10,613 nucleotides of DNA, taken from assembly GCA_011390235.1 (NCBI GenBank), contig JAABSS010000439.1:1-10613 (forward strand). The letters run 5' to 3'. The stretch comes from Desulfotignum sp. GTDB lineage: Bacteria > Desulfobacterota > Desulfobacteria > Desulfobacterales > Desulfobacteraceae. This document shows positions 1-10,613 of this stretch, in pieces. The position numbers and the translations under genes are program-made. Numbering within the stretch: position 1 is the first letter of the stretch; every line of letters begins with the position of its first letter. The notes beneath the pieces are model-generated. The model saw only the letters and a program-made list of their open reading frames with translations, was not told the DNA's origin and made no database searches.

Positions 1-182
1 CCCGGATACCCAGAACGCTGCAACACATAAAAAATGCGTTGTCCATAGTGGATGAAGCGAGAATCCTGGACAATTCTTCCAAAAAGGATCCATTCAAACA
101 GATCATTGTGATGCAGGCTGGAAATTACGAAATAAAAGCAGATATACTACCGGAATGGGCAAAGGATTTACTCCCGGCATAA
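1..182 (+). CDS. Zeta-toxin-like P-loop ATPase/kinase, C-terminal end (5' part outside window)
   Basis: The frame is open from base 3 to a TAA at 180-182 and gives the last 59 residues of a protein. It begins RIPRTLQHIKNALSIVDEA, continues through a DNSS segment and PFKQI, and ends PEWAKDLLPA. From memory this matches the C-terminus of small zeta-toxin-like proteins (COG4185, 'predicted ABC-type ATPase'), where a helix R-x-P-R-T-L-x-H/N-hK-A-L is followed by an (F/L)DNS strand and a final (L)PEWA-LL. The P-loop and catalytic residues lie upstream of the window, so activity cannot be judged. The DksA-like gene starts 37 bases downstream on the same strand and may be co-transcribed. Family assignment rests on a short tail and is moderately sure. 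Confidence 0.6.
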   Translation, partial: RIPRTLQHIKNALSIVDEARILDNSSKKDPFKQIIVMQAGNYEIKADILPEWAKDLLPA

Positions 183-219
183 GGCATGGGTATGTCAACA
201 AATAACTTAGGATACCACA

Positions 220-543
220 ATGGATAATGAAGAGATAAAAGTCAAAATCCTGCAGGAGATTGACAAAACCGAAAAACAGGTTGCACAATACAGAGAGAAG
301 ATCAAGCCGGTAGCCCCTGATAATGCCATCGGAAGAATTTCCAGAATGGATGCGATCATCAACAAAAGCGTTGGGGAGGCATCATTGACCCAGGCGGAGA
401 ACAGATTGAAAAGCCTTAAACGTGCGCTTTCAAACTTGTCATCACCTGATTTCGGAATCTGCATACAATGTGGCAATCCCATCCCGGTCGGCAGGATGCT
501 CATTATGCCGGAAACCCAGCTCTGTGTTCATTGTGCACAGTAA
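220..543 (+). CDS. DksA/TraR-family zinc-finger protein, 107 aa
   Basis: Family members bind RNA polymerase through the secondary channel and modulate transcription. The N-terminal two thirds (about residues 1-72) is charged and helical, as expected for the coiled-coil arm, and contains the PDNAIGRISRMDAI segment typical of short DksA-like proteins. A C-terminal four-cysteine zinc finger follows: C81 and C84 (GICIQCG) and C102 and C105 (LCVHC). The length, about 107 residues, fits the short TraR/YbiI-like branch better than full DksA (about 150). The canonical acidic tip motif of DksA is not evident, so its effect on initiation is unclear. The ATG at 220 has only a weak purine stretch (GGAT) upstream, but no better start precedes it in frame. 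The end of the gene abuts toxin-antitoxin debris on the other strand. Confidence 0.85.
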   Translation: MDNEEIKVKILQEIDKTEKQVAQYREKIKPVAPDNAIGRISRMDAIINKSVGEASLTQAENRLKSLKRALSNLSSPDFGICIQCGNPIPVGRMLIMPETQLCVHCAQ

Positions 544-642
544 CTTCAACAATTGGTTATGTCCCCCTTCCTCCAGTGTGGTTTTCAAATATTCACAAAT
601 CATTTCCGGGCTGTCCAGGTATTTGCTGGCATTACATTTTTC
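544..642 (-). pseudogene. Fragment of an addiction-module antidote (HTH antitoxin) gene
   Basis: On the minus strand, in a frame different from the DUF3368 remnant, codons from about 642 down to 544 read NASKYLDSPEMICEYLKTTL and then LEEGGHNQLLKLL. I recognise this as the start region of the small 'putative addiction module antidote' family (HigA/HI1420-like), whose members begin with a YLDS/TPE-(D/E)I-AYL---LE-GD---LL pattern before the helix-turn-helix. The helix-turn-helix is absent: the fragment stops being recognisable where the DksA/TraR coding region begins on the other strand. No start codon or ribosome binding site is associated with it. Recognition is by eye and the piece is about 30 residues long, so confidence is limited. 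Confidence 0.4.
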
Positions 643-912
643 AGGGAGGGAATTTGTCCTGCTAATTTGGCACGTAAGAGAATCCCAAGAAGACCTGTGG
701 GAACCAAACCCAGGGATTTTGCTTTGGCTCTGCCATCAGGCTCATCCATCAGAATCCGATCTTGACCCAACTGCAAAGCCAGTGCAACAGCTGCGGCTTC
801 TCCCTGGTCCAACTCGAATGTCAGGGCGTGTGCCAGATGGCTGTTCGATAAGGTAATCACACGCAACCAGCCGTCAGTCAGTGCCTGTTGAACGGTATCA
901 GCACCGGGGTAA
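600..912 (-). pseudogene. DUF3368 PIN-like toxin, C-terminal remnant
   Basis: The minus-strand frame ending at the TGA 600-602 encodes PGADTVQQALTDGWLRVI, then FELDQGEAAAVALALQLG, ILMDEPDGRAKAKSLGL and TGLLGILLRAKLAGQIPSLK. This is the C-terminal two thirds of the DUF3368 family (PIN-domain-like toxins), including the conserved L-x-x-GE-A-A-ALAL acidic helix and the DE---R-A--LGL-x-x-TG strand. The N-terminal part carrying the first acidic residue (usually SDTSPLI) is missing. In its place, immediately upstream, is the start of a UPF0175 antitoxin in another frame. The C-terminus is also replaced after IPSLKNV. A protein from the ATG at 962 would begin with out-of-frame antitoxin sequence and lack a catalytic aspartate, so I call it a pseudogene. 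Confidence 0.7.
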
Positions 913-987
913 CTGCTTGGGCTGTTCAGCAGGCGGGAGCCGAATGGCCTGAGCCACATCATCCGGTATTTTCAGTAGAAGACTCAT
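898..987 (-). pseudogene. UPF0175 antitoxin, N-terminal remnant (29 aa)
   Basis: A minus-strand ATG at 987-985 has a good GGAGAGG ribosome binding site just upstream (AGGAGAGGTGAAATG). It starts MSLLLKIPDDVAQAIRLPPA, continues EQPKQL and ends at a TGA (900-898). This is the N-terminus of the UPF0175 family, usually about 80-100 residues long and encoded directly upstream of a DUF3368 toxin. After Q-L the sequence switches to the middle of the DUF3368 gene and the frame closes within four codons. The helix-turn-helix-like part (GKA-ELAGMS-WEF) is missing. An intact antitoxin-toxin pair thus appears to have lost its centre by one internal deletion while keeping its translation start. A truncated peptide could still be made. 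Confidence 0.65.
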
Positions 988-1085
988 TTCACCTCTCCTG
1001 ATCATAAATATTTTCTATGTATGGAACCTGTTTACTGAGTACTCAAAACATAGGCAGTGAAAAAAATACTCGAAAAGATTTTGTA

Positions 1086-1114
1086 TTGACCGTGTTGAAA
1101 AAAACAGGTAAATA
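1086..1114 (+). promoter_or_regulatory. Candidate ars promoter
   Basis: TTGACC at 1086-1091 matches the sigma70 -35 consensus at five of six positions. An AT-rich TAAATA at 1109-1114 follows after 17 bases but is a poor -10 match. The proposed -10 overlaps the left arm of the palindrome at 1112-1135, as expected for a promoter blocked by ArsR. A second possible -35 (TTGAAA, 1095-1100) lacks a well-spaced -10. Confidence 0.35.
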
Positions 1115-1135
1115 ATTAGCTGTATAGCTAATTAT
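1112..1135 (+). promoter_or_regulatory. Candidate ArsR operator (perfect 10-bp inverted repeat)
   Basis: ATAATTAGCT (1112-1121) and AGCTAATTAT (1126-1135) are perfect inverted repeats separated by GTAT. The centre lies about 44 bases before the arsR start codon. Its size, AT-richness and position fit an operator for the dimeric ArsR repressor, which is released by arsenite. A second short palindrome, TGCCA-GT-TGGCA (1143-1154), follows and is of unknown meaning. Confidence 0.65.
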
Positions 1136-1167
1136 ATAGATATGCCAGTTGGCAAACCAGAGGTAAG

Positions 1168-1569
1168 ATGGATAAAACTCTTTTAAAACTCAAGGCCCTG
1201 GCCGATCGAAACCGGCTCAGGGTTTTCGGGGCACTGACGCAGTATGAAGAACTGTGTGCCTGCCAGATCACGGAACTGTTACAGGTTTCTGGAGCCACGG
1301 TCTCACGGCACCTGGGCATTCTGGTCACGGCCGGGCTGGTAAAGAGCCGGAAAGAATCCCGGTGGGTCTATTTTGCCCTGGATGAGGGCTGTGACGAAAT
1401 GGACAACATCCTGGACTGGCTGCTGCCCCGGCTGCGCCTGTCGGATCAGATACAGGCGGATCTTGAGATGCTTGATGGGATCATGGCGGTGTCAAAGGAA
1501 GACCTTTGCCGGCAACAGCGTGGAGAGGCCTGCTGCCCGGCGCAAAAAAAGGAGAAAGCACATGGGTGA
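1168..1569 (+). CDS. arsR: ArsR-family arsenite-responsive repressor
   Basis: A 133-residue winged-helix repressor, expected to bind the palindrome upstream and to dissociate when As(III) binds. The helix-turn-helix spans roughly residues 25-58, with the recognition helix around SGATVSRHLGIL. The metal site is of the ArsR type: ELCAC places C30 and C32 at the start of the DNA-binding helix, as in ELCVC of the E. coli protein. The wing follows (KSRKESRWVYFAL). An extra C-terminal stretch carries C114 and an adjacent pair C122-C123, which might add a third thiolate ligand; that is inference. The start is supported by AGAGGT at 1159-1164. The stop overlaps the arsC start by eight bases, so the two are probably translationally coupled and the operon is self-regulated. 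Confidence 0.92.
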   Translation: MDKTLLKLKALADRNRLRVFGALTQYEELCACQITELLQVSGATVSRHLGILVTAGLVKSRKESRWVYFALDEGCDEMDNILDWLLPRLRLSDQIQADLEMLDGIMAVSKEDLCRQQRGEACCPAQKKEKAHG

Positions 1570-2011
1570 TCAGAAATTGAAGATATTGTTTCTGTGCACG
1601 GGAAATGCGTGCAGAAGCCAGATGGCCGAAGGATGGACCCGGCATCTCAAGAATGATGTGATCGATGTGTTTTCCGCCGGAGTGGAAACCCACGGCGTGG
1701 ACCCTAAGGCTGTGGCGGTTATGAAGGAGGCGGGGGTGGATATTTCCCATCACCGGTCCAAACATGTCAAAGAATTTCAGGACAAACAAATGGATGTGGT
1801 GATTACGGTGTGTGACCAGGCAAAAGAATCCTGCCCCTTTTTTCCCCTTGCCGGTAAAAAGGTCCACCAGGGATTTGCAGATCCCCCGGCCCTGGCAAAG
1901 GATTTGGCACAAAAAGGCGGTGATGAAAACGCCCAGCTGGACTGCTACCGGAAAGTCAGAGATGAAATCCGGGCGTTTGTGGAAAAATTGCCGGACAATG
2001 TGTTGTCATAA
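1562..2011 (+). CDS. arsC: Arsenate reductase, thioredoxin-coupled low-molecular-weight phosphatase type
   Basis: Reduces As(V) to As(III) in the cytoplasm, which is then exported by the next gene product. The 149-residue protein has the phosphatase-like P-loop CTGNACR near the N-terminus (C12-x5-R18). The resolving pair C84 and C91 (CDQAKESC) has the same six-residue spacing as the Bacillus subtilis/Staphylococcus thioredoxin-dependent enzyme, and a GFADPPA segment carries the catalytic-acid aspartate. The ATG at 1562 is chosen because it has AGGAG seven to eleven bases upstream and gives the family's normal N-terminus (KILFLCTGN). Longer frames to the left only read arsR out of frame. It overlaps the arsR stop; acr3 follows after 44 bases. 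Confidence 0.93.
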   Translation: MGDQKLKILFLCTGNACRSQMAEGWTRHLKNDVIDVFSAGVETHGVDPKAVAVMKEAGVDISHHRSKHVKEFQDKQMDVVITVCDQAKESCPFFPLAGKKVHQGFADPPALAKDLAQKGGDENAQLDCYRKVRDEIRAFVEKLPDNVLS

Positions 2012-2055
2012 ATCTAAAAAAATAGAACAATCCTGAAAAAGGAGAAAAATCAACC

Positions 2056-3246
2056 ATGAGTTCCCCTGTTGATAATGATCGGAAAATGACCAGTATGTTT
2101 GAGCGGTACCTGACCGTCTGGGTCGGGCTGTGCATCATCGGCGGCATCCTTCTGGGAAAGATCGCCCCCGGGCTGGCAGGAGCCCTGGACGGCGTGGCCA
2201 TCACCGTAAATGGTGCTCCCGTGGTGTCCATCCCCATTGCTGTCTGCCTGTTTTTCATGATGTACCCCATCATGGTGAAAATCGATTTCGCCTCGGTGAT
2301 CCGGGCGGGAAAGAGCGGCAAACCCGTGTTCTGGACCCTGTTCATCAACTGGTGTATCAAGCCCTTTACCATGTATGCCATCTCTGTATTTTTTCTGGGG
2401 ATTGTATTCAAAGGGTTTATCGGCGCTGAAGCCATGGATCTGGTGAAAATCCCCTTCGGCCTGGACCTGGCCGTGGGGGCTACCCACGGAGACGGGGTGG
2501 TGGTGCTTCACGAGGGGGTGAAGATGCTGCAGATCCCGCTGTGGCGAAGCTATCTGGCCGGGTGCATCCTTTTGGGCATCGCGCCGTGTACGGCCATGGT
2601 CCTGGTGTGGGGATATCTGTCCAGGGGCAATGATGGGTTGACCCTGGTGATGGTGGCCGTAAATTCCCTGACCATGCTGGTGCTGTACGGGGTTCTGGGC
2701 GGATTTTTGCTGGGCGTGGGCAAGCTGCCCATTCCCTGGCAGGCCCTGTTGCTGTCTGTAGGGATCTATGTGGCACTGCCCCTGGTGGCCGGCTATTTTT
2801 CCCGGATATGGATTATCAAGGCCAAAGGAGAAGAATGGTTCCAGGAAAAATTTTTAGGAGTCCTGACCCCGGTCACCATCAGTGCCCTGTTGGTGACCCT
2901 GGTATTGCTGTTCAGCTTCAAGGGGGATGTCATCACCTCCAATCCCTTGACCATTCTGTGGATCGCTGTTCCGCTGTTCATCCAGACTATCCTGATCTTT
3001 GCCATCGGTTATGCCGGGGCCGTGTTCATGCAATTCAACTATGCAGATGCAGCCCCGGCAGCCATGATCGGGGCCTCCAACCATTTTGAGGTGGCCATTG
3101 CCACATCTGTCATGCTTTTCGGGCTGTCATCGGGTGCGGCACTGGCAACCGTGGTGGGGGTGTTGATAGAGGTTCCGGTGATGCTGATGCTGGTGGGGTT
3201 CTGTAAACGGACCCAGCACTGGTTCAGTAAAGGGGAGGCAACATGA
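2056..3246 (+). CDS. acr3: Arsenite efflux permease, Acr3 family
   Basis: A 396-residue integral inner-membrane carrier expected to export arsenite, with about ten hydrophobic segments. It carries the family's signature parts: [14 protein letters not shown] with the conserved cysteine C178 in the fourth segment, and [11 protein letters not shown] with E345, which correspond to residues known to be needed for transport in Acr3 proteins. Between the third and fourth segments (about residues 118-160) there is a hydrophilic stretch with [16 protein letters not shown] that is longer than I remember for typical Acr3. The start has AAGGAG 11 bases upstream and follows the arsC stop by 44 bases. The stop overlaps the ATG of the AOR gene (ATGA), indicating coupled translation. 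Confidence 0.93.
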
Positions 3247-5132
3247 CAGGCAAACAATTTTTTTTAAAAGTGCTGATGCTTGATGCAGCCAGCGGATTTT
3301 ACCGTCTCAAACGGTATCCGGTGGGGGATTTTTTCGGGCCGGTGGACTTGGGCATTCACATGAGTTTTAAGCACAACAGCCTGACCATCGGCGGCGGCCT
3401 TCTGGCCGGTTCCATTTTCCCGGGATCGAACCGGATGATCTTCTGCGGCAAATCTCCCTGCTGGCATGGGTTCTATGTGTCATCCATGGGCGGGGCCGCC
3501 CTGGTGTTCGACAACCTGGGGATCAATCAGCTGGTGATCCTAGGCAAGGCCGACAAGCCGTCCCTTCTGTATCTCAACCGGAATCACGGAGAGGAGATCG
3601 ACGTGGAACTGGTGCCGGTATCACCCGGCAAGATCTGGGAAAAGGGACGGGGCGGGGTCTATGGAGTGATGGAGGAGACCATGACACGGTTTTCCGGCCG
3701 GTATGAAACCGATCCCAGGGTATTGGCAACAGGGCCGGCCTCCCGGTACACCGATTTCGGGGCCATCGCCTCGGCCCCGGTCCGCAAGAAAAAGCTGACC
3801 CCGGTGGATACCTGGGCCGGCAGGGGCGGTTTCGGTTCGAAGCTTTTCCAGGAGCACGGCATTGTCGGGATCATCTACGGCGGCACCTATGTGGATGAGG
3901 ATTTTCGTGAACGCAAGGTGGCGGATCAATGGTTTGCGGACAAATACAACCAGCGCATGGCAGCCAAGGATATCGAGGCCACCACCAAATACCGGTATGA
4001 TCCCGCTGTTAAAACCGGCGGCACCTTCGGGGTAAACTATGCCGCCATGTCCGGCAATATCCTGGCGTTCAACTACCGGACCCTTTACTGGGGTGAACGC
4101 CAGCGAAAAGACCTGCATCAGCGGTTCATTCTCGACCATTACCTGAAACAGTTCAATGAGGAGACGATCCAGAAAAAACAGCAGAAAACCTGTGGCGAAC
4201 CCTGTGCCGCCGTGTGCAAGAAAATGAACGGGTCCTTTAAGAAAGACTATGAACCCTACCAGGCCATGGGGCCGTTGTGCGGCATCTTTGATCAGCGCGC
4301 CGCAGAAAAGCTTGCCGGCCATGCGGATACATTGGGGTTTGACGGCATCGGTGCGGGCGGGGTCCTGGCCTGGCTCATGGACTGCCTGGATGAGAAATTG
4401 CTGGATCCTGACCACATCGGTGTGGCCATGAAACCGAAATGGAATTTTCAGGACTTTGATGTGGTTGAAGATTCCCTGCACAATGCGGAACTCGGAAAGC
4501 TTTTGCTGGATGAAATGGTCCGGCCGGAGGGGAAGATTCCCCTGGGAAAGGGGGCCAGAAAACTGGCCCGGGGCCTGGCCAGGGAAAAAGGCAAACCCGT
4601 CATGGACCGCTTTGTTCATAATGCATTTGCCCGCCAGGGCTGGATGGTTCCCAACCAGTACTGGACCCCGGGGGTTCTGGCTCCCATGCCCATCATGGGC
4701 AAATACTATATGCACTATGGCAGAAATTTCATGGCTCCTAAAGCTTTGGGCAAAGAAAATGCGCATCGCATGCTTCAGGAACTGATGCTGGACAACCTCG
4801 GAATGTGCCGGTTTCACCGGGCCTGGGCCGAAGATCTGATGCCCGACATCATTGAAAAAATCTACGGATTGAAAGACCGGTTTCTTACGTCCATACGCCT
4901 GACCGCCGGCCGCATCACCAGCCGGAATGCCTCGGTGTTCTGGGAATCGGAACGTAATATCGACATGGTTCACACCTTCTTGAAAAACAAAAAAGCGGTG
5001 GACCAGATACAGGATCCGGACCTGGACCACTGGCTGGACCTGTTTAACAAAGACAAACACCAGGCTGCGTTTGAGTTCTGGTACGAGATGCACAAAGGGA
5101 CCCATGAAACCCTCCGGGACTTTCCGGTCTAA
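3243..5132 (+). CDS. Aldehyde:ferredoxin oxidoreductase-family (tungsten/molybdenum pterin) protein in the ars operon
   Basis: A 629-residue protein of the AOR family, oxygen-sensitive enzymes with a bis-pyranopterin tungsten (or molybdenum) site and one [4Fe-4S] cluster that oxidise aldehydes to acids and reduce ferredoxin. The N-terminal domain (to about residue 215) contains the [11 protein letters not shown] and [18 protein letters not shown] stretches that wrap the cofactor. The cluster ligands are probably C317, C321 and C325 (CGEPCAAVC) with C522 (NLGMCRFHR). Spacing is CX3CX3C, whereas I remember CX2CX3C for the Pyrococcus enzyme. There is no signal peptide, so it is cytoplasmic. The start has GGGGAGG at 3232-3238 and overlaps the acr3 stop, tying it to arsenic resistance. 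Its substrate cannot be told from sequence; a role in arsenic metabolism is inference from context. Confidence 0.88.
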
Positions 5133-5372
5133 GGCTGCTGCCGGAAACGGCTTGATATTTGGCCTGTTTCTGGTACTGGTGTTCCTGTCCAGGATACTGA
5201 TTGAATTTGTCAAAATCCCCAGGCAGCCTATGGGCTGAACTTTTCGCTCAATACCGGCCAGTTGTTGAGCATCCTTTTTCTGCTGGCAGGCGGAGTGTTC
5301 CTGATAAAAGCCTTCAGAAAATCGAAAAAGCCTGTAAGAGCCTGCTCGTGGTGGAGGATGACTGCTTATTAA
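5131..5372 (+). pseudogene. Prolipoprotein diacylglyceryl transferase-like (Lgt) C-terminal remnant, frameshifted
   Basis: Directly after the AOR stop, one frame reads GLIFGLFLVLVFLSRILIEF then VKIPRQ and reaches a TGA at 5236-5238. The frame starting at 5226 continues the same protein as AYGLNFSLNTGQLLSILFLL, AGGVFLIKAFRKSKK, and stops at 5370-5372. Joined, this is the last two membrane helices of an Lgt-like protein: the R-x-LIEF-VK-P motif and the GQ-LSI-F-LAG motif before the basic C-terminus. The first 150 or more residues, including the catalytic part, are absent, and a one-base frameshift lies near 5224. The first frame has an ATG at 5104 inside the AOR end, so a short peptide could be made, but I see no sign of function. 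Confidence 0.65.
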
Positions 5373-5562
5373 TACGGTTGAATTTTGAAAAATTCTATGT
5401 TAATGCACAGACAAGTGCTTTTTTGATATTGATATGGTCTGATATCTTTCTCACATGTGCTCGATGAATGGGACTGCACCCTTTTGCTGAGTTAAATTAG
5501 AGCGGGCCACGGTCAGCAGGTGAACCAACGGCTTAATATACCGTCACTAACGAGGCTGTACG

Positions 5563-6465
5563 ATGGACCTTAATTTATTTTCTTTGCGGGTTTTTTTGAA
5601 AGTCGCCGACTGCAAAAGTTTTACAGGGGCTGCTGAAGCTTTATTCCTTTCACAACCCGCTGTCAGCCTTCAAATCCAAAAGATTGAGCAGCTGTTCCAA
5701 ACACCGCTTTTTATCCGAAATTCATCCGGTTCCATCCGGTTGACAGCCGCTGGAGAAACGCTTCAAAAGCTTGCCAAAAAATTTGTTACACTTCAGCAGG
5801 AAACACTGAACGAAATGTGGATACACAGCCCTTCTCTGCAACGCAAACTGAAAATTGGCGCCTGTTGTATAGGGGGTGAACATCTCATGCCTGTCGGATT
5901 GGCGGCTTTCCAGGAATCCCACCCTGACACATCCGTATCGCTGTCGGTTACCAAATGCGAACAAATATTCAGCGGCTTGCTGTCCGGCGATTTTGATATC
6001 GGCGTCACAGGCCTGGCACCTAAAAACAGATCCTTACATAAAATAAAACTGTTTGATGCACCACTGGTGATATTTCAAGCCGGCGCAATAAAACCTGTAT
6101 CCGAAAAAACAACAAATCTGAAGCGGTTGCTAAAGGCCCGGTTGATTTTACGCGAAAAAGATTCCGGCTGCCGGGTTGCATTTGAAAATTTTTTGGTCAA
6201 AAACAGAATTCACCTGCAGGAATTTTCTATGATCAGTGAATCCGACAGCAATGAAGCCATCAAAAATCTGGTGAAAAAAGGCTACGGTATTTCAATCCTG
6301 CCGGAATTTATGCTCCAAAAAGAAATTGATGACGGGATTTTTTCGGAAATCCGGTTGCAGGAAGGACGACCGAAAATGACCTTTTATGTTTCATACCGCA
6401 ATCAGAACAATCCATCAGAGATTACCCAAGAGTTGATCACCACCTTTATGAAATCTCTTCCCTGA
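5563..6465 (+). CDS. LysR-type transcriptional regulator
   Basis: A 300-residue LysR-family regulator. The N-terminal winged helix-turn-helix covers about residues 1-62 (FLKVADCKSFTGAAEALFLS, QPAVSLQIQKIE, LFIRNSSGSIRLTAAGE). A linker helix follows, then a periplasmic-binding-protein-like effector domain from about residue 93 (KLKIGACCIGGEHLMP) to the end. The effector cannot be named; the general layout recalls the CysL/CbbR-like branch. The ATG at 5563 has only a weak GAGG upstream, but the N-terminus (MDLNLFSLRVFLKVA) is the family's normal one. The selenoprotein cytochrome gene begins 154 bases downstream on the same strand. Regulation of that gene is plausible but unproven, since these regulators more often face a divergent target. 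Base composition is more AT-rich than the ars genes. Confidence 0.9.
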   Translation: MDLNLFSLRVFLKVADCKSFTGAAEALFLSQPAVSLQIQKIEQLFQTPLFIRNSSGSIRLTAAGETLQKLAKKFVTLQQETLNEMWIHSPSLQRKLKIGACCIGGEHLMPVGLAAFQESHPDTSVSLSVTKCEQIFSGLLSGDFDIGVTGLAPKNRSLHKIKLFDAPLVIFQAGAIKPVSEKTTNLKRLLKARLILREKDSGCRVAFENFLVKNRIHLQEFSMISESDSNEAIKNLVKKGYGISILPEFMLQKEIDDGIFSEIRLQEGRPKMTFYVSYRNQNNPSEITQELITTFMKSLP

Positions 6466-6528
6466 CAAAATCATTTATTGCCTCATAAGTTTTTTAAATG
6501 GCCTTATATAGTCATTAGTATTATTGAT

Positions 6529-6558
6529 TTGACCTTTTTGGCTGATCCATTTTATCAG
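6529..6558 (+). promoter_or_regulatory. Candidate promoter and inverted repeat ahead of the selenoprotein gene
   Basis: TTGACC (6529-6534) and TATCAG (6553-6558, 18-base spacing) form a weak sigma70-like promoter. The short inverted repeat CTGAT-N7-ATCAG (6542-6558) overlaps the -10 and could be a regulator site, for example for the adjacent LysR protein. Another loose repeat, ATAAG-N13-CTTAT (6485-6507), lies further upstream. All of these are weak by eye. Confidence 0.25.
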
Positions 6559-6619
6559 GATGATCAATGTCTGAATTTTATCCAAGGCCTTAACGAATCC
6601 ATTAGAAACAGGAGGCATT

Positions 6620-7492
6620 ATGGGAAAGATCACATCCAGAAAGGGAATTTTCAAAGAAAAATCGGCCCAGGGGGGACAGCACAAAGCAGGTGAAGTAACC
6701 CGGAGAAATTTTTTGCGCGGGGCCGGCATTTCGGTGGCTGGTTTGGCTGTAATGGGAACGACAGGCCTGGTGTTGAAAAAAAAGGCCATTGCCACCACTC
6801 AGGCCGCCCCCGGAGCCTTGCCTTATGAAAAGCTGGATCCTGAAAAGGCCATGAAAATGGCCTATGAGGGCTATTCCAAGGGAGGCTGAGGTATTGGCAC
6901 AGCCGAAGGTCTTTTCGGCTATATGGCAGAAGCGGTCGGTTCTCCATACAATGTTATTCCTCCAGCCATGTTTATCGGTTTCAGCGGCGGCATCCAGCAC
7001 TGGGGGACTATTTGCGGAGCTCTGGTAGCCCCTGTCGCCCTGATCAGCAGTGTTGTTGCGGACAAGAAAATCAGAGGTCAGATGCTCGACGAGTTAATGG
7101 CCTGGTACATCCATCACCCCTTTCCCGAGTATCAGCCCCATGGTTTGAACCTGCACAAGGTTGCAGTCGGTTCCACCCTGTGCCATATCTCCGTGAGCAA
7201 GTGGATCAATTCAGCCGATCCCCCGGTTACAGCCAAATCCAAGGAAAAAAAGGCCAGGTGCGCGGGGGTTTCCGGCGATACAGCAAGAAAAGCTGTAGAA
7301 ATATTGAATGCCTGGGCAGATACTGGCACGTTCACCGCTGTGCACAAACCTCATCCCAGTGTGGAAAACTGCATGGGATGTCACAAAGACTGTGAGGCGC
7401 CGTTCACCCAGGGCAAGGAAAACTGCCTGAGCTGTCATGGATCATCGCTGATCGACATTGAAAAATGTAAAACACACTCAGATTGCATCTGA
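6620..7492 (+). CDS. Tat-exported split-Soret-type dihaem cytochrome c, selenocysteine-containing
   Basis: I read this as one 290-residue protein with selenocysteine at residue 90, encoded by the in-frame TGA at 6887-6889. The start has AGGAGG at 6610-6615. A twin-arginine signal (TRRNFLRGAG, R28-R29, then a hydrophobic stretch to about residue 52) directs it to the periplasm. The sequence around the TGA (AYEGYSKGG-U-GIGTAEGL) aligns with the AY-G-YKGGCMYGAAEGL region of Desulfovibrio split-Soret cytochrome c as I recall it, so selenocysteine replaces a conserved cysteine. Later landmarks are WGTICGAL (C132), LCH (C188), RCAG-SGDTA (C214), and two c-type haem sites CMGCH (251-255) and CLSCH (269-273). 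Split-Soret proteins are dimers with two haems per monomer; a periplasmic redox role is expected, but the substrate is unknown. Confidence 0.88.
6887..6920 (+). promoter_or_regulatory. Bacterial SECIS element (UGA plus downstream hairpin)
   Basis: After the TGA (6887-6889), AGCCGAA (6901-6907) pairs perfectly with TTCGGCT (6914-6920) around the hexaloop GGTCTT (6908-6913). The E. coli fdhF element recognised by SelB also presents GGUCU in its apical loop. There the loop starts 18 bases after the UGA, the same distance as here. The bulged U in the fdhF upper stem is absent. Confidence 0.85.
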
Positions 7493-7502
7493 GTCTTGGG
7501 CC

Positions 7503-7877
7503 TCACCGGGCGATGGAGTCAATGACCGCATTGTGAAAAGAAAGTATTCCGGGTTCGGCCGCCGGGATTTTTTCCTGGATGGCCATCTCCCGAAGCCGGT
7601 CCATGGCCGCGGCCACATCCTCCCCGTTGGGGCATTCCATGGCACAGGTGTTGCATCCCACGCACAGCCAGATGGTGGAACAGGACAACGCTTTTTCCTT
7701 GAACCCGAACTGGATCAACCGGATGATCGCATTGGGTAAATAATCCATGTCTTCGCTGAACGGGCATCCCCTGCTGCAGGTCAGGTAGTGCCAGGGCCGG
7801 ATCAGATGGGAATGTCTCAGGTTTTCCACTTGGTCGATAAATTTCAGGGCGGAATGGTCCAGTTCAATGGGCTGTAT
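7503..7877 (-). pseudogene. HdrC-like [4Fe-4S] ferredoxin subunit, probably degraded
   Basis: The frame resembles the N-terminal part of heterodisulfide reductase subunit C-like proteins: CSRGCPFSEDMDYLPNAIIR, LIQFGFKEKAL, then WLCVGCNTCAMECPNGEDV and MDRLREMA. The second cluster motif CX2CX2CX3CP is complete. In the first, only the last two cysteines remain (CSRGC): the two expected before them read P and Y in PWHYLTC. The good ribosome site AGGAG (7884-7888) is followed after six bases by ATA (7877-7875) instead of ATG. The only GTG in frame, at 7829, has no such site and would remove conserved N-terminal residues. The protein stops at DSIAR, where relatives continue for some 60 residues. 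Three defects together suggest decay, although the frame itself is open. It converges on the selenoprotein gene, ten bases between stops. Confidence 0.6.
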
Positions 7878-7997
7878 GGGTTTCTCCTGTAATCGTTTCC
7901 GTGGGTCATGTTCAGGGTCTCTCAGTTTATCGTTCCCGTGTGACCTTGTTATTATTTATACCACACTGGAATATTAAGTTTTACGTGGATTTATAGG

Positions 7998-8026
7998 AAA
8001 AAACAATCTTCTTTGCAGATTTTTTC
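7998..8026 (-). terminator. Weak intrinsic terminator candidate after the CCG-protein operon
   Basis: On the minus strand, AATCT and AGATT form a 5-bp stem around a 7-base loop (8005-8021), followed at once by GTTTTTT. The A-run before the stem can extend the pairing. The stem is AT-rich and weak. It lies 35 to 58 bases after the stop of the iron-sulfur protein gene and would separate it from the HdrC-like remnant. Confidence 0.3.
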
Positions 8027-8055
8027 AATTTCATGTGAAAAATGCAATGATATCA

Positions 8056-9441
8056 CTATGTCTTTGATCCGCTTGTACTCAGCAGTTCAAGTGGATGAAA
8101 CACCTGCTGGGAAAACACCTGCTGCAGCTGCATGCGGCAGGAAAGGCAGTCGGTGACAAGGGTCCGGCCGGATGCGGCCGTCAGCCGTTTAAACAGGGGA
8201 CCGCCTATGGCAAGGGAATGCTTATGAAACCCGGTTTTAAATCCCAGGTGCCCCCCCATGCCGCAACAGTGCATCTCTCCGCCCACCGGGATGATGTCTG
8301 CGCCGGGCAGGGACTGGATCAGCTCCACATAGGGATGGCCGATGTTTTGTTCCCGCTGGTGGCAGGGAGCAAAATAGGCCAGGGCCCGGTCCGGGGCCTT
8401 CAGGGAGATGGAAAGCGGCCCGGCTTTGTGCCGGGCCAGCAGGTATTCTCCCAGATCCTGGACGTTCATGGACAGATCGATGCGCTGCAGGGGGTCGATG
8501 CCGGAAAAATATCCGTTATCTTTTAAAAAGGTTTTGTATATGCCCATGGGCACAAAGGTGAATTTTTCATTTCCGGATCCCACCGGCACTTGCATCCGGT
8601 TGCCCCCGGCATCGGCCCGCTGTTGAAACGCGTCTGAATAATATGCGGTTTCTTTCAGCAGTTTTTTGAAAAAATACCCGCAGGTGGGACATGAGCAGAC
8701 AATGGCGTATCCCTCCTGAATACAGGCACCAAGGGTTTCCATGTTGGCCTGTATCCTTTTTTCAGCCGTTTTCTGGGTTCCCTCCATGATCAGCGGCATG
8801 CTGCAGCAGTCCTGGGAAGGAACAAATACCTGGACCCCGTTTTGTTCCAGCAGGCCTACAGCTGCTTTGGCCACATCGGGAAACAGGTAACCTGCACTGC
8901 ACCCGGCAAAATAGGCAACCCTTGGAGCGTCCTTTTCCGCGTGTTTCACCGGTGCGCTTAACCCCCTTTTTCTGGCCCAGGCAAAAAAGTGTTTTTTCGG
9001 AAACACGGGCAAAGACCTTTGAGGATGGATATCCAGGGCTTTTTTTGCTAGTGCCGAGACAGGGTTCAGCCGGTTCATAGGATTGATCACAGCGGAAAAT
9101 CCCGCTCCCCACTGGCCGGCCTGCCGGGCATCCGATAAAAGCCTTGCGGACAGCGGCGGTTTTTTCTCTTCGGCTCTGGCAGCCTTGGCTTTTAAAACCA
9201 GCATCCGGATATCCTGGCACGGGCACAGCCCGCACAGGGTGCACAGGTCCACCAGGGATGCCATGGTCTTTTCATCCGGGGGCGTGCCGGTTTCTTCTGC
9301 CAGGTCGTGGAGGCGGTACATTTCAGGAAAAAACAGGCAGTCCTCTTCCATGTGTTCCCGGCACACCTCGCATCCGGACCGGCCGGCGCACTTTTTAAAG
9401 ATTTTCAGAACCAGGGAGGTGAAATCGCTTGCCATTTCCAT
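8056..9441 (-). CDS. GlpC/HdrD-like iron-sulfur protein with two CCG domains
   Basis: A 461-residue cytoplasmic-type iron-sulfur protein related to GlpC, HdrD and lactate-utilisation Fe-S subunits, which pass electrons between quinones, disulfides or flavoproteins. The N-terminal ferredoxin part has two cysteine groups, C18/C24/C27/C35 and C67/C70/C73/C75 (CTLCGLCPC). Their arrangement differs from the usual pair of CX2CX2CX3CP motifs. Two CCG (cysteine-rich) domains follow: C181...C212-C213 with C251 and C254, and C360...C392-C393-G with C432 and C435. These motifs can hold a non-cubane cluster in HdrB/HdrD. The ATG at 9441 overlaps the TGA of the upstream rhodanese gene (TGATG), indicating translational coupling; GGGGCGG lies just upstream. 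No membrane subunit is adjacent, apart from the MauE-like protein two genes upstream. Confidence 0.85.
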   Translation of the reverse strand: MEMASDFTSLVLKIFKKCAGRSGCEVCREHMEEDCLFFPEMYRLHDLAEETGTPPDEKTMASLVDLCTLCGLCPCQDIRMLVLKAKAARAEEKKPPLSARLLSDARQAGQWGAGFSAVINPMNRLNPVSALAKKALDIHPQRSLPVFPKKHFFAWARKRGLSAPVKHAEKDAPRVAYFAGCSAGYLFPDVAKAAVGLLEQNGVQVFVPSQDCCSMPLIMEGTQKTAEKRIQANMETLGACIQEGYAIVCSCPTCGYFFKKLLKETAYYSDAFQQRADAGGNRMQVPVGSGNEKFTFVPMGIYKTFLKDNGYFSGIDPLQRIDLSMNVQDLGEYLLARHKAGPLSISLKAPDRALAYFAPCHQREQNIGHPYVELIQSLPGADIIPVGGEMHCCGMGGHLGFKTGFHKHSLAIGGPLFKRLTAASGRTLVTDCLSCRMQLQQVFSQQVFHPLELLSTSGSKT

Positions 9442-9905
9442 CAACCGCCCCTGTTTTCCTCAAGGATTTCCATGACATTTCTGGCGCTGTCTCCCCGCAG
9501 AAACTCCGCAAGACCCAGAAGGCCGTCCACCAGGTATTTGGCATTGTACCCTTTGGTTCTCAGATATGCCATGGCCAGAATGGCCCGGTCTTTGTGGGGG
9601 CAGGCGGTCACGATGGTTTTGTCTTTGTCTATCTCGTCCAGGCGGGATGGTAGTTCGTTGAGCGGGATATGGCTGCCGAATCCCATCCGCCAGGCAGCAC
9701 TTTCTTCTTTGAACCGGATATCGACCAGCTGGATAAGCCCCTGTTCCAGACCGCTGACCAGAGATTCGCTGTTGATCTTCATCTCTTTGCGGACCTTGTA
9801 GTCGAACCCGGAAATATAGGTTTCCATAGACAATTCTGCGGCATGGACTGCAAAAGGGATGACCATCATCAGGATGGCGGCAATCGTAATGATCCGTTTT
9901 TTCAT
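9441..9905 (-). CDS. Exported single-domain rhodanese-like sulfurtransferase
   Basis: A 154-residue protein with a Sec-type signal peptide (MKKRIITIAAILMMVIPFAV, cleavage expected near HAA-E at residues 21-24), so probably periplasmic. The rhodanese domain begins with LVSGLEQGLIQLVDIR, has the HIPLNELPSRL segment and an active-site loop ACPHKDRA with catalytic C102 and R107. It ends with GYNAKYLVDGLLGLAEF, the usual 'hyperconserved glycine' region. The catalytic cysteine is present, so persulfide transfer is possible; the physiological sulfur donor is unknown. AAGGA lies nine bases before the ATG. The gene follows the MauE-like gene by 30 bases and overlaps the CCG-protein start, so all four minus-strand genes probably form one operon. 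Confidence 0.88.
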   Translation of the reverse strand: MKKRIITIAAILMMVIPFAVHAAELSMETYISGFDYKVRKEMKINSESLVSGLEQGLIQLVDIRFKEESAAWRMGFGSHIPLNELPSRLDEIDKDKTIVTACPHKDRAILAMAYLRTKGYNAKYLVDGLLGLAEFLRGDSARNVMEILEENRGG

Positions 9906-9935
9906 TGTGATGTGTCCTTTGCGATTTTTATATTT

Positions 9936-10400
9936 TTATATCAGGTGCCGTCGGGTATTTTTGACAAGCACCAATCCGGCCAGTCCCAGGGACACAATCA
10001 GGAACGAGATGTCCCGTAACAGGGTCAGAAGGGTGACGGGATTGCCATCCGGGGCCGCGGAAAAACACCCGCAACCGATATCCAGGCCCCGGGCCAGATT
10101 GAAAATGATCATTCCCACAAATAATGCCATCAACCCTGCTGCCAGGGCCGATGCCCCGGCCATCCACCGGTTGATCAGCAGGCAGAAGCCCAGGATCAGT
10201 TCCAGCCAGGGCAGTATCAGGGCGGTCAGGTTCACCAGGTATCCTGGCAGCACCTGGTAGTTGTTCACCGCCTCTGCAAACAGGTCCGGGTGGAGGATTT
10301 TGTCGATGCTGGCATAGATGAACACACAGGCCATGACCAGCCGGGTGAAGTGATAGCCTAAAGTGAGTGTGGTGTCATAAAACAGTTTTTTTTGCGGCAT
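9936..10400 (-). CDS. MauE/DoxX-family four-helix membrane protein
   Basis: A 154-residue inner-membrane protein with four predicted helices at about residues 15-33, 57-77, 82-101 and 128-147. Family features are the ASIDKILHPDLFAEAV-NYQVLP segment after helix 1, LPWLELILGFCLLI in helix 2, and RGLDIGCGCF with the cysteine pair C110-x-C112 after helix 3. MauE is needed for methylamine dehydrogenase disulfide maturation, and DoxX/DoxD relatives act with thiosulfate or thiols, so a redox role with the neighbouring rhodaneses is plausible but inferred. The start at 10400 is chosen over a longer frame because GGAGG lies five bases upstream and the extra N-terminal residues would read the preceding rhodanese gene out of frame. 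It starts 16 bases after the preceding stop. Confidence 0.87.
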   Translation of the reverse strand: MPQKKLFYDTTLTLGYHFTRLVMACVFIYASIDKILHPDLFAEAVNNYQVLPGYLVNLTALILPWLELILGFCLLINRWMAGASALAAGLMALFVGMIIFNLARGLDIGCGCFSAAPDGNPVTLLTLLRDISFLIVSLGLAGLVLVKNTRRHLI

Positions 10401-10416
10401 GGAGCCTCCGAAAAAA

Positions 10417-10613
10417 TCAGGATGACGGGGTGGTAACGGGCAGATTGTGTTCCTTCCACAGGGTCCAGCCGTTGACCAGCACCTTGACCCGGGTGAATCC
10501 CAGGTCCTTGAGAAGCATTGCCAGGTCATGGCTCAACGGACAGGCCTCCCCGTCGCAGTAGGTGATGGTCGTTGTTTCCGGGTCCAGGGTCATGATGACG
10601 GTTTCAAAAAAGT
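10417..10613 (-). CDS. Rhodanese-like protein, C-terminal part (5' part outside window)
   Basis: The last 64 residues of a rhodanese domain. The active-site loop TYCDGEACPLSHDLA contains the catalytic cysteine in a CxGxxCxxS setting, which is common in bacterial rhodaneses. It is followed by LLKDLGFTRVKVLVNGWTLW with the conserved (L/V)-G-W element and a short tail. The frame is open to the edge of the window, so its length and any signal peptide are unknown. It is the first visible gene of the minus-strand operon and lies 16 bases upstream of the MauE-like gene. Two rhodaneses flanking a MauE-like membrane protein suggest sulfur handling on one or both sides of the membrane. Confidence 0.85.
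   Translation of the reverse strand, partial: FFETVIMTLDPETTTITYCDGEACPLSHDLAMLLKDLGFTRVKVLVNGWTLWKEHNLPVTTPSS

Follow-up and report, generated by a model that had tools for sequence, protein, structure and literature searches.

A predicted selenocysteine-containing split-Soret-type cytochrome c encoded in Desulfotignum sp. DNA

The locus and its neighbourhood

The window (the whole 10,613-nt stretch of Desulfotignum sp. contig JAABSS010000439.1 that was analysed) carried the following features.

1168..3246, + strand: ArsR-family regulator, ArsC-like protein (below its model cut-off) and ACR3 arsenite transporter
5563..6465, + strand: LysR-family regulator, context gene; four other genomes have a homolog (41-44%) no more than about 5 kb from the UGA gene
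6610..6615, + strand: AGGAGG ribosome-binding site, 4 nt 5' of the ATG, read from the sequence
6620..7492, + strand: gene for the predicted selenocysteine (Sec)-containing split-Soret-type cytochrome c, 290 residues via one UGA, stop codon TGA at 7490-7492
6701..6706, + strand: twin arginines (residues 28-29) of a Tat signal, assigned by motif; Pfam TAT below cut-off
6887..6889, + strand: UGA codon for predicted selenocysteine 90, aligned in homologs with the first conserved Cys of the C_GCAxxG_C_C pattern
6901..6920, + strand: SECIS-like hairpin with an 8-bp stem; its GUCU loop (6909-6912) lies 22 nt past the U of UGA
7013..7015, + strand: Cys132, second conserved Cys (GTICGAL), invariant in the 16-row and 56-row alignments
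7181..7183, + strand: Cys188, third conserved Cys (LCHISV), invariant in both alignments
7259..7261, + strand: Cys214, fourth conserved Cys (RCAGV), invariant in both alignments
7370..7384, + strand: first CXXCH haem motif, residues 251-255, by sequence and alignment
7424..7438, + strand: second CXXCH haem motif, residues 269-273, by sequence and alignment
7503..7829, - strand: HdrC/QmoC-like dicluster ferredoxin, context gene, below equivalog cut-offs
8056..9444, - strand: CCG-domain (HdrB/GlpC-like) protein, context gene; a 40% homolog lies beside the UGA gene in genome G129

The first-pass annotation, made from the letters of this DNA, had placed one frame with a single TGA at 6887-6889 across 6620-7492 and had predicted that a gene caller would split it into fragments of 89 and 189 residues. 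The coordinates were borne out, and ORF calling with table 11 returned exactly these two pieces (6620-6889 and 6923-7492). No clear ribosome-binding site was seen in the sequence at the usual spacing before the internal ATG at 6923. The signal sequence of the read-through product was TRRNFLRGAG; the proposed Tat signal stood as far as its RR motif and fell short on the Pfam TAT model (16.8, cut-off 22.7). The two CXXCH haem motifs that had been noted after the UGA were present in the frame. With C placed at the UGA, the product scored 45.3 bits on PF09719 (C_GCAxxG_C_C; gathering cut-off 27). Rfam searches at gathering scores gave no match anywhere in the window.

From base 7126 onward the window was 99.9% identical over 3,488 nt to contig L002 of a Desulfotignum sp. 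MAG (G002), which starts downstream of the UGA site. Four of the 86 family genomes searched had any match, and the close match was confined to G002. The nearest gene covering the site was found in a Desulfonatronum sp. MAG (L001, 75% identical), where two tandem copies (L001:7464-9694) both carry the site TGA and the same hairpin. Because the closest site-covering gene lies in Desulfonatronum, the window gene may have arrived by horizontal transfer.

LysR homologs (41-44%) were neighbours of the UGA gene in G121, G122 and G124; in G129 one lay about 5 kb off, on the contig that carries the 5' end of the UGA gene. The window LysR protein scored 199.6 bits on the 'selenium metabolism-associated LysR' model, under the cut-off of 250. 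In the window, G124 and G129 the UGA gene had ArsR and ACR3 homologs nearby; BLAST at 1e-8 found none in the remaining loci scanned. Neighbours scanned in the other Sec groups (defined below) were variable. The LysR, CCG-domain and arsenic neighbours are treated as leads with no functions assigned, and an arsenic linkage as the function of the UGA cytochrome likewise as a lead.

Several other genes were recorded near the UGA genes. An aldehyde ferredoxin oxidoreductase-type protein (AFOR_N, AFOR_C) is encoded at 3243-5132 of the window, between the arsenic genes and the LysR gene. In G124, the mercury methylation corrinoid protein HgcA (L055:2074-3090; 412 bits, cut-off 275) is encoded within a few kilobases of arsenic genes and the UGA cytochrome. 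The L002 contig, reaching past the end of the window, holds MauE-like, rhodanese, Fe-S (PF04060) and weakly DsbD-like genes (L002:2811-4795), two of which give weak matches to the model for selenoprotein TsoB, far under its cut-off. In G728, a molybdopterin oxidoreductase with an Fe4S4 domain and an in-frame UGA of its own is encoded directly downstream of the UGA gene (L094:7806-11021); by motif we take it to resemble formate dehydrogenase.

Recurrence and exchange of the UGA codon

Three overlapping genome sets were searched for relatives, with matches in 122 of 348, 24 of 389 and 55 of 395 genomes. TGA aligned with residue 90 of the window protein was found in 20 genes, the window gene included, from 19 genomes (G002 counted as that of the window); the 19 others were 28-75% identical to the window protein. 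Their occurrence at one shared codon is more than chance. Among 44 distinct non-UGA loci, the codon was TGC or TGT in 43, and the remaining one (L012) has Ala in the alignment, close to a Cys. Identical gene copies were removed before this tally, and 20 against 44 is no frequency, as the locus set was enriched for TGA by selection and some matches had no locus.

Seventeen of the 20 UGA genes were read whole, each carrying an RR signal and both CXXCH motifs; three were cut or frameshifted. L086 is cut at a contig end, and a frame change disrupts L085 (G647), the second part of which matches in a different frame. L029 (G129) ends at a contig edge; a second G129 contig shares 121 nt with it, contains the signal and likewise has TGA at the site. 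An extra residue in L027 moved the TGA one residue later in the raw alignment; the GG-U-G motif is identical. One UGA gene sits on a 1.1 Mb contig, and G884 had a single UGA member plus three other matches that contain no stop.

Other candidates flagged for TGA were set aside. In G293, G295 and G296 the TGA lay outside the site, where the aligned residue is Cys, and in L087 it lay at query residue 12, with Cys at the site. L089-L091 (G1023, G1005, G968), also TGA-flagged, were absent among stop-bearing tblastn matches at 1e-4. Viral contigs gave 26 pattern matches, none a relative of the cytochrome, and plasmids searched for relatives gave zero matches.

The UGA was said to fall at a conserved cysteine, and it aligned with the Cys of GCG in the solved structure 1h21 and with the Cys of relatives. 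Of the 226 database relatives listed (106 from one search and the best 120 of 484 from another), 198 extend over the site, with Cys in 197 and Gly in one; together with the 43 of 44 distinct non-UGA loci, these answer the proposed check for Cys in relatives. The description of the site as KGGC held for the Cys; the KGG context is the local version, and the letters around the Cys vary in relatives. The 28 other listed proteins start 2-27 residues past the Sec site, as expected where genes are cut at the UGA, and at least one of them (P0009) is the downstream fragment of a UGA gene in L001. Members of the Sec-containing cytochrome group thus stand in databases as fragments. The letter U occurred in none of the fetched database protein sequences, a result to be read with the possibility that the database converts U.

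A tree of 87 rows was built by a quick method and has some long branches; 18 Sec and 57 Cys rows were scored and 12 truncated rows were left uncounted. Rows shorter than 180 aa (L085 and L086 among them) and L012 were omitted. The most parsimonious history required five Sec/Cys state changes, three of them forced by starred branches, and in 500 shuffles of the labels the count never fell as low as five. The 18 placed UGA genes formed four Sec groups among Cys homologs: that of the window; L082/L083/L084; L068/L069/L070/L074/L088; and L060/L065/L081. Nested in the Sec group of the window is a Cys protein, P0004, which is 61% identical to the window protein.

The hairpin after the UGA and the selenium machinery

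The window hairpin after the UGA reads AGCCGAAG-GUCU-UUUCGGCU, and we take its loop to resemble that of the E. coli fdhF SECIS. Nineteen UGA genes (L086 was too short and was dropped) were compared with 44 non-UGA homologs, duplicates removed, for a hairpin whose first two loop positions include G, with an energy of -7 kcal/mol or better and a loop of up to 11 nt. Such a hairpin was present in 18 of 19 UGA genes, with loop starts 20-26 nt after the UGA, versus 4 of 44 non-UGA homologs, with loop starts scattered at 14-34 nt. When the loop was limited to 8 nt, the counts were 17/19 and 3/44. Three results were counted against the Sec reading: the exception, L088, has a weaker hairpin (-3.7); the hairpin of L082 requires a 10-nt loop; and the hairpin ranked in the best tenth of its own gene in only 13/19 UGA genes (versus 4/44 non-UGA; 11-nt setting). 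At the 8-nt setting, 15 UGA genes and 5 non-UGA homologs reached that rank.

Stems differ in sequence between Sec groups, and the stem register shifts between groups. Within the group of the window, synonymous identity was scored in seven genes: 112 of 129 same-residue codon pairs were identical over codons 95-101, against 1164 of 2346 over codons 70-89 and 102-286. Seven-codon segments starting at 94 and 95 ranked first and second of 203. These frozen synonymous sites point to a hairpin region under RNA-level and not solely protein-level selection.

Presence of selA, selB, selC and selD in the same genome had been proposed as a check, and near-identical G002 contained all four components: SelB (343 bits, cut-off 242), SelA, SelD with a UGA of its own, and tRNA-Sec with anticodon TCA. 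Across the UGA genomes, SelA passed its curated cut-off in 18 of 19 (6/6 and 12/13). SelB passed in 6/6 tested, the G121 match spanning the first 358 positions only; SelD was present in 6/6 tested, each with an in-frame TGA; and tRNA-Sec with the TCA anticodon was found in 2/2 tested, both confirmed by ARAGORN. No SelA match was obtained in G136, although a UGA gene with a good hairpin (L060) lies there; this was counted against the Sec reading, and may be due to incomplete assembly or to misbinning of the contig.

In 14 control genomes, cut-offs were passed by SelA in one, SelB in two, SelD in two and the tRNA-Sec model in five. SelB also passed in 6/6 genomes tried where solely non-UGA members were found. 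Neither SelB nor tRNA-Sec therefore discriminates alone, and the tRNA-Sec model, passing 5/14 controls, is the weakest marker of the four. The Sec machinery is needed, yet does not separate the UGA from the non-UGA sets.

Fold, known relatives and the role of residue 90

The sole PDB sequence relative at E <= 0.001 was 1h21 (E 2.1e-35), titled as the split-Soret cytochrome c of Desulfovibrio desulfuricans, 'A novel iron centre'. An AlphaFold2 model was built from a 56-row alignment (a single-sequence run with pLDDT 40 was set aside); mean pLDDT was 80.3, with block means >90 over residues 71-240. The model matched 1h21_A with E 6.4e-15, rmsd 2.0 Å, TM 0.81 on the target and 37% identity. In its secondary structure, helices begin at or shortly after Sec90, Cys132 and Cys188, and Cys214 is placed within a helix. 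All four Cys columns and both CXXCH motifs were invariant in 16 rows chosen by the author; in the 56-row alignment, fragments included, C132, C188 and C214 were invariant and CXXCH letters were conserved at 90% or more. The NF047622 equivalog model gave 174.5 bits against a cut-off of 400, and the protein is therefore named 'split-Soret-type' and not as the equivalog.

Split-Soret cytochromes c are dimers with stacked bis-His haems, a split Soret band and a non-haem iron centre. The window protein has the fold, the other conserved Cys and the two CXXCH motifs in common with them (1h21; NF047622) and differs in its predicted Sec, where they have the first Cys. The C-GCAxxG-C-C protein of TIGR01909 (120 positions) has the same Cys pattern by name; the window protein scored 17.7 bits on that model (cut-off 47.4) and, unlike it, has a Tat signal and a dihaem C-terminal part. 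The caution in the first-pass annotation that Sec variants exist in the wider C_GCAxxG_C_C family is in print: published tables list C-GCAxxG-C-C selenoproteins (entries MGD8741185.1 and WP_012158890.1; PMC9312934, PMC13188914). Forms 1 and 2 of these have PF09719 and selenocysteine in common with the window protein, and their table rows, on which this comparison is based, name no haem domain and give the Sec motif as '-' (PMC9312934, PMC13188914). CXXCH or c-type cytochromes listed with Sec comprise ExtKL, the GSU2204 family and a tetrathionate-reductase-family octahaem protein (PMC13188914), and a Geobacter cytochrome candidate with an in-frame TGA was noted in 2007 (PMC1914089). Like the window protein, these combine CXXCH or c-type haem with Sec or an in-frame TGA; by their listing, ExtKL, GSU2204 and the octahaem protein are set apart as other families (NF040886, NF041027, TIGR04315).

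The terms 'GCAxxG' and 'selenoprotein' occur together in reviews. A literature search joining 'split-soret' with 'selenocysteine', with most subscription papers outside its reach, found no paper. What is new here is Sec together with the split-Soret dihaem fold; Sec in C-GCAxxG-C-C proteins and in multihaem cytochromes has already been published, and the combination may already be implicit in published forms 1 and 2.

Comparative evidence supports the coding frame, the exchange of Cys and Sec, the hairpin, the presence of Sec machinery and the fold, and 6620-7492 very probably encodes one whole exported haem selenoprotein of the split-Soret-type kind. The UGA at codon 90 would be decoded as selenocysteine by SelB and tRNA-Sec, aided by the adjacent 3' hairpin, and the product would be a 290-residue Tat-exported split-Soret-type dihaem cytochrome c. 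Sec90, Cys132, Cys188 and Cys214 would bind the non-haem (Fe-S type) iron centre of the family, and electrons would pass between this centre and the two haems in the periplasm.

On balance, going by the title of 1h21 and the abstract of Abreu 2003, we lean towards Sec90 being a ligand of the iron centre. That study reportedly proposed that cysteines of the split-Soret cytochrome bind an Fe-S type centre. None of the aligned loci showed TGA at any of the three remaining Cys. As Sec was found at the first of the four Cys only, and in several separate groups, this position is probably the reactive ligand, accessible to a partner or a small substrate. The fuller reading, in which Sec is a natural ligand of an Fe-S type centre beside two c-type haems and is repeatedly swapped with Cys at one ligand, is held tentatively, at slightly under an even chance. 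According to the review PMC13188914, direct contacts of Sec with ligands have yet to be confirmed outside a few well-characterised selenoproteins.

Alternatively, Sec90 could be a selenoenzyme-type redox residue, cycling via a selenenylsulfide or selenenic acid with a conserved Cys or attacking a metalloid or sulfur substrate, and binding no iron centre in vivo. Such a role would fit the restriction of Sec to the first Cys, which is unexpected for a purely structural ligand, as well as the arsenic or rhodanese genes near the UGA gene in several genomes of the group of the window. It is nevertheless the less likely account, as the solved relative is titled 'A novel iron centre', the four Cys are conserved together and the neighbours vary in other Sec groups.

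That the UGA is a real stop, leaving a pseudogene or an 89-aa exported peptide and a separate downstream protein, accords with the fragments from mechanical ORF calling and with database entries that begin past the site. This is very improbable given the same codon in 20 genes, the frame and haem motifs kept in the 17 whole ones, the frozen hairpin, the lack of a clear Shine-Dalgarno sequence at the internal ATG and the presence of Sec machinery. A one-base sequencing or assembly error, which had been raised as a check, has a negligible chance even though the window is the sole sequence of this site from the strain among those examined (L002 begins past it), since the same codon is TGA in the 19 other genes from 18 other genomes, one of them on the 1.1 Mb contig, and two overlapping G129 contigs both read TGA.

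With residue 90 read as Sec, an exported dihaem cytochrome joins the predicted selenoproteins, and the structure of a Cys-containing relative has been solved. Swaps of Sec and Cys inside one family, as between the window protein and P0004 at 61% identity, allow a clean test of selenium at the iron centre. If the ligand reading is true, the family would include an exported Fe-S(Se)/haem protein whose iron site is selenium-tuned or open to substrate.
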